From an uncultured Selenomonadales bacterium (GTDB lineage Bacteria > Bacillota > Negativicutes > Acidaminococcales > Acidaminococcaceae), in NCBI GenBank assembly GCA_900315805.1, contig ONAN01000006.1, positions 1 to 64,000 of the forward strand: a DNA stretch of 64,000 nt, in the 5' to 3' direction. Of this stretch, positions 1-64,000 are shown in pieces. The notes beneath the pieces were generated by a model. That model saw only the letters and a program-made list of their open reading frames with translations. It was not told where the DNA came from and searched no databases. How positions within the stretch are numbered: the stretch's first letter is position 1; each line of letters begins with the position of its first letter. Both the position numbers and the translations under genes were made by a program.

Positions 1-126
1 ACAGCCAAGACATCCCTAGCATTCAGAAGCCCAAACCAGGTTGTAACAGAGTATTTCTCAAATTCAAGAGTGTAACACATGTCTTGACAACCAAGATGGG
101 CCTGATGGCGTGCGCCAAATTTCCGG

Positions 127-155
127 TTGACACGTCCCGGGGCATGGTGTATACT
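127..155 (+). promoter_or_regulatory. Promoter of the infC operon
   Basis: TTGACA (127-132) and TATACT (150-155) are separated by 17 bases, a near-consensus housekeeping promoter. Transcription would start near 162 and give a leader of about 190 nt before infC. Upstream bases 1-126 hold no gene or RNA that I can recognise. Confidence 0.8.
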
Positions 156-161
156 ATTCGA

Positions 162-351
162 GTAACAAAGCAGAAGCCATCCGCTTCTCACCTTGCGGCC
201 AAGCTCGACAGGGTTGAATAAGGCAATCATTTTGCGCGGGTGGAAGTTTTCTGCCCGCGTTTTCGTTTACCTGTTTTGTTACAGGAAAATGGCGGAAGGA
301 AAGGGTACGGACCCGTTCCGTTTCCGTGTGAGAATCTGGAGGTGAACCACT
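162..351 (+). promoter_or_regulatory. infC leader with attenuator hairpins (IF3/L20-type leader)
   Basis: The leader holds a small hairpin (AGAAGC 172-177 with GCTTCT 183-188). A terminator-like hairpin follows (CGCGGGT 235-241 with GCCCGCG 253-259) with a TTTTCGTTT tract. Firmicute infC-rpmI-rplT operons are commonly autoregulated by L20 through a leader terminator, and this arrangement fits. I infer the function from position and the hairpin; I did not match it to a covariance model. Confidence 0.55.
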
Positions 352-867
352 ATAAGCAGAGGAGACTTACGCATCAATGACGATATCCGTGCGAGAGAGG
401 TCCGCGTCATCGACGAGAACGGACAGCAGCTGGGTATCATGTCCAGCCGTGACGCCGTCCACGTGGCCATGGAACACCACCTGGACCTGGTGGAAATCTC
501 GCCGCAGGCACGTCCGCCTGTATGCAAGATATTGGATTATGGCAAATATCGTTACGAGCAGCAGAAACGGGAAAAAGAAGCCCGCAAGAAACAGAAAGTC
601 TTTGAAATCAAAGAAGTCAAGCTGCGCCCCGGTATTGAAGACCATGACTTTGGCGTTAAGTTCAAGAATGCAGCCCGCTTTCTGCAGGACGGCAACAAGG
701 TCAAGGTCACGATCATGTTCCGCGGCCGTGAAATGAGCCATCCGGAGCTGGGCGAAGTATTGCTCAACAAGATGGCAGAACAGCTCGGCGACACTGCCGT
801 TGTAGAAAAGAAGCCGAAAATCGAAGGCCGCAACATGACCATGGTCGTTGCGCCCAAGCAAAAATAA
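352..867 (+). CDS. infC: Translation initiation factor IF-3
   Basis: IF-3 binds the 30S subunit, checks the start codon and initiator tRNA, and prevents 50S joining. The frame reads INDDIRAREVRVI, then the N-domain, a basic linker and the C-domain with VKVTIMFRGREMSHPE, ending APKQK. An in-frame TGA at 343-345 limits the 5' end, and no ATG exists until 439, which would remove conserved residues. The best start is ATA at 352, seven bases after GGAGGTG (338-344), giving 171 residues, the usual length. ATC at 373 is an alternative, with AGAGGAG upstream. Rare starts are typical of infC, where they allow autoregulation. rpmI follows 18 bases downstream. Confidence 0.93.
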   Translation: MSRGDLRINDDIRAREVRVIDENGQQLGIMSSRDAVHVAMEHHLDLVEISPQARPPVCKILDYGKYRYEQQKREKEARKKQKVFEIKEVKLRPGIEDHDFGVKFKNAARFLQDGNKVKVTIMFRGREMSHPELGEVLLNKMAEQLGDTAVVEKKPKIEGRNMTMVVAPKQK

Positions 868-885
868 CCTGAGGAGGAATTTAGA

Positions 886-1083
886 ATGCCTAAGATGAAA
901 ACCCGCAGAAGCGCCGCAAAACGCTTCAAAGTAACCGGTACTGGAGAATTCAAACGTGGCCATGCTTTCCGCAGCCACATCCTGGAACATAAATCCCCGA
1001 CCCGTAAGAGAAACCTGCGTAAAGCTGCCCTCGTAGCCAAGACCGACCACGAGCATGTAGCCAAGATGTTACCGTACGCATAA
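886..1083 (+). CDS. rpmI: Ribosomal protein bL35
   Basis: A 65-residue basic protein of the 50S subunit, starting [20 protein letters not shown], the standard bL35 N-terminus, with a central [16 protein letters not shown] segment. Length is normal. A strong ribosome site (GAGGAGG) lies eight bases before ATG. It sits between infC and rplT, the order conserved across bacteria, and is presumably co-transcribed and co-regulated with them. Confidence 0.98.
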
Positions 1084-1115
1084 GACTTACGAGCGAGAGA
1101 GAGGAGATTTGAAAG

Positions 1116-1469
1116 ATGACTAGAATCAAAGTTGGTGTAACCGCACATCGTCGTCATAAACATATCTTAAAGCTGGCCAAGGGCTATCGCGGAGCCAAGC
1201 ATCTGCAGTTCAAGAAGGCCAATGAAACCGTCATGAAGGGCCTCATGTATGCCCGCCGTGACCGCCGTGCCAAGAAACGCGAATTCCGCAACCTGTGGAT
1301 TGCCCGTATCAACGCCGCAACCCGCGCCAACGGCATGTCCTACAGCCGCTTCATCTGCGGCCTGACCAAAGCCGGCATCGAACTGAACCGCAAAGTTCTG
1401 GCCGACATGGCCATCAACGACGCCGCTGCTTTCACCAAACTGGTGGAAACCGCAAAGGCTGCCCTGTAA
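1116..1469 (+). CDS. rplT: Ribosomal protein bL20
   Basis: This 117-residue basic protein is an early assembler of the 50S subunit, binding 23S rRNA. The N-terminal arm includes [17 protein letters not shown] and the globular part includes [20 protein letters not shown], both family hallmarks. Length is typical. AGAGAGGAG precedes ATG. In Firmicutes L20 also represses its own operon by binding the infC leader, so the hairpin-rich leader at 162-351 is its likely target. A strong terminator follows directly. Confidence 0.98.
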
Positions 1470-1480
1470 TCAGAGCAAAC

Positions 1481-1511
1481 GAACCCGGACCTCGTGTTCG
1501 GGTTCTTTTTG
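1481..1511 (+). terminator. Terminator after rplT
   Basis: GAACCCGGAC (1481-1490) pairs over ten positions, one of them G-U, with GTTCGGGTTC (1496-1505). The loop is CTCGT and TTTTT follows. It closes the infC-rpmI-rplT unit. Confidence 0.9.
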
Positions 1512-1554
1512 TATCCCGCGCCGGCAGCCGTACCGGCAGGGGACGGGAGAAATC

Positions 1555-2364
1555 ATGGAATCCATTACGAGTGTGAACAACCCGCAGGTCAAAGCTGCGG
1601 CAAACCTGAAAAACAAGAAATTCCGGACGGAGACGGGCCGTTTCGTCGCCGAAGGCCTGCGGGCCGTCCGCGAAGCCATCGCGTACGGGCAGGTGGAGAG
1701 CCTTTTCGTGACCGATGACGAGGCAGAACGCCTGGGAGACTGGCTGGACAAGGCGGCTTCCCGGGGCGCCCGCCTGTACCGCGTCGACGGAAAGGTCATG
1801 GCCCGCCTGAGCGATACCAAGACGCCCCAGGGCGTGCTGGCCGTGGCCGCCATGCCCCGCGCGGGCCTGGCGGACCTGCGTCCCGACCCGGCCGATCCCG
1901 ACGCGCCCGTCGTCATCCTGGACCGCATCCAGGATCCGGGCAACCTGGGCACCATCATCCGCACGGCCGACGCCGCGGGCGTGCAGGCCGTCCTGCTCCT
2001 CGAAGGCTGCGTGGACGCCTACAGCCCCAAAGTGGTGCGGGCCACCATGGGGTCCCTGTTCCACCTGCCGCTGGTGCAGCACCTGGCCGCGGAAGAAGTC
2101 CTGTCCTGGTGCGCCCGGCAAGGTTTCCGCACGGTGGCCACCTGCCTGGAAGGCGCCAGCGACCTGTACCGGGCGGAACTTGCAGGCAAGCAGGCCTTCA
2201 TCCTCGGCAACGAGGCCAACGGCGTGGCTCCGGCCCTGCAGCAGGCCGCCGCGGAACGGGTCTTCATCCCCATGCCGGGCAAGGCGGAATCCATGAACGT
2301 CGCCATGGCGGCGGGCATCATTCTGTTCGAAGCCCTGCGCCGGCGCCGGTACGGCCGCTTGTAA
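1555..2364 (+). CDS. TrmH/SpoU-family rRNA 2'-O-methyltransferase (YsgA-like)
   Basis: A 269-residue SpoU-type RNA methyltransferase that would transfer a methyl group from SAM to a ribose 2'-OH in rRNA. The N-terminal substrate-binding region (KFRTETGRFVAEGLRAVREA) is followed by the knotted domain: motif 1 DPGNLGTIIRTADAAG (about 126-141), motif 2 ILGNEANGV, and motif 3 IPMPGKAESMNVAMAAGI. The exact nucleotide target is not readable from sequence. Position between rplT and pheS matches ysgA in Bacillus. ATG 1555 has a GGGAG site and the next gene is beyond a T-box, so it is probably expressed alone. Confidence 0.88.
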   Translation: MESITSVNNPQVKAAANLKNKKFRTETGRFVAEGLRAVREAIAYGQVESLFVTDDEAERLGDWLDKAASRGARLYRVDGKVMARLSDTKTPQGVLAVAAMPRAGLADLRPDPADPDAPVVILDRIQDPGNLGTIIRTADAAGVQAVLLLEGCVDAYSPKVVRATMGSLFHLPLVQHLAAEEVLSWCARQGFRTVATCLEGASDLYRAELAGKQAFILGNEANGVAPALQQAAAERVFIPMPGKAESMNVAMAAGIILFEALRRRRYGRL

Positions 2365-2375
2365 TCCCCTTTTTC

Positions 2376-2404
2376 TTGCTGTTTCGGCAAAAGGGTGATA
2401 TAAT
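2376..2404 (+). promoter_or_regulatory. Promoter of pheST
   Basis: TTGCTG (2376-2381), 17 bases, then a perfect TATAAT (2399-2404), placed directly upstream of the T-box leader. Confidence 0.7.
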
Positions 2405-2410
2405 ATCTAA

Positions 2411-2658
2411 GTTAACTGAATACGTCCCTGAAGCAAGTAAAATGGCACAAAGAACGGGAGAGTAGCGGTGAAAACGCTTGGCAGAGAGTCCGCGGATGGT
2501 GAAAGCGGACAGCGCGGCAGCCGCGAAGTTCACCCGGGAGTGTTCCGGCTGAAAGACCAGTAGGCCGGGCGTAACGCTGCGTTAAAGCGGAAGAGTACAA
2601 ATTAGGGTGGTACCGCGGAATATTACTTTCGCCCCTTGACAGGGACGAAAGTTTTTTT
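2411..2658 (+). promoter_or_regulatory. T-box riboswitch (tRNA-Phe) upstream of pheST
   Basis: The leader carries the invariant T-box sequence AGGGTGGTACCGCGG (2604-2618). A Stem I distal region (GTCCGCGGATGGTGAAAGCG) lies upstream. The probable specifier codon is TTC (2529-2531) in GAAGTTCACCC, matching Phe. The terminator ACTTTCG (2625-2631) with CGAAAGT (2646-2652) is followed by a run of T. Uncharged tRNA-Phe would stabilise the antiterminator and switch on pheST. T-box identity is certain; the specifier assignment is inference strengthened by the downstream genes. Confidence 0.93.
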
Positions 2659-2679
2659 GTTATTTTAGGAGGTAATGTC

Positions 2680-3711
2680 ATGGGTATGAAGGACATGCTG
2701 CTCGAACTGCGCGAAAAGGCGCTGCAGGACATGCAGGCAGCAAAAGACTCCCAGGAACTGCAGGACCTGAAAGTCAAATATCTGGGCCGCAAGGGCCCGA
2801 TGACGGAAATTCTGCGCGGCATGGGCAAAGTGCCGGCAGCGGAACGGCCGAAGATCGGCGAAGTGGTGAACCAGGTCAAACAGACGCTGGAACAGACCAT
2901 CAAGGACCGGGCGGAAATCCTGAAACAGGAAGCCCTGAAGGCCAAAATCGAGCACGACAAGGTGGACATCACCCTGCCGGGCCGCAAACCGGCCTGCGGC
3001 CATCTGCATCCGCTGACCCTGACGGCACGCGAAATCAAGCGCATCTTCATGCACATGGGCTTCGACGTCATCGAAGGACCGGAAATCGACAATGACTACT
3101 TCAATTTCGAAGCGTTGAACCTGCCCAAGGACCATCCGGCCCGCGATATGCAGGACACGTTCTACATTACGGACAACTACCTGCTGCGCACGCAGACATC
3201 CGGTGTCCAGGCCCGCACCATGCAGGCCCATGAGCCGAACACGCCGATCCGCATGATTTCCCCCGGCGCCGTGTACCGCAATGACTACGACGCCACCCAT
3301 TCGCCCATGTTCCACCAGGTCGAAGGCCTCGTCGTGGACCGCAACATCAGCCTGGCCGACCTGAAGGGCACGCTGGAACTGTTCTGCCGCGAAATGTTCG
3401 GCGACGACGTCAAGATCCGCCTGCGCCCGAGCTACTTCCCCTTCACGGAACCTTCGTGCGAAGTCGATATTTCCTGCGTCATCTGCGGCGGCAAAGGCTG
3501 CAACGTCTGCAAACATTCGGGCTGGCTCGAAATCCTCGGCGCCGGCGAAGTACATCCGAACGTGCTGAAGATGAGCGGCTACGATCCCTCCATCATGAAT
3601 GGGTATGCTTTCGGCATGGGCATCGAACGCATCGCCATGCTGAAATACGGCATCGATGACCTGCGGCTGTTCTTCGAGAACGACCTGCGTTTCATCCGTC
3701 AGTTCAGATAA
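2680..3711 (+). CDS. pheS: Phenylalanine--tRNA ligase alpha subunit
   Basis: The catalytic alpha subunit of the alpha2beta2 PheRS, charging tRNA-Phe with Phe. The first 90 residues form the tRNA-binding coiled coil (LLELREKALQDMQAAKDSQE). The class II core follows, with motif 2 around YRNDYDATHSPMFHQVEGLV and motif 3 FGMGIERIAMLKYGIDDLR near the C-terminus. Length 343 is standard. ATG 2680 follows AGGAGGTAATGTC. It is controlled by the Phe T-box and followed after 14 bases by pheT. Confidence 0.98.
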   Translation: MGMKDMLLELREKALQDMQAAKDSQELQDLKVKYLGRKGPMTEILRGMGKVPAAERPKIGEVVNQVKQTLEQTIKDRAEILKQEALKAKIEHDKVDITLPGRKPACGHLHPLTLTAREIKRIFMHMGFDVIEGPEIDNDYFNFEALNLPKDHPARDMQDTFYITDNYLLRTQTSGVQARTMQAHEPNTPIRMISPGAVYRNDYDATHSPMFHQVEGLVVDRNISLADLKGTLELFCREMFGDDVKIRLRPSYFPFTEPSCEVDISCVICGGKGCNVCKHSGWLEILGAGEVHPNVLKMSGYDPSIMNGYAFGMGIERIAMLKYGIDDLRLFFENDLRFIRQFR

Positions 3712-3725
3712 GGGAGGATTAAAAA

Positions 3726-6161
3726 ATGTTAGTATCGATTGAATGGTTGAAGAAATATGTCGATTTCGACATCACTCCCGAAGAACTGGCCGATAAACTG
3801 ACCCACGTCGGCCTCGAAGTGGAAAGCGTCATTCATCTGGGAGCGGGGATTTCCGGCGTCCTGACCGGCAAAGTGACGGCCATCGAACGGAATCCGAAAT
3901 CGGATCACCTGTGGGTCTGCCAGATGGACTACGGCTCCGGTGAAATCGTCCAGATCGAGACCGGCGCCCAGAACGTCAAACTGGGCGATATGGTGCCCGT
4001 GGCGACCGTCGGTGCCACCCTGCCCAACGGCATGAAGCTGAAACCCGTGAAGATGGCAGGCCTGGAATCCTTCGGCATGCTCTGCAGCGCCCAGGAACTG
4101 GGCATCGACTCCAAGCTGCTCCTGCCGGAACAGCGCGAAGGCATCCTCATCCTGCCGCCGGATACGCCCATCGGCAAAGATATCCGCGAAGTGCTGGGCC
4201 TCACCGACACCGTGCTGGACATCGACCTGACGGCCAACAAGCAGGACTGCTTCTGCATGACCGGCGTAGCCCGCGAAGCGGCCGCCGTGTTAGGGAAAAA
4301 GATGCAGCTGCCCGACATGTCCGTCAAAGAAAACGACGGCCGGGACATCACCGGCATGATGCGGAACGAAATCGAAGTGCCCGAACTGTGCAGCCGTTTT
4401 GCCAACCGCATCATCACGGACATCAAGATCATGCCGTCCCCGGAATGGATGCAGAATGAACTGCGTGCGGTCAGCATCCGCCCCATCAACAACGTCGTCG
4501 ACGTGACGAACTATGTCATGATGGAGCTGGGCCAGCCCATGCACGCGTATGATTACGACACGCTGAAAGACCACGCCCTCATCGTCCGCCGTGCCAAAGC
4601 CGGGGAAAAGCTGACCACCCTGGACGGCAAGGAACGCGACCTGACGCCGGACATGATCGTCATCGCCGACACGGAAAAAGCCGTCGGCCTGGGCGGTGTC
4701 ATGGGCGGTCTGCAGACGGAAGTCACGGACAAGACGCAGACCGTCATCCTGGAAGCGGCCACCTTCAACGGCCCCTCCATCCGCCATACCTCCAAGGCCC
4801 TGGGCCTGCGCAGCGAAGCGTCCATGCGCTTTGAACGCGGCGTCGACACGGGTCATACGTGGTATGCCCTGGACCGCGCCGTCCACCTGCTGGAAGAAAT
4901 GGGCGCCTGCAAGAGCGTCAAAGGCATCTGCGAATCCTATCCCGTACCGTTCGTACCGACGGTGCTGGACATTTCGCCGGCTGCCATGAACACCCGCATC
5001 GGCGTGGAAATTCCCGTTGCGGAAATGGTCTCCATCTTACGGAGCCTGGAATTCGAAGTGGAAGAAGAGAAGGACGGGAACCTGAAGGTCACCGTGCCGT
5101 CCTGGCGCAGCGACGTGACCTGCGACGCGGATATTTCCGAAGAAATCGCCCGCATGCATTCCTACGACAAGATTGAATCCCATAATCCGATGCTGGCCAT
5201 GAAGGAAGGCCGCGAAGACCCCATGGAGACGGTCAAGGACGGCGTGCAGGATTACCTGGCGTCGGCCGGCCTGGACGAAGTCCAGAACTACACCTTCATC
5301 CATCCGTCCTTCATGGACAAAATGATGCTGCCGCCTGACGACGCGCGCCGCAAAGCCATCCGCCTGATGAACCCCATCAGCGACGAATTCAGCACCATGC
5401 GCACGACCATGCTGCCGGGCATGCTGGCCACGGCGGCCTACAACCTGGCACGCCAGGCCGAAAGCGTCAAGATTTTCGAGACGGGCCGCATCTACCTGCC
5501 CAAGAATCTGCCCCTGACGGAACATCCGGAAGAACGGCAGATGATCGGGGCCGTCATGACGGGCCGCCGCGACGACCTGAACTGGACGAGCGGCAAGGAC
5601 AACGTCGACTTCTTCGATATGAAGGGCGTTGTGGAAGGCCTTTTGGAATCGGTACACCTGACGGGGTACGAGCTGGTTCCCTGCACGGAACCGTACATGC
5701 ATCCCGGCAAGAGCTGCGCAGTCCTCGCGGACGGCAAGGCCATCGGCTATTTCGGCTGCCTGCATCCGACGGCGGCCGCCAACTTCAACGTCAACGAAGA
5801 GACCTACGTGCTGGAAATGGAACTGGCTCCGCTGGCGAAGGCCGCCGGGACGGTGCCGCAGTACACGCACCTGGCCAAGTTCCCCGGCATGAGCCGCGAT
5901 ATCGCCGTCGTCGTGCCGGATACGGTGTCCATGAAGGAACTGGAAGGCGTCATCCGCGCCAATGCGGGCGATTTGCTGCGCCAGGTCCGCGTCTTCGACG
6001 TGTACACGGGCAAGCAGGTTGACAAGGGCAGCAAGTCCGTCGCCTTCAACCTGACCTTCCGGGCCGACGACCGCACGCTGACCGATGCGGAAATCGACGC
6101 CATCATGAAGACCGTCGTGAACAATGTGCAGGAGACCTACAAGGCACAACTGCGTAAATAA
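3726..6161 (+). CDS. pheT: Phenylalanine--tRNA ligase beta subunit
   Basis: The 811-residue beta subunit completes PheRS. It starts MLVSIEWLKKYVDFDITPEE and contains an EMAP/OB-type tRNA-binding domain (about 40-150). The B3/B4 editing region, where mischarged Tyr is removed, and a B5 domain follow (RPINNVVDVTNYVMMELGQP lies in the former). A C-terminal ferredoxin-fold anticodon-binding domain covers roughly 715-810 (KFPGMSRDIAVVVP). Length is normal. GGGAGG precedes ATG. The gap to the next gene is 33 bases with no obvious terminator, so read-through is possible. Confidence 0.98.
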   Translation: MLVSIEWLKKYVDFDITPEELADKLTHVGLEVESVIHLGAGISGVLTGKVTAIERNPKSDHLWVCQMDYGSGEIVQIETGAQNVKLGDMVPVATVGATLPNGMKLKPVKMAGLESFGMLCSAQELGIDSKLLLPEQREGILILPPDTPIGKDIREVLGLTDTVLDIDLTANKQDCFCMTGVAREAAAVLGKKMQLPDMSVKENDGRDITGMMRNEIEVPELCSRFANRIITDIKIMPSPEWMQNELRAVSIRPINNVVDVTNYVMMELGQPMHAYDYDTLKDHALIVRRAKAGEKLTTLDGKERDLTPDMIVIADTEKAVGLGGVMGGLQTEVTDKTQTVILEAATFNGPSIRHTSKALGLRSEASMRFERGVDTGHTWYALDRAVHLLEEMGACKSVKGICESYPVPFVPTVLDISPAAMNTRIGVEIPVAEMVSILRSLEFEVEEEKDGNLKVTVPSWRSDVTCDADISEEIARMHSYDKIESHNPMLAMKEGREDPMETVKDGVQDYLASAGLDEVQNYTFIHPSFMDKMMLPPDDARRKAIRLMNPISDEFSTMRTTMLPGMLATAAYNLARQAESVKIFETGRIYLPKNLPLTEHPEERQMIGAVMTGRRDDLNWTSGKDNVDFFDMKGVVEGLLESVHLTGYELVPCTEPYMHPGKSCAVLADGKAIGYFGCLHPTAAANFNVNEETYVLEMELAPLAKAAGTVPQYTHLAKFPGMSRDIAVVVPDTVSMKELEGVIRANAGDLLRQVRVFDVYTGKQVDKGSKSVAFNLTFRADDRTLTDAEIDAIMKTVVNNVQETYKAQLRK

Positions 6162-6194
6162 AGAGAATTCAGTTTGTGATACACAGAGGCGCAC

Positions 6195-7079
6195 ATGAAG
6201 ATAATAGACGCGCATATGCATTATTTTAAGGTCGAGGGGTTTGACCAGCTGGCAGCCCTGTCGGGACACGAAAATTCCCGCGCGGGCTGGCAGCAGATCT
6301 GCGAAGAAAACAACATCGTCTTTTCCGTGGCCATGGGGAACAGTTACGACGCACCGAGCCGCTTCGGCGGCGTGGCGCCGCGGCTGATCGACCTGGGTTC
6401 CGCGGGCCGGCCTTTTTCCTGCGAACCCTACAACCAGGCACCCAACGTGGGCTACTGCCTGGGGGTGGAAAGCGAGCAGATCACGCCGGAAAACGCGGAT
6501 AAGACGGCCCGGGAATTCGAATGGTACCTGGAACACGATCCCCACTGCCTGGGCATCAAGTTCTACATGGGCTATGAGAACGTCTACCTGTACGACGAAC
6601 GGCACGAGCCGCTCTTCGAACTGGCGAAGGCCTATCATGTGCCCGTGGCCATGCATTCCGGCGAAACGGCGAACCATCACGGCCGCCTGCGCTACGCCCA
6701 CCCGCTGACGGTGGACGAAGCCGCCAGCCGCCATCCCGATGTCCAGTTCGTCATCTGCCATGTCGGCAATCCCTGGATTCCCGATGCCATCGAGGTCGCG
6801 GCGAAAAATGAAAACGTCGCCATCGACTTTTCCGGCCTGTGGGAATACCATCTCACGCCGGCCCGGGAGCAGTCCCTTGAAGCCTTCCAGAAGTACATCC
6901 GCATGTGGCTGGAGTACCAGGGCATCTGGGACCGCATCCTCTACGGCAGTGACTGGCCCCTCATCAACATTCCTGACAATATCCGCAACCTCGGACGGAT
7001 TGTGCCGGAGAAGCATTGGGAAGAGTTTTACTATCAGAACGCGCTCCGCGTATACGGGCGCATTGGAGATTTGCTTTGA
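6195..7079 (+). CDS. Amidohydrolase-2 family metal-dependent hydrolase
   Basis: A 294-residue TIM-barrel hydrolase of the amidohydrolase_2 (ACMSD-like) group. Visible metal-site residues are the N-terminal DAHMH (H7 and H9), H154 in AMHSGE, H189 in CHVGNPW, and D253 in YGSDWP. The substrate cannot be told from sequence; members decarboxylate or hydrolyse small carboxylated or cyclic compounds. No signal peptide, so cytosolic. Its TGA overlaps the ATG of the next membrane gene (TGATG), suggesting translational coupling with the Hyf-like cluster, though a functional link is not obvious. Confidence 0.82.
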   Translation: MKIIDAHMHYFKVEGFDQLAALSGHENSRAGWQQICEENNIVFSVAMGNSYDAPSRFGGVAPRLIDLGSAGRPFSCEPYNQAPNVGYCLGVESEQITPENADKTAREFEWYLEHDPHCLGIKFYMGYENVYLYDERHEPLFELAKAYHVPVAMHSGETANHHGRLRYAHPLTVDEAASRHPDVQFVICHVGNPWIPDAIEVAAKNENVAIDFSGLWEYHLTPAREQSLEAFQKYIRMWLEYQGIWDRILYGSDWPLINIPDNIRNLGRIVPEKHWEEFYYQNALRVYGRIGDLL

Positions 7080-7924
7080 TGAAACGGTTTTATGCGGCGC
7101 CCATCGTGTTCGTGGTGGGCGCCTGTGTTTTGTTCCTGACGGGCTGGGCCTTCACCTTTCAGGGAGGCCTGGTCCTGATGGCCTGCGGGCTGGTGGAGAC
7201 CCTGCTGTCGGCCCGCTCGCTCTGGCAGGCCGGGTGCCGCGGCGACGATAAAAGGTTCAGCGGTTCCGCGGCCCTGCAGGAGGCCGGTTACGCGATTACC
7301 GCAGCGGGCCTCGGCTGCCTGCTGCTCCAGTATCCCAACGCCGCCCTGCCTTTTGTCTGCTTTTCCGCGGCGGCCCTCTTCCTGGCCCAGCTGGTCCTGT
7401 CCCTGAGCGGCGTCGTCATCGCGACGTCCCGCGCGGGGTACCGCCTGGCCCTGTTCTGCCTGGCCGGCGTGCCCATGACCCTGGGCTTCGCAGGCCTCTG
7501 GCAGCTCTGCCAGGGAGCCCTGAGCCTGCCCATGGCGGAAGCCGCGGCCTGGGTGAAACCGCTCCTGGCCGTGCTGTTCGCGGTCCTGGGGCTGACCTGG
7601 GGACTGCGCCTGGGTGCCTGCGGCATGTATTACCGCGCCGTGTCGGCTGATGCGGAACGGGAAAAACCTCCCTTCCGCCTGGCCGAAGCCATGGCCCCCG
7701 TGGCGGACTTCGTCCTGGGCCTGTTCCCGATCCTGCTGGTGGCGCAGGCGGAACAGCTGCTGCTGAGCGCCCGCCTGCCTTTCCCCGTGGGGGACTTTAT
7801 GGGCCTCATCTGGGGCGGCACGGGACGTTACGCCATCTACAGCCCCCTCATCGTGGCCGTGCTGTTCTTCATGCTGCTGGCCGTCCTGGATGCCGTGTCC
7901 GGCAAAAGGAGGGCTGAATCATGA
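7079..7924 (+). CDS. Integral membrane protein resembling the C-terminal half of HyfB/NuoL-type antiporter subunits
   Basis: 281 residues, almost entirely hydrophobic, with about eight membrane segments. The stretch LFCLAGVPMTLGFAGLW resembles the SLLGLPPTAGF motif of NuoL/NuoM/HyfB. A later EAMAPVADFVLGLFPILL resembles the E-P-M...P end of that family. HyfB proteins are about 670 residues, so this would be a half-length relative. The ATG at 7079 overlaps the previous stop; an earlier in-frame start at 7016 lies inside the preceding gene and is less likely. It overlaps the next gene by ATGA. Assignment rests on weak motif resemblance plus B-C-E gene order. Confidence 0.5.
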   Translation: MKRFYAAPIVFVVGACVLFLTGWAFTFQGGLVLMACGLVETLLSARSLWQAGCRGDDKRFSGSAALQEAGYAITAAGLGCLLLQYPNAALPFVCFSAAALFLAQLVLSLSGVVIATSRAGYRLALFCLAGVPMTLGFAGLWQLCQGALSLPMAEAAAWVKPLLAVLFAVLGLTWGLRLGACGMYYRAVSADAEREKPPFRLAEAMAPVADFVLGLFPILLVAQAEQLLLSARLPFPVGDFMGLIWGGTGRYAIYSPLIVAVLFFMLLAVLDAVSGKRRAES

Positions 7925-8727
7925 AGTTCCTGATGATCAATATCGGCGTCGGTCTGGTACAGGCCGTGGCCCTGACCCTGGCGGCGCCGCTCCTTTTGGG
8001 CATCGTCTTCCGCCTGGCCCGCATCGGCCGGCCCGGTCCCGCCGACGGCCTGTTGTTCCTGTACGAACGGCTGGGAGCGGCACGCTTCCATAACCTGTCG
8101 CTGGGGCCGACGCTGGAATTCGTCTGCGTCTTCCTGGCGGCGTCCATGCTGCCGGGTTTCCTGGGAGCCAAGATCACCTTCGGCGATTTCCCCCTGCTGA
8201 CGGCCCTTTTGGGCATGGCTGCCCTGGCGGCCGCCCTGTACGGGGAAGAAGACGGCGGCAGCGGCGTGCCGCAGAAGCAGGTCCTGTTTGAGGCCGGCCT
8301 GTTCTGCGCGGCCCTGTTCCTCGCCATCGCCTGCCGCGGCTTCCATGCCATGTCGACCATGCTGCCTGACGCGGCTTTCCAGTTCCGCGGTACCTATCTG
8401 ACGGGCTACACGGAACTGGCCGCCCTCGGCTTTTTCAGCCTGCTCGCGGCGGAAGGGGAGGGCGCCCTGCGTTACTTTACGGGCACCCGGCCCGAAGCCA
8501 TGACGTTCTGGGGCGCCCTGGCCCGCCTGCTGCGGACCGTGGTCCTGCTCATGCTGTGTGCGGAACTGTTTCTGCCCGTGCCGCTGCCGTCGGGGCCGCG
8601 CGCCCTCGTGACGGCCGTCCTGCTCGCCGCGGTCCTGGCCGTCCTGGGTCATTTCCGGCTCTACGCCCGCCGCATCCTGCTGACGGCCGCGCCGGTGCTG
8701 CTGTTCCTGTCCATCCTGGCCCAGTGA
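7921..8727 (+). CDS. Membrane protein resembling HyfC/HycD (NuoH-like) hydrogenase membrane subunit
   Basis: 268 residues with about seven or eight membrane segments. The opening LTLAAPLLLGIVFRLARIG followed by RPGPADGLLFLYERLG resembles the HycD/HyfC N-terminus, in which a short GRRGP loop follows helix 1. The C-terminal ELAALGFFSLLAAEGEG to LLMLCAELFLP matches the helices of the NuoH family that end in LF-P. The PFD-type acidic loop usual for quinone or proton coupling is not visible. It overlaps the preceding gene by four bases (ATGA). No hydrogenase large or small subunit is nearby. Confidence 0.5.
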   Translation: MKFLMINIGVGLVQAVALTLAAPLLLGIVFRLARIGRPGPADGLLFLYERLGAARFHNLSLGPTLEFVCVFLAASMLPGFLGAKITFGDFPLLTALLGMAALAAALYGEEDGGSGVPQKQVLFEAGLFCAALFLAIACRGFHAMSTMLPDAAFQFRGTYLTGYTELAALGFFSLLAAEGEGALRYFTGTRPEAMTFWGALARLLRTVVLLMLCAELFLPVPLPSGPRALVTAVLLAAVLAVLGHFRLYARRILLTAAPVLLFLSILAQ

Positions 8728-8748
8728 AGCCCCTGCGCTGTCACAAAA

Positions 8749-8768
8749 AATCCGCCCCGGGGCGGATT
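8749..8768. repeat. Perfect 20-bp palindrome between the HyfC-like and HyfE-like genes
   Basis: AATCCGCCCC is followed immediately by its exact reverse complement, with no loop. A run of six A precedes it (8745-8750), so on the minus strand it would look like a hairpin plus T tract. On the plus strand there is no T tract. It may act as an operator or an mRNA-stability hairpin. Confidence 0.6.
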
Positions 8769-8787
8769 GCTTGAATGAGGAGTTGCA

Positions 8788-9291
8788 ATGGAATATCTCT
8801 TGATTTTATGGATGGTGGCGATTCTGGCGCAGACCCGCGCCGTGACGCCCCAAAAGATGCTGTACGCCTATGTGTTCCAGGTGGTGTGCCTGTTCTGGAA
8901 CTGCGTGTTCTTCCGCGCGCCCCAGGACCTGGCGTCCCTGAACATTTTTCCCTGGATGGGCGCCGCCCTGGTGCTCGTCTTCCTGGGACCGTTCCTGCTG
9001 TTCCTGATCCAGGTACGGCGGGAACAGGAGATCCGCAAGACGCCGGTGTTCCGGGCGAACCCCGTGTCCCTCGCGGCCGCCCTGGCCGCCGCGGTCTGCT
9101 ACGTGGCCCTCGACTGGAACCTGCCCTTCGCCATGGGCCGGGATTATCTGGCCTGCGCCGCGGCCCAGGCCCTGGCCGGCCTGCTGCTCCTGGTGCGGGC
9201 GCGGTCCCTTTCCGTGCGGCTTGCCGGACTGTTTTCCGTGCTCAACGGCATCCTGGTCTTCCTGTTTGTCTTCGGTGTCATTTCCCTCTGA
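8788..9291 (+). CDS. Membrane protein resembling HyfE hydrogenase-4 component
   Basis: 167 residues with about five or six membrane segments. The layout resembles HyfE, a NuoK-related subunit: a basic loop after a helix (PFLLFLIQVRREQEIRK) and, near the end, GLFSVLNGILVFLF in the place of the family's conserved ENG helix. The conserved Glu appears to be Leu here. HyfE of E. coli is about 216 residues, so this is shorter. ATG 8788 follows GAGGAG. Third gene of the B-C-E-like trio. Function is unproven, and proton-channel residues seem to be missing. Confidence 0.45.
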   Translation: MEYLLILWMVAILAQTRAVTPQKMLYAYVFQVVCLFWNCVFFRAPQDLASLNIFPWMGAALVLVFLGPFLLFLIQVRREQEIRKTPVFRANPVSLAAALAAAVCYVALDWNLPFAMGRDYLACAAAQALAGLLLLVRARSLSVRLAGLFSVLNGILVFLFVFGVISL

Positions 9292-9363
9292 GCATCAAAG
9301 TGACATCATACCGGGGTCACCTGGCGTTCTGCCGGACAGAAGGTGAACGGGGACCCCGAACCG

Positions 9364-9372
9364 TGTTATAAT
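9364..9372 (+). promoter_or_regulatory. Extended -10 promoter before the GTPase pair
   Basis: TG-T-TATAAT (TG 9364-9365, hexamer 9367-9372) is a perfect extended -10 about 90 bases before the first GTPase. No good -35 is seen, as expected for the extended class. The leader contains a GC-rich run (CCGCAACCGGCCGCGGCCGC). Confidence 0.55.
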
Positions 9373-9458
9373 AAGTTTATGGCAGTGGCGGAATTTTCCG
9401 CCGCAACCGGCCGCGGCCGCCGCGTAAAGGCCGCCAGTACCGCTGGTGGGGTGGAACG

Positions 9459-10595
9459 ATGATTACGGATAAAGTGAAACAGGAAACCGTCCTGAACCTG
9501 ATAGACAAACTGCAGTATTTCGATTATGACAAAGTGCTGGACCGTATCCGCAAAACCGTCAAGAAGCCGGGCATCCTGGTAGCCGGTGCGACCGGCGCCG
9601 GGAAATCGAGCCTGATCAATCACCTGTTCGGCATGGAGGTCGCCACGGAAGGCAGCGGCAAGCCCGTTACGGACCGCGTGACCCGCTACGAGCCTGAAAA
9701 GGTCGATGTGGTGCTCTACGATACGCGGGGCTATGAAATCGGCGACGAAAAGGCCCAGCAGTTCTACAAGGAAGTCGTCGGCTACGTGAAAGAAGCCAAT
9801 GAATCGAAGGATGTCAAAAACCACATCCATCTGGTCTGGTACTGCATTTCCGCGGCCAACAAGCGCGTGACGCCCATGGATCTGGACATCATCGCGTCCC
9901 TGCAGGGCTTGGCCAAAGTCTGCATCGTCCTTACGCAGATCGATACGGCGACGGTCGTGGAACTGAAGGAAATGCGCGACACCATCGCGAAAAAGCTGCC
10001 CGACATGCCGGCCTTCGGCGTCTCCATCGACCCGCGCGTGCCCGCAGAGTCCCAGGAATGGGACGAAATGCTCGACTGGTCCATGGACAACCTGGAAAGC
10101 GGCATGCAGCTGGCCCTCGCCCAGGCCCTGGGCAAGGAACTGCGCATCAAACGGATGCAGGCGGACAAACTGGTCCACCGCTACGTCATCGCGGCGGCCG
10201 GTGCCGTCGTCTGCCCGCTGCCCATGACCGATTCGGCCGTCCTCGTCGCCATCCAGACGACCATGGCCACGCACCTGTTCAATTTCTGGGGCATCGACCG
10301 CGGCACGGACAAGATCAAGGACGTCTTCGTCAACGTCGTCATCGCCAACACGGGCCGCGTCTTCTCCCGGTCGCTGCTGAAGATCATTCCCGGCGCCGGC
10401 ACCATGGCGTCGGCCGTCATCAACAGCGGCGTCGCGACGAGTTTCACCTACGCCTTCGGCCGCGCCGTCAACGAAGTCTGCTACAAGGCGGCGGCCAAAC
10501 TGGCGGCAGGCGATAAGATCGATTTCACGTCGGCCTTTGCCGTCGATGTGCTCATGAAGCTCGTCGACAAATACATGAAACGCAAGTCCAACTGA
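9459..10595 (+). CDS. GTPase with C-terminal DUF697-type membrane-associating domain
   Basis: 378 residues. An Era/HSR1-type GTPase domain opens the protein: P-loop GATGAGKSS (about 43-51), switch region with T before RVTRYEPEK, G3 DTRGYE, and G4 TQID. A helical domain follows, with a DUF697-like segment HRYVIAAAGAVVCPLPMTDS and a hydrophobic IIPGAGTMASAVINSGVATS, suggesting reversible membrane association. Such proteins are of unknown role, sometimes linked to envelope stress. ATG 9459 follows GGGTGG. The next gene is a second, divergent GTPase 10 bases downstream. Confidence 0.8.
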   Translation: MITDKVKQETVLNLIDKLQYFDYDKVLDRIRKTVKKPGILVAGATGAGKSSLINHLFGMEVATEGSGKPVTDRVTRYEPEKVDVVLYDTRGYEIGDEKAQQFYKEVVGYVKEANESKDVKNHIHLVWYCISAANKRVTPMDLDIIASLQGLAKVCIVLTQIDTATVVELKEMRDTIAKKLPDMPAFGVSIDPRVPAESQEWDEMLDWSMDNLESGMQLALAQALGKELRIKRMQADKLVHRYVIAAAGAVVCPLPMTDSAVLVAIQTTMATHLFNFWGIDRGTDKIKDVFVNVVIANTGRVFSRSLLKIIPGAGTMASAVINSGVATSFTYAFGRAVNEVCYKAAAKLAAGDKIDFTSAFAVDVLMKLVDKYMKRKSN

Positions 10596-10605
10596 GGCGC
10601 GGACG

Positions 10606-11814
10606 ATGTACCGTCCCGCCACGGACGCAAATTCAGGACATCATTCGGAGAACAATCGCATGAGGAACAACAGTTGGTCCCGCAAGGCAGCATGGAACCG
10701 CCGCGGTCCCGCGGAAACGGAAAAAGCGGCCGGTGCGGGCGTCAAGACAATCCCACAGCCCCTGCGCAAGGGGGACCTGGTGCGCAACATCCTCGTCCTC
10801 GGCAAGACCGGCGTGGGCAAGACATCGCTCCTGAACTACCTGTACGGCCTGGAACTGCCGGTCGGGGCGGGCCTGCCGAAAACGGGGAAGGGCATCCACG
10901 AGAACACCTTTGTGCGCGAAGGCGTTGCCTACCATATCTTCGACTCCTGGGGCCTGGAGGCCGACTCCCTGCCGGAGTGGCGCAAAGAGGTCCTGGCCCT
11001 GGTCGGGAAACGCAACACGTCGCCCCGCATGGACGAATGGTTCCACGCCGTCTATTACTGCTTTTCCGCCAATTCGGCCCGCATCGAGGACGTGGAGGTC
11101 GATGAAATCATCGTGCCCCTCCTCAAGATGGGCAGCAAGGTCCTTATCATCCTGACCAACGCCGAAGACGGGTTCCGTAAAAAGGAAAAAATAGAAGGTA
11201 TGCAGGCCTACCTGAAGGAAAAACTGGCGCAGGCCGTGCCGGGCGGCGCGGATACGCCGGTGATTCCCGTCGTTTCCGTGGCCGGGCAGACCCTGGCGGG
11301 AGACCCCATCACCCGCACAGGCCGTTCCGAAGTCCTGGCGGCGGCCTCGTACAGCCTGGCCGACGACATCCGCAAACGGGTGCCGGCCATCTACCGGGCC
11401 AATGTGCGCCGCAAGATCGAAGCCTGGAAGGAACGGAGCCTGATCCTCGTCCGGACCGGTAAAATCGATTTCTGGCTGAACAACAATTCGGCCCGGAAAC
11501 TCATCGACCTCGTCAATTACGACCTGCTCAACACCTTCAGCGCCATCGACGCCGACGGCGATCGGCTGGAAGCCGATGCCGACGCCTATCTGGCGGCCGG
11601 GCACGCGCCGGCCCTGGACAAGCGCTGGCGCCCGGATTTCCGCAAGGTGACCTTCGTCGGAGGGTACGAATACAGCAAAGGGACCGTTTCCACGGCCTTC
11701 GACCTGGTGGCCGGCCTCCTGCGTTCGGAAAAAGGCATCCGGGAAAACCTGGCCCAGCGGGTCGAACGGACGGCCCGCGTCATTCTCGCAAGCCTGGGAA
11801 AACCGCGGAACTGA
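10606..11814 (+). CDS. Second GTPase of the pair, no DUF697 seen
   Basis: 402 residues. After a basic N-terminus, the GTPase core shows P-loop VLGKTGVGKTSLLNYLYG, a switch Thr in KGIHENTF, a G3-like DSWGLE and a G4-like LTNAED (TNxxD). The DxWG form of G3 is unusual. About 180 C-terminal residues carry no motif I recognise and no clear membrane helix. ATG 10606 is used; ATG 10660 is an alternative with GGAG upstream. It lies 10 bases after a related GTPase and ends before a strong terminator, so the two form a two-gene operon and may be partners. Confidence 0.75.
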   Translation: MYRPATDANSGHHSENNRMRNNSWSRKAAWNRRGPAETEKAAGAGVKTIPQPLRKGDLVRNILVLGKTGVGKTSLLNYLYGLELPVGAGLPKTGKGIHENTFVREGVAYHIFDSWGLEADSLPEWRKEVLALVGKRNTSPRMDEWFHAVYYCFSANSARIEDVEVDEIIVPLLKMGSKVLIILTNAEDGFRKKEKIEGMQAYLKEKLAQAVPGGADTPVIPVVSVAGQTLAGDPITRTGRSEVLAAASYSLADDIRKRVPAIYRANVRRKIEAWKERSLILVRTGKIDFWLNNNSARKLIDLVNYDLLNTFSAIDADGDRLEADADAYLAAGHAPALDKRWRPDFRKVTFVGGYEYSKGTVSTAFDLVAGLLRSEKGIRENLAQRVERTARVILASLGKPRN

Positions 11815-11850
11815 AACAGAATACGGAACCGCCGCAGCGGCCTGGAATGC

Positions 11851-11896
11851 AAAAAACGCTGTTTCCGTGCATAGGCACGGGAACAGCGTTTTCGTT
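11851..11896. terminator. Bidirectional terminator between convergent units
   Basis: AAAACGCTGTTTCCGTGC (11853-11870), loop ATAG, then GCACGGGAACAGCGTTTT, with A and T tracts on both sides. It ends the plus-strand GTPase operon and the minus-strand ABC importer operon. Confidence 0.93.
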
Positions 11897-11930
11897 TTCT
11901 TAAGTGTGTTTTTTACGGCTGCCGGAGTCC

Positions 11931-12908
11931 TTATTTCACTTCGGCGAGCATGCTCTTGATATCGATCTTCTTTTTCTGCATGCCGTTGGCCATCAGGAAT
12001 TCCTGGGTCGCTTCCAGGTCCTTGATGTCCTTGTCCGTAATGGCCGTCGAGAAATCGTACCAGGGAGCCATGAGCTTGACATCGTCCGGCTGGAGGCCCG
12101 TCTCTTTGGCCGTGAACTCGTAGGCCTTGGCCTGCTGGTCCTTCATGAACTTCAGGTTTTCCTGATGGAGGGCCAGGTATTTTTTGACCACGTCGGGATG
12201 TTCCTTCAGGAACTTGCCGCTGACGCCGATGACGATGGTGGCATCCACGAGGCCTTCGCCGTTGGCGAGGACGCGGGCACCGGCACGCTGGGCGCGCAGG
12301 ACGTCGGCACCGGCCACGAGGGCCGCATCGGCTTCACCGGACAGGAGGGCGTTGACCGACGCCGGAATGCCGAGGGAACGGAACTGGACATCGTTCAGGG
12401 TCAGCTTTTCCTTGGCCAGGGCCGCTGCCAGGATCTGGTGCAGGATGGTGCCCTTGGGACCGACGACGCGCTTGCCCTTCAGGTCGGCGGCCGTCTTGAT
12501 GGACGGATCCTTGACCATGATGTTGAAGGCTTTCGGGGCGCGGCTGTAGATGCCGACGATTTTCACGTCGACGCCGTTCGAAGCGGCCAGGATGGCGCTC
12601 GTGCCGCCCAGGCAGCTGGCGATGTCCAGACTGCCGGCCGCCAGGGCTTCCGTCTGTTTGGCACCGCTCGTGATGACCGGGAAGGTGACCTTCGTGCCAT
12701 CTTTCTCAAAGCCTTTGACGGTCGTCTGGTTGAACTTGTCGACGATGCTGGGGATATTGAGGGGAGCCTTGACGTAGGTCACGCGCAGTTCCTTGACGGG
12801 CTGCGCCTTGGGGGCTTCCGCCTTCTTTTCGCCGCCGCCGCAGCCGGCGGTCAGCAGAAGGGCGCAGAGCGTGACGAGGCTCAGGAGTAAGGCAAAAAAC
12901 TTTTTCAT
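11931..12908 (-). CDS. ABC transporter substrate-binding lipoprotein, SsuA/NMT1 family
   Basis: A 325-residue extracytoplasmic solute-binding protein for an importer of the sulfonate/nitrate/taurine class. The start MKKFFALLLSLVTLCALLL leads to a lipobox TAGC, so it is lipid-anchored. The mature part contains GSLDIASCLGGTSAIL and the DLKGKRVVGPKGTILHQILAAAL pattern of NMT1-like proteins. The ligand cannot be assigned; alkanesulfonates are only one choice. The frame extends upstream to 13121, but the signal peptide and GGAG site fix the start at 12908. It is last in the operon after its ATPase and permease. Confidence 0.9.
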   Translation of the reverse strand: MKKFFALLLSLVTLCALLLTAGCGGGEKKAEAPKAQPVKELRVTYVKAPLNIPSIVDKFNQTTVKGFEKDGTKVTFPVITSGAKQTEALAAGSLDIASCLGGTSAILAASNGVDVKIVGIYSRAPKAFNIMVKDPSIKTAADLKGKRVVGPKGTILHQILAAALAKEKLTLNDVQFRSLGIPASVNALLSGEADAALVAGADVLRAQRAGARVLANGEGLVDATIVIGVSGKFLKEHPDVVKKYLALHQENLKFMKDQQAKAYEFTAKETGLQPDDVKLMAPWYDFSTAITDKDIKDLEATQEFLMANGMQKKKIDIKSMLAEVK

Positions 12909-12951
12909 GATGAGCTCCTTTCGGGAGATTGCAGGGCGGAAGAGGTGCGTA

Positions 12952-13695
12952 TCAGTCTTCGCCGCCGGACAGGATTTCCAGCATTTCCTGGCGCAGGGCC
13001 TGGAAGGCCGGATCCGTCGCTTTGCGGGGCCGGGGCAGGGGAATGGGCCTGTCGGCCTTGAGACCCGTCCCGTCGAGGACGACGATGCGGTCGCCCAGCA
13101 GCAGGGCTTCTTCCACATCATGGGTGACGAAGAGGATGGTCTTCTTTTCCGCGTTGAACAGCTGGAGCAGCATGTGCTGCAGGTTCCGCCGGGTAAAATA
13201 ATCGAGGGCGCTGAACGGTTCGTCCATGAGGATCAGGTCGGGACCGTAGAACAGCGTGCGCCCCAGGGACACGCGCTGGGCCATGCCGCCGGACAACTGG
13301 GCCGGATAGAGGCCGCCGTCGTGTTCCAGGCCGAGCTTTTGCAGCAGGCTGCGCACTTTCGGCTGGTTTTCGACGGATTTTGCGGAATGACTGTCCGGTA
13401 CATCGCCGCCCCAGAGGGTGGGGTCGTGGCGCGCCGCGAAGGCGATGTTCTGGGCCACGGTCAGCCAGGGCATGAGGCGCGGTTCCTGGAAGACCGGGGC
13501 GATGCGCCGGGGCAGGCCTTCCATGGAGCCTGTCGTCTTTTCCTCCAGACCGGCCAGCAGGCGCAGGAGCGTCGTTTTGCCGCAGCCGCTTTTGCCGACG
13601 ATGCACGTGAAGCTGTGTTCCGCGAAAGTCACGGAAATGGGGGCCAGGGCGGTTTTGGAGCCGTAGGTCTTGCCCAGGTCAGTGAGTCGGATCAT
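12952..13695 (-). CDS. ABC transporter ATPase, SsuB/TauB family
   Basis: A 247-residue cytoplasmic ATPase. Walker A GKSGCGKTTLLR, Q-loop around PVFQEPRLMPWLTV, signature LSGGMAQRVSLGR, Walker B LILMDEPFSALD and H-loop FVTHD are all intact. The QEPRLMPWLTV form is typical of the sulfonate/nitrate/taurine importers. It overlaps the upstream permease by 17 bases and precedes the binding protein by 43. ATG 13695 follows AAAGGAGG. Confidence 0.93.
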   Translation of the reverse strand: MIRLTDLGKTYGSKTALAPISVTFAEHSFTCIVGKSGCGKTTLLRLLAGLEEKTTGSMEGLPRRIAPVFQEPRLMPWLTVAQNIAFAARHDPTLWGGDVPDSHSAKSVENQPKVRSLLQKLGLEHDGGLYPAQLSGGMAQRVSLGRTLFYGPDLILMDEPFSALDYFTRRNLQHMLLQLFNAEKKTILFVTHDVEEALLLGDRIVVLDGTGLKADRPIPLPRPRKATDPAFQALRQEMLEILSGGED

Positions 13696-14455
13696 GGAGG
13701 GCCTCCTTTGTACCGCGCCAGGGCAGGAAATGCTTCACCAGGAGCAGGAAGATCCAGTCCAGCAGGGTGCCGACGACACCGATGCACAAGATGCCCACGA
13801 TGACGATGTCGGGACGGGACATTTCTTCCGCATCGAGGATGAGGTAGCCGATGCCCGCCGAGGCGGCGATGAGTTCGGCGCCGATGAGGGCGCGCCAGCT
13901 GTAGCCCAGGGAGAGCTGCAGGCCCGTGACGATGGAGTCCAGGGCCGCCGGCAGCTGGATCTGACGGATGATCTGCCCTTCCGTGAAATCGAGGGACCGG
14001 CCGACTTCGACCCATTTCGGGTCACACCCGCGGATGCCGCTGATGGTGTTCAGGAACAGGGGGAAGAAGCAGGCCCAGAAAATGATGACGAGTTTGGACA
14101 GTTCGCCGATGCCGGCCCACAGGATGATGAGCGGGATGGCGGCCAGGGGCGGCACGTGGCGGAAGAATTCCAGCAGGAACCAGCAGTACGTGTAGAAGAG
14201 GCGGCTGCGGCCGCAGACGATGCCCAGGGGAATCGCCGTGACGGCCGAAAGCAGGAAGCCCGCAAAGACACGCTGCAGGCTGATGGCCAGGTGGTGGACC
14301 AGGGTGCCGCCGCGCCACAGTTCGCCCAGGGCTTCCCAGACCGCGCCGGGACCGGGAAGCAGGTAGGGGCTGAACAGCTGGAGCCGGGCCACGGCGTACC
14401 ACGCCGCCAGTCCCAGGACCGGCAGCAGGAGTCCCTGCCCGATGCGCTTCGCCAT
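13679..14455 (-). CDS. ABC transporter permease, SsuC/TauC family
   Basis: A 258-residue inner-membrane permease with about six helices. The cytoplasmic EAA-type loop reads EVGRSLDFTEGQIIRQIQLPAALDSIVTGLQLSLG, then WRALIGAELIAASAGIGYLI, the signature of this permease class. It pairs with the following ATPase and binding protein. ATG 14455 follows AAAGGAGGTGG. Only 47 bases separate it from the upstream Fbp-type ATPase gene and no terminator is visible there, so both importers may share a transcript. Confidence 0.93.
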   Translation of the reverse strand: MAKRIGQGLLLPVLGLAAWYAVARLQLFSPYLLPGPGAVWEALGELWRGGTLVHHLAISLQRVFAGFLLSAVTAIPLGIVCGRSRLFYTYCWFLLEFFRHVPPLAAIPLIILWAGIGELSKLVIIFWACFFPLFLNTISGIRGCDPKWVEVGRSLDFTEGQIIRQIQLPAALDSIVTGLQLSLGYSWRALIGAELIAASAGIGYLILDAEEMSRPDIVIVGILCIGVVGTLLDWIFLLLVKHFLPWRGTKEALHDPTH

Positions 14456-14502
14456 GGTGCCACCTCCTTTTCTGCCTGCCGGAATGCGTCCGTTACGTTA
14501 CC

Positions 14503-15591
14503 TTAATCTTTTTTCGGAATCATATGGAGGGAACCCTTCTGCAGGGTCAGGCAGATGTCTTCGCCTTCGTGGTAGGTTTCGTGGATCAGGGGGTTGTACA
14601 CCTTGACCTTCAGGTCCTTGCCGCAGGCGTTGACCACATAGTCCTGGGATTCGCCCATGAAGATGGACGAAACGACCTTGCAGGGAATGTCGCCCGTGCG
14701 TCCCAGCGTCAGGGATTCCGGACGGGCCACGATCTTGACTTCTTCGCCTGCCTGCAGGCGGGAGCCTTCGACTTCCTTCGTGCAGGGTACGCCCAGCACG
14801 TCGATGGTGACGCTACGGCCGGTGTTTTCCGTGACCTTGCAGGGCAGGATGTTGGCGATACCGATGAAGTCGGCCACGAATTCGGAAGCCGGCGTGGTGT
14901 ACACTTCCAGGGGCGTGCCGATCTGCTCGACATGGCCGTTGTTCATGATGATGACGCGGTCCGAAAGGCTCATGGCTTCGGACTGGTCATGGGTTACGTA
15001 GATGCTCGTGATGCCGACCTTGCGCTGGATTTTGTGGATTTCGTTGCGCATGTAGACGCGCAGCTTGGCGTCCAGGTTGGACAGGGGTTCGTCAAAAAGC
15101 AGGACGGACGGTTCCATGACCAGGGCGCGGGCCAGGGCCACACGCTGCTGCTGGCCGCCGGACAGCTGGTTGGGGGCACGGTTGCCGAAGCCTTCCAGGC
15201 CGACCATGGCCATGATGGAGTCGACTTTCTGCTTGATTTCGGCCTTCGGCAGTTTTTTGATCTTCAGGCCGTAGGCGACGTTGTCGAACAGGTTCAGGTG
15301 CGGGAACAGGGCGTAGCTCTGGAACACCATGGCCGTGTCGCGCTTATCCGGCGTCAGGCTGTTGACGCGGGTGTCGCCGATGTAGATGTCGCCGGCCGTC
15401 GGGATTTCAAAGCCGGCGACCATGCGCAGGATGGTCGTTTTGCCGCAGCCCGAGGGGCCGAGCAGGGTGATGAACTGACCCGGTTCGATATGCAGGTTGA
15501 CTTCTTTGACGGCCTCAACGGGCTTGCCGTCGATGCCGGGATAAACCTTTTTCAGATGTTCTATTCTTACACTTGCAGATTCTTTTGCCAT
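14503..15591 (-). CDS. ABC transporter ATPase, FbpC/PotA family
   Basis: A 362-residue ATPase of an iron(III)/spermidine/phosphonate-type importer. Walker A LGPSGCGKTTILRMV, signature LSGGQQQRVALARAL, Walker B VLLFDEPLSNLDAKLR and H-loop VTHDQ are intact. A TOBE domain of about 120 residues follows (CKVTENTGRSVTIDVLGV). ATG 15591 follows GGAGGACGG. It lies 16 bases after the double permease gene with which it would form the complex. The ligand is not proven. Confidence 0.92.
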   Translation of the reverse strand: MAKESASVRIEHLKKVYPGIDGKPVEAVKEVNLHIEPGQFITLLGPSGCGKTTILRMVAGFEIPTAGDIYIGDTRVNSLTPDKRDTAMVFQSYALFPHLNLFDNVAYGLKIKKLPKAEIKQKVDSIMAMVGLEGFGNRAPNQLSGGQQQRVALARALVMEPSVLLFDEPLSNLDAKLRVYMRNEIHKIQRKVGITSIYVTHDQSEAMSLSDRVIIMNNGHVEQIGTPLEVYTTPASEFVADFIGIANILPCKVTENTGRSVTIDVLGVPCTKEVEGSRLQAGEEVKIVARPESLTLGRTGDIPCKVVSSIFMGESQDYVVNACGKDLKVKVYNPLIHETYHEGEDICLTLQKGSLHMIPKKD

Positions 15592-15607
15592 TTATTTTCC
15601 GTCCTCC

Positions 15608-17302
15608 TTAACCCTGGACACTCTTGATGTTCACACCCATGCGGCTCAGAATGGCCAGCAGGATGCTGACGACGATCAGCACGATGGCGATCAGTACGGT
15701 GGAATACGCAGCCGCAACGCCCAGACGGCCTACGTCGACCTGGCTCATGATGGCCACGGTCAGCAGGTTCACGTTGGCGCTGACGAGGAAGATTACCGCA
15801 CTGACGGCGGTCATGCTGCGCACGAAGCTGTAGACAAGGCCGCTGAAGAAGGCCGACCGGATCAGCGGGATGGTGACGGAACGGAAGACCTTGAAGCTGC
15901 CCGCGCCGAGGTCGTAGGCCGCTTCCTCGATGGCCGGGTCGATCTGCTGCAGCGACGCGACGCCGGCACGGATGCCGACCGGCATGCTGCGGAAGACGAA
16001 GGACAGGACGATGATGATGCCCGTGCCCGTCAGGACCAGGGGCGGTTCATTGTAGGCCAGGACATAGCCCATGCCGATGACCGTACCGGGGATGGCCAGG
16101 GACAGCAGGGAGACGAACTCGATGAGGCCGCGGCCGAAGAAGCGTTTGCGGACGATCAGGTAGGCGATGATCATGCCCAGCACGCCCGTGATCGGCATGG
16201 CGATGAGCGAGAGCTCCGTCGTGTCGAAGATAGGCTTGGCGCCCAGGTTCCAGATATACTGGTAATGGCGCAGCGTGAAGGTGTAATCGATGCCCCACAG
16301 GTTGACGAAGCTGCCCACCGGAATGAGGGCGTAGAGCACGAGGATGAACAGGGAGATCAGCAGGCAGGGGATACCGATGGCCGCGATGATCGCCTTGTCG
16401 GTGACCATGGCGCGGATACGGGACGGCTTGCCGGTCAGGGTGACGTAGGACTTGTTGCCCAGCCAGTATTTCTGGAGTACGAACATGAGGATGGACAGGG
16501 ACAGCAAAATGGTGGCGAGGGCCGTGCCGACCTTCAGGTTGTAGTTGCCCATAGCCTGTAAGTAGACCTGCGCCGCCAGGGTGTTGAAGTTGCCGCCGAT
16601 GACCATGGGGTTACCGAAGTCAGCGACCGTCTGGATGAAGACCAGCAGGAAGCTGTTGGCGATGCCCGGTTTCAGCAGGGGCAGCAGGACCGTGCGGAAG
16701 GTCTGCCAGCGGGAAGCGCCCAGGTTGCGGGCCGCTTCTTCCATGGACGGGTCGATCTGCTGCATGAGGCCGGCCAGGACCATGTAGGCCACGGGGAAGA
16801 AGGTCAGGATCTGGACGACCGCCAGTCCGCGGAAGCCGTAGATGTTGGCGTTCTGGATGCCCAGCAGCACCTTGCTGACGAAGCCCTGCTGGCCGAAGAG
16901 CATGATGAAGGACATGGCCAGTGCGAAGGGCGGCGAAATGATCGGCAGGATGGCGATGAGCTTGAAGATCTTCTTAAAGGGAATCTTCAGGTACGCATCG
17001 ACGTACGCGAAAATGAAACCGATGAGGGTGGCGAAAAAGCTGACGAAGAGTCCCAGGAAAATGGTGTTCACGAGGACATCGATGTTCTCCTGGTGGCTCA
17101 GGGCCTCCCGGTAATATTCAAGGGTGAAACCGCCCTTGGTGGAGACGAAACTTTCCGCCAGCACGTCGTACAGGGGCCAGACGATGAAGATGATCAGCGC
17201 GATGGCCACGAGGATGATGGTGGAAAGGAGGACAGGGTCCCGCAGGATCTTATGGAATTCATCCCACTTCAAGGACCACATGGAATACTTTTTTTCCGGC
17301 AT
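15608..17302 (-). CDS. ABC transporter permease, FbpB-type fused double permease
   Basis: A 564-residue inner-membrane protein with about 12 helices, made of two permease domains in tandem, as in FbpB/AfuB of iron(III) importers. Each half has an EAA loop: MEEAARNLGASRWQTFRTVLLPL in the first and IEEAAYDLGAGSFKVFRSVTIPLI in the second. The fused form means a single protein supplies both membrane halves. ATG 17302 follows AAGGAGTAACC. Upstream lies the binding-protein gene after a hairpin that may set relative expression. Confidence 0.92.
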   Translation of the reverse strand: MPEKKYSMWSLKWDEFHKILRDPVLLSTIILVAIALIIFIVWPLYDVLAESFVSTKGGFTLEYYREALSHQENIDVLVNTIFLGLFVSFFATLIGFIFAYVDAYLKIPFKKIFKLIAILPIISPPFALAMSFIMLFGQQGFVSKVLLGIQNANIYGFRGLAVVQILTFFPVAYMVLAGLMQQIDPSMEEAARNLGASRWQTFRTVLLPLLKPGIANSFLLVFIQTVADFGNPMVIGGNFNTLAAQVYLQAMGNYNLKVGTALATILLSLSILMFVLQKYWLGNKSYVTLTGKPSRIRAMVTDKAIIAAIGIPCLLISLFILVLYALIPVGSFVNLWGIDYTFTLRHYQYIWNLGAKPIFDTTELSLIAMPITGVLGMIIAYLIVRKRFFGRGLIEFVSLLSLAIPGTVIGMGYVLAYNEPPLVLTGTGIIIVLSFVFRSMPVGIRAGVASLQQIDPAIEEAAYDLGAGSFKVFRSVTIPLIRSAFFSGLVYSFVRSMTAVSAVIFLVSANVNLLTVAIMSQVDVGRLGVAAAYSTVLIAIVLIVVSILLAILSRMGVNIKSVQG

Positions 17303-17363
17303 TTCTTTTGGTTACTCCTTACGTAAAAATAGGCAGATTTTTCAAATAAAGGTCGTACGTATC

Positions 17364-17396
17364 AAAAGGCCGCTTACCAATGGTAAACGGCCTTTC
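17364..17396 (-). terminator. Intra-operon hairpin between binding-protein and permease genes
   Basis: AAAGGCCG (17365-17372) with CGGCCTTT (17388-17395) and inner pairing TTACC/GGTAA. On the minus strand it is followed by a short TTTTGAT. A partial terminator here would give more binding protein than permease, a common arrangement in ABC importers; this is inference. Confidence 0.6.
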
Positions 17397-17444
17397 TTGA
17401 ATGCAGGGAAACTGTGCGGATTCCGCCGCGCGGCGGAGCCCATG

Positions 17445-18482
17445 TCAGTCCTTAATGGCTTTGTTCCATTTTTCAACCAGTTCGTTCCGGTGTGCGCCGG
17501 CCCATTCGAAGTTGTACTTGATCAGCTTCGTGTCCTTGATTTCCGCAGCCTGCTTCGGCGGCTTGGCTTCGGGGTTCGTCAGGAACTGGTAGGAACCAAC
17601 GGTCTGGCCGATTTCCTGTGCTTTGGCGGTGAGTGCCCAGTCGATGAACTTCTTGGCGGCATCCTGGTCCGGGCCGCCCTTGATCAGGGAAACAGCGCCG
17701 ACTTCGTAGCCCGTGCCTTCGGCCGGAGCCGTCAGGACGAGGTCCTTCATGCCTTCTTCACGGTACTTGATGGCGTCATGCAGGAAGGAGATGCCGACCA
17801 TGCATTCGCCCTGGCCTGCCAGGCGGGCAGGAGCCGTACCGGACTTCTGGTAGTTCTTGATCTGTTTATGCAGGGCCTTCATGTAGGCGAGGCCGTCCTT
17901 TTCGCCTTTCAGCTGTACCAGCGTGGCGAGCATGGTGTAAGCCGTTCCGGAGGAACCGGGGTTGGCCGTGACGATCTGGCCCTTGAATTCCGGTTTCAGC
18001 AGGTCCGCCCAGGATTTCGGGGCTTCGACGCCCTTTTCCTTTAAGAGCTTGGCATTGGAAGCGAAGCCCAGGTAGCCGACGTAGACGCCGGTCCAGTAAC
18101 CGTCTTTATCCTTGAACTGGTCAGGAATCTTGGCAGCGTTCGGGGAAACGTATTTTTCCAGGAGGCCGTCCGCCTTGGCCTGAATCTGGCCGTCAGCCGG
18201 GCCGCCGAACCACAGGGAAGCCTTCGGGTTCGCCTTTTCCGCCTTGATACGGCCGATGGTTTCGCCGGAGGACATGCGGACGCCTTCCACCTTGATGCCC
18301 GTTTCCTTCTGGAAGGCGTTGATATCCGCCACCATGAAGTCTTCCAGGGCGCCCCAGTACATGGTCAGCTTTTTGCCGCTGTCGGCCTTCTTGTCACCGC
18401 CGCCACCGCCGCAGCCGGCGATTGCAAGCAGCATCAGGCTTGCCAGGGAAGCCGCGCATACCGCTTTCGTTTTACCATTCAT
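17445..18482 (-). CDS. ABC transporter substrate-binding lipoprotein, iron(III)-type (FbpA/AfuA-like)
   Basis: A 345-residue type-1 solute-binding protein. The signal MNGKTKAVCAASLASLMLLA ends in lipobox IAGC. The mature sequence has TMYWGALEDFMVADINAFQK, YVGYLGFASNAKLLKE and NPGSSGTAYTMLATLV, typical of the iron(III)/2-aminoethylphosphonate group. ATG 18482 lies ten bases after AAGGAG; a GTG at 18491 is too close to that site. It is the first gene of the minus-strand operon. Iron(III) is the leading guess and 2-aminoethylphosphonate the main alternative. Confidence 0.88.
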   Translation of the reverse strand: MNGKTKAVCAASLASLMLLAIAGCGGGGGDKKADSGKKLTMYWGALEDFMVADINAFQKETGIKVEGVRMSSGETIGRIKAEKANPKASLWFGGPADGQIQAKADGLLEKYVSPNAAKIPDQFKDKDGYWTGVYVGYLGFASNAKLLKEKGVEAPKSWADLLKPEFKGQIVTANPGSSGTAYTMLATLVQLKGEKDGLAYMKALHKQIKNYQKSGTAPARLAGQGECMVGISFLHDAIKYREEGMKDLVLTAPAEGTGYEVGAVSLIKGGPDQDAAKKFIDWALTAKAQEIGQTVGSYQFLTNPEAKPPKQAAEIKDTKLIKYNFEWAGAHRNELVEKWNKAIKD

Positions 18483-18564
18483 TCCAAACACACTCCTTTT
18501 AATCCTCTAATTGTTCCAAGGCCGCGCCCGTTGCGCAGGGAATGGAACATTTACTGCTTTTCCT

Positions 18565-18593
18565 ATTTTACCAAAAAAGGCCGTGTTACTCAA
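18565..18593 (-). promoter_or_regulatory. Promoter of the dual ABC importer operon
   Basis: On the minus strand, TTGAGT (complement of 18588-18593), 17 bases, then TAAAAT (complement of 18565-18570) with an extended TGG. It drives the binding-protein gene. No convincing Fur box was seen. Confidence 0.65.
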
Positions 18594-18683
18594 TTGTTTT
18601 GTGATATTTTTGCGAATTTTTTTACGGGCCCGGGAGACGGCAGCAATACACGCCGGGCATGCCTGCGGATAGGCAGCAGGTAT

Positions 18684-18728
18684 TGGCATTTCCCATTGGA
18701 ACACGGGTACAATAAGATGTACAATAAA
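18684..18728 (+). promoter_or_regulatory. Tandem promoter-like direct repeat upstream of dinB
   Basis: GTACAATAA occurs twice (18708-18716 and 18720-18728), 12 bases apart. Each contains a TACAAT -10. Possible -35s are TTGGCA (18684-18689, 19-base spacer) and TTGGAA (18697-18702, 18-base spacer). I see no clear LexA box. Confidence 0.45.
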
Positions 18729-18758
18729 GACATGCGGAAACCAGAAGGAGGGAAGCAG

Positions 18759-19976
18759 ATGGAACGTTGGATTATGCATGTCGATATGGACGCGTTTTAC
18801 GCGTCCGTGGAACAGCGGGACAACCCGTCGCTCAAGGGCCTGCCCGTCATCGTGGGCGGCAGCTCGGCCCGGGGCGTCGTGTCGACCTGTTCCTACGAGG
18901 CACGCCGCTACGGCGTCCACTCCGCCATGCCCCTCTTCGAGGCGCACCGCCTCTGCCCCGACGGCGTTTACCTGCCCGTGCGCATGCACCGGTACGTCGA
19001 AGTGTCGGGCCAGATCATGGAAATCTTTCATGAAACGTCGCCCCTGGTGGAGCAGCTTTCCGTGGACGAGGCCTTCCTCGACCTGACGGGCATGGAGAAA
19101 CTCGGCGGCGCGGAGCGCATCGCCCACGCCGTCCAGGACCGCATCGCCCGGGAACTGCACCTGAGCTGTTCCATCGGCCTGGCGCCGAACAAGTTCCTGG
19201 CCAAACTGGCCTCGGACATGGACAAACCGCACGGTTTCGTCCGCATCACGCCGCAGGAGGCACCGGCCCTGCTGGCACCCCTGCCCGTCGGCAAGATCTT
19301 CGGCATCGGCCGGCAGGCGGCGCACAAACTGGAACAGTTCGGCATCACTACCGTCGGGCAGCTGGCCGGGACGGACACGGGCGTGCTGCGCCAAGTCTTC
19401 GGCATCAACGCCGAACGGGTGAAGCTGCTGGCCCGCGGCCTCGACGACCGGCCCGTCAAGCCCGACGAGGCGGCCAAATCCATCGGCAAGGAAACGACCT
19501 TCGAAACGGATTTGTACGGCTACGAAGCCTGCCGCGACATGGTCCTCGACCTGGCCGGGCAGACGGGGTGGCGCCTGCGCCGGGAAAAACTGGCCGGGCG
19601 CACAGTGACCCTGAAAGTAAAATATGCTGATTTCCGGACCATTACGCGGAGCCTTTCTTCGGACAGGCCCGTCGAATGGGACGAGGACATCTTCCGTATG
19701 GCGGATTCCCTGCTGCGCAAGGTGAACCTGAAGCCCGGCGTGCGGCTCCTCGGCGTGAGCGTCAGCGAGCTGCTGCATCCGGACGACGCGCCGACCCTGG
19801 GGTTTGACGAGGACCGGCGCCTGCAGCGGCGCAACCAGGCCCTGGACCGCCTCAAGGACCGCTTCGGCGAACATATCATCCACCGCGGCATGGCGGCCGA
19901 ACCGCAGAAAAAGCGGGACGCCCGCGGGGATGCTGGAGAAAAACGGGAACAGATACCGGAAAGGAACAATGAATGA
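18759..19976 (+). CDS. dinB: DNA polymerase IV (Y family)
   Basis: A 405-residue error-prone translesion polymerase. Palm motifs are intact: HVDMDAFYASVEQRDNP at the N-terminus carries the first metal Asp, and LSVDEAFLDLTG the second acidic pair. The helix-hairpin-helix thumb (IFGIGRQAAHKLEQFGITTVGQLA) and the little-finger domain follow. ATG 18759 follows GAAGGAGGG, and an in-frame extension upstream has no support. Its last four bases overlap the start of the phosphoesterase gene (ATGA). Confidence 0.95.
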   Translation: MERWIMHVDMDAFYASVEQRDNPSLKGLPVIVGGSSARGVVSTCSYEARRYGVHSAMPLFEAHRLCPDGVYLPVRMHRYVEVSGQIMEIFHETSPLVEQLSVDEAFLDLTGMEKLGGAERIAHAVQDRIARELHLSCSIGLAPNKFLAKLASDMDKPHGFVRITPQEAPALLAPLPVGKIFGIGRQAAHKLEQFGITTVGQLAGTDTGVLRQVFGINAERVKLLARGLDDRPVKPDEAAKSIGKETTFETDLYGYEACRDMVLDLAGQTGWRLRREKLAGRTVTLKVKYADFRTITRSLSSDRPVEWDEDIFRMADSLLRKVNLKPGVRLLGVSVSELLHPDDAPTLGFDEDRRLQRRNQALDRLKDRFGEHIIHRGMAAEPQKKRDARGDAGEKREQIPERNNE

Positions 19977-21355
19977 AGAAACATAGACATATACGGCTGT
20001 GGCTGGCCGTCTTCGTACTCGCTGCCTGCCTGGCTCTGGCAGCCGGCTGCGGCAGCGGGGGCGGCACGGCCGCAAAGGACAAGGCACCCGCCCCGGCAGC
20101 GGCCCTCAACGGCGCCACGCCCGTCCGCGTGACGGAGCTGAAGAACTTCGTGGCCTTTTCCGAGCGGGAAGTATTCAACCTCCGCCAGGTGATCACGCGG
20201 GACAGCACCTCGTCCCGTACCATCATGTGGCAGTCCGAAGGGGAAGAGAAGGGCTCCTTCGTGGAATACCGCGCCCTCGGCTCCGACGGAAAACCTGCCG
20301 GCGACTTGTACGCCCAGGGCACGCGGCGCAACGAGAAATTTTCCGAAGACAACCAGACGAGCTGGATCCATACGGCGACCCTGAACGGCCTCCAGCCGGG
20401 CACGGCCTACCAGTACCGCCTGGGCTTCGGCGACAACCGCGGCCCCTGGCACACACTTCGGACTGCACCGGCCGGCAGTGCCGGCGCTACGTTCAAGGCG
20501 CTGATCTTTACGGATTCCCAGTCCAGCGATTACAGCGACTGGCAGAAAGTGGCCATGGGCGCGTGGCAGCGCCATGGCGACGCGGGGTTCTTCCTCAACC
20601 TGGGCGACCTGGTGGACAACGGCCAGCAGGCGTTTCAGTGGAAGGAATGGTTCACCCGCATCGAACCCATGGTGACGGCCATTCCGGCAGCCCCGGTCAT
20701 GGGGAACCACGAAACGTACACCCTGGACTGGAAGGTGCGCATGCCCGAAGCCTACCTGCACCTGTTCCAGCTGCCGGCCCTGCCGGACAATCTGGCGGCA
20801 AAGTACGGCAACCAGTTCTATTCCTTTGACTACGGCGATGTCCACTTCACGGTCCTGAACACGCAGTTCCGCGAGCTGAACGAATTCGAGCCGGACCTGG
20901 AAAAGGACGAAGCGGCCTGGTTCCGGCAGGATATGGAACAGACCCGGAAAAAGTGGAAAGTCGTCCTCATGCACAAGGACGGACTCCAGTATTCCTTCAA
21001 ACACCGTTCGACGCCGCGTCCCGAGGGCTTTTCCAAAGAAGGGCGCCTCTTCATGCCCCTCTTTGACCAGTACGGCGTCGACGTCGTGTTGAGCGGCCAC
21101 CTCCATTCGTACCGCAACCGCGGCCACATCCGCAACTTCCGCCGCGACGCGGACGGCCCGCTGTATATCATGGCCGGCCTGGCCGGCAACGTCCGCTATC
21201 CGGACCTGTGGAAGGACCATGCTCTCGATACGAAGGTCCTGCCCCAGCCGGAGACGGACAACTACCTGGTCCTGGAAGCGGGCCCGCAGGAACTGCGGTT
21301 CCGCGCCTATTTCCCCGACGGCTCCCTGGCGGATGAAGCCGTTGTACGGAAATGA
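19973..21355 (+). CDS. Lipoprotein metallophosphoesterase, purple acid phosphatase-like
   Basis: 460 residues. A signal peptide ends in lipobox LAAGC, so it should be anchored outside the cytoplasmic membrane. A fibronectin-III-like N-terminal domain (about 50-165, ending NGLQPGTAYQYRLGFGDN) precedes a calcineurin-like catalytic domain. Its metal motifs are FTDSQSSD, NLGDLVDNG, MGNHE, and LSGHLHSY. This layout is that of bacterial purple-acid-type phosphatases. The substrate is unknown. ATG at 19973 overlaps the dinB stop, so translation is coupled to a DNA polymerase, which is odd for an envelope phosphatase. Confidence 0.88.
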   Translation: MKKHRHIRLWLAVFVLAACLALAAGCGSGGGTAAKDKAPAPAAALNGATPVRVTELKNFVAFSEREVFNLRQVITRDSTSSRTIMWQSEGEEKGSFVEYRALGSDGKPAGDLYAQGTRRNEKFSEDNQTSWIHTATLNGLQPGTAYQYRLGFGDNRGPWHTLRTAPAGSAGATFKALIFTDSQSSDYSDWQKVAMGAWQRHGDAGFFLNLGDLVDNGQQAFQWKEWFTRIEPMVTAIPAAPVMGNHETYTLDWKVRMPEAYLHLFQLPALPDNLAAKYGNQFYSFDYGDVHFTVLNTQFRELNEFEPDLEKDEAAWFRQDMEQTRKKWKVVLMHKDGLQYSFKHRSTPRPEGFSKEGRLFMPLFDQYGVDVVLSGHLHSYRNRGHIRNFRRDADGPLYIMAGLAGNVRYPDLWKDHALDTKVLPQPETDNYLVLEAGPQELRFRAYFPDGSLADEAVVRK

Positions 21356-21358
21356 TTT

Positions 21359-21510
21359 GGACAAAATAAGTCCCGTGTGGCAAAAAAAGTCCCAAAATTT
21401 TTATGAACAAACCGTGAAGTCCCGGGAAAACCCGGACGGCAAATTTACGGAATCCCGCTTGTATGGCGGGGTTCCGTATTTTAAAAATACAAGTGGGACA
21501 AATTTAGTCC
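21359..21510. repeat. Two copies of a GGAC-N7-GTCC palindrome (candidate operator)
   Basis: GGACAAAATAAGTCC (21359-21373) and GGACAAATTTAGTCC (21496-21510) share the pattern GGACAAAWWWAGTCC. A further half-site GGACAAAAT (21516-21524) overlaps the -35 of the promoter at 21515-21543. Paired half-sites with an AT spacer look like a transcription-factor site. No regulator gene is adjacent. Confidence 0.55.
21447..21485 (+). terminator. Probable terminator of the dinB-phosphoesterase unit
   Basis: ACGGAATCCCGC (21447-21458) pairs with GCGGGGTTCCGT (21466-21477) around a 7-base loop, followed by ATTTTAAAAATA. A smaller CCGGG-AAAA-CCCGG hairpin (21422-21435) precedes it. The T tract is weak. Confidence 0.6.
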
Positions 21511-21514
21511 ATAC

Positions 21515-21543
21515 TGGACAAAATCGGTAACACGTGGTATACT
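21515..21543 (+). promoter_or_regulatory. Promoter of the mini-ORF transcript
   Basis: TGGACA (21515-21520), 17 bases, TATACT (21538-21543). The second GGAC-N7-GTCC palindrome ends five bases before the -35 and a half-site overlaps it, so the promoter looks regulated. Confidence 0.7.
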
Positions 21544-21609
21544 CAAGGTGCAGCAAGGAAAGGGAACCTTGGGAACCCGCCGGGCTGACAGAACAGGAGG
21601 TGCAGTAAC

Positions 21610-21666
21610 ATGTTGGAACGCATCGTAGCATTCTTATCCGAAATCGAAATCCTTCCCCTGGAATAA
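21610..21666 (+). CDS. Mini-ORF 1, 18 residues
   Basis: ATG 21610 follows a very strong AGGAGG site. The product MLERIVAFLSEIEILPLE is amphipathic, with acidic and hydrophobic residues, and matches nothing I know. It may be a leader peptide or a small protein. It lies in a transcript of about 250 nt that ends in a terminator at 21767-21803, with no larger ORF inside. Confidence 0.4.
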   Translation: MLERIVAFLSEIEILPLE

Positions 21667-21683
21667 CGGAACAGCCGTGACGC

Positions 21684-21729
21684 AAATCAATCCGCTTCAC
21701 CCGTGTGGCGGCGCAAGCCGCCGGATTCT
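21684..21729 (+). other. Structured RNA segment between the mini-ORFs
   Basis: GGCGGC-GCAA-GCCGCC forms a hairpin closed by a GNRA tetraloop. Outer segments ATCCG and CGGAT flank it and could extend the fold. It sits immediately upstream of the second mini-ORF's ribosome site. Confidence 0.45.
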
Positions 21730-21742
21730 ACAGGAGCATATA

Positions 21743-21766
21743 ATGAAACAGGATTTCAAGAATTAA
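21743..21766 (+). CDS. Mini-ORF 2, 7 residues
   Basis: ATG AAA CAG GAT TTC AAG AAT TAA, preceded by ACAGGAG at a fair distance. The product MKQDFKN is too short to classify. It ends one base before the terminator stem. Whether it is translated is unknown. Confidence 0.25.
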   Translation: MKQDFKN

Positions 21767-21803
21767 AGGCGATCAGGGAACAAAAACCTGACCGCCTTTT
21801 TTA
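21767..21803 (+). terminator. Terminator of the mini-ORF transcript
   Basis: AGGCGATCAGG (21767-21777) pairs with CCTGACCGCCT (21787-21797) with one mismatch, then a TTTTTT run. It isolates this unit from the trp promoter downstream. Confidence 0.85.
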
Positions 21804-21829
21804 TGGGCCGCAAAAGAGGCCGAATTGTC

Positions 21830-21863
21830 TGTAAACTAAAGTCAATTTGTAATCCTGTTTACA
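21830..21863. repeat. TGTAAAC-N20-GTTTACA inverted repeat upstream of the trp promoter
   Basis: Perfect 7-base inverted half-sites at 21830-21836 and 21857-21863, about 50 bases before the -35 of the trp promoter. It may be a regulator site. It could also be chance in this AT-rich stretch. Confidence 0.4.
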
Positions 21864-21910
21864 CTTTTGCGGATAATATAAAATTTCCGGCGCCGTTTTA
21901 CAATTTTTTG

Positions 21911-21939
21911 TTGACGCCTGCCGGATGGGGTGGTATCCT
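21911..21939 (+). promoter_or_regulatory. Promoter of the trp operon
   Basis: TTGACG (21911-21916), 17 bases, TATCCT (21934-21939) with an extended TGG just upstream. It is followed directly by the T-box leader. Confidence 0.75.
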
Positions 21940-21945
21940 CAGTAC

Positions 21946-22228
21946 AAAAGTGAATAGCACCACGAAACCGAAGAGACGGAGATCAAGCCATCATAAGCGC
22001 TTACAGAGAGTCCGGGAAGCTGAAAGCCGGGTAGAGATGCTGGTTGGTAAATGGACCGTCGAGGGTGTGCCGAAATCGCAAGAGAGTATCGCACAACGCA
22101 GCGCCTGCGTTAAAGGCGAGGGATGTGTTGGCATCCTGCAAAGGGCGCGGAGTTTCCGCGAATCAAGGTGGTACCGCAGGTAATGATAATGAGCCTGTCC
22201 TTGTTGCACGCAAGGACAGGCTTTTTTG
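21946..22228 (+). promoter_or_regulatory. T-box riboswitch (tRNA-Trp) upstream of trpDCFBAEG
   Basis: The invariant T-box AAGGTGGTACCGCAG (22165-22179) is present. The upstream Stem I region includes AGAGAGTCCGGGAAGC. A probable UGG specifier (22052-22054, in GGTAAATGGACC) fits Trp. The terminator AGCCTGTCCTTG (22192-22203) pairs perfectly with CAAGGACAGGCT (22211-22222), followed by TTTTTT. Low tRNA-Trp charging would open the operon. Specifier choice is inferred from the downstream genes. Confidence 0.92.
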
Positions 22229-22337
22229 ATTGTCTGTCCGGATCCAAGCCCCAAATCAGCCAACAGAAACAACACGCAGGGTACGGCCGGCGCCGTACCG
22301 GTCAAGGCGCCCGAAGGGCAGAGAAGGAGAGAGAATC

Positions 22338-23354
22338 ATGTTGAAAGAATCTATCGCGAAATTGGCAGTCAAAGAAAACCTGAGCCGGGAAGAAGCCCTG
22401 GCCGATATGCGGGAAATCATGAGCGGCAAGGCGGACCCCGTTGAAATCGGGTCCTACCTGACGGCCCTGTCCATGAAGGGCGAGACGGTCGATGAAATCA
22501 CGGCCAGCGCCGAAGGCATGACGGAAGCCGCCGTGCAGATCCATCCGCAGGGCGATGTCCTGGAAATCGTCGGCACGGGCGGTGACAAGGCCTACACCTT
22601 CAATATTTCCACGACGAGCATGTTCGTCATCGCCGCCGCCGGCACGCACGTGGCCAAGCACGGCAACCGGGGCGTCTCGAGCAAGAGCGGCGCCGCCGAT
22701 GTGCTGGAGCAGCTGGGCGTCAAGATCAACAACACGCCGGCCTTCACGGAAAAAATGGAAAACGACATCGGCATCGCCTTCCTCTTCGCGCCGGTCTATC
22801 ATTCGGCCATGCGCTACGTCGCACCGGTCCGCAAGGCCCTGGGTATCCGCACCGTATTCAACATCCTCGGACCCTTGACCAACCCGGCCAACCCGGAAAT
22901 GGCCATCATCGGCGTCTACAGCAAAGAGCTGGTCCGCCCCATCGCGGAAGTGCTGCAGAAGCGCGGTCTGAAGCGGGCCCTCGTGGTCTTCGGCGACGAC
23001 GTGCTCGATGAAATTTCCGCTTCTTCCACGACGAGCGTGGCGGAACTGAAAGACGGCAGGATTACGGAATACACCCTGGATCCCCGCGATTTCGGCCTGG
23101 AACTGGGACAGAAGTCCGACCTGGTCGGCGGGGACCCTGCCGCCAACGCCCAGATCACGCTGGATATCCTGAACGGCAAGGAACGGGGCACGAAACGCAA
23201 CGCCGTCCTGCTGAACGCCGGCGCCGGCCTCTACCTGAGCGGCAAGGCGGACAACATGACGGACGCCATCCGGCTGGCAGCCGAACTGATCGACAGCGGC
23301 AAAGCCAAGGCGAAACTGGACGAATTCGCAGCCTACAGCCAGCAGGGACGGTAA
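22338..23354 (+). CDS. trpD: Anthranilate phosphoribosyltransferase
   Basis: 338 residues. It joins anthranilate to PRPP, the second step of Trp synthesis. The family signature GTGGDKAYTFNISTTSMFV binds PRPP, and a later RKALGIRTVFNILGPLTNPA segment is standard. Length is typical, with no fused glutaminase. ATG 22338 follows AAGGAGAGA; the frame is open upstream but overlaps the T-box. It is first of the operon, where trpE is usually first. Confidence 0.97.
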   Translation: MLKESIAKLAVKENLSREEALADMREIMSGKADPVEIGSYLTALSMKGETVDEITASAEGMTEAAVQIHPQGDVLEIVGTGGDKAYTFNISTTSMFVIAAAGTHVAKHGNRGVSSKSGAADVLEQLGVKINNTPAFTEKMENDIGIAFLFAPVYHSAMRYVAPVRKALGIRTVFNILGPLTNPANPEMAIIGVYSKELVRPIAEVLQKRGLKRALVVFGDDVLDEISASSTTSVAELKDGRITEYTLDPRDFGLELGQKSDLVGGDPAANAQITLDILNGKERGTKRNAVLLNAGAGLYLSGKADNMTDAIRLAAELIDSGKAKAKLDEFAAYSQQGR

Positions 23355-23384
23355 AATGATTCGAAAAGGACAGGGAGTGGCGAC

Positions 23385-24182
23385 ATGATATTGGATGTAT
23401 TGGCCGACGAGGCCCGCGAACGGGTCCGGGAACGGCAGCAGCAGGTCAGCGCGGACACAGTCCGGCGGGACGCGGAAACGCTGGAAGCACGGCAGGAAAA
23501 GCGGAACCGGGCGGCGGAAGGATTTGCCGCGGCCCTGGCCCGGCCCGGCCTGAGCCTGATTTGCGAATGCAAAAAGGCATCGCCGTCCAAAGGGCTCATT
23601 TCCCCGGACTTTCCGTACCGGGAAATTGCCCGGGCTTATGAGGAGGGCGGTGCGGCAGCCATCAGCTGCCTGACGGAACCGCGCCATTTCCTCGGCCGGG
23701 ACGCCTACCTGCAGGAAATCGCCCGGGACGTTGCCATTCCGGTCCTGCGCAAGGACTTCACCGTGGATCCCTACCAGATTTACGAAGCCCGCACCCTGGG
23801 TGCGTCGGCAGTCCTCCTCATCGCCGCCATCCTGACGCCTTCCCAGCTGGAAGAATACCGGCAGATTGCGGAAAGCGTCGGCCTGGACGCCCTCGTGGAA
23901 ACCCACGACGCGGGCGAAGTGGAAACGGCCCTCCGGATAGGCGCCGTCCTCATCGGCGTGAACAACCGCAACCTGCAGGACTTTACGGTCGACTTTGAAA
24001 CCTGCCTGCGCCTGCGGGGCGGCATACCGGACGACCGGATCTGCGTGGCCGAAAGCGGCATCCGCACCCCGGCGGACATCCGGCGGTTGAAAGAGGCCGG
24101 CGTACAGGCCGCCCTCATTGGCGAAACACTCATGCGGAGCCGCGACATCGGCGCGACGCTGCGGTCTTTCCGGGAGGCGTGA
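23385..24182 (+). CDS. trpC: Indole-3-glycerol-phosphate synthase
   Basis: 265 residues, a TIM barrel that closes the indole ring. Visible hallmarks are LICECKKASPSKGLI, with the catalytic Lys, VLRKDFTVDPYQIYEARTLGASAVLLIAAIL, and the phosphate-binding end AESGIRTPADIRRLKEAGVQAALIGETLM. Length matches the family. It is not fused to trpF, which follows after three bases. Confidence 0.97.
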   Translation: MILDVLADEARERVRERQQQVSADTVRRDAETLEARQEKRNRAAEGFAAALARPGLSLICECKKASPSKGLISPDFPYREIARAYEEGGAAAISCLTEPRHFLGRDAYLQEIARDVAIPVLRKDFTVDPYQIYEARTLGASAVLLIAAILTPSQLEEYRQIAESVGLDALVETHDAGEVETALRIGAVLIGVNNRNLQDFTVDFETCLRLRGGIPDDRICVAESGIRTPADIRRLKEAGVQAALIGETLMRSRDIGATLRSFREA

Positions 24183-24185
24183 ATC

Positions 24186-24839
24186 ATGCATCTGCACATC
24201 AAGATCTGCGGCCTCCGGCGGCTGGCCGACACGGAAGCCGTCAACCGGTACCGCCCGGACTACACGGGCTTCGTCTTTGCCAAAAGTTCACGCCAGGTGG
24301 ACCGGGAAACGGCTCGGGACCTGAAGGCGCGGCTGGCGGCAGAGATTCCCGTGCTGGGGGTCTTCGTGAACAGCCCGCCGGACCAGGTGGCGGCCCTCGC
24401 CAACGAGGGCATCATCGACGGCATCCAGCTGCACGGGGACGAGGATGAGCAATATCTGCAGGCCCTGCGGCAGCTGACGCGGGCCCCGCTTTTCAAGGCC
24501 ATCCGCCTCCGGGCGGACAGCGCCGCGGAACTGGCCCGTTGCGGACGCTATGTGGACTACATCGTACTGGATGCATTCCAGCCGGGCGTGTACGGCGGGA
24601 CGGGCCGGAAGATCGACAAGGACCTGCTGCAGGGCCTGCGCCTCGACAAACCGTTTCTGCTGGCCGGCGGCCTGACGGCGGACAACGTGGCGGAAAGCAT
24701 CCGCGGGGTGCTGGCGCTGCCGCACCTGCGGGACTATCTGTACGGCGTCGACGTATCCGGCGGCGTCGAGACGGACGGTTATAAAGACGAAGAGAAAATC
24801 CGAAAATTCATAGAGACAGTGAGAGGGTTGAAATTATGA
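24186..24839 (+). CDS. trpF: Phosphoribosylanthranilate isomerase
   Basis: 217 residues, a TIM barrel converting PRA to CdRP. It starts [19 protein letters not shown] with the general-base Cys in [32 protein letters not shown] is followed by [16 protein letters not shown] and the [15 protein letters not shown] phosphate site. Its stop overlaps the trpB ATG by four bases (ATGA). Confidence 0.96.
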
Positions 24840-26020
24840 GCAAGGGAAGATATGGAATCCATGGCGGACAGTACATTCCGGAAACGCTGATGACCGCCGT
24901 CAAAGAACTGGAAGCAGCGTATGAGAAATACAAGAACAATCCGGACTTTCTGGCGGAACTGCGGCAGCTCTACCGGGACTACGCGAACCGGCCGTCCATG
25001 CTGTATTACGCGGAAAAGATGACGAAGGACCTGGGCGGCGCGAAAATTTATTTGAAGCGCGAGGACCTGAACCACACGGGGGCGCACAAGATCAACAACG
25101 TCCTCGGCCAGTGCCTCCTGGCCAAGCGCATGGGCAAGAAGCACGTCATCGCCGAAACGGGCGCCGGCCAGCACGGTGTGGCTACGGCGACGGTGGCGGC
25201 CCTCATGGGCATGGACTGCACGGTCTACATGGGCGTGAAGGATACGGAACGCCAGGCCCTGAACGTGTTCCGCATGGAACTGCTGGGTGCCAAGGTCGTA
25301 CCGGTCACGACGGGCACGGGCACCCTGAAGGACGCCGTCAACGAGGCGCTGCGCGTCTGGACGGCCCGCGTCGAGGACACGTACTACGTGCTCGGCTCCG
25401 TCATGGGACCGCACCCCTATCCCGAAATGGTGCGCGACTTCCAGAAAGTCATCGGCGAAGAAGTCAAAGCCCAGCTGCTGGAAAAGGAAGGGCGTCTGCC
25501 CGATGCCGTCCTGGCCTGCGTGGGCGGCGGCTCCAATGCTATGGGCCTTTTCTATGACTTCATTCCCGACAAGGATGTCAAACTCATCGGCGTCGAAGCG
25601 GCCGGCCGCGGCATCGACACGCCGGAAACGGCAGCCACCATCGCCTGCGGCACGGAAGGCATCTTCCACGGCATGAAGTCCCTCTTCCTGCAGGATCAAT
25701 ACGGCCAGATTGCGCCGGTCTATTCCATTTCCGCCGGTCTGGATTATCCCGGCATCGGACCGGAACACGCGTATCTGCACGATATCGGCCGCGCCGAATA
25801 CGTGGCAGCGACGGACCAGGAGGCCGTGGACGCCTTCTGTTACCTGTCCCGCACGGAAGGCATCATCCCGGCCATCGAGAGTGCCCATGCCGTGGCCTAC
25901 GCCATGAAGCTGGCGCCGACCATGCGCAAGGACCAGATCATCGTCATCAACCTGTCCGGCCGCGGCGACAAGGACGTCGCAGCCATCGCCAGATATTTAG
26001 GGAGGGATTTACATGAGTAA
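24836..26020 (+). CDS. trpB: Tryptophan synthase beta subunit
   Basis: 394 residues, the PLP enzyme joining indole and Ser. The Lys that binds PLP is in [20 protein letters not shown], and the phosphate loop is [12 protein letters not shown]. It contains the GHAQ-type [19 protein letters not shown] channel region. Length is normal for TrpB1. Its last bases overlap the trpA start (26013), so the two subunits are coupled. Confidence 0.98.
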
Positions 26021-26795
26021 GTTGGCAGCAGCATTGCAAGGTAAAAAAGTATTCGCTCCCTTCATCACGGCGGGCGACCCGGACCTGGAAACGACGAAGA
26101 AGCTGATTCTGGCCCTGGAAAAGGCGGGGGCGAGCCTGGTGGAACTGGGCATCCCCTTCAGCGACCCCATGGCCGAAGGGCCCGTCATTCAGGCGGCAGA
26201 TCTGCGGGCCCTGTCCAACGGCTGCACGACGGACAAGGTCTTCGACATGATTGCCGAAGTGCGCAAGGAGACGGACATTCCCCTGGTCTTCCTGACCTAT
26301 GCAAACCCCATCTTCCATTACGGGACGGACAAGTTCTACCGCCGCTGCGCCGAAACGGGCGTGGACGGCACCATCGTGCCCGATGTCCCCTACGAGGAAC
26401 GGGAGGAACTGGAAGGGGCGTGCCGTAAATACGGCGTGGACCGCATCGTCATGATCGCCCCCACGTCGGACGACCGCATCCAGATGCTCGCCAAGGACGC
26501 CAAGGGCTATATCTATATCGTGTCCAGCCTGGGCGTGACGGGCGTGCGTTCGAAAATCACGACGGATATCGCCGCCATCTATAAAAAGATCCGTGCCGTC
26601 ACGGATACGCCGGCAGCCGTAGGGTTCGGCATCTCCACGCCGGAACAGGCGGCGGAAATGGCCCGCCAGAGCGACGGCGCCATCGTCGGCAGCGCCATCG
26701 TCAAACTCTGCGAAAAGTACGGCCGGAACTGCGTGGAACCCGTAGCGGCCTACGTGAAGACCATGGTGGACGCCGTCAACCATTGTAACGATTGA
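26013..26795 (+). CDS. trpA: Tryptophan synthase alpha subunit
   Basis: 260 residues, the TIM barrel that splits indole-3-glycerol phosphate. Catalytic Glu is in [19 protein letters not shown] and catalytic Asp in [13 protein letters not shown]. Further typical motifs are [14 protein letters not shown] and [31 protein letters not shown] 26013 has GAGGGA upstream. trpE follows after 11 bases. Confidence 0.97.
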
Positions 26796-26806
26796 GGAGG
26801 GAGATT

Positions 26807-28282
26807 ATGGAAATCCGTCCCTCCCTGGAAGAAGCGAAACAATTCGCCGCCCAGGGGTACAAGACCATCCCCGTGAGCTGCGAAATGTATGCCGACTGCA
26901 TCACGCCCATCGAACTGCTGCGCAAACTGAAGAACGTCAGCAGCCACGTGTTCCTGCTGGAATCGGTGGAGGACAGCAAGCGCTGGGGCCGTTACACCTT
27001 CCTGGGCTACGACCCCAAGCTGGAACTGACCTGCGTGGACGGCACCATGACCGTCACGAGCGGGTCTTCCGTGCGGATGCAGGTCAAACACCCCGGCGAG
27101 GTGATCCGCCAGGTCGCGGCGGACAACAAGAGTCCCCAGCTGGACTATCTGCCCACCTTCACCGGCGGCCTCGTAGGCTACTGGTCCTACGACTACATCA
27201 AGTACGCCGAACCGTCCCTGAACCTGGACGCCCTCGATACGGAAGGCTTCAAGGACATCGACCTCATGCTCTTCGACAAGGTCATCGCCTTCGACAACCT
27301 GCGTCAGAAGATCCTCTTCATCTGCCAGGCCCGCTGCGAAAACCTGGAAACGGAATACAACCGGGCCTGCCTGACCCTGCACCAGATGAAGGACCTGCTG
27401 GAGCACGGCGCCAAATGCCCGGCCGATCCGGGCCACATGACGTCGGAGCTGCGGCCTCTTTTCAATAAAGAGGAATATTGCCGCATGGTCGAAAAGGCCA
27501 AACAGTATATTTATGACGGCGACATCTTCCAGGTCGTCCTGTCGAACCGCCTCGAGGCGGACTACGAAGGCAGCCTGCTCGATACGTACCGCGTCCTCCG
27601 GACGCTCAACCCGTCGCCCTATATGTTCTATTTCTCCAGCGACGACATCGAGATGGCCGGCGCCTCTCCGGAAACGCTGGTCAAACTGGAGAACGGCACG
27701 CTGCACACCTTCCCCCTGGCCGGTACGCGCCGCCGCGGCACCACGCCCGAAGAAGACGACGCCCTGGAAGCGGAACTGCTGGCCGATGAAAAGGAACGGG
27801 CCGAGCACAACATGCTCGTCGACCTGGGCCGCAACGACATCGGCAAGGTCAGCCGATTCGGCAGCGTGGCCGTGGAAAAGTACATGGTCGTGCAAAAGTA
27901 TTCCCACGTCATGCACCTGGGTTCCACCGTGCGAGGCACCCTGCGCGACGACCTGGACGCCGTCGACGCCATGGATTCCATCCTGCCGGCGGGCACGTTG
28001 TCCGGCGCGCCCAAAATCCGCGCCTGCCAGATCATCAATGAACTGGAAAACAACAAACGCGGCATCTACGGCGGCGCCGTCGGCTATATCGACTGCGCGG
28101 GCAATCTGGACGCCTGCATCGCCATCCGGCTCTGCTTCAAGAAGAACGGCAAAGTCTTCGTCCGCAGCGGCGCGGGCATCGTCGCCGACAGCGTGCCGGA
28201 AAACGAGTTTCAGGAATGCCTCAACAAGGCGAAAGCCGTCATTTTGGCCTTACAGACCGCACAGGAGGGCTTGGACAAATGA
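26807..28282 (+). CDS. trpE: Anthranilate synthase component I
   Basis: 491 residues, converting chorismate to anthranilate. The N-terminal LLES motif (VFLLESVEDSKRWGRYTFLG) is the Trp feedback site, so end-product inhibition is expected. The catalytic domain has the standard FPLAGTRRRGTTPEEDDALE, LVDLGRNDIGKVS and GTLSGAPKIRACQIINELE. ATG 26807 follows GAGGAGGGAG; a TTG at 26792 would overlap it. Its stop overlaps the trpG ATG (ATGA). Confidence 0.97.
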   Translation: MEIRPSLEEAKQFAAQGYKTIPVSCEMYADCITPIELLRKLKNVSSHVFLLESVEDSKRWGRYTFLGYDPKLELTCVDGTMTVTSGSSVRMQVKHPGEVIRQVAADNKSPQLDYLPTFTGGLVGYWSYDYIKYAEPSLNLDALDTEGFKDIDLMLFDKVIAFDNLRQKILFICQARCENLETEYNRACLTLHQMKDLLEHGAKCPADPGHMTSELRPLFNKEEYCRMVEKAKQYIYDGDIFQVVLSNRLEADYEGSLLDTYRVLRTLNPSPYMFYFSSDDIEMAGASPETLVKLENGTLHTFPLAGTRRRGTTPEEDDALEAELLADEKERAEHNMLVDLGRNDIGKVSRFGSVAVEKYMVVQKYSHVMHLGSTVRGTLRDDLDAVDAMDSILPAGTLSGAPKIRACQIINELENNKRGIYGGAVGYIDCAGNLDACIAIRLCFKKNGKVFVRSGAGIVADSVPENEFQECLNKAKAVILALQTAQEGLDK

Positions 28283-28845
28283 TTCTGCTCATCGACAATT
28301 ACGACAGCTTTTCCTATAACCTGTACCAGGCCGTCGGCACCATCAATCCCGACATCCGCGTCATCCGCAACGACGAGCTGACCGTGGACGGGATTGCCGC
28401 CCTGCACCCCGAAAAAATCATTTTGTCGCCCGGCCCCGGCTATCCGAAGGATGCCGGTGTCTGCCTCGATGCAGTGGCCCGCCTGGGCCCGCAAATTCCC
28501 GTGCTGGGCGTCTGCCTGGGACACCAGGGCATCTGCCAGGTCTTCGGCGCCACAATCGACCATGCCAAACGGCTTATGCACGGCAAGCAGTCACCCGTGC
28601 GCCTGGATTTGTCGAGCCCGCTCTTCAAGGGCCTGCCCGAAACCATCCAGGTCGCGCGCTACCATTCCCTGGCCGCCGTGCCGGAAACCATGCCGGACTG
28701 CCTCAAAGTGACGGCCGTCACGGACGACGGGGAGATCATGGCCGTGGAACACAGGGAGTACCCGATCTACGGTCTCCAGTTCCATCCGGAATCCATCATG
28801 ACGCCCGAAGGACCGCGCATCATCCGTAATTTCCTGGCTCTGTGA
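28279..28845 (+). CDS. trpG: Anthranilate synthase component II (glutamine amidotransferase)
   Basis: 188 residues, a class I glutaminase supplying ammonia to TrpE. It opens MILLIDNYDSFSYNLYQAVG, has the nucleophile Cys in GVCLGHQGICQVFG, and ends with the His-Glu dyad in YGLQFHPESIMTPEGPRI. Such proteins can also serve PabB in folate synthesis. Its ATG overlaps the trpE stop. A strong terminator lies just downstream. Confidence 0.96.
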   Translation: MILLIDNYDSFSYNLYQAVGTINPDIRVIRNDELTVDGIAALHPEKIILSPGPGYPKDAGVCLDAVARLGPQIPVLGVCLGHQGICQVFGATIDHAKRLMHGKQSPVRLDLSSPLFKGLPETIQVARYHSLAAVPETMPDCLKVTAVTDDGEIMAVEHREYPIYGLQFHPESIMTPEGPRIIRNFLAL

Positions 28846-28865
28846 GCCGGTTTCCCTGCTTTTGG

Positions 28866-28896
28866 AACCGCTGCCTGAAAAGGCGGCGGTTTTTTC
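28866..28896 (+). terminator. Terminator of the trp operon
   Basis: ACCGCTGCCT (28867-28876) pairs with AGGCGGCGGT (28881-28890), GAAA loop, then TTTTTTC. Confidence 0.92.
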
Positions 28897-28925
28897 TTGA
28901 CAGGGACAGGGGAGCGTGGTAGTAT
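28897..28925 (+). promoter_or_regulatory. Promoter of the TetR gene
   Basis: TTGACA (28897-28902), 17 bases, TAGTAT (28920-28925) with an extended TGG. It lies directly after the trp terminator. Confidence 0.7.
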
Positions 28926-28929
28926 TTAT

Positions 28930-28943
28930 TTGAACAGATTCAA
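28930..28943. promoter_or_regulatory. Candidate TetR operator 1
   Basis: TTGAACAGATTCAA has perfect TTGAA...TTCAA arms. It sits just downstream of the TetR-gene -10, where repressor binding would give autorepression. A similar 14-mer lies upstream of the exporter genes at 29706-29719. Confidence 0.55.
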
Positions 28944-28973
28944 CAAAACGTTAAAAATTGGGAAGGTGACAAC

Positions 28974-29639
28974 ATGACGAAAGGAAGATATGACCAGGAA
29001 CACGTTGAACGCGTGCGGCACAAGATCCTGAACACGGCCAAATACCTTTTCGGCGTCCAGGGATACAGGCGGACGACCATCCGCCAGATTGTGGAACAGT
29101 CCGGTGTGTTGACGGGCAGCATCTATTACCTGTATAAGAACAAGGAAGATGTATTTCAGGCCCTGATCCTTTCCCTGACGCAGAACTGCATCGTCAAGAT
29201 CCGCGAACACTGCGGCGAGGAATCCCCGGTTTTCCAGTACGCGGCCGTCTGTGCCGTCGAGCTCTGCGCGGTAGAGGAAAACCCCATCATTCGCGACAAC
29301 TACGCTACGGCCTATTCCTCTCCCCAGATCTTTGAACATATGGTGGAACAGTATGCGGCCATGGCGGACCGCCTTTTCCACGGCACGCCCTGGGAAAAGG
29401 ACGACGAAACGAACCGCCGGCAGGCCCTTTTGATCAAGGGCATGATGGGCAGCTGTGTTTCCGCCTTCTATTTCCAGCGCATGACGGACCATGAAAAGGA
29501 CTTTCACGAGTGCGTGCGCTGGGTCCTGGAAATCATGGGCATCGGCTCCACGCTGATTGAATACACCATGAAGCAGATTGACGCCCACAAGCAGCTGTGG
29601 ATCTCCATCGGTCATGAACTGCGGGACTATCCCGTTTGA
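28974..29639 (+). CDS. TetR/AcrR-family transcriptional regulator
   Basis: 221 residues. The N-terminal HTH reads ILNTAKYLFGVQGYRRTTIRQIVEQSGVLTGSIYYLYKNKEDVFQALI, the classic TetR pattern. The remaining 160 residues form the ligand/dimer domain, and its effector cannot be predicted. ATG 28974 follows GGAAGGTGAC. It precedes a membrane-fusion protein and two ABC-2 permeases, which it most likely controls through the paired TTGAAC-type sites. Confidence 0.9.
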   Translation: MTKGRYDQEHVERVRHKILNTAKYLFGVQGYRRTTIRQIVEQSGVLTGSIYYLYKNKEDVFQALILSLTQNCIVKIREHCGEESPVFQYAAVCAVELCAVEENPIIRDNYATAYSSPQIFEHMVEQYAAMADRLFHGTPWEKDDETNRRQALLIKGMMGSCVSAFYFQRMTDHEKDFHECVRWVLEIMGIGSTLIEYTMKQIDAHKQLWISIGHELRDYPV

Positions 29640-29665
29640 AACCTGCTTTTATTGAACAAAAAAAC

Positions 29666-29694
29666 AAAGGAACCGTCAAAAGGTTCCTTTTTTC
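29666..29694 (+). terminator. Terminator after the TetR gene
   Basis: AAAGGAACC (29666-29674), 7-base loop, GGTTCCTTT (29682-29690), then T tract. It separates the regulator from the exporter genes. Confidence 0.9.
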
Positions 29695-29705
29695 AAAACT
29701 TTTAG

Positions 29706-29719
29706 TTGAACGTGTTAAA
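29706..29719. promoter_or_regulatory. Candidate TetR operator 2, upstream of the exporter genes
   Basis: TTGAACGTGTTAAA resembles the site at 28930 (TTGAACAGATTCAA): TTGAAC arm, two central bases, NTTMAA arm. It lies just before a TAATAT (29720-29725) that may be a -10. The identity as operator is inferred from the repeat and its position. Confidence 0.5.
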
Positions 29720-29762
29720 TAATATCTTATGTGGAGCATACAAGAGGAACGGAGGATTGGAT

Positions 29763-30782
29763 ATGCAGATTCGGAAGCAGTGGAAAAAAGGCATCGCCCT
29801 GCTGTTGACCGCCGTCTTTACGGTGTCCTTGTTCGCAGGGTGCGGCACGCAGTACGCGTCCGACCAGACCTGGGGCCGGGCCGATGCCAAGGAAATCGAC
29901 ATCAATTCGAAAATTTCCGGCCGTGTCGTCAGCCTGCTGGTCAAGGAAGGCGATAAGGTGCAGAAAGGGCAGGTGCTGGCCCGCATCGACGAGCGCGACC
30001 TGGTGGCGCAGCGCGCCGAAGCCGTCGCCAACCTGGAAAGCATCAAGGCCCAGCAGGTACAGGCCCGTTTTACGACGGACATGCAGTCCGGTACGACCCA
30101 GTCCGCCCTGGGCCAGGCCCAGGCCAACCGGGATAAGGCGCAAGCCAACATGGAACTAGCCCGCGTCACCTTCAACCGGTACCAGGGCCTGCTGGCAGCC
30201 GGTGCCATTTCCCGGCAGACCTACGACCAGGAAAAATCCACCTACGACCAGGCCGTAGCAGCGTACAACCAGACGCTGCAGGCAGTGTCCCAGGCGGAGT
30301 CCGGCCTCATGCAGACCGATGTCAACAAAGCCAACGAAACGGCCCTGCTGCGCCGCAAGGAGCAGGCCGAAGCCGCCCTGCGCCAGATTGAGGTCAATCT
30401 CGACGAAACCATCATCCGGGCGCCTTTCGACGGGATCATCACGGAAAAGTACGTGGAAGAAGGATCCATGATTTCCACCGGTACGCCCCTCGTGGCGGTG
30501 CAGGATCCGACGGACAACTGGGTCGACATCAAGGTGCCGGAAACAGAGTTGTCCGGCTACCACCTGCACGACAAAGTCACCCTTACGGCCCGCGACGACA
30601 AGACGCAGGTGACCGGTGAAATCACCGATATCAGCAGAAAAGCCGACTTTGCCACGCAGCGGGCGACGAGTGAACGGGGCAAAGATACGGACATCATTAC
30701 CTTTAATGTAAAGATCCAGATCAACGACACCCGGATCCGTCCGGGGATGCGCTTCCGGATTACGGGGAGTGAGCGGGCATGA
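29763..30782 (+). CDS. Membrane-fusion (HlyD-family) lipoprotein
   Basis: 339 residues. The signal sequence ends in lipobox LFAGC, so the protein is lipid-anchored in the periplasm. A biotinyl/lipoyl half (SGRVVSLLVKEGDKVQKGQVLARID) is followed by a long coiled hairpin (about 80-205, rich in Q, A, E) and the second half IIRAPFDGIITEKYVEEGSMISTGTPLV, then a beta-barrel domain. This is the periplasmic adaptor of tripartite exporters. ATG 29763 follows ACGGAGG. No TolC-like gene is in the window. The stop overlaps the next permease. Confidence 0.9.
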   Translation: MQIRKQWKKGIALLLTAVFTVSLFAGCGTQYASDQTWGRADAKEIDINSKISGRVVSLLVKEGDKVQKGQVLARIDERDLVAQRAEAVANLESIKAQQVQARFTTDMQSGTTQSALGQAQANRDKAQANMELARVTFNRYQGLLAAGAISRQTYDQEKSTYDQAVAAYNQTLQAVSQAESGLMQTDVNKANETALLRRKEQAEAALRQIEVNLDETIIRAPFDGIITEKYVEEGSMISTGTPLVAVQDPTDNWVDIKVPETELSGYHLHDKVTLTARDDKTQVTGEITDISRKADFATQRATSERGKDTDIITFNVKIQINDTRIRPGMRFRITGSERA

Positions 30783-31939
30783 AATGGCGCGACATCATTC
30801 GTTTCCAATGGCACGCGCTGTGGAACGGGCGTTTTCCACCGGCCCTCATCATCCTGTTTTTACCGCTGCTCTATGCGTTCCTGTTCGGCACCATCTACTC
30901 CCATAACGTGGTCAACGACGTCCCCGTCCTGATTCTGGACGAGGACCAGAGCAAGGCCAGCCGCACCCTGATCCAGATGTACGACGATTCGGAAAAACTG
31001 CGGATCGTGGGGTACGCTTCCTCCAAAGAGGAACTGGAAGCCGCCATGTATGACGGCCAGGCCCTGGCAGCCATCGCCATTCCCCGCGATTTTTCCAAGG
31101 ATATGAAGACCGGCGCAGGCACGGATGTAGCCTACATCGTCAATTCCGCCAACAACATGAACGGCAATGCCGTCATCGGCGCCATCCGGGAAATCAACCA
31201 GTCCTATTCCACAGCCGTGGCGGCATCGACGCTGGAAGGAGCCGGCGTGCTGCCGGCCTGGGCTATGAACCTGGCGTATCCCATCCGCATGGGGCTGCGC
31301 ATCCTGAACAACCCGACAAACGGCTATACGTCCTTCATGCTTTCGGCCCTCACCATCAACGGCCTGCAGATCTCCATCATGCTCGCCTTCACGCCGGGCA
31401 TCGTCGTCTTCATCCGGAAACGGAAGCTGCTCAACGCCGCCCGCGTCGGCCACCGCGAAGTGTTTCAGCGCCTTCTCGGTGCCGTCCTTCCGTACGAGGC
31501 CATCGCCCTGTGCTCCTTCTGCCTGTCCCTCGGTGTCTGCATCGTCGTCTTCGGGCTGCCTATGCGGGGCTCCTTATGGGACTGCCTGTTCCTGATGACC
31601 TGCTTCCTGTTCTTCCTGATGTGCGTCCTGACGTTTTTCGGCTCCGGCGCCGCCTCCGTGGTGGAAGCCATGCAGGATCCCATGATCTACATCATGCCTG
31701 GCGTCCTGTTCAGCGGACTTTCGTGGCCGACATTCTGCATGAACGATATCGGCGGGGCCATCTCCCTGCTGCTGCCCATGACCTGGGTCGGGGACTGCCT
31801 GCGTGACATCCTGCTGGCCGGCTATGCGCCTCAGCTGTACAAAGACAGCCTGGTCCTCGTCAGTGCCGGGCTGGTTATTGGTGCCGTCGGTGTCTTCCGC
31901 ATCGTGCGCCGTATCCGGAAAGAAGGTGCTGCCTTATGA
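30779..31939 (+). CDS. ABC-2 type permease, first of two
   Basis: 386 residues. One N-terminal helix (PALIILFLPLLYAFLFGTIY) is followed by a large periplasmic domain of about 150 residues (VLILDEDQSKASRTLIQMYD). Five C-terminal helices complete the ABC2_membrane_3 layout of YhhJ/YbhS-type exporters. It overlaps both neighbours by four bases. No nucleotide-binding subunit gene is in the operon, so the energy source is unresolved; the ATPase may be elsewhere. Confidence 0.87.
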   Translation: MKWRDIIRFQWHALWNGRFPPALIILFLPLLYAFLFGTIYSHNVVNDVPVLILDEDQSKASRTLIQMYDDSEKLRIVGYASSKEELEAAMYDGQALAAIAIPRDFSKDMKTGAGTDVAYIVNSANNMNGNAVIGAIREINQSYSTAVAASTLEGAGVLPAWAMNLAYPIRMGLRILNNPTNGYTSFMLSALTINGLQISIMLAFTPGIVVFIRKRKLLNAARVGHREVFQRLLGAVLPYEAIALCSFCLSLGVCIVVFGLPMRGSLWDCLFLMTCFLFFLMCVLTFFGSGAASVVEAMQDPMIYIMPGVLFSGLSWPTFCMNDIGGAISLLLPMTWVGDCLRDILLAGYAPQLYKDSLVLVSAGLVIGAVGVFRIVRRIRKEGAAL

Positions 31940-33111
31940 CGGTCCGCAACATCATCCGCGCCCTCGCCGTGCTGCGTACCCTGCTGCGCCGTGAACTCGC
32001 GGATTTCCGCCGGGATTCCCGGCGCATGACCTTCGTCTTCGGCGCGGCCGTCATCTATATCCTGATGTTCGGCGCGCTCTACATGCCGAACATCGTCAAA
32101 AACGTGCCGCTCGTCATCTACGATGAAGACAATTCCCGCATGAGCCGCGAAATTTCCCGTGATTTCGGCTACAGCGATGCCTTCCGCATCATCGGCTACG
32201 TCGATTCGGAAGAGGAAATGCGGTCCCTGATCCGGGAAAAGGAGGCCTATTCCGCCATCCATATCCCGAAGAACTTCGCCAAGGACACCCTGGCGGGGAC
32301 GGGGGGCACGGTCCTCTTTCTGACGAACGGGTCTAACATCATCCTGACCAATGTGACCAGCGCGTCGGCCTCCAACATCATTTCCCATTATTCCCAGCAG
32401 GTGGCCGCGTCCCGCACGGCCCTGGCGACGGGCATGAACGAAGGCATGCTGCGTATACGCCTGGCACCGGTGACCCTGAGCCTGCGCGTCCTGAACAACA
32501 GCACGCAGGGGTATCTGTACTTCTTCGTCATCGGCCTGGCTCTGGTAGCGTTCCAGCAGGGGCTGCTGTTCAGCGTCGGCGCCGCGACGGCCTCGGAATA
32601 TGAAAAAGGCCGGACCTGTCGTTACGGACCGGCCGCCATCCTGGCTGCCAAGGTGCTGTTTTACTGGTTTTGCGCCTTTGCGGCTTTCGGCATCCTGCTG
32701 ACCCTGGCCCATGTAATCTGGGACATCCCGGTCAAGGCGCCCTTGTGGCGCTTCGTGGTCCTGGCCGCCTTCTTCGCTCTGGCGGCGGTATCCTTCGGCG
32801 TCTGCTTCTGCTGCTTTTTCCCGACAGAACTGGCCTTTGCCAGAGGCATCATCATGTATCCTGTTCCGGCGTTTCTGCTGTCCGGATACACGTGGCCGTC
32901 GGCAGCCATGCCGTTGCTCACGCAGTATTTATCGGTGCTGTTCCCCCTGCGCTGGTGCTCCAGCACGGTCCGGGAACTGCTGCTGGGCGGCTTTTCTCCC
33001 AGCTACGGAATCTGTCTGGCGGCCCTGGCCCTGTTGACGGTACTCTTCCTGGGCATCGGCTACCCCTTGTTCCGGAAGCGCCTTTCCGCCTGCACGGCGG
33101 TACAGGCTTGA
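31936..33111 (+). CDS. ABC-2 type permease, second of two
   Basis: 391 residues with the same architecture as the preceding gene: N-terminal helix, periplasmic domain starting KNVPLVIYDEDNSRMSREIS, and five C-terminal helices. The two are paralogous and probably form a heterodimer with the lipoprotein adaptor to export a drug, lipid or other small molecule. It overlaps the upstream stop by ATGA. A GGCAGG-N5-CCTGCC hairpin at 33142-33158 follows, with no T tract. Confidence 0.87.
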   Translation: MTVRNIIRALAVLRTLLRRELADFRRDSRRMTFVFGAAVIYILMFGALYMPNIVKNVPLVIYDEDNSRMSREISRDFGYSDAFRIIGYVDSEEEMRSLIREKEAYSAIHIPKNFAKDTLAGTGGTVLFLTNGSNIILTNVTSASASNIISHYSQQVAASRTALATGMNEGMLRIRLAPVTLSLRVLNNSTQGYLYFFVIGLALVAFQQGLLFSVGAATASEYEKGRTCRYGPAAILAAKVLFYWFCAFAAFGILLTLAHVIWDIPVKAPLWRFVVLAAFFALAAVSFGVCFCCFFPTELAFARGIIMYPVPAFLLSGYTWPSAAMPLLTQYLSVLFPLRWCSSTVRELLLGGFSPSYGICLAALALLTVLFLGIGYPLFRKRLSACTAVQA

Positions 33112-33180
33112 CGCCCCTGCCTCTACGGCTATTCCATGCCCGGCAGGACTGCCCTGCCAGGTATGTGTAGCATATAATAT

Positions 33181-33244
33181 ATCCCCCGCTGCGCCGGCAG
33201 GCGCACCAATTCCTCAAGGGGAGAACCTGCGTAAGGTTCTCCCC
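33181..33244. repeat. Short hairpin-rich repeat-like element
   Basis: The segment holds GCGCC-GGCAG-GCGC and a perfect 11-bp stem GGGGAGAACCT (33218-33228) with AGGTTCTCCCC (33234-33244). The TGCGCCGGCAGGCGCACC...TCAAGGGGAG layout resembles the small palindromic interspersed repeats seen in many Firmicute genomes. Genome-wide copy number cannot be checked here. Confidence 0.4.
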
Positions 33245-33254
33245 ATCCCCCCGG

Positions 33255-33297
33255 TACATCACTCTGCAGGGCGAACCACCTTTCGCGGAGTGATGTA
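33255..33297. repeat. 43-bp element bounded by perfect 10-bp terminal inverted repeats
   Basis: TACATCACTC (33255-33264) and GAGTGATGTA (33288-33297) are exact inverted repeats. An inner GCGAA/TTCGC stem lies between them. It sits where the autotransporter reading frame begins, so it may mark the rearrangement that cut the gene. Confidence 0.5.
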
Positions 33298-33309
33298 TCT
33301 TATTTTTCA

Positions 33310-34314
33310 GCCGCAAACAAGGGGAACCAGTCCATCTCGGATTTGTCTATTACCGTGCTGGGTACGGATAACGATTACAGCGAGGCTACGAAACAAACCA
33401 CGATTCACGGCAAGGTGACAGCCATTACGAACCATACGGACAGTGACAGCCTCGACGTCAAAGGGGAGGACATCACGATAGACGGGACGGTCGGCGTGTA
33501 TGGAGATTCCTCTGAATCTAAAACAACGAAAGCCGCTATCGGGACAACGAACACCAAAAACGTCACCCTGAAGGACACCGTAACGGTGCAGAACAAAAAC
33601 GGGAAACTTACCCTCGACGGGCAGAACATTACGGCAGCAAAAGAAGTATCTGCCGGCAATGGTGCAGCCATGACAGTCGGTTCCGATGCGACCGGATCGG
33701 TTACGGGCACCTATCACGTCGACGGAACAGATTCCACCGTGACCGTTACGACCAACAATCTGGACGGAACGCTGACTACTTCTAACGGAGGGACGTTAAA
33801 GGCTGATGTTGCCCGGCGTTTTAACGGCACGACCCAGGCCGGCGGCAACAACATGACCGTGGGCACGTACAGCTTCGGCCTGTACGATACGCTCGTCCGT
33901 AACGACGGCCAGCACTGGGGCTTCAATTTCAAGTTCCAGCGCCTCAGCGATGACTTCCATTATACGGCGCTGAACCGCCGCAGCTCGGGCTCCGCCGATG
34001 CCACCGGTGTCACCTTCGGCGTGGAATACGGGTACAAACGCCGGACCGCGAAAGGCTGGTTTGCCGAACCGCAGGCCTTCGCCAAGGCAGACTGGTACCA
34101 CGACTTTGGCGGGCAGAACACGCTAGCCCTCACGACGACCCGCGATAACCTGCGCCTGCGAAGCGATTATGCTGACAACTGGTTCGAATACGGCCTCGGC
34201 CTGTCCTGGTCCCTCAACAAGGGGACGCAGTTCTATGCCGATGTGGACCGCGGCGACGGTTCCAGCTACGACAAAGACTGGTCGTGGAACGTCGGCATGC
34301 GGTACAGTTTCTGA
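33310..34314 (+). pseudogene. 5'-truncated autotransporter (passenger fragment plus beta-barrel)
   Basis: The frame opens at 33235 after a stop codon and continues to 34314. From about 33310 it reads as a passenger beta-helix (SAANKGNQSISDLSITVLGT, many short Thr/Asp/Gly repeats). The last 160 residues form an outer-membrane beta-barrel region (GFNFKFQRLSDDFHY to NVGMRYSF), ending in the C-terminal Phe used for Bam insertion. No signal peptide or good start with a ribosome site is present; TTG 33343 is the first possible. The barrel is also shorter than the usual 250-280 residues. It is most likely a remnant of a larger gene. It supports a diderm cell envelope. Confidence 0.72.
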
Positions 34315-34338
34315 TTGTTACCCTGTTCGAAAAACGAC

Positions 34339-34396
34339 ATCCCCGTGGATGACTGGGAGAAAGTATCTCTCCTGGTTCGTCCACGGGGATTTTTTG
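34339..34396. terminator. Terminator between the autotransporter remnant and the deacylase gene
   Basis: ATCCCCGTGGA (34339-34349) pairs with TCCACGGGGAT (34380-34390), with an inner GGGAGA/TCTCTCC stem, then TTTTT on the plus strand. It lies between convergent units. Confidence 0.85.
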
Positions 34397-34430
34397 TGAG
34401 TTCTTCACTTATGCAGTTCTCGTACCGGTT

Positions 34431-35405
34431 TCAATCGTCCTCGTCCTCGGAAACCACTTTCCCGTAGGCTGCCAGGACGGTTCCTTTCGGAGCGGAAAGG
34501 GCAGGGCAGACATAGAGGATGACTCCGGTCTGTTCCGCGTAATACGTTGTCAGTGTTTCACCAAAGACATTGGTGACTTCTCCTAATACTTGTCCTTCTT
34601 CCACAAAATCGCCGCTGTGGATATGGTGGATCCAGCAGCCCGTTTCCAGGGCTTCCAGATAGACCATTTCCGTAATGTCGCGGGGAGAATAGCGCCGGGG
34701 CTTGACGGGCAGGTCGAACATCCGGAGCCGGCGCATGATGTTGCGGAGATCGTCCTTGTAGGCGTCGATATCTTCCCGCAGGCAGAGACCGGCGCCGCCA
34801 CGTTCAATCAAAATGGAGGGAAGCCCCGTACTGGCAGCGTAGTTGTAGGCGCCGCCCTTGGCGAGGGACCGCACCATATATTCCAGGTTGAGGACACGGG
34901 CCATTTTGCGGGACGCTTTTTCGACTTCTTCCGTCGGCTGGCCGGGGTAGTACACATAAGGGTGCAGGCTTTCATGGATGTCGCCGCTGTGCATGTCCAC
35001 ATAAAAGTCGGCCAGCGGGAAGAACTGGCTGCTCAACAGGTAGGCGGTCTTGTCCGCCAGGGTTCCGGTGGGGCTGCCGGGAAAGACCCGGTTCAGGTTC
35101 TTGCCGTCTTCCGGCACGATGAATTCGCGCCGGGCCCAGAATCCCTGGATATTGACCGGATGGAACAGGATCAGGCAGCCGTGCACGTGTTCCGGCCCCA
35201 CATCGCGTCCCAGTTCCATGGTGGCTGCAATACCGGGATATTCCCCGCCGTGGATGCCGGCCGTGACCAGCAGCGTGGGACCGTTTTCGAAACCGTTGAT
35301 GATGGTGAAGGGAATCTGTACGTTCGTTTCGGGAATGGTGAGGAAAGAGCGCAGTTTGTGCCCTCGTTGAATCGTGAGTCCGCAGACTGTGAATGTTTCC
35401 GACAT
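34431..35405 (-). CDS. Succinylglutamate desuccinylase/aspartoacylase-family zinc deacylase
   Basis: 324 residues, an M14-like zinc enzyme removing acyl groups from N-acyl amino acids or related amides. Zinc ligands are visible as HGGE (VTAGIHGGEYPG) and the later His in VDMHSGDIHES. Glu in ILIERGG may be catalytic. An added C-terminal beta domain (VEEGQVLGEVTNVFGE) is present. The substrate is not determined. MSETF at 35405 has GAGG seven bases upstream; ATG 35411 is too close to that site. It is divergent from a MATE exporter, with an ABC importer nearby. Confidence 0.82.
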   Translation of the reverse strand: MSETFTVCGLTIQRGHKLRSFLTIPETNVQIPFTIINGFENGPTLLVTAGIHGGEYPGIAATMELGRDVGPEHVHGCLILFHPVNIQGFWARREFIVPEDGKNLNRVFPGSPTGTLADKTAYLLSSQFFPLADFYVDMHSGDIHESLHPYVYYPGQPTEEVEKASRKMARVLNLEYMVRSLAKGGAYNYAASTGLPSILIERGGAGLCLREDIDAYKDDLRNIMRRLRMFDLPVKPRRYSPRDITEMVYLEALETGCWIHHIHSGDFVEEGQVLGEVTNVFGETLTTYYAEQTGVILYVCPALSAPKGTVLAAYGKVVSEDEDD

Positions 35406-35458
35406 AGGCATACCTCTTCTTTTCATTTCGTTTATTTGAATTATATACTTTATGATAA

Positions 35459-35487
35459 ATATAACATATGATACATTGTTCTTACAA
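35459..35487 (-). promoter_or_regulatory. Promoter of the deacylase gene
   Basis: Minus strand TTGTAA (complement of 35482-35487), 17 bases, TTATAT (complement of 35459-35464). The palindrome TAATTGCAATTA abuts its -35. Confidence 0.5.
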
Positions 35488-35491
35488 GTTT

Positions 35492-35503
35492 TAATTGCAA
35501 TTA
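35492..35503. promoter_or_regulatory. Palindromic candidate operator TAATTGCAATTA
   Basis: A perfect 12-bp palindrome between the divergent deacylase and MATE promoters, overlapping the -35 of the latter. A near copy, ATTGCAATTA, lies at 37041-37050 just before the importer operon. Confidence 0.5.
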
Positions 35504-35523
35504 GTAATTGTTTCTGATAAAAT
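35495..35523 (+). promoter_or_regulatory. Promoter of the MATE gene
   Basis: TTGCAA (35495-35500), 17 bases, TAAAAT (35518-35523) with an extended TGA. The -35 lies inside the shared palindrome. Confidence 0.55.
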
Positions 35524-35623
35524 GATTTTGGAAATTGTGAACAAAATGTGAATTCATAGCGTTTCTGTAGCATTTCCGGACGAATGAACGATCCACCAAC
35601 GGGGAAAGGAACGGTAACGATTT

Positions 35624-36946
35624 TTGGAAGAACGTTTGACGGACAGGAAGTTCCTCAAACTGACGGTTCCCTTCATGTTGTCGACGCTGACGCAGCCCCT
35701 CATGGGCGCTGTGAATACGGCGGTGATGGGGTATATGCCGGATCCGAAGTACATTGCGGCGGTTTCGCTGGGAGCCATCCTGTTCAACACCATCTACTGG
35801 CTTTTCGGTTTCCTGCGGGTCAGCACGACCGGCTATGCGGCCCAGGCCTACGGCGCCCGAAGCGGATACCTTGGCATGCTTGCTTTTTTCAAGCCCCTTG
35901 TGATAGCGCTGTTGGTTGGCTTTGCCTGCATTTTACTGCAGCGGCCGATCATCTCGTTTTATTTGGGTTTCATGCAGCCTGCCGGCGATGTGGAGGTCCT
36001 CTGCCGCACCTATTTCGATATCCTGATCTGGGGTGCGCCTCTGGTCCTGCTGAATTATGTCGCCCTGGGGTGGCTCATGGGGCAGACCATGATCCGCGCC
36101 TCCGTGTTCATGCAGATGTCCATGAACATCCTGAACATGATTCTCAGCGTGGCTTTCGTCTACGGCCTCGGCTGGGGCGTCGAGGGCGTTGCCTGGGCGA
36201 CGCTGCTCTGCCAGATTTACGGCGCTTTGTTAAGTGTTGCTTTCATGCATCTTTGTGGCCGCTTTGACTACAAATCCCTGCCGTGGAAGGAAATCCTCGA
36301 CTGGCATAACTTCCTGTCCATGCTGCAGGTCAATGCGAACCTCATGATCCGCACGGCCTGCCTCATGGCTGTCAACAATATGATTGCCGCCGTCGGTGTC
36401 TCCCTGGGCACGACAGTACTGGCCGCCAATGCGGTCCTGCTGCAGATCAAGGACATCATGAGTTTCCTTTTGGACGGTGTGGCCAACGGGTCTTCCGTTT
36501 TCGCCGGCAAGGCTGCCGGCGCGCGGAGTATTGACTACCTGAAACAGGACATCCGCATTTCCTTCAAATGGGGATTCCTCTTCAGCATCATCCTGATGGC
36601 AGGCTATTGGCTGGGCAGGGATTTCATCATCGGCTTCTTCACGGATATCGATGCCGTGCGGACGGCGGCAGGCCGCTACGAACTGTGGGTGCTGCTCTAT
36701 CCCTTGTGCGGATTTACCGCCCTGGTCCTCTACGGTGTGTTCAGCGGCATTACGTGGACGGCTCCTGTCCGCAACATGATGGCCTTCGCCGCCGTGGTGT
36801 TCTTTGCCGCCCAGTATTTCCTCGTTCCGCTCTATGGAAATGACGGGCTGTGGGCGGCGGTCCTGCTCTTTATGGCAGCACAGTCGTGTTTCCTGGGCTA
36901 TATGTGCCGTTTCCTGGAAAGAAGGTTCCGCCAAATGGCTTCTTAG
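35624..36946 (+). CDS. MATE-family efflux transporter (DinF/NorM-like)
   Basis: 440 residues and about 12 membrane helices in two homologous halves. MATE proteins expel cationic drugs or metabolites using Na+ or H+. The N-terminal stretch FLKLTVPFMLSTLTQPLMGAVNTAVMG is typical. ATG does not occur early; the start is TTG 35624, with GGGGAAAGGAACGG upstream. A later ATG near 35675 would remove helix 1. It is divergent from the deacylase, suggesting the two act on the same compound or share a regulator. Confidence 0.9.
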   Translation: MEERLTDRKFLKLTVPFMLSTLTQPLMGAVNTAVMGYMPDPKYIAAVSLGAILFNTIYWLFGFLRVSTTGYAAQAYGARSGYLGMLAFFKPLVIALLVGFACILLQRPIISFYLGFMQPAGDVEVLCRTYFDILIWGAPLVLLNYVALGWLMGQTMIRASVFMQMSMNILNMILSVAFVYGLGWGVEGVAWATLLCQIYGALLSVAFMHLCGRFDYKSLPWKEILDWHNFLSMLQVNANLMIRTACLMAVNNMIAAVGVSLGTTVLAANAVLLQIKDIMSFLLDGVANGSSVFAGKAAGARSIDYLKQDIRISFKWGFLFSIILMAGYWLGRDFIIGFFTDIDAVRTAAGRYELWVLLYPLCGFTALVLYGVFSGITWTAPVRNMMAFAAVVFFAAQYFLVPLYGNDGLWAAVLLFMAAQSCFLGYMCRFLERRFRQMAS

Positions 36947-37040
36947 GGAATTGAGAAGGAAAGGACGGCAGCGGCTGAAATGGATGGAATGACTGCAAAG
37001 AAATTCCGGCGTGCTTTCGCCTTGAATCATAAATATTATT

Positions 37041-37050
37041 ATTGCAATTA
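37041..37050. promoter_or_regulatory. Second copy of the ATTGCAATTA site, before the importer operon
   Basis: ATTGCAATTA matches ten of the twelve bases of the palindrome at 35492-35503. It lies just upstream of GGAG and the GTG start at 37065, so a regulator bound here would block initiation. Confidence 0.45.
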
Positions 37051-37064
37051 GGAGATGAAGAATT

Positions 37065-38009
37065 GTGAGTCGAAAACAGATTCTTTACCGGCTCCTTCAG
37101 ATGGTGCTGGTGCTTCTGGGTATCAGCTTCATCACCTTCTGCCTGGTCATGCTGGCGCCGGGTGACCCGGTACGCCAGATGATTGCCGGTAACGAAGACA
37201 TCATCGTCAGCCAGGTGGAAATCGATGCCCTGCGTCATGAACTGGGCCTGGACCAGCCGTTCCTGTTCCAGTACACGAGCTGGCTTGGTCGTGTGCTTCA
37301 CGGTAATTTCGGGTTCTCTTTTATGATGAAGAAACCTGTTCTGGATGCCCTGCTGGAAACCCTTCCGGCGACGATCATCCTGGCCGTGGCGTCGTCCGTC
37401 TTCATGCTGGTCTTTTCCATTCCACTCGGCATCTATACGGCTGTCAAGCAGAATACCTGGTTCGATTACCTGATCCGCGGTCTGACGTTTGCCGGCGTAT
37501 CCGTGCCGAACTTCTGGATGGGCCTCGTCCTGCTCTGGATTTTTGCTTTGAAACTGGGCTTGTTCCCCATTGTCGGTGGCTCTATTTCGATTGAAAACCT
37601 GATTCTGCCGATGCTGACCCTCGGCATCGTCATGACATCAAAGTATACGCGGCAGGTCCGCGCCACCGTGCTGGAAGAATTGAACCAGGATTACGTGGTT
37701 GGTGCCAGGGCCCGCGGCATGAATGAATCCTACATTCTCTGGAAGGAAGTCCTGCCAAACGCGCTGCTGCCGCTCATCACTTTGTTCGGCCTGGCTTTCG
37801 GCAGCCTCCTCGGCGGTGCCGCCGTCGTGGAAATCGTCTTCTCCTGGCCCGGCCTCGGTTATACGGTGGTTCAGGCCATCATTTACCGCGATTTCCAGAC
37901 CGTGCAGGCCATCGTTCTCTGGATTGCCCTCATGTACATGGTCATCAACCTGGTTGTCGACTTGTCCTATAATCATTTGGATCCCCGGTTGAGAAAGGCA
38001 GGTCGGTAA
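37065..38009 (+). CDS. ABC importer permease DppB/OppB/NikB family
   Basis: 314 residues, six helices. The N-terminal YRLLQMVLVLLGISFITFCLVMLAPGDPVR is characteristic, and the EAA loop is EELNQDYVVGARARGMNESYILWKEVLPNAL. It forms the channel with the next permease for peptides, nickel or related solutes. Start is GTG 37065, with GGAG upstream. Confidence 0.93.
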   Translation: MSRKQILYRLLQMVLVLLGISFITFCLVMLAPGDPVRQMIAGNEDIIVSQVEIDALRHELGLDQPFLFQYTSWLGRVLHGNFGFSFMMKKPVLDALLETLPATIILAVASSVFMLVFSIPLGIYTAVKQNTWFDYLIRGLTFAGVSVPNFWMGLVLLWIFALKLGLFPIVGGSISIENLILPMLTLGIVMTSKYTRQVRATVLEELNQDYVVGARARGMNESYILWKEVLPNALLPLITLFGLAFGSLLGGAAVVEIVFSWPGLGYTVVQAIIYRDFQTVQAIVLWIALMYMVINLVVDLSYNHLDPRLRKAGR

Positions 38010-38011
38010 TC

Positions 38012-38842
38012 ATGGAAAACCTCATCAATGGATTTAAACACAACAAGGCCTTCCGGTTCACAACCTGCCTGGTCCTGCTCCTGATCCTCATTGCCATTGC
38101 GGCACCGGTCATTTCTCCGTATGACCCTCTGGAAGCCGTTATGCGCAACGCCAATATGGAACCGTCCCTGCAGCACCTGTGCGGCACGGACAAGCTGGGC
38201 CGCGACGTATTGAGCCGTATCCTTTACGGTGCCAGTTATTCCCTGACGAGCGTCCTCCTGCTGGTGGCCATCATCTTCGTCGTCGGCACTACGCTGGGCG
38301 TGCTGGCCGGTTATTACGGCGGCCTCATCGACACGGTGATTATGCGTATTGCCGATATGATGATTTCCTTCCCGGGCATCATCCTGGCCATCGCCATCGC
38401 CGGCGTCATGGGCGGCAGCCTGGTCAACGCCATGATCGCCCTGACCGTCGTCACGTGGACAAAATACGCCCGCCTGGCCCGCAGCATGGTCCTGAAGATC
38501 AAGCGCCGCGACTTCGTGGAAGCGGCTATCGTCAACGGCGGCACATCGCCCCATATCCTGTGGACGCACATCGTCCCGAACATCCTGCCTCTGATGGTCA
38601 TTACGGCCGCAGCCGATATCGGCGCCATGATGATGGAATTGGCCGGCCTTTCCTTCCTGGGCTTCGGCAGCCAGCCGCCGGCTCCTGAATGGGGCCTCAT
38701 GCTGAGCGAAGGCCGCCAGCAGATTCAGACGGCTCCCTGGCTGATGATCTTCCCGGGTCTTGCCATTTTCATCACCGTCGTCATTTTCAACCTTTGGGGC
38801 GACGCCCTGCGCGATGTACTGGATCCGCGGCAGGATAATTGA
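38012..38842 (+). CDS. ABC importer permease DppC/OppC/NikC family
   Basis: 276 residues, six helices, with EAA loop MVLKIKRRDFVEAAIVNGGTSPHILWTHIVPNIL and the family's GLSFLGFGSQPPAPEWGLMLSEG. It pairs with the upstream permease, two bases away. ATG 38012. The operon continues with the binding protein after 81 bases that hold a promoter. Confidence 0.93.
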   Translation: MENLINGFKHNKAFRFTTCLVLLLILIAIAAPVISPYDPLEAVMRNANMEPSLQHLCGTDKLGRDVLSRILYGASYSLTSVLLLVAIIFVVGTTLGVLAGYYGGLIDTVIMRIADMMISFPGIILAIAIAGVMGGSLVNAMIALTVVTWTKYARLARSMVLKIKRRDFVEAAIVNGGTSPHILWTHIVPNILPLMVITAAADIGAMMMELAGLSFLGFGSQPPAPEWGLMLSEGRQQIQTAPWLMIFPGLAIFITVVIFNLWGDALRDVLDPRQDN

Positions 38843-38861
38843 TACAGAATTTCCATTATCA

Positions 38862-38890
38862 TTGTTCCCGTTATCATTCATTTTTATAAA
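38862..38890 (+). promoter_or_regulatory. Internal promoter before the binding-protein gene
   Basis: TTGTTC (38862-38867), 17 bases, TATAAA (38885-38890). It could give extra binding protein relative to the permeases. Confidence 0.55.
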
Positions 38891-38923
38891 ATCAAAGTTA
38901 TAGCGAAAGGATGCGATCAACTC

Positions 38924-40501
38924 ATGAAAACTTGGAAAAAAGGTGCAGCAGCGGCAATGGTGGCTCTGATGGCTCTGGCTCTGGCCGGTTGCGGCGGCGG
39001 CAGCAAAACTGCTTCCGTCAGCAATGACAAACTGAAAGTCGGCGTTACGAACTTTGCCGATACGCTGGAACCGACGGACAACTATTTCGGCTGGCAAGTT
39101 ATGCGTTACGGCGTCGGCGAATGCCTGACGAAGTTCGACGAAAAGATGAACACCAAGCCCTGGATTGCCGAAAGCTGGAAAGTTTCCGACGACAAGCTGA
39201 CCTGGACGTTCAAGATCCGTGACATCAAGTTCTCCAACGGCAATAAAGTAACGGCTGATGCCGTCAAGCAGTCCATCGAACGTACCTTTAAGAAAGCGGC
39301 CCGCGCCAAGGCCATGTTCCAGTACGAAAGCATTACGGCCAACGGCCAGGAACTGACCATCAAGACGAAGAAGCCCATGGCTACCCTGCCGGGCGTACTG
39401 GGCGATCCTCTGTTCATCATCGTTGACGTGTCCGAAGACGGCAAGCGCGACTTCGGCAAACAGGGCCCTGTCTGCACCGGTCCGTACGTTGTAAAGGCCT
39501 TCTCCAAGGCTAAGACGGAACTGACGGCCAACGAACATTACTGGGATGGCAAAGTGCCTTTCAAGACGGCGGAAATTGACACCATCGACGATCCGAACAC
39601 CCGTGCCATGGCCCTGCAGAAGGGTGAAATCGACGTGGCTGTCAACATCGCTTCCGGCGATATGGCCCTGTTCAAGGATAAGGATAAATTCAACGTCAGC
39701 ACCATTTCTTCCATCCGCGACGTTATTGCCCGTATGAACCAGCGCAAAGAGAAACCGCTGGGCGACATCCGCGTCCGTCAGGCTCTGATCCGCGCCTTGG
39801 ACCGTGAAACCTATTGCAAGACCCTGCTGAAGGGTACCTTCACGGCCGGCGGTCCGCTCCTGCCTCCGTCTCTGGACTACGGTTTCGACGAACTGCAGAA
39901 GATGAATCCTGACAAATACAATGTCGAAAGCGCCAAAAAACTGCTGGAAGAAGCCGGCTGGAAAGATACGGACGGCGACGGCTATGTCGACAAGAACGGC
40001 AAGAATCTGGAACTGGACTTCGTCATTTACTCCGGCCGCGCCGAACTGCCTCTGTTTGCAGAAGCAACTCAGGCTGACGCCAAGAAGGCCGGCATCAAAG
40101 TCAACATCAAGAACGTCGACTACAACGTGCTGGACAGCATCGGTGTCAAGGGCCAGTACGACCTGCTGATTTCCAACGTCCTGACTGAACAGGCCGGCGA
40201 CCCCGAAGTCTTCCTGAACATGTACTGGAAGACCAACGTCAACGGAAGCAATCCGCAGAATGGCTCCGGTTACAGCAATCCGGAATACGATGCCCTGTCT
40301 GACAAACTGGCCATGGAATTCGATCCGGCTAAGCGCCGCGAACTCATCATCGCCATGGAAAAAATCATCCTGAAAGATGCTGCCACCATCGTCTTCGGTT
40401 ATCCGCAGACCAACATGGTCAGCAAGAAGGGCGTGGCCAATGCCAAGATCCAGCCTTGCGACTACTACTGGCTGACGAAGGACTTCGCTCCGGCCAAGTA
40501 A
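38924..40501 (+). CDS. ABC importer binding lipoprotein, SBP_bac_5 (peptide/nickel class)
   Basis: 525 residues. Signal peptide MKTWKKGAAAAMVALMALAL ends at lipobox AGC. Family features: WIAESWKVSDDKLTWTFKIRDIKFSNG, GPVCTGPYVVKAFSK, and DIRVRQALIRALDRETYCK. The ligand may be an oligopeptide, an acylated amino acid or nickel; the neighbouring deacylase makes an acyl compound worth testing. ATG 38924 follows GAAAGGA. It is third in the dppBC-A-DF style operon. Confidence 0.9.
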   Translation: MKTWKKGAAAAMVALMALALAGCGGGSKTASVSNDKLKVGVTNFADTLEPTDNYFGWQVMRYGVGECLTKFDEKMNTKPWIAESWKVSDDKLTWTFKIRDIKFSNGNKVTADAVKQSIERTFKKAARAKAMFQYESITANGQELTIKTKKPMATLPGVLGDPLFIIVDVSEDGKRDFGKQGPVCTGPYVVKAFSKAKTELTANEHYWDGKVPFKTAEIDTIDDPNTRAMALQKGEIDVAVNIASGDMALFKDKDKFNVSTISSIRDVIARMNQRKEKPLGDIRVRQALIRALDRETYCKTLLKGTFTAGGPLLPPSLDYGFDELQKMNPDKYNVESAKKLLEEAGWKDTDGDGYVDKNGKNLELDFVIYSGRAELPLFAEATQADAKKAGIKVNIKNVDYNVLDSIGVKGQYDLLISNVLTEQAGDPEVFLNMYWKTNVNGSNPQNGSGYSNPEYDALSDKLAMEFDPAKRRELIIAMEKIILKDAATIVFGYPQTNMVSKKGVANAKIQPCDYYWLTKDFAPAK

Positions 40502-40529
40502 ATCCTGAATCTCATTTCATAAAGAAGGT

Positions 40530-41327
40530 ATGATGATGCTGTTAGATGTGAAAGACCTCGAAATCAGCTATGGCTCGCGCCGCACAGTAGAAGGCGTGAA
40601 CCTGACCCTGGAACGGGGAGAGATACTGGCCATTGTCGGAGAAAGCGGCAGCGGCAAAACGACGGTCATCCGCGCCGTTATGGGGTGTCTCCCCGGCGCG
40701 GGCCGCGTCAGCGGCGGCGATATCCTGTATGAAGGGAAAAGCATGCTGCAGAATACGCGGGAAGACTGGCAGAAGCTGAGCGGCCGGGAAATGTCCATGA
40801 TCTTTCAGGACAGCGGCAATATGATCAACCCCATCCGTTCCATTGGCTCGCAGTTCGTGGACTACATCGTGACCCATGAACCGGAAACGGGCAAGGAACA
40901 GGCGCGGCAGATGGCGATGGACATGCTGAAAGCGATGCAGCTGCCGAACCCGGAACGCATTATGGAAGAATATCCTTTCGAGCTTTCCGGCGGGCAGCGC
41001 CAGCGCGTCGGCATCGCCATGGCCATGATCTTCAGCCCCAAGCTGCTCCTTGCCGACGAACCGACCAGCGCGTTGGACGTGACGACACAGGCCCAGATTA
41101 TCCGTCAGATCGTCGATGTACGCAATGACTATAACGCAGCCGTCATCATCGTTACCCATAACCTGGGCGTGGCGTCCTATATCGCCAACAAAATCATGGT
41201 CATGCAGCACGGACACGTTGTGGAAGCGGGGCCGCGGGAACAGGTGATCGGCCATCCGCAGCACGATTATACGAAGCTTCTGCTCGACTCCGTACCGGTA
41301 ATAGGAGGGAAGTGTTATTATGAATGA
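40530..41327 (+). CDS. ABC importer ATPase, DppD/NikD family
   Basis: 265 residues. Walker A GESGSGKTTVIRAVMG, Q-loop MIFQDSGNMINPI, signature LSGGQRQRVGIAMAM, Walker B LLLADEPTSALDV and H-loop IVTHN are intact. Three consecutive ATG codons (40530, 40533, 40536) follow AAGAAGG, so the exact start is uncertain by up to two residues. It overlaps the next ATPase by eight bases. Confidence 0.92.
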   Translation: MMMLLDVKDLEISYGSRRTVEGVNLTLERGEILAIVGESGSGKTTVIRAVMGCLPGAGRVSGGDILYEGKSMLQNTREDWQKLSGREMSMIFQDSGNMINPIRSIGSQFVDYIVTHEPETGKEQARQMAMDMLKAMQLPNPERIMEEYPFELSGGQRQRVGIAMAMIFSPKLLLADEPTSALDVTTQAQIIRQIVDVRNDYNAAVIIVTHNLGVASYIANKIMVMQHGHVVEAGPREQVIGHPQHDYTKLLLDSVPVIGGKCYYE

Positions 41328-42303
41328 GATGGCACAAGAACCCATTGCCGGAAAACCGCCTGTCATCATGCAGATTCGAAACCTGACCAAAAAATTCAAA
41401 CTGGACAACGGCAAGGAACTGACGGCCTGCGACCATGTCACCCTGAACGTCTATAAAGGGCAGACCCTGGGGGTCATCGGCGAATCGGGATGCGGCAAAA
41501 GCACCCTGGTCCGCACAATCCTCCAGATCCATCCGGCCACGGAGGGCGAAGTGCTCTTCGACGGCAAGGACATTCTGCAAAGCCGGGGAGAGGATGAACG
41601 GCAGGTACGCCGCAAAATCCAGATGGTCTTCCAGGACCCGACGGCGGCCTTCAATCCCAAAATGCGCGTCAAGGACATCGTGACGGAACCCCTGCGCAAC
41701 TTCGGCCTCCTGAAAAAGGAAGATGTCGACGCCAAAGCCGCGGAACTGCTGGAAATGGTGGAACTGCCGGCGGAATTCAAGGACCGGTATCCCCACAGCA
41801 TGTCCGGCGGGCAGCGGCAGCGCCTGGGTATCGCCAGGGCCCTTTCCCTGGAACCGGATATCATTGTCTGTGACGAAGCGACGTCGGCCCTCGATGTGTC
41901 GGTCCAGAAAAACATCTGCGAGCTGCTGGTGAAACTCCAGAAGGAAAAACAGATTTCCTACCTTTTCATCGCCCATGACCTCGGGCTGGTTGATTTAATG
42001 TGCCACCAGGTGGCCATCATGTATCTGGGGAATGTCATGGAGTGGCTCGAAACAGGCCGCATCGCGTTCCATTGCAAGCACCCCTACAGCCAGGCCCTCA
42101 TGGACGCCGTGTTCAAGGTGGATTACCACAAGGGGGAAAAAATAAAAGCCCTTGCCGGCGATGTTCCCAGCCCGGTGGATTTGCCGGCAGGCTGCCCGTT
42201 CCAGGGCCGCTGCCCCTTATGCCGGGATATCTGCCATCAGGAAAAACCAAAACTGAAGGAAGTGGAACCGGGTCACTGGGTGGCCTGCCACATGGTGAAG
42301 TAA
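41320..42303 (+). CDS. ABC importer ATPase, DppF/OppF family
   Basis: 327 residues. Walker A GESGCGKSTLVRTIL, signature MSGGQRQRLGIARALS, Walker B IIVCDEATSALDVSVQK, H-loop FIAHDLG. The C-terminal oligopeptide-type extension holds three or four Cys in PAGCPFQGRCPLCRDIC, a pattern known from OppF/DppF that may bind an iron-sulfur cluster. ATG 41320 overlaps the previous gene. It closes the operon. Confidence 0.93.
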   Translation: MNEMAQEPIAGKPPVIMQIRNLTKKFKLDNGKELTACDHVTLNVYKGQTLGVIGESGCGKSTLVRTILQIHPATEGEVLFDGKDILQSRGEDERQVRRKIQMVFQDPTAAFNPKMRVKDIVTEPLRNFGLLKKEDVDAKAAELLEMVELPAEFKDRYPHSMSGGQRQRLGIARALSLEPDIIVCDEATSALDVSVQKNICELLVKLQKEKQISYLFIAHDLGLVDLMCHQVAIMYLGNVMEWLETGRIAFHCKHPYSQALMDAVFKVDYHKGEKIKALAGDVPSPVDLPAGCPFQGRCPLCRDICHQEKPKLKEVEPGHWVACHMVK

Positions 42304-42307
42304 GAGA

Positions 42308-42346
42308 CCGGCCCGAACTGTTACTGCTGTTCGGGCCGGCTTTTTT
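42308..42346 (+). terminator. Terminator of the Dpp-type operon
   Basis: CCGGCCCGAAC (42308-42318) pairs with GTTCGGGCCGG (42329-42339), followed by CTTTTTTG. Confidence 0.92.
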
Positions 42347-42374
42347 GTCCTGCCCTGAATCAGGGCGGGGAATA

Positions 42375-42403
42375 TTGACAAAACAGGGAATTTGTGCTAA
42401 CAT
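42375..42403 (+). promoter_or_regulatory. Promoter of the metal P-type ATPase gene
   Basis: TTGACA (42375-42380), 17 bases, TAACAT (42398-42403) with extended TGC. A structured leader of about 80 nt follows, with GAAGGGA (42432-42438) and TCCCTTC (42456-42462). Confidence 0.65.
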
Positions 42404-42491
42404 AAACACATGAACAATTAATCATATGTCAGAAGGGACTTCGCCTGCGAATGGATCCCTTCAGAGCGACGGCGCAAGGACTGGTGAAAAG

Positions 42492-45269
42492 ATGCAGAAA
42501 GAATTGAAAGACCTGGAAGAAATCCGCAGCAACAACGAGGACGGTTCCGTCCGCAGTTTCCGTCATCACGGGAAACAGGGAGTGCGCGGAGCGGAAGATG
42601 ATACGGAGAAGATGGCAGAGGCAGGCCATTCCCATGGGGAAGGCCATGTCCCTGCCCATTCGCATCCCCATCATGACCACGACCATGAAGAAGAGGAAGA
42701 CCTTGTGGGACATCATCACGAGCATCCCCGTGTCGAAGTGCCTCACCATAACGCGTCTTACACCCATACGGTCGTCGTGCCCCACCACCATGCGGGCCAT
42801 CCGTCTGACTGCCATTGCGACGAGTGCTACGGGCACGAGGAGTATTGCGACATCTGCGGCGAAAGCCTGGCCCACTGCAAGTGCCGCATGCCCGATGCGG
42901 ACAATTTCAAGTGCGTCTATGAGCTGGAAAATCTGGACTGCGCCAACTGCGCGGCCAAAATGGAACATAAGATCAAACAGCTGCCCGGCGTAACCTATGC
43001 AACGGTCAGCTACCCGACGAAACAGCTGCGCCTGTCTGCCACGAATCCGGACAAGCTGCTGCCCATTCTGCAGGAAATCTGCACATCCGTCGATTCCGAA
43101 GTCCGCGTCGTGCCCCGCAGCCAGGTCAAAAAGGCTCATGCGGCTGCGCACGGAAGCGGAGCACCGGCGTACCGCACCTATACCGTGGAAGGCCTCGATT
43201 GCGCCGTCTGCGCGCAGAAAGTCGAAGATGCCATCAACGATATGCCGGAAATCGACGAAGCGGTCCTGACCTATGCTACGGGCCTGCTGCGGGTCAAGGC
43301 GGAATCCTTTGACAATCTCCAGGCCAAGATGCAGAAGGCGGCTGACGCCGTGGAAGAAGGCGTCACCATTGCAGCCCGCAATGCTGCTCCTGCCGCCAAG
43401 GCCCGGGAGGGCGGCCACAGCCACGGGGACGGCGGCGACAAACGCGAACTGGCGGAAATCATCGTCGGCGGCGTCCTCTTCATTGCGGTGGAATGGCTGG
43501 GACTGGCACCGGAAGCCTACAAACCGTACCTGCTCGTACTTGCCTACGTGATTTTGGGCTGGCACATCGTCCTGACGGCTGTGCGCAACATCCTGAAAGG
43601 CGAGTTCTTCGACGAAAACTTCCTCATGACCGTCGCCACTCTGGGCGCATTTGCCATCCAGGCCTGGGAAGAAGCCGTCGGCGTCATCCTGTTTTACCGC
43701 ATCGGCGAATATTTCCAGGACAAGGCGGCCGAACGGAGCCGCAACCAGATCATGCAGGCTGTCGACATGCGGCCTGAAGTGGTCAACCTCCTCATCGGCG
43801 ACGAAGTCAGGGTCATTCCTTCTGCCGAAGCCCGCGTGGGGGACATCCTGCTGGTCCGCGCCGGAGACCGGATTCCCCTGGACGGTGTCGTCATCGAAGG
43901 CGAAAGCCTCGTCGATACATCGCCGGTGACAGGCGAACCCGTGCCGGTCCGCAAACAGTACGGCGACGAAGTCCTGTCGGGCTGCGTCAACACGAACGGA
44001 ATGCTGAAGATACGCGTTGAAAAGGAACTGCAGGAATCCATGGTGACGAAGATCCTCGATTCCGTGGAAAACGCCGCAGCGAACAAACCCCACATCGACA
44101 AGTTCATCACCCGCTTTGCCCGGGTTTATACACCCATCGTCGTCTTTGCGGCCGTTGCCGTCGCCATCATTCCGTCCCTTGTGACGGGCAACTGGCATTA
44201 CTGGATTTACACGGCCCTGACCTTCCTGGTCATCAGCTGCCCCTGCGCCCTGGTCCTGAGCGTGCCCCTGTCCTTTTTCGCCGGCATTGGCGCCGGTTCC
44301 AGGCTGGGCATCCTCTTCAAGGGCGGCAGCGCCTTGGAAATGTTGAAGAATGTAGCCGCCGTCGTCATGGACAAGACCGGTACGGTTACGCAGGGCAATT
44401 TTGTAGTGCACGATGTAGTGCCCGCTGACGGCGTGACGGCCGAAGAACTGCTGGGAACCGCCGCCGGTGCGGAAACCGCGTCGATCCATCCCATTGCTGT
44501 GAGCATCGTCCGCGCGGCCGAAGAAAAGGGAATCCGCCCCGTACGGCCGGACCGCTTCCAGGAAAGGGCTGGCGAAGGCCTGACCGTTTATTACGGAACG
44601 GACCGTATCCTGGCCGGCAACCTGAAACTGATGAAACGCTGCGGCATTGCCGCCCGTCCTCTGCAGAATGTAAACGTGGGCAGCGAAGTCTATGTCGCGA
44701 AAAACGACCGGTTCCTCGGCGCCATGGTCATCCGTGACACCGTGAAACCCGATGCCCGCGACAGCGTCGAAGCCCTGCGGAAAGACGGCCTGGTGACGGT
44801 CATGCTGACCGGGGACGCGCCGAAGGAAGCCGAAGCCGTAGCCCGCGAGGTCGGCATTCAGGAAGTCCGCGCCGGTCTGCTGCCGCAGGACAAACTGAAC
44901 GAGATGAACACGCTCCGCGGCAAATACGGCGCCGTCCTGTTTGTCGGCGACGGCATCAACGACGCCCCGGTCCTGGCCGGTGCCGATGTAGGCGCCGCCA
45001 TGGGCAGCGGCGCGGACGCAGCCATGGAAGCGGCGGACATCGTCTTTATGAACTCCGAGATGGGCGCCATTCCCAGGGCCGTCAGGATTGCCAAAACCGT
45101 TGGTTCCGTAGCCTGGCAGAATGTCGTCTTCGCCCTGGTCGTGAAAGTCGTCATCATGGCGGCCGGCATCTTCGGCTACGCCAACATGTGGGCAGCCGTT
45201 TTTGCCGATACGGGCGTTTCCGTCATTTGCGTGCTGAACGCCTGCCGCATCCTGTATATGAAGTTCTGA
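42492..45269 (+). CDS. Heavy-metal P-type ATPase (Zn/Cd/Pb exporter type) with extended N-terminus
   Basis: 925 residues from ATG 42492, which follows AAGGA at 11 bases. ATG 42426 adds 22 residues but lacks a ribosome site. The N-terminus is unusual: a His-rich stretch (HSHGEGHVPAHSHPHHDHDH), then eight Cys in residues 107-131 (CHCDEC...CDIC...CKC), then two HMA domains with Cys pairs at 150/153 and 237/240. The pump core has ISCPCAL (C583), DKTGT (D627), an HP motif and GDGINDAP. The CPC motif and neighbours fit the ZntA/CadA class. It exports metal from the cytosol. Confidence 0.9.
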   Translation: MQKELKDLEEIRSNNEDGSVRSFRHHGKQGVRGAEDDTEKMAEAGHSHGEGHVPAHSHPHHDHDHEEEEDLVGHHHEHPRVEVPHHNASYTHTVVVPHHHAGHPSDCHCDECYGHEEYCDICGESLAHCKCRMPDADNFKCVYELENLDCANCAAKMEHKIKQLPGVTYATVSYPTKQLRLSATNPDKLLPILQEICTSVDSEVRVVPRSQVKKAHAAAHGSGAPAYRTYTVEGLDCAVCAQKVEDAINDMPEIDEAVLTYATGLLRVKAESFDNLQAKMQKAADAVEEGVTIAARNAAPAAKAREGGHSHGDGGDKRELAEIIVGGVLFIAVEWLGLAPEAYKPYLLVLAYVILGWHIVLTAVRNILKGEFFDENFLMTVATLGAFAIQAWEEAVGVILFYRIGEYFQDKAAERSRNQIMQAVDMRPEVVNLLIGDEVRVIPSAEARVGDILLVRAGDRIPLDGVVIEGESLVDTSPVTGEPVPVRKQYGDEVLSGCVNTNGMLKIRVEKELQESMVTKILDSVENAAANKPHIDKFITRFARVYTPIVVFAAVAVAIIPSLVTGNWHYWIYTALTFLVISCPCALVLSVPLSFFAGIGAGSRLGILFKGGSALEMLKNVAAVVMDKTGTVTQGNFVVHDVVPADGVTAEELLGTAAGAETASIHPIAVSIVRAAEEKGIRPVRPDRFQERAGEGLTVYYGTDRILAGNLKLMKRCGIAARPLQNVNVGSEVYVAKNDRFLGAMVIRDTVKPDARDSVEALRKDGLVTVMLTGDAPKEAEAVAREVGIQEVRAGLLPQDKLNEMNTLRGKYGAVLFVGDGINDAPVLAGADVGAAMGSGADAAMEAADIVFMNSEMGAIPRAVRIAKTVGSVAWQNVVFALVVKVVIMAAGIFGYANMWAAVFADTGVSVICVLNACRILYMKF

Positions 45270-45307
45270 CCACCATTTCCGCAACATCTTTTGATCCTTG
45301 CTCCTGT

Positions 45308-45347
45308 AGTCCGGGAACGCGTTCCCCTCGCGTTTCCGGACTTTTTC
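45308..45347 (+). terminator. Terminator of the P-type ATPase gene
   Basis: AGTCCGGGAACGCG (45308-45321) pairs with CGCGTTTCCGGACT (45329-45342), one G-U, then TTTTT. Confidence 0.92.
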
Positions 45348-45485
45348 TATTCGGGGAATCCGGCTTTTGCCGTTGAAACGTGTCCCCATCGGACGTATAA
45401 TATTCATATATGCAATAAAATACGATTGTTCCGCGCGGATTGGGGGATTGTCCGTGGAACGCGGGGTAATAGGGGAGGAAGAAAC

Positions 45486-46196
45486 ATGGCCACCTGCATT
45501 TATTGTCAAAAAGAGCTGAAGGGGAATGAAAAATTCTGCCCTCATTGTGGAAAAGGCTTGCACATTTGCCCGAAATGCGGCGCAGTGAACGGATTGGAAG
45601 CCCGCTTCTGCCAAGGCTGCGGTGCCCCGCTGGGCGATACTCCCGCACCGGAACAGCCTGCTGCTCCTGCTCCGGACCAGCCTGCTGCTCCGGCTTCCGT
45701 GACGCCTGTCCCTCCGGCATCGGGGCTGTCCATCACCCACGTCAAGAACCGGCTGACACCGGAGGCGTGGGAATCCATGAAGCAGAAGGAGGAACTGAAG
45801 CGCAAGGTCCTCATCATCGGTGTGGCCATCGTTGCCGTGGCCTTCGTCGGGTCCGCTCTGATGGACCATTTCAAGTCGCCGTCGAAACCGGGTATCCAGC
45901 AGGCGCAGCAGCTGACGAAGGGTGGTTTTTTCTCCAGCAGCAAGGATAAGAAGGCTGCGGACACACAGGATAAGGAAAGCGCGCAGAACGGCCGGCAGGC
46001 CGTCCGCAAAGGCGTCATCCACGGCACTTATGTCTATATCCGTACAGGTCCCGGCAAGAGCTACGATACGGCCGGGTATTACAGCAACGGCGAAGAGGTG
46101 CAGATTCTCAACGAATCCGGATCCTGGTACCAGGTGAAACGCGGCAATGGCCAGACCGGCTGGGTCTACGGTTCCTATTGCAGGGAAATGCCCTGA
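45486..46196 (+). CDS. Zinc-ribbon, single-helix, SH3b-domain protein
   Basis: 236 residues. Two zinc ribbons at the N-terminus (CIYC...CPHC and CPKC...CQGC) are followed by a Pro/Ala linker and one membrane helix (VLIIGVAIVAVAFVGSALM). An SH3b domain (GTYVYIRTGPGKSYDTAGYY to GQTGWVYGSYC) ends the protein. Zinc ribbons should be cytosolic and the SH3b domain outside, where such domains bind cell-wall material. ATG 45486 follows AGGGGAGGAAG. An L,D-transpeptidase lies 50 bases downstream, consistent with a cell-wall role. Function is inferred from domains. Confidence 0.78.
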   Translation: MATCIYCQKELKGNEKFCPHCGKGLHICPKCGAVNGLEARFCQGCGAPLGDTPAPEQPAAPAPDQPAAPASVTPVPPASGLSITHVKNRLTPEAWESMKQKEELKRKVLIIGVAIVAVAFVGSALMDHFKSPSKPGIQQAQQLTKGGFFSSSKDKKAADTQDKESAQNGRQAVRKGVIHGTYVYIRTGPGKSYDTAGYYSNGEEVQILNESGSWYQVKRGNGQTGWVYGSYCREMP

Positions 46197-46246
46197 GGGC
46201 CGTCCGTGCTTATATATTAATGAACGATTGAAACGGAGCAGACTGT

Positions 46247-46948
46247 ATGCGTGATCATTACGAAATCGATATGCGCCGGTCCGGTATGCGGAAACGGCGG
46301 AAACATAAAAGTTCCCTCAAACTGTGGATTCTGTTGATCGTGATTGCGGCCCTCGCCATTTTCGGGGCCGTGGAACTGGTGGAATACGTGATGGACAATT
46401 TCCGGCCGGTAGAGACAGTTCCGGCCCAGGCCACCCCGCCGGCCGTGACGGAGCAGCAGGCTCAGGCGCCCAAACCGGCGGAACCGGTCCTGAACGGCAC
46501 CGTGCCGGCTACGCCGGGACCCCATGACTATTCCATCCTCGTCGTAAAAGGCGAGCACAAACTCTACCTGCTGGACAAGGGCAAAAGGGTAGCCGTCTGG
46601 GGCTGCGCCATCGGCAGGGGCGGCGCCGGCCAGAAGCAGCGTTCCCGCGACAACACGACGCCTACGGGCCATTTCTACATCGACGAAATCGATGATGCCT
46701 CCACGTGGGCCCACGACTTCGGCGACGGCAAAGGCCTCATCCAGCACGCCTACGGGCCCTGGTTCCTGAGCCTGGACACCAAATCCGTCAGCCACGGCAA
46801 GTGGGACGGCATCGGCATCCACGGAACCCATGACCCGTCCTCCATCGGGACGAACGCTTCCGAAGGCTGCATCCGCCTGAAGAACGAAAACCTGCTGACC
46901 CTGTACAAATACGTCAAGGTCGGCACGAAAGTGGAAATCACGGAATAA
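46247..46948 (+). CDS. L,D-transpeptidase (YkuD family) with N-terminal membrane anchor
   Basis: 233 residues. A short basic start precedes a membrane helix (LWILLIVIAALAIFGAVELV, about 26-45), a Pro-rich linker and the YkuD catalytic domain. The active site shows the conserved His-Gly-Thr and then SEGCIR, with the nucleophile Cys. Such enzymes make 3-3 peptidoglycan cross-links or anchor proteins to the wall. ATG 46247 has CGGAG upstream. It lies after the zinc-ribbon/SH3b gene and before a bidirectional terminator. Confidence 0.9.
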   Translation: MRDHYEIDMRRSGMRKRRKHKSSLKLWILLIVIAALAIFGAVELVEYVMDNFRPVETVPAQATPPAVTEQQAQAPKPAEPVLNGTVPATPGPHDYSILVVKGEHKLYLLDKGKRVAVWGCAIGRGGAGQKQRSRDNTTPTGHFYIDEIDDASTWAHDFGDGKGLIQHAYGPWFLSLDTKSVSHGKWDGIGIHGTHDPSSIGTNASEGCIRLKNENLLTLYKYVKVGTKVEITE

Positions 46949-46968
46949 GGCATTCCGGCATAAAAAAG

Positions 46969-47031
46969 ACGGCCTCCTTTTCCCGCCTCACGCATCGGTG
47001 AGGGCCGGGGAAGGAGGCCGTTTCGTTTTGT
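46969..47031. terminator. Bidirectional terminator between convergent units
   Basis: ACGGCCTCCTT (46969-46979) pairs with AAGGAGGCCGT (47011-47021), with an inner CCTCAC/GTGAGG stem. A run of A precedes and a T-rich tract follows. Confidence 0.88.
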
Positions 47032-47040
47032 GGAATCGCT

Positions 47041-48549
47041 TCAGTCGTCGCCGAACTTGTCCGGGAAGAAGAGTTTCTTCACGTCGTCGTCCGGTTCGCG
47101 GCCGATGGCGTTGCCGATGAAGAAGAAAATCAGCGACGCGCCGATGCCGATGACGATCTGGTGCAGCGAGAAGAGGCGGATGTGGAGCGCCATGGTGGTG
47201 CAGTAGGCGACGACGCCGCCGAACATGGCCCACAGGGCGCCGGTGCCGTTCGCCTTATGCCAGAACAGGCCGAAGATCATGACCCAGAAGAAGGCCGTTT
47301 CCAGGCCGCCGAAAGCGAACATGTTGATTTTCCAGATGACCGACGGCGGGGCGATGGCGATAAAGTAGATGCCGAAGCCCAGCAGAATGGTGGCGGCCAT
47401 GCTGAATTTCTGGATGCCTTTGTTGCTCAGGGTCTTGCCGTTCTTTTCCAGGGCACGCATGTAGATGTCCTTGATGATGGACGACGACGACGTGAGCAAT
47501 AGGGACGACACGGTCGAGATGGTCGCCGCAATCGGCCCGATGATGGTGACGCCCGCCCAGAAGGGACTCATGACGCTGACGATGGTGCGCGGCGTGATGT
47601 TGTCCACGCTGCCGCCGTATGCGGCCAGGGACGGGTTCGTCAGGATGCCCTTGCTCAGGACGCCGACCCAGGTTGCGATAAGGGTCATGGCGCCGATGAC
47701 GACGGTGCCGATGATGATGGCGTTGCGCAGGGAGCGGGTATCCTTGTAGCTGATGCTGCGGACGATGGACTGGGGCAGGGCCAGCGTGCAGACGCCGACC
47801 AGCAGCCACTGGCTGATATACAGGGAAATGGGCATCTTGCCCCGGGACAGGGGTTCGAGCATGGCCGGATCGTTGGTGCGGATGTGGTTCATGATAGCCC
47901 CGTAGCCGCCGGCCTTGTCGAGCATGCAGTAGAACAGAATGCTCATGCCCACGATCATGGCGATGGCGCAGATGGCGTCCGTAATGGCGACGCCCTTGAA
48001 CCCGCCGATGGTGGTGTAGATGATGACGATGATGCCGAACAGGGTCAGGCCCGTCACATAGCTGTATCCCGTCACGGCCTCGAACAGCTTGGCCGCGCCG
48101 ACGAACTGGGCGACCATGGTGGCGCAGAAGAAGGCGACGATGAAGATGGCCGCCAGGTTGCAAAGGCTGTCCGACTTGTAGCGGGCGCGTAAGATGTCGA
48201 TGACCGTCACGGCGTCAATGTCCCGCGCGACGAGGGAGATCTTCTTGCCGAAGACGCCCATGACGAGGAACACGACGACGACCTGCACGATGGCCATGTA
48301 AAGCCAGCCGTAGCCGATCTGCCAGGCCACGCCGGGCCCGCCGACGAAGGTGCTGACGCTGGAATAGGTGGCGACGGTCGTCATGGCCAGCACAAAGCCG
48401 CCCAGGGTACGGCCGCCGATGAAGTAGTCCTTGGCGAAGTTCTTGGACCGGGCTTCTTCCGACGTACGCTGCACGCGGTAGCTGATATACAGCAGAATGA
48501 GCAGGAACAGGAAGACCGGGAAGAGGCTCACGAGATGGGAGAAATCCAT
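47041..48549 (-). CDS. panF: Sodium/pantothenate symporter
   Basis: 502 residues, a 12-13 helix sodium:solute symporter. The N-terminal KDYFIGGRTLGGFVLAMT and TVATYSSVSTFVGGPG motif is the SSS signature, and the whole sequence fits PanF, which imports pantothenate for CoA synthesis. ATG 48549 overlaps the stop of the small membrane gene (TAATG). The pair is typical of panF operons. Its 3' end abuts the shared terminator. Confidence 0.9.
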   Translation of the reverse strand: MDFSHLVSLFPVFLFLLILLYISYRVQRTSEEARSKNFAKDYFIGGRTLGGFVLAMTTVATYSSVSTFVGGPGVAWQIGYGWLYMAIVQVVVVFLVMGVFGKKISLVARDIDAVTVIDILRARYKSDSLCNLAAIFIVAFFCATMVAQFVGAAKLFEAVTGYSYVTGLTLFGIIVIIYTTIGGFKGVAITDAICAIAMIVGMSILFYCMLDKAGGYGAIMNHIRTNDPAMLEPLSRGKMPISLYISQWLLVGVCTLALPQSIVRSISYKDTRSLRNAIIIGTVVIGAMTLIATWVGVLSKGILTNPSLAAYGGSVDNITPRTIVSVMSPFWAGVTIIGPIAATISTVSSLLLTSSSSIIKDIYMRALEKNGKTLSNKGIQKFSMAATILLGFGIYFIAIAPPSVIWKINMFAFGGLETAFFWVMIFGLFWHKANGTGALWAMFGGVVAYCTTMALHIRLFSLHQIVIGIGASLIFFFIGNAIGREPDDDVKKLFFPDKFGDD

Positions 48550-48836
48550 TAGCGGGACCCTCCCTTCTGTTCAGCGGCACGGACGCGCGCCGCGTCTTCT
48601 TCCTGCAGGTCCACGTCCTGGATCACATGTTCCGCGAGCCAGAACGCGACGACGACGGCGAACAGCCAGGTGCCGATGCAGCCGCCGAGTACCCAGATGG
48701 GCGTGTCGAACAGGTCGATGTCCAGGCCGGAAAGACCGAACCCGGCCAGGATCCAGAATACGATGACCGCCAGCGTGGCGAAGCAGGTGACCTTGGCTTC
48801 GTGATTGGCGCGGCGGAATTTTTCACTGCGTTTCAT
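48549..48836 (-). CDS. YhdT/DUF997-family small membrane protein
   Basis: 95 residues, two membrane helices (LAVIVFWILAGFGL and IWVLGGCIGTWLFAVVVAFWLAEHVI) with a charged tail. YhdT proteins are encoded with panF in many bacteria and are thought to be an accessory symporter subunit. ATG 48836 follows AAGGAGG. The stop overlaps panF by one base, so they are translationally coupled. A small CTGCCG-GTTG-CGGCAG hairpin lies in its leader (48866-48881). Confidence 0.85.
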   Translation of the reverse strand: MKRSEKFRRANHEAKVTCFATLAVIVFWILAGFGLSGLDIDLFDTPIWVLGGCIGTWLFAVVVAFWLAEHVIQDVDLQEEDAARVRAAEQKGGSR

Positions 48837-49030
48837 CCGAAAATCCTCCTTGAACTTGTTGGATGCTGCCGGTTGCGGCAGGCGATGTCTGTGAAAGTCT
48901 CTACTATGATACCATAAATTTTCCTTTTCGCCACGGGAAATCGCAAAAAATCCCTGTTTGTGTTACCATATACTATACAGACTAGTACAATGCGGGGAGT
49001 GTTTCCACTCCCGGAAACGAGGTACCATAG

Positions 49031-50158
49031 ATGGATATTCAGGAAAAAAGGTTGAAGGAAACCTTTATTGAACTGGTCCGGGTTCCGTGCCCGAGCCTGG
49101 ACGAGAAAGAAGAAGCGGCCCTTCTGGTCCGCAGATTACAGGCCCTGGGCGTCGACGTGCAAGTGGACGATGCCGGGGCGAAATGCGGCGGTACGACGGG
49201 GAATGTCTGGGCCTTCCTGTCGGGCACCGTCCCCGGCGCGAAACGCCTCTTTTTCGAAGCCCACATGGATTCCGTGGCCCCGGCGACGGGCACGCACGTG
49301 GTGGAAAAGGACGGATACCTGTACTCGGACGGAACGACGACCCTCGGCGGGGACGACAAGTCCGGCGTGGCCGCCATCCTCGAAGCCCTGGCGGTGCTGC
49401 GCGAAAGCGGCATGCCCCACGGGGACATCACGGTGTGCTTCACCATCGGCGAGGAAACGGGCAGCTACGGCGTGCGCAACCTGAACCGCGAGTGGCTGCA
49501 GGCCGACCTGGGCTACTGCCTCGACAACGGCGGCCATCCCGGCGCCATCTGCAATGCCTCGCCGAAAGCCATGGATGTCACGTACACAGTGCACGGCAAA
49601 TCGGCCCACGCAGGCGCGGAATCGGAAAAAGGCATCAACGCCGTCATGCTGGCGGCCAAAGCCCTGGCTGCCATGCCGGCATGGGGCCGCATCGACGCGC
49701 GGCTGACGGCCAGCCCGGACCTGATCCAGGGCGGCCTGGCGGCGAACATCGTGCCCGATGCCTGCCGTTTCACCATTGATATGCGCTGCGACGACGAAGA
49801 ACGCCTGAACGCCTTTTACAACGAATTGACGGAACGGTTCCGCACGGTGGTGGAAGCCGGCGGCGGCACCCTGACCGCGGAAACGGAAACCCTGGCCCCG
49901 GCCGTCAGCCTGCCGGAAGACCATCCCGGCGTGCAGCTGGCCGAGCAGGCCGCCCGCAACCTGGGGTTCCCCGTTTCGTGCCGGTTCACGGGCGGCTGCA
50001 GCGACGCCAACTTCCTGTGCGGCATGGGCCTGCCGTCGCTTCTGCTGGCGACCGGCATGGACCGGATCCATACGGTGCAGGAACGGCTGGCCTTACAGGA
50101 CCTGTATGACGCGGCGCGCTGGACGCTGGAAATCATCCGCCTCGCCGCGGCAAAGTAA
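49031..50158 (+). CDS. M20-family peptidase, PepT-like
   Basis: 375 residues, a zinc-dependent aminopeptidase that would release amino acids from small peptides. Metal and active-site motifs: EAHMDSVAP, GGDDKSGVAAILEAL, and GEETGSYGVRN. The lid or dimerisation domain (ASPKAMDVTYTVHGKSAHAGAESEKGINAV) is standard. No signal peptide, so cytosolic. ATG 49031 follows GAGG. Peptide uptake and cleavage suit an amino-acid fermenter. Confidence 0.87.
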   Translation: MDIQEKRLKETFIELVRVPCPSLDEKEEAALLVRRLQALGVDVQVDDAGAKCGGTTGNVWAFLSGTVPGAKRLFFEAHMDSVAPATGTHVVEKDGYLYSDGTTTLGGDDKSGVAAILEALAVLRESGMPHGDITVCFTIGEETGSYGVRNLNREWLQADLGYCLDNGGHPGAICNASPKAMDVTYTVHGKSAHAGAESEKGINAVMLAAKALAAMPAWGRIDARLTASPDLIQGGLAANIVPDACRFTIDMRCDDEERLNAFYNELTERFRTVVEAGGGTLTAETETLAPAVSLPEDHPGVQLAEQAARNLGFPVSCRFTGGCSDANFLCGMGLPSLLLATGMDRIHTVQERLALQDLYDAARWTLEIIRLAAAK

Positions 50159-50175
50159 AGATTGGAGCATTCACC

Positions 50176-53100
50176 ATGGGAGTCCCATTCACCCATTTAC
50201 ACGTCCATACCCAATACAGCCTGCTCGACGGCGCCTCCAAACCGGAGGAGCTGCTCCGGCGCGCCATGGATCTGGGCATGGACAGCATCGCCATCACGGA
50301 CCACGGCAACATGTACGGCGCCGTGGACATGTACCAGACGGCGCAGAAACTGTCGAAGGAAGCGGAAAAAGAGGGGAAACCCGGCATCCGCGTCATCATC
50401 GGCTGCGAAGTCTACGTGACGCCGGGCAGCCGCTTCGACCGCATCGACAAGCAGCCCCGCTACCATTTGATTTTGCTGGCCGAGAACAATGAAGGCTACC
50501 GCAACCTTTCCCATCTGGTCTCGCTGGGCTACATCGACGGGTTCTACCGCAAGCCCCGCATCGACAAGGATATCCTGCGGCAGTACCACGAAGGCATCAT
50601 CTGCCTGACAGCCTGTGTCCAGGGCGAAATCCCCCAGGCCATCCTGAGCGGGAACGAGGAACGGGCCCGCGCGGCCGTGCGGGAATACCTGGACATTTTC
50701 GACAAGGACCACCTGTTCCTGGAAATGCAGAACCACAGCCTGCCTGAAGAGGCCATGGTGAACCGCGGCCTGCACAAGCTGGCGGCGGAGTTCGGCCTCA
50801 AGCTGGTCGTGACCAACGACCTGCACTACGTGCGCCGCGAGGACGCCGGCGCCCAGGACGTGCTCCTGTGCATCCAGACGAACAAGACCGTCACCGACCC
50901 GGACCGCATGAAGTTCAACAACGACTGGTACTACTGCAAGAGTTACGAAGAAATGCAGGAACTGTTCCCGGACGACGAAGAAGCCCTGCGCAACACCCAC
51001 GCCATTGCGGAACGGTGCCACGTGGACTTCACCTTCGGCAAACTGCTCCTGCCGGAATTCCCCATCCCGGAAAAGTACCACGGCGACGCCGACGCCTACG
51101 TGCGCGACATGTGCACGGCCGAAATCCCGAAGCGTTACGGCGCCGACCTGGCCGCCCTGACCGATCCGGCGGAGCGCCAGGCCCTGCAGGACAAGGTGGA
51201 AAAGCGCCTCGACTACGAACTGGGCATCATCCGGACCATGGGGTACGCCGCCTACTTCCTGATCGTCTGGGACTTTATCCACTATTGCCGCAGCCACAAG
51301 GACGCCGGCGGCCGTCCGGACCCGATTCCCGTCGGACCGGGCCGCGGCAGCGCTGCCGGCAGTATCGTGGCCTACCTGCTGCACATCACGAACATCGACC
51401 CGTTGAAATACGACCTGCTCTTTGAACGCTTCCTGAACCCGGAACGTGTCAGCATGCCTGATATCGATACGGATTTCTGTTACAAGCGGCGCGGCGAAGT
51501 ACTGGATTACGTGATCCGCAAATACGGACCGGACCATGTGTCCCTTATCGTCACCTTCGGCACCCTGCAGGCCCGCGCGGCCGTGCGCGATGCCGGACGG
51601 GCCCTGGGACTGCCCCTGGCCAAAGTGGACCGCGTGGCCAAGGCGGTGCCGCGCACCCTGGGCATCACCCTGAAGGACGCCCTGGCCACGAGCCGCGAAC
51701 TGCAGACCATGTACGAGACGGACGAAGAAGTCCATCACCTGATCGATATCGCCAAGAGCGTCGAAGGCCTGCCCCGCAACACGGGTACCCACGCGGCAGG
51801 CGTCGTTATCGCGCCGAAACCCCTGATCGACCTGGTGCCGCTGCAGCTGGACGAAGGCGTCCAGGGCGAAGGCATCAGCCAGGACCGCATGATTACGACG
51901 CAGTACGATAAAAACCAGGTCGAGGAACTGGGCCTCTTGAAGATGGACTTCCTGGGCCTGCGCACCCTGACCGTCATGGCCGACGCCGTGCGCTTCATCA
52001 AGGAATCGACGGGCGAGACCGTCGACCTGGACAACATCCCCCTGGAAGACAAGGCCGTGAGCGACATGCTCTGTGCCGGCGACACCCAGGGCGTGTTCCA
52101 GCTGGAAAGCGCGGGCATGACCCGCCTGGTCGTGCGCCTGGCGCCGCAGACCATGAAGGACCTGGTGCCCCTCGTGGCCCTGTACCGTCCGGGTCCGTTG
52201 GACGCGGGCATGGCGGAAAAGTTCATTGAAGGCCGCCGGCTCCATCACGCCGTGGAATCCATCCACCCGTTGCTGGACCCGATTTTGGCCGATACATACG
52301 GAGTGGTCCTGTACCAGGAACAGGTCATGCAGACGGCCTCCATCCTGGCCGGCTTCACCCTGGGCGAAGCAGATATCCTGCGCCGCGCCATGGGCAAGAA
52401 GAAGGTCAAGGACCTTATCTCCATGAAGACGCGCTTCATCGAAGGCGCGCAGAAACTGCACAACGTGCCGCCCGCCAAGAGCGAGGAAATCTTCGAAATC
52501 CTGCTCAAGTTCGCCGGGTACGGCTTCAATAAATCCCATTCCGTGGCCTACGGCCTCGTCGCCTACCAGACGGCCTACCTGAAGGCCCACTGGCCGGCGG
52601 AATTCTTTGCGGCCCTGTTGACGAGCGTCATCAGCGACCCCGACAAAATGAGCTGGTACATCACGGTGTGCCGCGACCGGGGCATCCGCATCCTGCCGCC
52701 CGACATCAACGCCAGCCGCTCCGGTTTCTCCGTGGAACAGGGAGCCATCCGGTTCGGCCTGAACGGAATCAAGAGCGTTGGCGAAGGAGCGGTGGAGGAC
52801 ATCGTACGGGCCCGGGAAGAAGGGGGCCGCTTCAAGGATATCCTGGATTTCTGCAAGCGCGTCAACTACCGGCAGCTCAACACGCGGCTGCTGGAAAACC
52901 TGATCAAGTGCGGCGCCATGGATTCCCTGGGCGCCCACCGGTCGCAGCTGTTGGCCGTCTACAAGCAGGCCCTGGAACTGGGACAGAAGCAGCAGAAGGA
53001 TTCCCTGTCCGGCCAGTTCAGCCTCTTCGGCGGCGACGAGTTCTCCGAAGTGAACACCATCGCCCTGCCGCATCTGGACGAAATGTCCCGCTCCCTCATG

Positions 53101-53910
53101 CTCAAGGACGAAAAGGAACTCATCGGCTTCTACATGACGGGCCATCCCCTGGATGGATACCGCAAGGCCCTGGAGTCCTTCACGCCCATCTACACCCTGA
53201 CGGAGGAGAACACCCAGGTCCGGGACGGCGACTTCCTGAAAGTGGCCGGCATCGTGTCGGAATGTAACATCCGCCTGACGAAGAAGGGCGACAACATGGC
53301 CATTCTCACATTGGAAGACTTTTCGGGGCGCGTGTCGGTCCTCGTCTTCCCCAAGGCCTACAACCAGTTCTCGCGCCTGGTGGCGGAAGACAGCGTCATC
53401 GGCGTGGAAGGCCGGTTCAGCATCGACGAACGGGAAGAAAAGGTCATCGCGTCGCAGATCGTGCCCCTGCAGGAAGGGCAGCCGGCACCGCCCATGGGCC
53501 GTTCGGCCAACGGCCGGACCAACGGCGGGTACGGCGGCTACGCCGGGGCCGGGTACGATACGCCGCCCGGTATGCCGGCGCAGGAGACGGGCCCTGCCTA
53601 CGGCGGAAATCCCGCCCCGAAAGACGACGGCTACAGGGGCGCCGCACCGGGAGCCGGCCCGCTGACGGTACCGCCCGGCGCGGTCCTCGAACTGGTCGTG
53701 CCGGCGGACCGGGAATCGCAGGCGACCCTCGACCGCCTCGCCGGGATGCTGCGGCAGCACCACGGCAACCACATGGTCTTCCTCAAGCTCATGGGCTCGC
53801 GGCAGCGCATCCGCCTCAACCCGGGCTATTATGCCGACGGGTCGGACGCCCTGCAGCGCGAAGTGGGGACCTTGCTGGGCGACGGCGCGTTCCGCATCCG
53901 CACGGTCTAG
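50176..53910 (+). CDS. dnaE: DNA polymerase III alpha subunit
   Basis: 1244 residues, replicative polymerase of the C family. An N-terminal PHP domain starts FTHLHVHTQYSLLDGA and has ITDHGNMYG. The palm carries catalytic MPDIDTDF near 430, then VGPGRGSAAGS just before and GFNKSHSVAYG later. An OB domain lies at about 1014-1099. A Gly/Tyr/Pro-rich linker of about 70 residues (PMGRSANGRTNGGYGGY onward) then leads to the C-terminal tail. The linker makes it longer than usual (about 1160). ATG 50176 has a weak GGAG, 17 bases after the peptidase stop. Confidence 0.96.
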   Translation: MGVPFTHLHVHTQYSLLDGASKPEELLRRAMDLGMDSIAITDHGNMYGAVDMYQTAQKLSKEAEKEGKPGIRVIIGCEVYVTPGSRFDRIDKQPRYHLILLAENNEGYRNLSHLVSLGYIDGFYRKPRIDKDILRQYHEGIICLTACVQGEIPQAILSGNEERARAAVREYLDIFDKDHLFLEMQNHSLPEEAMVNRGLHKLAAEFGLKLVVTNDLHYVRREDAGAQDVLLCIQTNKTVTDPDRMKFNNDWYYCKSYEEMQELFPDDEEALRNTHAIAERCHVDFTFGKLLLPEFPIPEKYHGDADAYVRDMCTAEIPKRYGADLAALTDPAERQALQDKVEKRLDYELGIIRTMGYAAYFLIVWDFIHYCRSHKDAGGRPDPIPVGPGRGSAAGSIVAYLLHITNIDPLKYDLLFERFLNPERVSMPDIDTDFCYKRRGEVLDYVIRKYGPDHVSLIVTFGTLQARAAVRDAGRALGLPLAKVDRVAKAVPRTLGITLKDALATSRELQTMYETDEEVHHLIDIAKSVEGLPRNTGTHAAGVVIAPKPLIDLVPLQLDEGVQGEGISQDRMITTQYDKNQVEELGLLKMDFLGLRTLTVMADAVRFIKESTGETVDLDNIPLEDKAVSDMLCAGDTQGVFQLESAGMTRLVVRLAPQTMKDLVPLVALYRPGPLDAGMAEKFIEGRRLHHAVESIHPLLDPILADTYGVVLYQEQVMQTASILAGFTLGEADILRRAMGKKKVKDLISMKTRFIEGAQKLHNVPPAKSEEIFEILLKFAGYGFNKSHSVAYGLVAYQTAYLKAHWPAEFFAALLTSVISDPDKMSWYITVCRDRGIRILPPDINASRSGFSVEQGAIRFGLNGIKSVGEGAVEDIVRAREEGGRFKDILDFCKRVNYRQLNTRLLENLIKCGAMDSLGAHRSQLLAVYKQALELGQKQQKDSLSGQFSLFGGDEFSEVNTIALPHLDEMSRSLMLKDEKELIGFYMTGHPLDGYRKALESFTPIYTLTEENTQVRDGDFLKVAGIVSECNIRLTKKGDNMAILTLEDFSGRVSVLVFPKAYNQFSRLVAEDSVIGVEGRFSIDEREEKVIASQIVPLQEGQPAPPMGRSANGRTNGGYGGYAGAGYDTPPGMPAQETGPAYGGNPAPKDDGYRGAAPGAGPLTVPPGAVLELVVPADRESQATLDRLAGMLRQHHGNHMVFLKLMGSRQRIRLNPGYYADGSDALQREVGTLLGDGAFRIRTV

Positions 53911-53935
53911 AACCCGTCCGGTTCCGCGCCTGTCG

Positions 53936-53964
53936 TTGATTGGCAGGCCGTTCCATGGTATACT
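53936..53964 (+). promoter_or_regulatory. Promoter of the etf operon
   Basis: TTGATT (53936-53941), 17 bases, TATACT (53959-53964) with an extended TGG, about 30 bases upstream of etfB. Confidence 0.75.
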
Positions 53965-54003
53965 AAAATGTAGTCTAAAAATTGACGCAGGAGGAAAAAG
54001 TCA

Positions 54004-54798
54004 ATGAACATTATCGTTTGTGTCAAGCAAGTTCCGGATACCACGCAGATCAAGCTGAACCCGGAAACGCACACGTTGATCCGCGACGGCGTGGAAAACA
54101 TTCTGAACCCGTACGACGCGGAAGCGCTGGAAACGGCGCTGGTTCTGAAGGATAAATACGGTGCCAAAGTGACCGTCGTCACCATGGGACCGCCCCAGGC
54201 GAAAGAAGTCCTGAAAGAAGCCATCGCCAAAGGCGCCGACGAAGCGGTCCTGCTGACGGACCGTGCCGTTGCCGGCTCCGACACGCTCGCTACATCGCGC
54301 GCCGTGGCAGCCCTCGTCAAGAGCTGCGGCGATTTCGACCTGGTCCTGTGCGGCCGCGAAGCTTCGGACGGCTGCACTGCGCAGGTCGGCCCGGAAGTGG
54401 CGGAACACCTCGGTATCCCGCAGATCACGGCGGCCCTGAAGGTCGATTTCCAGGACGGTAAGTTCATTGTGGACCGCGAAACGGAAAACTGGGCGGAAAC
54501 CCTGTCCTGCCCGGCACCGCTCCTGGTCACCATGACCCGTGCCGAAAAGGATCTGCGCTTTGCCAGCATCCGTGGCAAAATGAAGGCCCGCAAGGCTGTC
54601 ATCCCCGAAAAGACGGCCGCCGACCTGGGCCTCGATACGACGACGGTAGGCCTGAAGGCTTCCCCGACCCGCGTCATCAAGGTCTTCACTCCGGAAGTCG
54701 CGAAAATCAATACGGAAATCATCCAGGAAGACGAACCGGAAGCAGCCGTGGACAAACTGGTCGAAAAACTGGCCGCTGCCGGCGTCATCAAGAAATAA
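54004..54798 (+). CDS. etfB: Electron transfer flavoprotein beta subunit
   Basis: 264 residues. It starts MNIIVCVKQVPDTTQIKLNPETH and includes the nucleotide-binding ALVLKDKYGAKVTVVTMGPPQAKE and the LCGREASDGCTAQVGPEVAEHL signature. With EtfA it holds flavin and passes electrons between acyl-CoA dehydrogenase and other carriers. In this family bifurcating forms reduce ferredoxin at the expense of NADH. AGGAGG precedes ATG. A ferredoxin gene follows after nine bases. Confidence 0.96.
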   Translation: MNIIVCVKQVPDTTQIKLNPETHTLIRDGVENILNPYDAEALETALVLKDKYGAKVTVVTMGPPQAKEVLKEAIAKGADEAVLLTDRAVAGSDTLATSRAVAALVKSCGDFDLVLCGREASDGCTAQVGPEVAEHLGIPQITAALKVDFQDGKFIVDRETENWAETLSCPAPLLVTMTRAEKDLRFASIRGKMKARKAVIPEKTAADLGLDTTTVGLKASPTRVIKVFTPEVAKINTEIIQEDEPEAAVDKLVEKLAAAGVIKK

Positions 54799-54807
54799 AG
54801 GCCTGTC

Positions 54808-55005
54808 ATGGCTGTCGTAATTGATAAGAACCGGTGTGACGGCTGCCAGGAATGCGAAGCGATCTGCCCGACCGGGGTGATCCGCGTCCTTTCCGGCAAA
54901 GCCTGGGCCGATCCGGCGCGCTGCCTCTCATGCGGGGCCTGCGTGCGGGAATGTCCGGCCGGCGCCATCACACTTCCGAAGGAGGATATACGAAATGGCA
55001 AATGA
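54808..55005 (+). CDS. 2[4Fe-4S] ferredoxin-like protein
   Basis: 65 residues with two complete cluster motifs: CDGCQECEAICP and CLSCGACVRECP. Each has the C-x2-C-x2-C-x3-C-P pattern. It sits between etfB and etfA and overlaps the etfA start by 11 bases. That position makes it a likely electron acceptor or donor of this Etf. The start is ATG 54808 after AAGGCCTGTC. Confidence 0.92.
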   Translation: MAVVIDKNRCDGCQECEAICPTGVIRVLSGKAWADPARCLSCGACVRECPAGAITLPKEDIRNGK

Positions 55006-55993
55006 AAAATCTGTCTGGGTGGTTGCCCAGTTGGAAGAAGGCAAGCTCCTGGGCGTGACGTTCGAACTGCTGGGCAAGGCCCGGGAACTGGCGGAAAAGG
55101 CCGGCACCACGGCCGACGTCGTCCTGATCGGTGAAAAGGACGACGGCCTGTCCGCCCAGTGCATCGCGCACGGTGCCGATACGGTCTACACCATCCTGGG
55201 ACCCGAATACAAGGAATACGACGTGGAAGTCTATACGAACGCCCTCTGCGCCCTGATCAAGGAATACAAACCGGGCACGGTCATGTTCTGCGCCACCATC
55301 GACGGCCGCGATTTCGCGCCCCGCGTGGCGGCCCGCCTGCAGACGGGCCTGTGCGCCGACTGCACGGGTCTGGAAATCGACGCCGACGGCCTCGTGAAAT
55401 GGACCCGTCCCGCCATGGGCGGCAACCTGTTCGGCACCATCGTCTGCGACGAACACCGTCCGCAGATGGGCTCCATCCGTCCGAAGGTGTTTGAACCCCT
55501 GCCGGAAGATACATCGCGCCAGGGCGAAGTGAAGGCCTTCACGGTGGAAACCAAAGTGACGCCGCGGGTCAAGCTCCTGAAGAAGGAAGCCCTGTCCACG
55601 GAAGGCAAACTGAAGATTGAAGACGCCGAAGTCATCGTGGCCGGCGGCCGCGGTATGGGCAGCGAAGAAAACTTCAAGGGCCTGGAAGACCTGGCCGCCC
55701 TCTTCGAAAAGGGCGCCGTGGCCGGTTCCCGCGCTGCTGTCGATGAAAAGTGGGTCGACCACGCATCCCAGGTCGGCCAGTCCGGCAAGACCGTCAAGCC
55801 GAACGTCTATTTCGCCTTCGGTATTTCCGGCGCCATGCAGCATACGTCGGGCATGAAGGACTCGGGCCTCATCATCGCCGTCAACAAAGACGCCGACGCG
55901 CCCATCTTCCAGTTCTCCCATATCGGCGTGGTGGGCGATGCGCGCAAGATCGTACCGCTCCTCGTGGAAAAACTGAAGGACCTGAAAAAGTAA
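54995..55993 (+). CDS. etfA: Electron transfer flavoprotein alpha subunit
   Basis: 332 residues. N-terminal ESVWVVAQ-type start, then a C-terminal FAD domain with VGQSGKTVKPNVYFAFGISGAMQH and the HIGVVGDARKIVP end, the Etf-alpha signature. Acidaminococcus Etf is known to bifurcate electrons between NADH, ferredoxin and crotonyl-CoA; whether this copy does needs the partner gene, which is not here. ATG 54995 overlaps the ferredoxin gene and has GAAGGAGG inside it. Confidence 0.95.
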   Translation: MANEKSVWVVAQLEEGKLLGVTFELLGKARELAEKAGTTADVVLIGEKDDGLSAQCIAHGADTVYTILGPEYKEYDVEVYTNALCALIKEYKPGTVMFCATIDGRDFAPRVAARLQTGLCADCTGLEIDADGLVKWTRPAMGGNLFGTIVCDEHRPQMGSIRPKVFEPLPEDTSRQGEVKAFTVETKVTPRVKLLKKEALSTEGKLKIEDAEVIVAGGRGMGSEENFKGLEDLAALFEKGAVAGSRAAVDEKWVDHASQVGQSGKTVKPNVYFAFGISGAMQHTSGMKDSGLIIAVNKDADAPIFQFSHIGVVGDARKIVPLLVEKLKDLKK

Positions 55994-56010
55994 GCGAGAG
56001 GTATCCGCAA

Positions 56011-56211
56011 GTGTGGAAAGTGTTATATATCGCGCAGACTGCGGACCGCGCGAATGAATTGCAGGCACTCCTGGCCGCCAACGGCTTTTTATGCCGGACC
56101 AGGGTGCCCGGCTCCGCGGCGAAGAAGGGCGGATCCTACGAGATCCTGATTCCCGTTTCGGAAGCCGAGGATGCCTACGAAGTCCTGGCCGAGCACGGGT
56201 TCCGTGGCTGA
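56011..56211 (+). CDS. Small conserved protein of unknown function (DUF2007-like)
   Basis: 66 residues from GTG 56011, after GAGAGG. The frame is also open upstream inside etfA, but that part is a shadow. It reads VWKVLYIAQTADRANELQALLAANGF and ends ILIPVSEAEDAYEVLAEHGFRG, a small alpha-beta fold similar to DUF2007. Similar small genes occur near glycolytic genes in other Firmicutes. Pyruvate kinase starts 42 bases downstream. Function unknown. Confidence 0.65.
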   Translation: MWKVLYIAQTADRANELQALLAANGFLCRTRVPGSAAKKGGSYEILIPVSEAEDAYEVLAEHGFRG

Positions 56212-56253
56212 CGGCCGGACTGGTACAGGAACGATGAAAGGCTATGGTGAAGG

Positions 56254-58005
56254 ATGAAGAAGACGAAGATCATCTGCACGATGGGTCCGTCCACGGACGA
56301 CCCCGGACTGCTGCTGGACATGATCCGGGCCGGTATGGACTTGGCCCGTTTCAATTTTTCGCACGGCGACCACGCCAGTCACAAAGAGCGGCTGGAAATG
56401 GTACGGGCCGCAGCTGAAAAGGCCGGCAAACCCGTAGCCATGATTTGTGACACCAAGGGCCCGGAAATGCGTCTGGGCCTGTTCGAGGGCGGCCGTGCCG
56501 AGCTGGAAAACGGGAAGGAGTTCGTCCTGACGACGGAATCCGTCAAAGGGACGGCGGCCATGGCCAGCGTCAACTACGAGGGCCTGCCGGCAGAAGTCCA
56601 GCCGGGCAACAAGATCCTCCTGGCCGACGGCATGCTCATCCTCGAAGTCACGAAGATTGAAGGACCCCGCATCTACACGGTGGTGCGCAGCGGCGGCGAA
56701 ATTTCGGACCGCAAGCGCGTCGCCTGCCCCGGGGTGGAACTGAAGATGCCCTTCCTGTCCAAACAGGATGAATCCGATATCCTGTTCGCGGCGGAAAACG
56801 GGATGGACTACGTGGCGGCCTCCTTCGTACAGAATGCCGACAACGTCTTCGCCATCCGGCGCCTGCTGGAAACGAACGGCTATCATCTGGGCATCATTTC
56901 CAAGATTGAGAACCACGCCGGGCTGGAACATATCGAAGACATCATCAAGGCCAGCGACGGCATCATGGTGGCCCGCGGCGACCTGGGCGTCGAAATCCCG
57001 GCCGAAGTGGTGCCCTTGTGGCAGAAAAAGATTATCCATCTGTGCAACGCCGCAGGCAAGCCGGTCGTGACGGCGACGCAGATGCTGGAAAGCATGACGA
57101 ACAGCGCCCGCTGCACCCGTGCCGAAGCCAGCGACGTGGCCAACTCCATTTTTGACGGAACGGACGCCATCATGCTGAGCGGTGAAACGGCCAGCGGCCA
57201 TTATCCGCTGGAAGCGGTCCGCACCATGGCGGAAATCGCCAAAACGACGGAAGCGGCCCTGGATTACGCCAAGCTGTCCGAGATGACGGCCAAGCACGGC
57301 CGCACGTACAGCACGGACGCCATCGCCCACGCGACGGTGCAGATTGCCCGCGAAATCGAGGCGGACGCCATCCTGACGGTCACCTCGTCGGGCTTTACGG
57401 CGCGCAATATTTCCAAATACCGTTCCCGCGTCCCCGTCGTGGCTGTGACGCAGGACCCGGCCGTCTGCCGGTCCCTGCAGCTGTTCTGGGGCGTGGAGCC
57501 CATCGTGGGACCCTATTCCTCCAACACGGACGAAATGATGGACATGTCCGTCAAAGCGGCCCTGACGGCCCATTGCATCGCTGAAGGCGATTCCATCGTC
57601 CTGACGGCGGGCATCCCCATCGGCAAACCGGGGAGTACGAATATGATCAAGGTCATCAATTTAGGAAAGAAGCTGCTGTCCGGTTCGGGCATCGGCAAGC
57701 GGAGTTATTCCGGCCGCGTGTGCATCTGCCGCACGAGCCAGGACTTCCTTAAGAAGCTCCAGCCCGGCATGATCCTCGTGGTCGACGTCCTCAACGACGA
57801 GGACGCAAGCTATGCGGCCCAGGCCGGGGCCATCATCGCGGAAGAGGGCGGCTTCACGTCCCCGACGGCGATTCTCGGCATCAACTACAGCATCCCCGTC
57901 ATCATCGGCGCCGCCAAGGCGACGGAAATCCTCAAGGACGGCCAGATGGTCACCCTCGATACGTCGGCAGGCATCGTCTATGACGGCAGCATCAACGTAA
58001 AGTGA
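56254..58005 (+). CDS. pyk: Pyruvate kinase with C-terminal PEP-utiliser domain
   Basis: 583 residues, converting PEP and ADP to pyruvate and ATP. Core motifs: KIICTMGPSTDDPG, NFSHGDHASH, the catalytic Lys in ISKIENHAGLEHIEDI, and MVARGDLGVEIP. The last 100 residues are the extra C-terminal domain known in Bacillus-type enzymes (KLQPGMILVVDVLNDEDASYA). The usual His in TSHAA is absent: the sequence is TSPTA, with Pro at 537. GTGAAGG precedes ATG. Its stop overlaps the next GTG. Confidence 0.96.
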   Translation: MKKTKIICTMGPSTDDPGLLLDMIRAGMDLARFNFSHGDHASHKERLEMVRAAAEKAGKPVAMICDTKGPEMRLGLFEGGRAELENGKEFVLTTESVKGTAAMASVNYEGLPAEVQPGNKILLADGMLILEVTKIEGPRIYTVVRSGGEISDRKRVACPGVELKMPFLSKQDESDILFAAENGMDYVAASFVQNADNVFAIRRLLETNGYHLGIISKIENHAGLEHIEDIIKASDGIMVARGDLGVEIPAEVVPLWQKKIIHLCNAAGKPVVTATQMLESMTNSARCTRAEASDVANSIFDGTDAIMLSGETASGHYPLEAVRTMAEIAKTTEAALDYAKLSEMTAKHGRTYSTDAIAHATVQIAREIEADAILTVTSSGFTARNISKYRSRVPVVAVTQDPAVCRSLQLFWGVEPIVGPYSSNTDEMMDMSVKAALTAHCIAEGDSIVLTAGIPIGKPGSTNMIKVINLGKKLLSGSGIGKRSYSGRVCICRTSQDFLKKLQPGMILVVDVLNDEDASYAAQAGAIIAEEGGFTSPTAILGINYSIPVIIGAAKATEILKDGQMVTLDTSAGIVYDGSINVK

Positions 58006-59219
58006 GCGGCGAAGCCATGGAAATGGAAACGGAAACGGTGACGGAGCCGGTCAAACCGGACTTCATCGCCCTGGAAAAGGCGGTCGTCGCACCGCACGCC
58101 GACCCGGGTCTGGCGGAACGTCTGAAGGACGCCATGTATTACTGCATGAACGTCCGGGACGACGGCCTGGCCTGCCGGGCGGCCCAACTTTATAAAACGG
58201 CTGTGCAGCAGCATAAAGAGCAGCGTCCTGGCTTGTACGGGGACGCCGCTCTTTTAGGCTGCCTGTCTTTCCAGCAGGGTATGCCCGCGGCGGGCCTGCT
58301 CCTGGGCAACGTGCTCGTGTCGGGCCTCTACCTGACGGGCAGCACGGAAGAGGACCGGCCCGTGCGCCGCAAGGTCTTCGCGGCCCTGCAGAGCGTGCTC
58401 GACATGGCGGCCCGGAAACGCTGCAACGATGTCTTCCTGACCTTACTGGGCCAGCTGCGCGGATATGCCCGCACCCGGCATCCCGAAGCGGGGAACGGGT
58501 ACGCGGCCCTGCTGCTCGATCTGCTGTTCGTGGCGGCGGACCGGCGCCAGCTGCCGGCCCTGGGCATCGTGACACGCCTGGCCGGCAGGCTCTGGCGCGA
58601 TACGGAAGAAGGGGCGGAAGCCCGCAGCCAGTTCGCCCGCGAATGGAGCAGCACGGTGGCGCAGATCGCCCACCGCGGCTGGCTGGCGGAAACGCATTTG
58701 TTGGAGGAAGGACTCTGCCGCATGGCCTGGCGGACCCACGATTTTTCGCTGCAGAAAGCCCTGCTGGCCGACGCGGCCTTCCAGGTCCAGATGATTTCCC
58801 ACTGGGACGGCTGCGAAAAGGCCTTCCAGCTGTACCGGCCCTTGTTCGGCGCGGCCCTTGCGTGGGAGCGGAAGAATGTGCGTCCCGCCCTCGGCGCGGC
58901 CAACCCGCCCGCAGACTGCCTGCGCAATCTGACGGCGCTCTTCGCCGCCTTCCGGGACATGGCCGCTACCACGGCCCGTGTCACCATGCAGGACGAATGG
59001 CAGGTCTACACGGCTTGGAACAAGGCCTGGCTCGCCGCGGCGGAAGGAAAGCCGGCCCGGCAGGAGCAAATTTGTATATTTATGCAATTGCTTATACAGT
59101 TCTGGGGCCTGTCCCAACCGCGGCGCGCCAAACGGCAGTGGCCGAAACTGGAGGGGGTCCTTACGCCGCGGAAAGTGTCCGGAGCGGCCTGGGCCGTGCT
59201 TTTGAACAGCCTCGTCTGA
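58002..59219 (+). CDS. Conserved-looking hypothetical protein
   Basis: 405 residues, not recognised. No signal peptide, membrane helix or catalytic motif is seen. The sequence is Ala/Leu/Arg-rich and predicted mostly helical, with several AA-LL repeats typical of helical-repeat or TPR-like proteins. It starts at GTG 58002, overlapping the pyk stop (GTGA), or at ATG 58017. Translation appears coupled to pyruvate kinase. Codon use matches neighbours, so it is probably a real gene. Confidence 0.6.
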   Translation: MSGEAMEMETETVTEPVKPDFIALEKAVVAPHADPGLAERLKDAMYYCMNVRDDGLACRAAQLYKTAVQQHKEQRPGLYGDAALLGCLSFQQGMPAAGLLLGNVLVSGLYLTGSTEEDRPVRRKVFAALQSVLDMAARKRCNDVFLTLLGQLRGYARTRHPEAGNGYAALLLDLLFVAADRRQLPALGIVTRLAGRLWRDTEEGAEARSQFAREWSSTVAQIAHRGWLAETHLLEEGLCRMAWRTHDFSLQKALLADAAFQVQMISHWDGCEKAFQLYRPLFGAALAWERKNVRPALGAANPPADCLRNLTALFAAFRDMAATTARVTMQDEWQVYTAWNKAWLAAAEGKPARQEQICIFMQLLIQFWGLSQPRRAKRQWPKLEGVLTPRKVSGAAWAVLLNSLV

Positions 59220-59236
59220 AAGTGCCCCGAATGGGG

Positions 59237-59265
59237 TTGTGCATTCAAAGGCAACGTGTTATAAT
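59237..59265 (+). promoter_or_regulatory. Promoter of the pyr operon
   Basis: TTGTGC (59237-59242), 17 bases, TATAAT (59260-59265) with an extended TGT. Confidence 0.75.
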
Positions 59266-59271
59266 AGACAA

Positions 59272-59382
59272 AACTAAACAGTTTTACCTTTAAAACGGTC
59301 CTGTGAGGCTGTAAGGTGACTTAGACTGAGTGGCAATCCATAAGCCTTCTTGCATCCCAAAGGATCAGGAAGGCTTATTTTT
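59272..59382 (+). promoter_or_regulatory. PyrR-binding attenuator leader of the pyr operon
   Basis: GGTCCTGTGAGGCT (59297-59310) fits the PyrR-binding consensus (ARUCCNGNGAGGYU) at all but the first position. A terminator follows: TAAGCCTTC (59341-59349) pairs with GAAGGCTTA (59369-59377), then TTTTT. PyrR with UMP would favour termination. The gene pyrR is not in the window. Confidence 0.85.
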
Positions 59383-59445
59383 GTGCATAAATATCACAAT
59401 TGCTGGAAAAAAGTGATACAATGTAAAGCATAAGGAGGAGACAGC

Positions 59446-60405
59446 ATGGCAAAAGCGAATGTGTCCCTGGGCGGCAGGGACATCCTCGACCTGGAAAGCC
59501 TCAGCGTCGATGAAATCAACCTGGTTGAGAACACCGCCGTGGAAATGAAGAAAATCATGAAGCGTGACATCAAAAAGGTGCCCGCCCTGCGCGGCAAGCT
59601 GATCATCACGCTGTTCTACGAGCCCAGCACGCGCACGCGCACGTCCTTTGAAACGGCGGCCAAATACCTGGGCGCCGATGTCATCAACATCACGACGGGC
59701 AACTCCAGCGTCGTGAAAGGCGAATGCCTGCGCGACACCATCCTGACGCTGGAAAACATGGGCTGCGACGGCATCATCATGCGCAGTCCCTGCGAAGGCG
59801 CCGCCTGCTATGCGGCACAGGTCGCCAAGCCGGTCATCATCAACGCCGGCGACGGGGCCCACGCCCATCCGTCCCAGGGCCTGCTGGACCTGTTCACCCT
59901 GCGGGAACACGGCATCAAGGACCTGAAAGGCAAAAAGATGGTCATCCTCGGCGACGTCCTCTTCAGCCGCGTGGCCCGCAGCAATATCGCCTGCTGGAAA
60001 AAGTTCGGTGCCGACATCCACGTGGCCGGCCCGCGTACCCTGATGCCCTGGGATGTGGAAGCCCTGGGCGTCACCTACCATGCCCGCGTGGAAGACGCCC
60101 TGGAAGGCGCCGACGTCATCGACGTCCTGCGCATCCAGCTGGAACGGCAGAACAGCGGCCTGTTCCCGTCCATGCGCGAATATGCAAGGGAATTCGGTCT
60201 CAACGAGGCCCGTTATAAACTGGCGAACCCCGGTGCGGTCGTACTGCACCCCGGCCCCATGAACCGCGGAACGGAAATCTCCTTCCAGATGGGCTACCAC
60301 GAAAACGCCCTCATCCGCAACGAAGTGCAGAACGGCGTCGCCGTCCGCATGGCTCTGGAATTCCTGACGTTGACTGGAGGTAACCGAATTGAAGCTATTG
60401 ATTAA
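59446..60405 (+). CDS. pyrB: Aspartate carbamoyltransferase catalytic subunit
   Basis: 319 residues, making carbamoyl aspartate. The carbamoyl-phosphate loop is in LFYEPSTRTRTSFETAAKYLG and the catalytic HPSQGLLDLFTLRE segment is standard. No regulatory chain (pyrI) follows, so it is probably the unregulated type. ATG 59446 follows AAGGAGGAG. Its 3' end overlaps pyrC by 17 bases. Confidence 0.97.
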   Translation: MAKANVSLGGRDILDLESLSVDEINLVENTAVEMKKIMKRDIKKVPALRGKLIITLFYEPSTRTRTSFETAAKYLGADVINITTGNSSVVKGECLRDTILTLENMGCDGIIMRSPCEGAACYAAQVAKPVIINAGDGAHAHPSQGLLDLFTLREHGIKDLKGKKMVILGDVLFSRVARSNIACWKKFGADIHVAGPRTLMPWDVEALGVTYHARVEDALEGADVIDVLRIQLERQNSGLFPSMREYAREFGLNEARYKLANPGAVVLHPGPMNRGTEISFQMGYHENALIRNEVQNGVAVRMALEFLTLTGGNRIEAID

Positions 60406-61681
60406 GAACGGCCGGGTTGTAGACCCGTCCCAGAAACTCGACGAAGTGATGGACCTCCTGCTGGAAGACGGCAAGATCGCCAAAGCAGGCAAAAAGCTGA
60501 ACGTTTCCGCGGACCGCACCTATGACGCCACGGGCAAGGTCGTGGCCCCGGGCTTCATCGACATGCACGTGCATCTGCGCGAACCCGGCGTGGAAGCCAA
60601 GGAAAACATCGAGACGGGCACCATGGCGGCAGCGGCCGGCGGCATCACGACCGTGGCCTGCATGCCGAACACGAAACCGGCCATCCACAGCTCGATCATT
60701 CTGTCGGGCATCAAGGAACGGGCCCGCGAATACGGCTATGTGAACGTGCAGGTCATCGGCGCCATCACCATGGACGAAGAAGGCAAGGCCCTGGCGGAAA
60801 TCGGCGACATGGCCAAGGCCGGCGCCATCGCCTTCTCCGACGACGGCAAATACGTGCAGAGCAACCGCCTCTTCCTGAACGCCGCCAAGTATGTGCAGAG
60901 CTTCGGCAAGCCGATCATCTCGCACAGCATCGACCAGGAATTCAACAACGACGGCTACATGCACGAAGGGGCTGTTTCCGCCCAGCTCGGCGTCAAGGGC
61001 ATTCCCTCCATCGCCGAAGACATCACCGTGGCCCGCGACTGCATCGTGGCAGGCTATACGGGCACGCACATCCATATCGCCCACGTGGCCTCCAAAGGCG
61101 CCGTGGACATCATCCGCCAGGCCAAAGCCAAAGGCTGGCCCGTAACGGCCGAGGCGACGGTGCATCACCTGACCCTGACCGACGAGGCCTGCCGCAGCTT
61201 TGACACGGCGACCCGCGTTTCGCCGCCCCTGCGCAGCCAGGATCACGTCGACGCGGTCCGCGAAGGCCTCAAGGACGGCACGCTGGACATCATCGTGACG
61301 GACCACGCGCCCCACGCGCCGCATCATAAAGATGTAGAGTTCACGAAGGCCCCCAACGGGTTCTGCGGGCTCGAAACCTCCGTAGGCGTCGTGCTGACGG
61401 ACCTGTACCATACGGGCCTCTTCACGCTGCCCGAAATCGTGGACAAGATGAGCTGCAAACCGGCGGCCCTTTTCGGCCTGCCCGGCGGCACCCTGAAGGA
61501 AGGCGCCCCGGCGGACATCACGATCCTCGACACGGAAAAGGAATGGACCGTGGACCCGGACAAGTTCTATACGAAAGGCAAGGCAACGCCCTATAAAGGC
61601 AAGCATTGCAAAGGCAAGGCGGTCGCCACGATCGTAGGCGGCCAGATTGTGATGGAAGATGGTGTAGTATGCAAAAAGTAA
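60389..61681 (+). CDS. pyrC: Dihydroorotase
   Basis: 430 residues, an amidohydrolase of the class I type that closes carbamoyl aspartate to dihydroorotate. FIDMHVHLREPGVEAKENI holds the metal-binding HxH, with His motifs in PIISHSI and IHIAHVASKGA, and Asp in IVTDHAPHA. The start is TTG 60389, eight bases after GGAGG, inside the pyrB end. It overlaps carA by 13 bases. Confidence 0.96.
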   Translation: MKLLIKNGRVVDPSQKLDEVMDLLLEDGKIAKAGKKLNVSADRTYDATGKVVAPGFIDMHVHLREPGVEAKENIETGTMAAAAGGITTVACMPNTKPAIHSSIILSGIKERAREYGYVNVQVIGAITMDEEGKALAEIGDMAKAGAIAFSDDGKYVQSNRLFLNAAKYVQSFGKPIISHSIDQEFNNDGYMHEGAVSAQLGVKGIPSIAEDITVARDCIVAGYTGTHIHIAHVASKGAVDIIRQAKAKGWPVTAEATVHHLTLTDEACRSFDTATRVSPPLRSQDHVDAVREGLKDGTLDIIVTDHAPHAPHHKDVEFTKAPNGFCGLETSVGVVLTDLYHTGLFTLPEIVDKMSCKPAALFGLPGGTLKEGAPADITILDTEKEWTVDPDKFYTKGKATPYKGKHCKGKAVATIVGGQIVMEDGVVCKK

Positions 61682-62739
61682 AAGGTAAACTCGTCCTGGT
61701 CGACGGCAGCGTCTTCGAGGGCGACTTGTACGCAAACCGCACGGCCGTCGGCGAAGTCGTCTTCACCACGGGCATGAGCGGTTACCAGGAAACGCTGACC
61801 GACCCGTCCTTCTGCAGTCAGATTGTCGTCATGACCTACCCGCTGGTTGGCAACTACGGCACCAACCCCTGCTTCAACCAGGGCCCGCGCTGCTTCTTCC
61901 AGGGGTATGTCGTGTCCGATATCTGCGACTATCCTGTCAACTGGCGCAACGAAGGCACGCTGCTCGACTTTCTGGAAAAGGAAAACGTCCCCCTGCTGAC
62001 GGGCGTGGATACCCGCGCCATCACGCGGCGCATCCGCAACCACGGCGTCCTGAAGGGCGTCGTCGTACCGGCGGACATGCCTGACGACGAGGTGCAGAAA
62101 CTGCTGGCCACGCCGGACGTGCACGACCAGGTGCAGCAGGTGACGACCAAAGAGAAGTACACCATGGGCGAAGGCGGCTACCACGTAGCCGTCATGGACT
62201 TCGGCATCAAGCGCAACATCCTGAACTACCTCGTCAGCTTCGGCTGTCATTTGACGGTCTATCCGGCTTATACATCGGCCGAGGAAATTTTGCGGGACGG
62301 CCCGGACGGCATTTTCCTGAGCAACGGCCCCGGCGACCCGAAAGACCTGCCCGAAGTCATCGAAACCATCCGGAAACTCATCGGCCTGCGGCCCATTTTC
62401 GGCATCTGCCTCGGCCATCAGCTCATGGCCCTGGCGAGCGGCTACGATACCTATAAGATGAAGTTCGGCCACCGCGGCATCAACCACCCCGTGCGGGACA
62501 TTGTGGAGCACAAGATCTGCATCTCGTCCCAGAACCACGGGTACGCCGTGGACGAAAAGTCCCTCGATGACAACGTCATCATCAGCAACGTGTCTCTGAA
62601 CGACAACACCATCGAAGGCCTCATCTACAAGAATTCCCCCACGTTCACCGTCCAGTACCACCCGGAGGCATGCCCCGGGCCGGGCGGGCACGAATACCTG
62701 TTCCAGCGCTTCATTAACATGATGGGAGGTAAGAGATAA
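61669..62739 (+). CDS. carA: Carbamoyl-phosphate synthase small subunit
   Basis: 356 residues, the glutaminase that feeds ammonia to CarB. The N-terminal domain starts [19 protein letters not shown] and includes [16 protein letters not shown]. The class I glutaminase has the nucleophile Cys in [15 protein letters not shown] and the His-Glu pair near [13 protein letters not shown] 61669 lies in the pyrC end. Its TAA overlaps the carB ATG by one base. Confidence 0.97.
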
Positions 62740-64000
62740 TGCCGAAACTGGAGAATGTCAAAAAAGTCCTGGTCATCGGTTCCGGCCCCATCATCATCGG
62801 ACAGGCGGCGGAATTCGACTATTCCGGCACCCAGGCCTGCCGCTCCCTGCGGGAGGAAGGCCTCCAGGTCGTGCTGGTCAACAGCAACCCGGCAACCATC
62901 ATGACGGACACGCACATTGCGGACCGCGTCTACGTGGAACCGCTGAATGTGGAATTCCTGGAAAGCGTCATCCGCAAGGAACATCCCGATGCCATGCTGG
63001 CCACCCTGGGCGGCCAGGTCGGCCTGAACCTCGCCATGGAACTGGAAGAGAAGGGCATCCTGCGGAACTACAACGTCAAACTGCTGGGCACCCAGATTGA
63101 AACCATCAAACGGGCGGAGGACCGCGAGCTCTTCAAGGAAGCCATGCAGAAGATCCACCAGCCCATTCCCGAAAGCACCATCGTCGAAACGGTCCTGGCG
63201 GCGAAGGAATTCGCCCACCAGGTAGGCTATCCCCTGATCGTGCGTCCGGCCTACACGCTGGGCGGTACGGGCGGCGGCATTGCCCACAATGACGAGGAAC
63301 TGGACGACATCGTCAACAAGGGCCTCACGTACAGCCTCATCGGCCAGGCCCTGATCGAGCGTTCCATCGCCGGCTGGAAGGAAATCGAATACGAAGTGCT
63401 CCGCGATGCGGACGACAACTGCATCACGGTCTGCAATATGGAAAACGTCGACCCCGTCGGCATCCACACGGGCGACTCCGTCGTCGTGGCACCGTGCCAG
63501 ACGCTGAGCGACAAGGAAGTCCAGATGCTGCGCCAGGCGTCCATCGATATTGTGCGCGAATTGGGCGTGCGCGGCGCCTGCAACGTCCAGCTGGGCCTGG
63601 ACCCCGATTCGGACAACTACTATGTCATCGAAGTCAATCCCCGTGTCAGCCGTTCGTCCGCCCTGGCTTCTAAAGCGACGGGCTATCCCATCGCCAAGGT
63701 GGCCGCCAAGATTGCGGCAGGCTACACGCTGGATGAAATCCAGAACGCCGTGACGAAGAAGACCACGGCCTGCTTCGAACCGACCCTGGACTACCTGGTG
63801 GTCAAGTTCCCGCGCTGGCCTTTCGACAAGTTCGTCACCGCCGACCGCACCCTGGGCACGCAGATGAAGGCCACGGGCGAAGTCATGGCCATCGAGCGCA
63901 ACTTCGAGGCCGGCCTGCTGAAGGCCGCCCGCTGCCTGGAAATCGGCTGCAAGCACCTGCAGCTGAAAAAGCTGACGCCCCTTCCGACGGAGGAAATCCG
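62739..64000 (+). CDS. carB: Carbamoyl-phosphate synthase large subunit (cut by the window end)
   Basis: 420 codons are present and the frame runs off the end; full CarB is about 1070 residues. The start [20 protein letters not shown] leads into the first ATP-grasp domain, with [16 protein letters not shown] and [21 protein letters not shown]. It would make carbamoyl phosphate from bicarbonate, ammonia and ATP. ATG 62739 follows GGGAGG and overlaps the carA stop. Confidence 0.97.

Follow-up and report, generated by a model that had tools for sequence, protein, structure and literature searches.

A stripped Hyf-type membrane arm, probably kept as an ion-inert scaffold, in three related Negativicutes

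Complex I and its relatives are viewed as coupled machines whose membrane arm is there to move ions. What, then, does a pump become once its engine is lost? This question is raised by a locus of an uncultured Selenomonadales bacterium (G000; 2,014,448 bases in 48 contigs), in which three consecutive membrane genes resemble part of a hydrogenase 4 (Hyf) operon. A first-pass annotation, made from the DNA alone, had proposed that these genes encode a repurposed ion pump, a degraded complex, or a new module coupled to the amidohydrolase encoded upstream. Here, we describe a comparative analysis of this trio, which lies in a stretch of 64,000 nucleotides (the window). Our literature searches brought up no description of a reduced Hyf-type arm of this kind. 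We present evidence that the trio is the remnant of a Hyf-type [NiFe]-hydrogenase operon, stripped and still under selection, that has probably been exapted as an ion-inert membrane scaffold with a new role.

The locus and the kinship of its three membrane genes

The trio consists of unbroken open reading frames, all on the plus strand and in the order hyfB-hyfC-hyfE, here termed B' (P0001), C' (P0002) and E' (P0003). Upstream on the same strand lie two genes at 2680..6161 that we take to be pheS (2680-3711) and pheT (3726-6161), followed by the gene for an amidohydrolase-2 family metal-dependent hydrolase (P0004, 294 aa; 6195..7079, plus strand; Pfam PF04909, E 1.5e-28). In the sequence TGATG the stop codon of the amidohydrolase gene and the start codon of B' overlap, and the coordinates imply the same overlap in two relatives that bear the trio, isolate RUG237 (an uncultured Selenomonadales bacterium of the class Negativicutes; G053, locus L021), whose trio is closely related, and G050 (locus L022). 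B' (281 aa; 7079..7924) in turn overlaps C' (268 aa; 7921..8727) by ATGA, and E' (167 aa; 8788..9291) follows after a gap (8728-8787). This gap contains an inverted repeat, ATCCGCCCCGGGGCGGAT, which is preceded by an A run and nearly kept in L021; it could be a minus-strand terminator or attenuator before E'. Two GTPase genes identified by Pfam and tblastn, the first with a DUF697 domain (9459-10595 and 10606-11814, plus strand), close the locus (9459..11814). A promoter-like TTATAAT upstream of the first of them (within 9292-9458), kept in L021, suggests that the GTPases form a transcription unit separate from the trio.

Searches of general databases reveal little about the trio. Pfam returned no relevant match for B', C' or E', and PDB sequence searches with C' and with profiles of all three proteins returned none either. 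In NCBIfam, E' matched the hydrogenase 4 membrane subunit PRK11492 below the cut-off (E 5.5e-5; 23.1 versus 136 bits), B' had a sub-threshold match to NADH dehydrogenase subunit M (E 0.0085), and nothing relevant was found for C'. The empty Pfam and PDB results are in keeping with the trio being an unrelated membrane family, Hyf-like only through its hydrophobic composition. This explanation is hardly credible, given that each protein matches only its own Hyf subunit, in hyf order and at a hyf place. Using hhalign, alignments of the three trio species were compared with alignments of intact Hyf proteins of the same family. B', a reduced HyfB, aligned with about residues 272-545 of intact HyfB (probability 97.7%, E 2.1e-12); the HyfC/NuoH-like C' with HyfC end to end (99.1%, E 6.1e-19) minus the ND1 (PFD-type) loop; and the HyfE-like E' with columns 9-168 of the HyfE profile (97.0%, E 9.2e-11), its last transmembrane segment being absent. 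All 42 mismatched or control comparisons, which included wrong subunits, single-sequence E. coli Hyf subunits, EchA/EchB-like, MrpD-like and unrelated membrane proteins, gave 5.7% or less. The comparison thus confirms, at the level of sequence profiles, that C' and E' are homologous to HyfC and HyfE, and B' to the C-terminal half of HyfB. Accordingly, the likeness that the first-pass annotation had noticed stands, as do the hyf gene order, evident from the positions of the reading frames, and the half length of the HyfB-like protein, which represents the C-terminal half; neither a match to an unrelated family nor a lack of Hyf likeness emerged.

Single E. coli HyfB, HyfC and HyfE sequences gave no significant match to the trio (0.2, 0.6 and 5.7%). 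Since these E. coli proteins are genuinely homologous to the intact family proteins and yet fail against the trio, the kinship is visible only through family intermediates. Phylogenetic trees placed the trio weakly among the family proteins for C' and E'; in the HyfB tree, which long branches distort, it did not fall inside the family. The stem branch of the trio is very long, at 3.8-8.3 changes per site. Two-row alignments of C' and B' gave AlphaFold2 models of low confidence (mean pLDDT 43.5 and 43.8), too poor to bear on the fold.

Intact operons and three states of the locus

When the 59 genomes of the family were searched with C', 18 gave a match, and three of these belong to the trio's own genus. 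Regions were taken from 16 of these 18; one is the G050 trio, and the 15 others comprise 13 complete hyfB-C-E-F-G-I operons and two that are cut by contig ends. The intact proteins were identified as Hyf by NCBIfam, by Pfam and by BLAST comparison with the hyf operon of E. coli, with identities over the aligned parts of 36% (B), 37% (C), 34% (E), 43% (F), 35% (G) and 36% (I). All 13 complete operons are without hyfD. The earlier statement that no HyfD or hydrogenase lies near the trio is true, but the absence of HyfD is no loss peculiar to the trio, because the intact operons of the family share it. The family HyfI carries a fused ferredoxin-like N-terminus. HyfG of the family (for example at 6144-7646 of locus L034) keeps both cysteine pairs; its first motif, CGACSxAN, and its last, ELCYACxDR, are unlike the motifs usual for group 4 enzymes.

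Two intact operons occupy the same place as the trio: G011 and G032 have the arrangement pheS-pheT-amidohydrolase-hyfBCEFGI. In G021 the arrangement is pheS-pheT-hyfBCEFGI, with no amidohydrolase, so that pheS-pheT is the syntenic anchor common to the intact operons of these three genomes. The remaining fetched operons have neither pheT nor the amidohydrolase beside hyf, although some of the regions end nearby. The D-less operons, those of G011 and G032 among them, contain homologous B, C and E genes in the same order as the window; in comparison with them the window lacks F, G and I, its B is halved, and its ion-path residues and docking loops are lost.

The reduced state, pheS-pheT-amidohydrolase-B'-C'-E'-GTPase-GTPase, is found in G000, G053 and G050. 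In four other members of the genus (G045, G048, G051 and G056) tblastn finds the amidohydrolase followed directly by the two GTPases. Of the 14 genus genomes 3 have the trio, which was not found elsewhere among 380 genomes of the class; it is known from three related species only, every one represented by an assembly in many contigs. A B' profile matched 48 of the 380 class genomes, namely the three with the trio and 45 in which the match lies in a long HyfB frame (556-708 aa), with the single exception of a 297-aa frame near a contig start. A C' profile matched 19 of 63 genomes of the order, three of which are those of the trio. The arm is seen in three states (intact, stripped and absent), and two of these share a single syntenic position. 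With such a series one can ask how much of the fold is purely structural.

The amidohydrolase is more widespread. It occurs in 12 of the 14 genus genomes, nine of which have no detectable trio; beyond the loci described above, the genus copies have neither trio nor GTPases adjoining them within the extent of the contigs retrieved. In an amidohydrolase tree the three trio species are grouped (99/99), and the genus is not resolved. The amidohydrolase-B-C-E order is kept in the three trio species and, in intact form, in G011 and G032; G021 lacks the amidohydrolase, and four relatives lack the trio.

Ion path, docking loops and missing partners

Proton-path residues, and the loops by which the soluble arm is joined to the membrane arm, are named in the report on the E. 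coli formate hydrogenlyase (FHL) structure (PMC9474812). Residues listed there were mapped onto the trio through alignments to HycC and HycD of E. coli. None of the 14 mapped HycC positions is kept, and B' does not carry the proton-path TM5 Glu, TM7/TM8 Lys, TM11 His/Lys and TM12 Glu. The intact HyfBs of the family keep most of these positions, with Glu135, His222, His328, His332, Lys336, Glu391 and Cys537 present in 12 of 12. Of the 10 mapped HycD positions, all three trio species retain a single one, Glu206, and two of the three also have Glu189; the intact HyfCs of the family themselves deviate at two of the 10, having Asp and His in place of Glu199 and Glu201. The ND1 (PFD-type) loop is deleted in the alignment of C', as the first-pass annotation had noted for the HyfC-like protein. 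B' has neither the N-terminal half nor the C-terminal ND3-like extension. In E', the Glu of the MENG motif is Leu in the window and in L021, a substitution that had also been noticed earlier and is real; G050 is likewise without this Glu, and E' is without the last predicted membrane segment. By way of the family intermediates the trio belongs to the same subunit families as the arm of E. coli hydrogenase 4 and the HycC/HycD arm of FHL-1; measured against these systems, it lacks the catalytic and electron-transfer subunits, the ND1 and ND3 loops and the E-channel (PMC9474812).

These losses bear on the possibility that the trio still translocates or conducts ions, through a new path or with a new soluble partner. 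Descent from an ion-pumping arm speaks for such a module, and a number of charged residues stay invariant in the predicted membrane segments (K84, E124, E215 and R246 of C', K160 of B' and R137 of E'). However, the known path is altered or missing at all 14 HycC positions and at nearly all of the 10 HycD positions, both docking loops are gone, and a possible partner, an Mrp cluster, also occurs in 17 genomes of other genera that have no trio. We regard an ion-moving module as distinctly unlikely. The idea of a repurposed ion pump of known type in particular finds no support, because every mapped proton-path residue of B, and nearly every one of C, is gone.

Partners of the Hyf type are missing as well. 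None of hyfD, hyfF, hyfG and hyfI adjoins the trio; no hyfI was found beside it in L021 and L022 by tblastn, nor around it in the window's list of open reading frames. No HyfG large subunit is encoded at the locus, and the only match in the genome is a short, Ech-like one on contig C23 (model positions 142-501). PF00361, the domain expected of HyfF, has four matches in the genome, three in the Mrp cluster and one in an Ech-like cluster. By these tests the trio is not a member of Hyf, and its sequences indicate that it is derived from Hyf.

Two other clusters of the genome belong to the same superfamily. One, at about 7736-12687 of locus L088 (G000:C23:112001-131142), we take to be an Ech-like hydrogenase from its gene sizes and order; its short HyfG match adjoins a long antiporter-like gene. 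Across the family, the HyfG profile matches 35 of 59 genomes, 18 over its full length (E 4e-248 or better) and 17 with a short match from about model position 143 onwards (best E 1.2e-59). Full Hyf and the large subunit of the Ech-like kind hardly ever occur together, G033 having a full match plus a fragment of the short kind. The short kind is present in 13 of 14 genus genomes, the exception being G050. As a partner of the trio, the Ech-like hydrogenase is not supported; 11 of its 13 carriers in the genus are without the trio, and it was not found in the trio-bearing G050 (89% complete). Its membrane arm, like the trio, is of the complex I superfamily and includes antiporter-like and HyfC-like subunits, but the Ech-like cluster is full-length and has its large subunit, and the trio shows no profile similarity to its EchA/EchB-like proteins.

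The other cluster, at about 5555-13117 of locus L085 (G000:C17:54001-74000), is presumably an Mrp-type antiporter, judging from its gene order; it has three antiporter-like subunits (PF00361) of the superfamily to which HyfB belongs. Within the genus its carriers are precisely the three trio species, a pattern that had suggested a partner; its third subunit is present in 20 of 59 family genomes, 17 of them of other genera and without the trio. Its PF00361 domains are intact. A partnership of Mrp with the trio was dropped because the distribution of Mrp is independent of that of the trio.

Selection and the present role of the trio

The trio genes are under purifying selection, with weaker constraint than in intact Hyf. 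Pairwise dN/dS (Nei-Gojobori) ranges from 0.10 to 0.30 for the trio as a whole (0.19-0.24 for B', 0.10-0.24 for C' and 0.15-0.30 for E'), with upper confidence limits below 0.5. Between the window and L021 the values are 0.23 (0.14-0.34) for B', 0.10 (0.05-0.17) for C' and 0.15 (0.07-0.25) for E'; between the window and L022, where dS exceeds 1, they are 0.24, 0.24 and 0.30. In the same comparisons the neighbouring genes give 0.09-0.15 (pheT), 0.04-0.09 (amidohydrolase) and 0.11-0.22 (GTPases), and intact hyfB, hyfC and hyfE in two other species pairs give 0.02-0.07. Nucleotide differences within the trio genes concentrate at third codon positions (27/12/58, 14/7/60 and 11/7/39). Ratios in the other sense frames exceed 1.4; the antisense -2 frame has low values (0.22-0.33) yet contains stops.

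A decaying leftover that is slowly turning into pseudogenes, with no selected function, would account for the large past losses, the very long stem branch, the weaker constraint and the absence of the trio from the locus in four genus members. We consider this unlikely in view of dN/dS values that are low up to their confidence limits and of frames that run without stops in three species, down to 56-67% identity, with indels of whole codons only; neither broken frames nor dN/dS near 1 were found. The suggestion of a merely degrading complex is likewise unsupported, because frames and substitution ratios show purifying selection. Since ion-path residues and docking loops are lost and dN/dS is nonetheless 0.10-0.30, the trio is unlikely to be either a working pump or a pseudogene; more probably it is an ion-inert membrane scaffold in a new, presumably non-bioenergetic, role. 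A complex that has shed its catalytic half and kept its membrane core for another use fits best.

On this preferred reading, the ancestor would have been a Hyf-type [NiFe]-hydrogenase operon behind pheS-pheT-amidohydrolase. Comparison with the intact operons shows that this sub-clade lost hyfF, hyfG and hyfI, that HyfB was cut to its C-terminal half, and that residues of the ion path and the docking loops disappeared from HyfC and HyfE. In the E. coli structure report, HycC Glu391 lies on TMH12, about 4 Å from Tyr102 of HycD (PMC9474812); B' keeps the half of HyfB whose TM12 faces the HyfC homologue in that structure, and B' and C' may therefore still form a membrane assembly. The product would be a small scaffold with the co-translated amidohydrolase as its putative peripheral partner. 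This coupling is weakly suggested by the overlapping frames, kept in all three trio species. The amidohydrolase does not need the trio, since nine genus genomes have it with no detectable trio, and coupling, if there is any, would be confined to this sub-clade. More speculatively, the stripped arm might be a stable non-pumping module that serves the soluble amidohydrolase as a membrane anchor or substrate port. Such a use of a complex I-superfamily fold is not reported among the papers that our searches brought up.

A membrane arm stripped of nearly everything known to be needed for ion movement, and still selected, is of interest beyond this locus, in that its retained residues constitute a natural experiment separating scaffold from channel. 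Elsewhere in the window, the translation of an open reading frame at 33670-34314 starts with a stretch rich in Thr, Gly and Val, and may belong to a surface or repeat protein.

Follow-up and report, generated by a model that had tools for sequence, protein, structure and literature searches.

A predicted microprotein gene restricted to the Acidaminococcaceae, with an operator of its own

We analyzed a 64,000-nucleotide stretch of DNA from an uncultured Selenomonadales bacterium (contig ONAN01000006.1), referred to here as the window. A compact predicted transcription unit lies on its + strand, with a purple-acid-phosphatase-like phosphoesterase gene (Pfam) upstream and a T-box leader (21962-22205) downstream, followed by a trpD-like gene near 22338. 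This T-box scores 78.7 bits, below the Rfam gathering score of 93; a second T-box in the window, at 2441-2639, scores higher. The unit and the region just upstream of it comprise the following elements:

21359-21374, + strand: partial operator copy GGACAAAATAAGTCCC, 136 bp upstream of the main operator
21495-21522, + strand: operator with three half-sites, GGGAC-AAATTTA-GTCC-ATACT-GGACAAA, found upstream of the micro-ORF in relatives
21515-21543, + strand: sigma-70-type promoter TGGACA-N17-TATACT with an extended -10 (TGG), 10/12, its spacing constant across relatives
21595-21600, + strand: Shine-Dalgarno sequence AGGAGG of ORF1; relatives have an SD-like stretch at the same place
21610-21666, + strand: ORF1, MLERIVAFLSEIEILPLE, 18 codons and stop, with orthologues, a peptide family and a pN/pS of ~0.06
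21707-21722, + strand: hairpin GGCGGC-GCAA-GCCGCC, not conserved
21743-21766, + strand: ORF2, MKQDFKN, 7 codons and stop, with the same architecture in relatives
21766-21803, + strand: Rho-independent terminator AAGGCGATCAGGGAACAAAAACCTGACCGCCTTTTTT, dG -16.4 kcal/mol

The last half-site of the operator overlaps the -35 element of the promoter. At the other end, the ORF2 stop codon overlaps the base of the terminator stem, which spans 21766-21798 and runs into a T-run to ~21803. The original prediction had listed a promoter, an AGGAGG motif, an 18-codon ORF, a hairpin, a 7-codon ORF and a terminator, and inspection of the sequence finds each of them in its place on the + strand. The unit begins further upstream than proposed, because the conserved operator starts at 21495. 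This operator, its regulon, and the recurrent placement of ORF2 on the terminator had been missed. Taken by itself, the window offers no more promoter-like sites than chance would give (3 versus 1.1 +/- 1.2 in region shuffles), and the fold is only mildly unusual (z = -1.98). A search of a plasmid collection gave no match.

Sequence conservation across genomes puts the unit well beyond chance. It is carried by two congeners, G004 (88% identity) and G009, the former with a similar copy of the upstream partial operator and the latter with no clear copy. Using these two and three further members of the family, together with the window, we built an operator-promoter pattern, GGGAC-N9-CC-N-TACTGGACAAA-N12-TG-N-TATAMT, which was searched with up to 3 mismatches and with a reversed-pattern control. 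The 49-bp operator-promoter is matched in 19 of 381 Negativicutes genomes, the reversed-pattern controls giving 0. Eighteen of these are among the 59 genomes of the Acidaminococcaceae, a single family of gut bacteria, with one copy per genome. The 19th match is a metagenome-assembled genome titled Selenomonas ruminantium (RUG14411; G256:C118, L072, L091), whose unit and the one in G004 (RUG237) have the same sequence. This identity suggests mis-binning, which is probably the origin of the G256 unit. An exact, looser form of the pattern, scanned over 84,980 genomes, returned 19 stretches, nearly all titled Acidaminococcaceae or Phascolarctobacterium. The other titles are uncultured Selenomonadales or Negativicutes, Avacidaminococcus, Selenomonas ruminantium and, twice, Acholeplasmataceae, and the units of the two Acholeplasmataceae-titled assemblies match those of the family genomes G022 and G026. 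One of the 19 stretches, L089, is a second site, in front of an Fe-ADH gene, rather than a micro-ORF unit. Judged from these searches, the operator-promoter occurs essentially only in the Acidaminococcaceae. The conserved operator, promoter, Shine-Dalgarno sequence and terminator together support the autonomous transcript that had been predicted.

The three-half-site motif GGGAC-N7-GTCC-N5-GGACAAA also precedes transport and catabolic genes (loci L122, L123-L135 and L189-L193). A related operator stands before an ABC operon that encodes a Methyltransf_21 protein, SBP_bac_6 proteins, a fused permease and an ATPase. It is found in G000 (G000:C11:4837-4864, L122), G004, G009, G078-080, G023, G035, G029, G076, the g2 genomes and others. 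The neighborhood of this operon is conserved, with a divergent DtxR-family regulator, an FkbM-type methyltransferase, one or two SBP genes and a fused permease (L125/L190/L191/L192). Between operator and SBP lies a conserved GTAAACTGTAAGCAGG-like sequence, perhaps an unusual promoter, perhaps a second regulator site. Phascolarctobacterium-type genomes have further related operators before a DctP TRAP operon and before a GDPD gene, and others precede the KduI gene (kduI) in G009 and an iron alcohol dehydrogenase (Fe-ADH) gene in G030; in G016, a weaker site precedes a glycerol-3-phosphate-dehydrogenase-like gene. The kduI, TRAP/GDPD and ADH targets were each seen in only one or two genomes, and the carbon theme is therefore thin. 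We considered the DtxR-family protein as the regulator acting at the operator and rejected it, since its gene is present whether or not the operator is found: it occurs in 52 of 59 family genomes, many without the operator. The solute-binding protein, present in 57 of the 59, does not track the operator either. The shared operator possibly defines the regulon of an undescribed global regulator.

Every operator-promoter of a unit is followed, 30-78 nt past the -10 element, by an SD-like stretch and an ORF of 18-19 codons. ORF1 is 100% identical in G004 and 94% in G009. The encoded peptides share the core MTF.KFVKAL....FY.VH and differ in length by at most one residue in the alignment (MTFKKFVEALCNMKFYMVH, MTFEKFVKALYQMNLYFIH, MLESIVKALYRVQFYYVH and MLEKMLKAFYEFQVLYIH, compared with MLERIVAFLSEIEILPLE in the genus of the window). 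Outside that genus the C-terminus FY.[VI]H is conserved, with ILPLE in its place inside it. The N-terminal stretch is modestly amphipathic, borderline against shuffles, and the peptides, which contain charged residues, show only moderate hydrophobicity. An HMM of the peptide finds 25 true matches in the family (E <= 7.4e-4, with noise at E >= 0.04), in 19 of 59 genomes. Beyond the Acidaminococcaceae, the same search over 381 genomes of the class found the peptide family only in G256; weak matches in G223 and G267 were rejected as chance matches inside coding sequence. Six units (G077, G029, G078, G079, G080 and G030) contain a tandem pair of micro-ORFs, and in G078 the two ORF1 copies differ mostly by synonymous changes. 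In G015, the peptide is retained behind a promoter without the operator, and the peptide is therefore the conserved entity. We counted changes in the style of Nei and Gojobori in five separate pairs, hand-chosen with one per lineage, and found 26.5 changes at 51 synonymous sites versus 7.5 at 225 nonsynonymous sites. The pooled pN/pS of ~0.06 (p ~3e-13) indicates strong purifying selection. Of the roles originally entertained, that of a small protein gene is thus supported by a Shine-Dalgarno sequence and by an ORF1 under purifying selection across genomes. On this comparative evidence, we regard the unit as a real and conserved microprotein gene that is confined to this family and has an operator of its own.

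Most units have a second ORF, 5-16 codons long, that runs up to the terminator stem. In 15 of 18 units this ORF starts with ATG, has 5-11 codons and stops no more than a few bases from where the stem begins, most often overlapping it by exactly one base. Shuffled spacers give an expectation of 1.3 for such endings, and of 0.17 for those having an SD match of 4 or more bases, for which 11 were observed; the 18 units represent about six lineages and are hence not independent. In G022 and G030 the ORF extends further into the stem, and G072 has no such ORF. The two congeners encode MRQDFKN and MKTDFKK, and the peptides across units vary (MKQDFKN, MKIGYKK, MDSNWIK, MHSEL, MKKQKTTKDIK), so position, rather than product, seems to be conserved. 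A ribosome halted at the ORF2 stop codon would lie over the terminator's 5' arm. It is conceivable, if rather unlikely in our view, that ribosomes on ORF2 set termination or the stability of the 3' end and thereby the dose of microprotein, in a two-ORF unit under an undescribed global carbon regulator of the Acidaminococcaceae.

The transcript could also act as a dual-function RNA that encodes a peptide and base-pairs with target mRNAs in trans, comparable to SgrS, AzuCR and VcdRP. Its length of ~250 nt, its own promoter and terminator, and a non-coding spacer of up to 163 nt would fit this description. However, the spacer changes freely in length (15 to 163 nt from the last micro-ORF to the terminator) and in sequence while ORF1 stays, and a conserved base-pairing segment beside ORF1 was looked for and not seen, the 5'UTR and spacer varying among relatives; gapped pairwise identities of the spacer, inflated by cheap gaps, were set aside. 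We therefore do not assign the unit to the dual-function class. The hairpin that had been emphasized for its GNRA loop fares no better: G004, the closest relative, has a CCAG loop where the window has GCAA, and G009, the third genome, lacks the stem. We thus rejected it as a functional element. The proposed covariance analysis yielded almost nothing, the consensus fold of three relatives gaining -0.74 of -31.3 kcal/mol from covariation in what is a rough test only, as the alignment rows are cut at different ends. No Rfam family was found in the unit at gathering or relaxed thresholds. Nothing in these comparisons suggests a conserved structured RNA, and we consider a base-pairing role unlikely.

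We find it doubtful that the peptide is a pheromone of the SHP/Rgg type, whose FY.[VI]H part would be exported and read by the operator-binding regulator to give autoinduction. A peptide of 18-19 aa, a C-terminus conserved outside the genus of the window, an operator over the promoter and tandem copies would all be expected of such a system. Against it, the same operator precedes metabolic genes, the C-terminus is altered in the genus of the window, and no Rgg/RRNPP-type regulator was recognized beside ten units whose neighboring ORFs were read by eye.

We compared the surroundings of the unit between genomes, naming neighbors outside the window from sequence reading rather than domain search. 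The order is dinB-like gene, unit, SH3-like gene, T-box and trpD-like gene in G018; YitT-like gene, unit and a convergent ksgA-like gene in G022 and G033; and AbrB-like gene, unit and glycerol kinase-like gene in G072. In G029, a cobalamin riboswitch lies downstream of the unit. Among the units compared, a conserved same-strand downstream gene was not found. Downstream genes thus differ between lineages, which excludes a cis-acting leader, and the differing locations of the unit argue for action in trans, the simplest reading. The idea of a translated leader, with terminator read-through into downstream genes (here trp) controlled by ribosomes that translate ORF2 or ORF1, could draw on the ORF2 stop on the terminator stem in most units and on the trp T-box leader that follows here, a T-box and a trpD-like gene also following the unit in G018. 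We nevertheless judge it very unlikely, given that the genes downstream are not the same throughout and in several genomes run convergently (ksgA-like), that a T-box leader and a promoter-like site (21911-21939) of their own precede the trp genes, and that another gene separates the unit from the trp genes in G018. Finally, a type I toxin-antitoxin system, with ORF1 encoding a small membrane toxin that an antisense RNA keeps in check, would account for very short hydrophobic peptides that are sometimes duplicated, as in Ibs, but is hardly plausible in view of antisense promoters in no excess (5 observed versus 8.2 expected), a strong Shine-Dalgarno sequence near the transcript start, and peptides with charged residues and only moderate hydrophobicity.

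Our preferred reading, held with moderate confidence, is that the unit is an mRNA for a regulatory microprotein that belongs to a carbon and transport regulon and tunes a transporter or enzyme. A putative regulator would bind the three half-sites, overlapping the -35 box, and would switch the transcript of the unit jointly with the carbon and solute-uptake genes that bear similar sites. The stand-alone mRNA would then yield the microprotein of 18-19 aa, which most likely would bind one of the transporters or enzymes in that regulon and tune it; the identity of this partner is a guess. The unit, its operator, the peptide family and the selection on it, the regulon sites and the ORF2 layout are read from sequence; we infer transcription and translation in vivo, the direction of regulation, and the carbon theme. 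By analogy to known systems, the microprotein probably tunes carbon metabolism.

In other bacteria, small RNAs with an ORF for a small protein are under carbon-linked regulators. CRP represses vcdRP, and VcdP binds citrate synthase; AzuCR is also CRP-repressed, and AzuC activates the glycerol-3-phosphate dehydrogenase GlpD; sgrST is activated by SgrR (PMC8672173). Spot 42 encodes SpfP, a peptide of 15 aa (PMC12119635). VcdRP from Vibrio cholerae resembles our unit as a short autonomous RNA with a small ORF and a control site at its promoter, and VcdP acts in trans on metabolism through citrate synthase, a role analogous to that proposed for the ORF1 peptide. However, VcdP has 29 aa, compared with 18-19 here, without visible sequence relation and under a different regulator, and no base-pairing segment is shown in our unit. 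AzuCR from Escherichia coli is a small-protein RNA of a carbon regulon, as we propose for our unit; its peptide AzuC has no sequence relation to ours, and our unit adds a terminal second ORF and tandem ORF1 copies. Spot 42 also encodes a very short peptide and, as proposed for our unit, is linked to carbon control, but it is a well-known base-pairing RNA, whereas here the peptide is conserved and the RNA part is not. SgrS/SgrT from E. coli has a dedicated transcription factor for a transcript that encodes a small protein affecting sugar metabolism, an arrangement like the one proposed here; beside our unit, in contrast, no sgrR-like gene was recognized, and there is no conserved base-pairing part. 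The Ibs/Sib type I toxins are peptides of 18-19 aa present in multiple copies and are similar in these two respects, but our unit has no antisense promoter above chance, a different composition and a regulated operator. The best reading by analogy is that the microprotein would work like SgrT, AzuC, VcdP and SpfP while being unrelated to them in sequence.

Gene callers usually overlook peptides of 18-19 aa, and to our knowledge few have been described beyond the model proteobacteria and bacilli. The layout in which an ORF ends on the terminator poses a testable question about the translation of terminal mini-ORFs and intrinsic termination. For the Acidaminococcaceae, including Phascolarctobacterium and its rumen relatives, the peptide family offers a ready-made alignment, an operator and candidate co-regulated genes, and simple pull-downs would make both the regulator and the partner findable.
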